Shown here: piece by piece, positions 1-6,630 of the stretch
Numbering within the stretch: position 1 is the first letter of the stretch
How the letters are laid out: each line of letters begins with the position of its first letter
NCBI GenBank assembly: GCA_007136585.1
Contig: SLGR01000198.1
Location: forward strand, 1-6,630
Length of the DNA: 6,630 bases
Source: Candidatus Sumerlaeota bacterium
GTDB taxonomy: Bacteria; CG03; SLGR01
Direction of reading: 5' to 3'
Notes under the pieces: model-generated
What the model was told of the DNA's origin: nothing
Database searches by the model: none
What the model saw: the letters and a program-made list of their open reading frames with translations, nothing else
Translations under genes and position numbers: made by a program

Positions 1-179
1 CATTCTTTTCTTTCCTCCAATGCGTTTAAACTTCCCAGGCGACTTAACTCCATTACTAATGCAGCACCGAATACCGTAGCCGTTTTTATCTGCGGTCTTA
101 TACGATCGTCTTTTATCTGATCTATCCGACTTCTCAGATTGTATACTTTATCCGAATATCTCAGAAATCTTTTTAAGAC
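1..179 (-). CDS. Transposase, N-terminal fragment (runs off window; no conventional start codon)
   Basis: Reading 179 down to 1 gives about 59 uninterrupted codons beginning VLKRFLRYSDKVYNLRS, followed by RIRPQIKTATVFGAAL and LSRLGSLNALEE. The pattern 'RPQI-T-TVF' followed by 'RLGSLNALE' is typical of the N-terminus of IS-encoded DDE-type transposases found next to DUF6788 ORFs; this rests on recall of the family. The catalytic core lies outside the window. The frame has no ATG, GTG or TTG between its upstream stop (near 200) and an internal ATG about 42 codons into the homologous region. It is in the +1 frame relative to the accessory ORF, whose TAA is at 186-184. Translation may therefore need a rare start or a frameshift, or the copy may be decayed. 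The coordinate 179 marks where the recognisable sequence begins, not a proven start. Confidence 0.75.
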
Positions 180-183
180 AGCT

Positions 184-504
184 TTATCCTTTCTTTTTCA
201 ATCGCTCCCAGTAACTATCCGATATCTTCTCCAGCAACTGCAATATGTCCCGGTATCTTGTAACCCATTTTTTTACTTGTTCTTCTTTTTCTTTAGGGAT
301 GTACAACTGCTCAAGATTCCCGTTCTTGCTGCGGCTGAGATACATGGATTTATGTTTTTCTCCCCTATAGCACTTGCAGCCTTCTGTCCCGCAAGTGTGC
401 TGCCGGACTGTAAGCGAACCCCTGACGAACTCTCCCCAGCCAATATGGGGTTTCAACTTTGAGCGACTGTTCCTCTCTTTTTCTGACATCTGTATTCTTT
501 TCAC
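184..504 (-). CDS. DUF6788-type IS accessory protein
   Basis: This is a 106-residue basic protein with no known enzymatic role. The centre carries the family-like pattern RGSLTVRQHTCGTEGCKC (roughly residues 28-45), with cysteines at 38, 43 and 45 that could bind a metal. It continues through a 'Y-S-NG-L-Q-YIPKE' stretch (about 55-72) to a charged, probably helical tail (73-106, KEEQVKKWVTRYRDILQLLEK). Family knowledge: small DUF6788 proteins often sit just upstream of IS transposases. Here the transposase frame follows within a few bases, so the protein is probably part of the element. The start is GTG at 504-502, chosen because AAGGAGGAG lies 5 nt upstream. An in-frame ATG at 489-487 is a less well-placed alternative. 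Confidence 0.75.
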   Translation of the reverse strand: MKRIQMSEKERNSRSKLKPHIGWGEFVRGSLTVRQHTCGTEGCKCYRGEKHKSMYLSRSKNGNLEQLYIPKEKEEQVKKWVTRYRDILQLLEKISDSYWERLKKKG

Positions 505-516
505 GACCTCCTCCTT
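505..516 (-). promoter_or_regulatory. Strong Shine-Dalgarno for the DUF6788 ORF
   Basis: The minus strand reads AAGGAGGAGGTC immediately before GTG at 504-502, which places AGGAGG about 5-6 nt from the start. This near-perfect anti-16S match decides in favour of the GTG start over the downstream ATG at 489-487. Confidence 0.7.
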
Positions 517-524
517 ATACCTTA

Positions 525-553
525 AGTATGTATAAGTTTAAACAAAAAGTCAA
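525..553 (-). promoter_or_regulatory. Putative sigma70-type promoter of the insertion sequence
   Basis: The minus strand has TTGACT (553-548, 5 of 6 matches to the -35 consensus), then a 17-nt AT-rich spacer and CATACT (530-525, 4 of 6 matches to TATAAT). The predicted transcript would start close to the AAGGAGGAG ribosome-binding site of the accessory ORF, giving a very short leader. It is a plausible transposase-operon promoter. It also sits between csaB and the IS, so the IS need not depend on read-through. Confidence 0.5.
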
Positions 554-619
554 CCCCCGGAGACGAATGCGAATTTGCTATTAATTTTTTACGAAGTGTT
601 TTTAGACGAGAGTTGTTTT

Positions 620-1657
620 CTAGTTACGGAATCGCTGAGTCGACCTGATGAACCCTTCCAGCACCTCCCAGCTTTCCTTCAGCCGCTCTCTGAGGTCGCC
701 GGATTTCCGGACCGGATATCCCCCGGAACCCGATGCCTTGAGCATCGCCCTGTAAAGCTCCCCGGCTGTAACTGACCCTGCTGGTATAAAAGGTATCCCC
801 ATATACTCGCAGAAACTGCTCACCTTGGGGTCGTAACTCAGCCCAACCGCCGGAACCCCGCATATAACCGCCGCCACGAGGGCGTGAAGTCTGCCGGCTG
901 CTACAACACTGGCCCCGGAAAAATATTCAAAGATATCTCCGGGGGTCTCCCAGGAGATCTCTTCAATTCCACCTCCCATTGAGTCCAGGCCGCGGTTTAA
1001 AGGCACGCTTAAGCACCTGTACCCTTTCTCCCGGAGTTTATCCGCGGCCGCCGACGCGGCCTCCATAAGCGGGAGAGATTTCCAGCGGCGGAGCGAGAAG
1101 ACCGCCGTAGGCGTCGGGGGTTCTTTTTTTCTTACACGCTCCGGATCGTACCCGAATACAGGGTCCGCCCCGAGCTTATACACCACTCCGGGGCAGAGTC
1201 TTTCAAAGAGTCTCCCGGACGCCGCGTCCCTGAGTATGACCAGTTCCAACCCCTTAAGTGTAAAAGCAGCCATAAACCTGCTCAAAGGGCGGTTGAACGG
1301 CCCCAGGCCCTGGTTAAAAACCACGGTCTTCTTCCCCGTTATCCGGGCGAGCCAGATAAGGCCGAGGTAGTAATATAAAGTAAACGGACCCGAGGAATCC
1401 TGCAGGAGGCTCCCGCCGCCCAGGAGCAGTATATCCGAAGAAAAAAGAGCCGCAACCACTTTCCGGAGCGAGTATCGGTTAACGCATATACAGGCGGCGG
1501 CGGGGCAGCTCCCCGGCCTGATCAGCACCTTTATCCCGGCAGAGGGGAAACGCCGGCGCAGCTCGGAGGTTATAGATTCAAGTATAAGCTCGTCGCCGGC
1601 ATTTTCAAACCCGTAATACCCGGCAATAAGAATACCGGGATCTTTTTCCTTTATCAT
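620..1657 (-). CDS. csaB: CsaB-type polysaccharide pyruvyl transferase
   Basis: This 345-residue cytosolic glycosyltransferase-fold enzyme is predicted to transfer a pyruvyl ketal from phosphoenolpyruvate to a sugar of a cell-surface or cell-wall glycan. The length and motifs suit the CsaB/PF04230 family: GYYGFENAGDE near residues 13-23, LLGGGSLLQDSSG at 78-90, NQGLGPF at 115-121, LRDAASGRLF at 142-151, GADPVF at 163-168, SLRRW at 188-192, GRLHAL at 255-260 and YDPKVSSF at 275-282. No frameshift or lost block is seen. The ATG at 1657 follows the upstream TAA by 12 nt, with AAGG overlapping that stop, which indicates cotranscription and likely coupling. In Bacillus, CsaB pyruvylates secondary cell-wall polymers that bind SLH domains; the true acceptor here is unknown. 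It ends in TAG just before the insertion sequence. Other pyruvyltransferases (WcaK, EPS types) share the fold, but the YDPKV and GGGSLLQD blocks favour CsaB. Confidence 0.92.
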   Translation of the reverse strand: MIKEKDPGILIAGYYGFENAGDELILESITSELRRRFPSAGIKVLIRPGSCPAAACICVNRYSLRKVVAALFSSDILLLGGGSLLQDSSGPFTLYYYLGLIWLARITGKKTVVFNQGLGPFNRPLSRFMAAFTLKGLELVILRDAASGRLFERLCPGVVYKLGADPVFGYDPERVRKKEPPTPTAVFSLRRWKSLPLMEAASAAADKLREKGYRCLSVPLNRGLDSMGGGIEEISWETPGDIFEYFSGASVVAAGRLHALVAAVICGVPAVGLSYDPKVSSFCEYMGIPFIPAGSVTAGELYRAMLKASGSGGYPVRKSGDLRERLKESWEVLEGFIRSTQRFRN

Positions 1658-1669
1658 AGTTCCCGGCCT

Positions 1670-3892
1670 TTACTCCAGATGTTTCAGTCCGGCTTCGGCC
1701 CGCCGGTTTCCGGGGACCAGCCGCTTTACAGCAAGGTACAGCCTCCGGGCCTCCTCTTTCATCCCAAGTTCAAGGTTAAGGTCAGCGGCCTTTAGAAGAA
1801 GTTCCGGGTCAGACGGAATCAGTTCAAGAGCATCTGAAACCCTGGAGAGGGCTTCTTCCGTCTTTTCTTCTCTCTGCAGGTCGGCTGCGGAGTCTAGAAA
1901 TTCTGAGATCTCTTCCTCTCTATCCTCTCTTAAAGCCGCTGCGGTTCTAAGGGCCCCGGAGACCGCCGCGGCTTCTTCAGGGTAAATTTCAAGAGCCGAG
2001 ATATAGGCGGCGGCCGCTTCTGAGACTCTCCCTGCAAGTTCAAGGTGGCGGGCGTAATTTATAAGATACCCTGCGGATCTCTCAAACTCCAGTAAACGGG
2101 CGTAAAGACGCGCGGCTTCCCCGTGCTTACCCAGGGATCCCAGGGTATCACCCTTCATTCTCAATATATCCGGGGAGACAGGGTTTATAGAGAAAGCCTT
2201 CTCCAGATCCCGCAGAGCCTCTTCCGGCTCCTCCTCCTGAAGAAGCATAACAGCCCGGTTAAAATATATCTCATCGTACCCGGGGTTTGCCCCGATGGCC
2301 TCGGTATAAGCGGAAACTGCTCTGCGGCGGTAAGCAGGATCGTCGTAGCTCATACGGGCGTACACGTTTCCTAGTTCGTACAGGGAATCCACTATGGGGT
2401 AGTAACTGCGGCTTTTCTGAAGCTCCTCCTCGGCATCAAAGAGCCTTCCCTGCCTTGAATATCCGAAACCGGAAAAGTAATGAACCGCGGACCTGAAATA
2501 CCTGTAATTGTAAAGAGTTACCCAGATAAGAAGCGCCCCGGCAGCAGCCGGGAGTAACCGGCTCAGCCGCCCGGTCCTTATTACTCTTTTCGGGCTGGAT
2601 GCCAGACGCCGCCCCTGACCTGCCAGAAACCCGAGATTCAGCCAGAATACAAGGGCGGGTATGGGAAAGAAGAGAGATACGTTCAGAAGGTTATCAACCC
2701 AGAACGAGAATGCCGCCACCGTAAGAAGAAGCGCCCCTGTCCGGGCCCCGCCTGTGGCGTGCCGGCAGAGCGCGGTTGCGTACTTCAGAAAGACTATCAT
2801 AAAAAGCAGGTAAAGCCCCGTTCCGGCTATACCTGTCTGAGCCAGTATCTCCAGAAAGAAATTATGGGCGTTATTCGCGTGTGTCCTGAGATCCCTGTAC
2901 TGCGGTCTTTCCACCAGGCGCCCCTGGTAAAAAGGATAGAATATTTCAAAATTCCCCCACCCCCGCCCGGCCAGCGGGGTATCCCGGAACATCTTAAGCG
3001 AAGACTCCCATATCAGCTGTCTCTGAGTAAGGGCCGCTCCCATCTGCCTGGTACTGAACATTGAAACCACCCTCTGCGAGAACTGACGCGAAGAGACCGC
3101 AAATACACCTCCTGTCAGAACCGCCGCCGCGGCCGATACCAGGATATAACTCCTTACCTTGCGTGGCAGGGCCTCTTTCTTAATCAGGGCGTAGATAACG
3201 AGAAAACCTATCCCGGAGAAGAGCCCTAAAAAGGCGCTGCGAGTCATTGCTATGCTGAGCCCCGCCAGGTTAACCGTAAGAAGCAGGACCCACCCCAGTA
3301 TTTTTTTCTCTCCCGCGGCACGGTAAATTATCCAGTACACGGCTACCATAAGAAATGAAGAAAGGAAATTGGGGTTTCCCAGAGTGGAGATACTCCTCTG
3401 CCCGTAGGGATCAATCCCTTCAGGCCATATGAAATCCAGGTTGAGAAACTGAAGCACCGCGTAAGCCGAGGCAAGGGTCGCGGCCGCTATGACCACCGCT
3501 CTTATCTTCTTTCCCATCCTCTCGTCTGAGGCGGCGGCAAAGTAAAAAGGCAGCACCCCGCTGAAAAAAAACATCAGAAGAGCCCTTCCCGAGTACCCTT
3601 TTATAGCCGAAGAGTACCCGGGGAACCTTATAATCGAGACCGGCAGTGATAAGAGACAGAACCCGAAAAAAAGAAGAAGGGGCAGGTCAAGAAAAGTTGC
3701 CGGGAGCCTGACCTCCCTCTTCCCGGCGAGGCCGACTGCAAGAAGAAAGACCGAGAGGGCAAACATAACCTGGAGAACCCTCTCCTGTATAAGGTACGGG
3801 TTCCTGGTCAGGTTTGTAAAGAAAATAAGCGGTGATATAAGGAGGGCTGCCAGAAATATCCCGCGGGATAAGCCTGTTGTATTTACCTTCAA
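1670..3892 (-). CDS. O-antigen ligase/polymerase-like membrane protein with C-terminal TPR domain (second copy)
   Basis: This 740-residue protein is predicted to join or polymerise lipid-linked glycans on the outer face of the cytoplasmic membrane. About a dozen hydrophobic segments fill residues 10-465. Within them are GNPNF at 172-176, TRSAFLG at 217-223, a large extracytoplasmic loop at about 267-355 with GRGWGNFEIFYPFYQ (309-323) and the histidine block THANNAHNFFLEIL (337-350), and DNLLNVSLF at 400-408. This is the Wzy_C/WaaL-family pattern. Residues about 480-740 form a TPR solenoid, for example around 502-537, 540-571, 606-638 and 693-725, probably outside the cytoplasm if the last helix (446-465) is as drawn. 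The start is TTG at 3892-3890, overlapping the preceding gene's TGA as TTGA; there is no other early start before a Met at residue 43. Ligase versus polymerase cannot be told from sequence. Confidence 0.9.
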   Translation of the reverse strand: MKVNTTGLSRGIFLAALLISPLIFFTNLTRNPYLIQERVLQVMFALSVFLLAVGLAGKREVRLPATFLDLPLLLFFGFCLLSLPVSIIRFPGYSSAIKGYSGRALLMFFFSGVLPFYFAAASDERMGKKIRAVVIAAATLASAYAVLQFLNLDFIWPEGIDPYGQRSISTLGNPNFLSSFLMVAVYWIIYRAAGEKKILGWVLLLTVNLAGLSIAMTRSAFLGLFSGIGFLVIYALIKKEALPRKVRSYILVSAAAAVLTGGVFAVSSRQFSQRVVSMFSTRQMGAALTQRQLIWESSLKMFRDTPLAGRGWGNFEIFYPFYQGRLVERPQYRDLRTHANNAHNFFLEILAQTGIAGTGLYLLFMIVFLKYATALCRHATGGARTGALLLTVAAFSFWVDNLLNVSLFFPIPALVFWLNLGFLAGQGRRLASSPKRVIRTGRLSRLLPAAAGALLIWVTLYNYRYFRSAVHYFSGFGYSRQGRLFDAEEELQKSRSYYPIVDSLYELGNVYARMSYDDPAYRRRAVSAYTEAIGANPGYDEIYFNRAVMLLQEEEPEEALRDLEKAFSINPVSPDILRMKGDTLGSLGKHGEAARLYARLLEFERSAGYLINYARHLELAGRVSEAAAAYISALEIYPEEAAAVSGALRTAAALREDREEEISEFLDSAADLQREEKTEEALSRVSDALELIPSDPELLLKAADLNLELGMKEEARRLYLAVKRLVPGNRRAEAGLKHLE

Positions 3893-6111
3893 GATCCGAG
3901 TTCTTCCAGTTTCCTCTCCAGGTTACCGTCACCGGGGCGAAGCTCAAGCATTCTCCTGTAAATTGAAGCGGCATCTTCCTTTCTCTGCTGCTCTTCATAG
4001 AACGCCCCCAGGGCCCCGAGAATATCCAGATCCTCCGGGTTGGCCTCAACCCCCTCCAGGAAGACCCTTTCCACCTCGTCGGTCTCACCCATTCTTCTCA
4101 GAAAACTGGCAAGGTTGAGAAAAGTCTCGGGAACATCGGGGTTCCTCCTGACAGGTTCCTCAAAATATCTCCGGGCTTTCTCAGTATCTCCCCGCTGTAG
4201 GTTTATCATACCCAACCTGAAGTAGGAGTAGGGAAAGACAGGATCAACTATATTGATGTACCGCCTGAAACTCCTCTCGGCCTCCTCGATGTTATCCATT
4301 CTGAGGTGCATCATCCCTTCCTGAAAATGGAGCTGGACGTAGTTAGGGAACATTGACCTTACCCGTTTATAGGCATCAACGGCCTGGGAATAATAATGTT
4401 CGGCCTCCTGCCTTCTCCCGGCCTGCATCGCCTCGGAAAGCTGGTCGTTATAGACGTTTCCTTCAAAATAATAGGCCATTATAAATGACGGGTGGTACTC
4501 CTGCACCCTGTCGTAGAGTTCAAGAGCATCATCCCAGGCTCTGCGCTTGGAATGAGCTATGGCCCGGTTATGGTACCTGTTGGCGTTAAACCGCAGGGCG
4601 GCCTGAACCGAAGTTCGGTACCCCAGTATCATAAGTCCCAGTACCAGTATGAGGCGCGGACCGTAATTAACGGGGACCGGAGCGGACCCTCTACCCTTCT
4701 CATCTTTAAGCGGAGCCGAATGAACCACAAGCAGCCCAAGCATAACCCAGAGGATATAACCTGTTGATACAAACCTCGGGTTTACGTCCACAAAAGCATG
4801 CGTCAGGACCCCGATCAGCCCGGCTATCAGTCCGACCAGGTAGAACTCGTCATCTGTTTTTGCTTTCCCCACCCCCACCAGGGAGAGACGCTTAACGGCC
4901 ACGTAGAATATTCCCGCCAGCAGCCAGATAAATACAGTAAGCCCGAAAACACCCTCGTCAAAGAAGACCTCCATGAACTCGTTATGGGCGTGATCCGTCT
5001 GGGTATTATGTCTTCCCTCCAGATGAAATATCTCCGGGCGCCTGTAGGCGGGGTAGACTATCCTGAAAGTCTCTATCCCGTGACCAAGGAAAAAGGCCTG
5101 TGCCGGGCTTACGAATATAGGCTCCGAGATCATCTTCATAGTGGAACCCCAGGTGAAGAGTCTGAAAGTTATGGACCGCATTCTCTGCATTGAGGCTATG
5201 GTGACCGCAACGGAAGCAAAGAGCATCACAGCCGCTGTAATCCCCAGAGCTATCCTCTTTAAAACCTTCGGGTTTCCCTCAATGAGAAAGAGGGTGGCAA
5301 GAACAACAAAAACCGATATGTCGGCTGCGGCGCCCAGCCAGCTTCCCTTCGCCCCGCACCTGTATATATTATAGAGAACCGCAGCTATCATCGCGTACCA
5401 GTGCCACTTGCGGGTAAGCATAGCCTTGGCAAATACCAGAGGAAGCACCAGCACAAGCCATGCGCCGAAGAAATTCGGGTTGCCGAAAGTTGAGAAAGTC
5501 CCCCTGAAGGCCCCGGCCCATATATGCCAGTCAAGGCCGGCGGCCTGAATTATCCCGTAAACAACTATTATGACCAGGGATCCCATCACCCAGTTGAGCA
5601 CCCTCATGAAATCCTCTTTACGGTTAAACTCATATACTATCGCAAGGAAACTCCCCACATAAACTATGCGCCGGAGAAGTCCGGGCTCAAAGGTCTGGAG
5701 CTTGTATGGGGTCAGGGCAAACGATATCAGTCCCGAGAGCAGAAAGAGAAGCGCCGGAACCAGAACGTATTTCCTGTCGGATGCCAGTTTGAAGCTGCCG
5801 CGGTTAATCCTCTTTGCCAGCCAGATAATCAGAACCAGCGGCCCCCCTGTCTCAAGAAGTGTTATTTTTATCTGGGCAGAGTCATAGGTCTCAAGAAAAA
5901 AATGCACGGCTATGGTGCTGACAAGTATAGGAATAAGGTACTTCAGCATCCTGTCGGCGTACTCGTCAAGCCTGTTGAATATTATTCCGAGAAAAAGCCC
6001 GCCGATACTTAGAAAAGCTATTATATTGTGGATATTCTGCAGAAGGTTGCCGTCAAATATCCTTAGAAAAGGTATCAGAACGAAAAATGAAAATAAGATA
6101 ATATCAGTCAT
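3889..6111 (-). CDS. O-antigen ligase/polymerase-like membrane protein with C-terminal TPR domain (first copy)
   Basis: This 740-residue protein has the same architecture as the gene that follows it. Hydrophobic segments run from residue 3 to about 465, with a last one near 484-500. Family landmarks are RGTFSTFGNPNFFGAW at 203-218, KGSWLG at 255-260, GHGIETFRIVYPAYRRPE at 343-360, the histidine block TDHAHNEFMEVFFDEG at 372-387, and FVDVNPRF at 440-447. The C-terminal 240 residues are TPR-like helical pairs, for example around 505-538, 591-624, 626-658, 660-692 and 694-727, ending EEQQRKEDAASIYRRMLELRP. TPR units may bind partner proteins or measure and hold glycan-assembly components; this is inference. 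The ATG at 6111 has GGAGA about 9 nt upstream. The gene begins 38 nt after the tRNA 3' end and overlaps the next gene by 4 nt. Where the second copy has TRSAFLG this copy has AKGSWLG. Confidence 0.9.
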   Translation of the reverse strand: MTDIILFSFFVLIPFLRIFDGNLLQNIHNIIAFLSIGGLFLGIIFNRLDEYADRMLKYLIPILVSTIAVHFFLETYDSAQIKITLLETGGPLVLIIWLAKRINRGSFKLASDRKYVLVPALLFLLSGLISFALTPYKLQTFEPGLLRRIVYVGSFLAIVYEFNRKEDFMRVLNWVMGSLVIIVVYGIIQAAGLDWHIWAGAFRGTFSTFGNPNFFGAWLVLVLPLVFAKAMLTRKWHWYAMIAAVLYNIYRCGAKGSWLGAAADISVFVVLATLFLIEGNPKVLKRIALGITAAVMLFASVAVTIASMQRMRSITFRLFTWGSTMKMISEPIFVSPAQAFFLGHGIETFRIVYPAYRRPEIFHLEGRHNTQTDHAHNEFMEVFFDEGVFGLTVFIWLLAGIFYVAVKRLSLVGVGKAKTDDEFYLVGLIAGLIGVLTHAFVDVNPRFVSTGYILWVMLGLLVVHSAPLKDEKGRGSAPVPVNYGPRLILVLGLMILGYRTSVQAALRFNANRYHNRAIAHSKRRAWDDALELYDRVQEYHPSFIMAYYFEGNVYNDQLSEAMQAGRRQEAEHYYSQAVDAYKRVRSMFPNYVQLHFQEGMMHLRMDNIEEAERSFRRYINIVDPVFPYSYFRLGMINLQRGDTEKARRYFEEPVRRNPDVPETFLNLASFLRRMGETDEVERVFLEGVEANPEDLDILGALGAFYEEQQRKEDAASIYRRMLELRPGDGNLERKLEELGS

Positions 6112-6149
6112 TTCAGATGGTCTCCGGTCCTCCCCCCAGAGGCAAAACC

Positions 6150-6224
6150 TGGAGCCGGTGAGGAGACTCGAACTCCTGACCTATCCCTTACGAGGGGATT
6201 GCTCTGCCACTGAGCTACACCGGC
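6150..6224 (-). tRNA. tRNA-Thr (anticodon CGT), CCA encoded
   Basis: The minus strand folds into a full cloverleaf: acceptor GCCGGTG/CACCGGC; D-arm GCTC-AGTGGCA-GAGC; anticodon arm ATCCC-CTCGTAA-GGGAT with CGT at 6192-6190, decoding ACG; variable loop AGGTC; T-arm AGGAG-TTCGAGA-CTCCT. All stems pair completely. The body is 72 nt with discriminator T at 6153, followed by an encoded CCA at 6152-6150. It is probably the first product of a transcript from the promoter at 6266-6237, with the ligase-TPR genes downstream. Confidence 0.97.
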
Positions 6225-6236
6225 TTTTAGTGATGA

Positions 6237-6266
6237 ATATTAACTTATTAGGACCGGGGCTGTCAA
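6237..6266 (-). promoter_or_regulatory. Sigma70-type promoter for tRNA-Thr and probably the downstream envelope operon
   Basis: The minus strand carries a perfect TTGACA (6266-6261), an 18-nt spacer and TAATAT (6242-6237, 4 of 6 matches to TATAAT). The expected transcription start near 6230 is only about 6 nt before the mature tRNA 5' end at 6224, a usual spacing for a bacterial tRNA gene. No promoter-like sequence or terminator is visible in the 38 nt between the tRNA and the next ATG, so the ligase-TPR/csaB genes probably use this promoter. Confidence 0.65.
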
Positions 6267-6282
6267 TGATAAAAAAAACCTG

Positions 6283-6630
6283 TTATCCCCGATCCGGGGG
6301 AGTCTTCAGGCATTCAAAAATCGTAAGGGTATACTCCCCCTCTCCGATGATATTATCCCGGTAACCCGAGAGGGTATCCTCAAGCGGGAGTATCTCACTT
6401 ACCTTAAACCCCGCCCCGGATAGAAAACCCTGCCAGTCTCCGCGGGAAAAAAGCCCCTGCTTATGCACATCCGTGATAACCTCAAGTTTTCCCTCGCGTC
6501 TTATAAGGTATAGAAGAACCGCCTCGTAAAACCCCGGATCCCGGGAAAAGTTATTCTCAAATAAAGTAACGCTCACACCCCCTCCGGAGCCTGTATAGAC
6601 AAAATTATTCTCCCGGAAATCCTCACGCAG
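6283..6630 (-). CDS. Probable class I SAM-dependent methyltransferase, C-terminal part (5' end outside window)
   Basis: The frame is open from the window edge at 6630 to TAA at 6285-6283, giving 115 residues of C-terminus; a start at an internal GTG (6576) is not needed because the frame continues upstream. It reads REDFRENNFVYTGSGGG, then VTLFENNFSRDPGFYEAVLL, then TDVHKQGLFSRGDWQGFL followed by GAGFKV, and finally GEYTLTIFECLK. The order 'TD-H--GLF----W---L--AGF' with a late 'EYT--F-CLK' strand is typical of the C-terminal third of class I methyltransferases; this rests on family recall. The SAM-binding glycine motif would be upstream, outside the window, so substrate and catalysis cannot be judged. 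It reads in the same direction as the tRNA, whose promoter begins 17 nt past its stop, so it is likely the last gene of a separate unit. Confidence 0.7.
   Translation of the reverse strand: MREDFRENNFVYTGSGGGVSVTLFENNFSRDPGFYEAVLLYLIRREGKLEVITDVHKQGLFSRGDWQGFLSGAGFKVSEILPLEDTLSGYRDNIIGEGEYTLTIFECLKTPPDRG

Follow-up and report, generated by a model that had tools for sequence, protein, structure and literature searches.

Surface-glycan polymerases and ligases share one fold and are usually inseparable by sequence, and membership of the Wzy_C superfamily cannot by itself distinguish a polymerase, an LPS ligase and a protein O-oligosaccharyltransferase. In E. coli WaaL, the residues R215, R288 and H338 are known to be important, and the same Arg, Arg and His are conserved in PglL (PMC3643930), which, along with PilO, represents the O-oligosaccharyltransferases carrying a Wzy_C domain. 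In RodA, a GT-C polymerase, the role of WaaL His338 is taken by Asp262 (PMC10449877), and an acidic residue at this place is therefore plausible for a polymerase. The residue roles used below are taken from these two papers. Mutants of Porphyromonas gingivalis in waaL and in wzy no longer have A-LPS or the cargo that is linked to it (PMC3120885).

The locus described here belongs to this known enzyme superfamily. What is new is a phylum-wide tandem of TPR-armed, WaaL-fold proteins, in which one active site is canonical and the other is altered; no paper on such a TPR-fused ligase pair was found in the literature. The window, that is, the whole stretch of DNA analysed, is an entire contig of 6630 bases (C192) from a 1.88-Mb draft genome. 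Its features, read from the upstream end, are as follows.

6630-6283, minus strand: partial upstream gene, 3' end only
6224-6150, minus strand: tRNA-Thr(CGU), 38 nt upstream of the LigA start
3889..6111, minus strand: LigA, membrane protein of 740 aa with a Wzy_C/WaaL fold and C-terminal TPRs, start codon ATG
3892..4596, minus strand: TPR solenoid of LigA, residues 506-740, predicted periplasmic
1670..3892, minus strand: LigB, membrane protein of 740 aa with a Wzy_C/WaaL fold and C-terminal TPRs, start codon TTG
1673..2509, minus strand: TPR solenoid of LigB, residues 462-740, predicted periplasmic
620..1657, minus strand, same direction: CsaB-type polysaccharide pyruvyl transferase (TIGR03609, PF04230), 12 nt after LigB
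504-184, minus strand: DUF6788 gene, downstream of CsaB

Both large reading frames are intact and overlap by 4 nt (TTGA). As the earlier note had claimed, the two genes are equal in length, with 2223 nt and 740 codons each; both lie on the minus strand. It had also regarded the identical length as probably a coincidence, and this was borne out, since the pairs of relatives measure 706/746, 747/748, 743/761, 695/598 and 951/911 aa; any meaning in the equal length is thus ruled out. The partial gene at 6283-6630 has no relatives among the fetched neighbours, no NCBIfam family and only a weak Pfam match. In some relatives, the position of the tRNA-Thr(CGU) upstream of LigA is occupied by a PorV-family gene. 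At the other end (window 1-504, minus strand), another reading frame beyond the DUF6788 gene leaves the contig end, and relatives have ruvC there. Transposases are often accompanied by DUF6788 genes; a mobile element may have inserted near this one, and the assembly may have been broken by the insertion.

In a Pfam scan, LigB matches Wzy_C with 63.7 bits, which is over the cut-off. For LigA, the full-protein scan gives 30.5 bits against the cut-off of 31.7, and 33.7 bits, over the cut-off, with the neighbouring matches in frame included. The C-termini of both are matched by TPR families. Aligned with each other, the two proteins are 24% identical over 619 columns (E=4e-24), a sequence similarity that far exceeds chance. 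In NCBIfam, both membrane domains match TIGR00947 (IctB-like) best, at about 72 bits against a curated cut-off of 366. The IctB-like group shares the NPN motif, which reads NPNL in cyanobacteria (PMC4594306) and NPNF in LigA and LigB; unlike them, its 425-position model has no TPR arm. The Wzy_C domain is shared with PglL and PilO; neither protein matches PglL_A (PF15864) or Wzy_C_2 (PF11846) at E<=0.1 in Pfam, and no pilin gene was noticed nearby.

When the PDB was searched with the full LigA and LigB sequence profiles, only TPR proteins were obtained among the best 60 matches, and a structural comparison was therefore used. The AlphaFold models (pLDDT 89 for LigA and 92 for LigB) both find WaaL, 7tpg, as the best PDB match, with Z 21.2 over 366 of 403 residues (rmsd 4.5) for LigA and Z 22.5 over 359 of 403 residues (rmsd 4.6) for LigB. 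These matches span the whole membrane domain; the other matches listed are TPR proteins or helical repeats. No structure of a Wzy turned up for comparison. Hydropathy and the positive-inside rule give LigB 13 TM helices, with the positive loops inside and the TPR arm outside, while LigA has further N-terminal helices and its TPRs on the same side. From this simple hydropathy scan and the WaaL frame, both TPR arms are predicted to be periplasmic. The two proteins resemble WaaL in fold across the membrane domain and differ from it in an extra C-terminal TM helix, the predicted periplasmic TPR arm and the tandem arrangement.

The partners differ in the residues that correspond to the WaaL catalytic positions, all of which are on the minus strand.

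3239..3241, minus strand: LigB Arg218, equivalent of WaaL Arg215, invariant in 34/34
3020..3022, minus strand: LigB Arg291, equivalent of WaaL Arg288, invariant in 34/34
2864..2866, minus strand: LigB His343, equivalent of WaaL His338, invariant in 34/34
5347..5349, minus strand: LigA Lys255, in the position of WaaL Arg215, Lys in 39/40 LigA
5161..5163, minus strand: LigA Arg317, equivalent of WaaL Arg288, invariant in 40/40
4984..4986, minus strand: LigA His376, in the position of WaaL His338, Glu in 30/40 and His in 10/40 orthologues

The LigB profile aligns with E. coli WaaL at E=4e-9, whereby R218, R291 and H343 fall on R215, R288 and H338; LigB holds the complete WaaL triad. LigA does not: Lys stands at the Arg215 position and Glu, in most cases, at that of His338, a mapping taken from the LigA-LigB alignment and a joint alignment, as hhalign of the LigA profile against E. 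coli WaaL gave no useful match. Among 23 other Wzy_C proteins in the joint alignment, Arg occupies the first position in 20 and His is present in all 23. The motif difference that had been noticed earlier, RSAFLG against KGSWLG, proves to be the visible part of this contrast. The His-bearing LigA proteins are those of the taxonomic order to which the window belongs and of a more distant family, f5, and no more than 2 changes along the LigA tree account for the His and Glu states of position 376. As the window's LigA has His376, only the Arg-to-Lys change applies in its lineage, and not the change of His to Glu. The consistent contrast in catalytic residues is the strongest evidence of a division of labour between LigA and LigB.

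The pair is widespread. LigA orthologues were found at 80 loci in named genomes, most of which are titled Elusimicrobia, Elusimicrobiota or Endomicrobia. At 74 of these a downstream LigB could have been seen, and in 45 it lies directly after LigA (<=1.5 kb), which upholds the earlier suggestion of a conserved, coupled unit. The median gap in the 45 tandems is 4 nt; it is <=60 nt in 41, and the genes overlap in 19. The same order of genes is kept both in the window's taxonomic order (G001-G006) and in family f5 (G008-G015). There are 20 genomes without the tandem, and a LigB-type gene, whole, broken or in pieces, is located elsewhere in 8 of them. In the other 12, mostly of Endomicrobium and rumen lineages (L114, L121, L125, L127, L130, L132, L133, L135, L136, L140, L141, L151), no LigB was found and the sole match was LigA itself, as the match coordinates confirmed in the three checked. 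LigA is therefore not dependent on LigB, and in those of the LigB-less genomes that were aligned it carries Glu in place of the catalytic His.

A tree of 89 membrane domains, built by a quick method with no bootstrap, places LigA in one clade (support 100) and LigB in another (99). Wzy_C-TPR proteins of other phyla fall between the two, with a support of only 82. When LigA and LigB are constrained to form one group, the tree scores 5.5 log units worse, and the AU test does not reject it (p-AU 0.376). The path between LigA and LigB within a genome (4.0) is of much the same length as those from the two to other Wzy_C proteins (4.3 and 4.2). Across 27 genomes, the patristic distances of the two proteins are correlated (r=0.90, Mantel 0/2000), with LigB evolving about 1.3 times faster than LigA. 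Given the separate clades and the correlated distances, the two are old, distinct and inherited together. The tandem is phylum-wide in Elusimicrobiota. The earlier note had proposed an old duplication with division of labour. Its second half is supported, as distinct clades, correlated evolution and differing active-site residues speak for long-standing separate roles; a duplication specific to this lineage is neither shown nor rejected.

The adjacent CsaB matches TIGR03609 with 224.3 bits against a cut-off of 213.1. It had been considered along with the pair as a possible conserved system, and this was not supported: apart from the window, CsaB lies close to the pair in just 4 of the 80 named loci that were fetched. 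The neighbourhood counts rule it out as a core partner, and the pair with CsaB is an optional local arrangement. The usual run in the window's order is PorV-family gene, LigA, LigB, DUF5693, CsaB, RuvC, RuvA and RuvB (L066, L068), some members being absent from individual loci. Two distant loci read LigA-LigB-GalT-GlgA-DUF5693-CsaB, the order being obtained by family search in one (L153) and by matching gene lengths along with DUF5693 and CsaB hits in the other (L167). Elsewhere, YebC-RuvCAB is often downstream of the pair (RuvC in 14/51), and in the f5 genomes CsaB lies away from the pair, beside DUF5693. In all 12 phylum genomes with both located, DUF5693 adjoins CsaB (neighbours seen at L066, L068, L081, L153, L167 and L208-L221). 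This constant adjacency suggests that DUF5693, on which no paper was found, works with CsaB. The window differs in having CsaB without a detectable DUF5693; none was detected in its genome either, and the gene has apparently been lost from between LigB and CsaB.

CsaB-type pyruvyl transferases are matched in 13 of 16 phylum genomes (G000-G015). CsaB is associated with the anchoring of SLH-domain proteins to secondary wall polymers, and this role was rejected here: no SLH domain was found at E<=0.001 in any of 17 genomes, with positive controls, these being drafts of 59-97% completeness in which a few genes could be hidden. LpxC is present in 14 of 16 genomes. Together, these two observations favour pyruvylated LPS or another surface glycan over SLH anchoring.

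The following reading is considered somewhat more probable than its opposite: LigA and LigB would be co-inherited transferases of undecaprenyl-pyrophosphate-linked glycans acting in the periplasm, their TPR arms would dock partners, LigB would be a ligase and LigA would perform a different step. Both would belong to the Wzy_C/WaaL superfamily as GT-C glycosyltransferases of the inner membrane, and the same periplasmic reaction on such glycans is expected of the Wzy O-antigen polymerase (Wzy_C-type), which is of this superfamily too. The predicted periplasmic TPR arm of each is probably a docking site for partner or acceptor proteins. LigB, with its complete WaaL active site, would most likely transfer the finished glycan to an acceptor, probably lipid A-core because LpxC is present. 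LigA, with its altered active site, probably takes a different step, most simply the polymerisation of repeat units; separate wzy and waaL genes are likewise needed in P. gingivalis. We infer this polymerase, Wzy-like role from the altered residues, of which the window's LigA shows the Arg-to-Lys change only. The presence of LigA without LigB in 12 genomes would be odd for a polymerase, unless another Wzy_C protein serves there as the ligase. In the window's lineage, CsaB may add pyruvate to the glycan handled by LigA and LigB.

A bolder proposal, which we put forward tentatively, is that LigA represents an unrecognised GT-C subfamily. Having Lys instead of the first Arg and, in the majority of its members, Glu instead of His, it would be a SEDS-like acid-base polymerase that has co-evolved with a canonical TPR-armed ligase.

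It is also possible, albeit rather improbable, that both proteins are ligases serving two acceptors, with en bloc transfer to lipid A-core by one and to protein or another lipid by the other, and with the TPRs selecting the acceptor. Such a reading suits the WaaL fold and the R288 equivalent common to both, the His376 of the window's LigA, TPRs predicted on the acceptor side and the persistence of LigA without LigB in the 12 genomes. Also in its favour, type IX-like C-terminal tails (Por_Secre_tail domains) occur in 16 of 16 phylum genomes, with 25 such domains in the window's genome, and at 13 of 72 loci LigA is immediately preceded by a PorV-family gene, often with an overlap. However, neither protein matches the PglL-specific Pfam families, and the Lys and usual Glu of LigA deviate from the ligase-like relatives with which they were compared.

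The same type IX-like parts lead to a further explanation, which we hold to be unlikely. The cluster would make an anionic glycolipid anchoring type IX-secreted proteins, comparable to the A-LPS of P. gingivalis; LigA would then act as Wzy and LigB as WaaL, and CsaB would be the source of negative charge. The tails and the PorV-family genes are in its favour, along with a SprA-like protein, about 1700 aa long, that is present in 15 of 16 genomes, and the loss of A-LPS and its linked cargo in the P. gingivalis mutants mentioned at the outset. The SprA matches, however, do not reach the curated cut-off. No PorU sortase was found over the cut-off in the phylum genomes, and, since most matches cover the tail domain only, these candidates were rejected as PorU. 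Moreover, PorV-family genes are known outside type IX systems, and the PorV link is missing in most loci, the window included.

That LigA is a non-catalytic scaffold with a ligase ancestor, LigB being the sole enzyme, would account for two of the three catalytic positions being changed in most LigA, but it is very doubtful, as LigA is the more conserved partner, retains many invariant loop residues (R317, R357, E365, T370, H374, E381) and remains in genomes that have lost LigB.

An adjacent pair kept across a deep phylum, with a consistent catalytic difference between its members, amounts to a natural experiment on what separates the activities of surface-glycan polymerases and ligases. If the SEDS-like reading of LigA is true, polymerase and ligase would be distinguishable by the active site within one operon. 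The survey of CsaB and SLH domains suggests that CsaB need not be accompanied by detectable SLH-domain proteins, and the pair hints at how a barely cultured phylum may build its surface.
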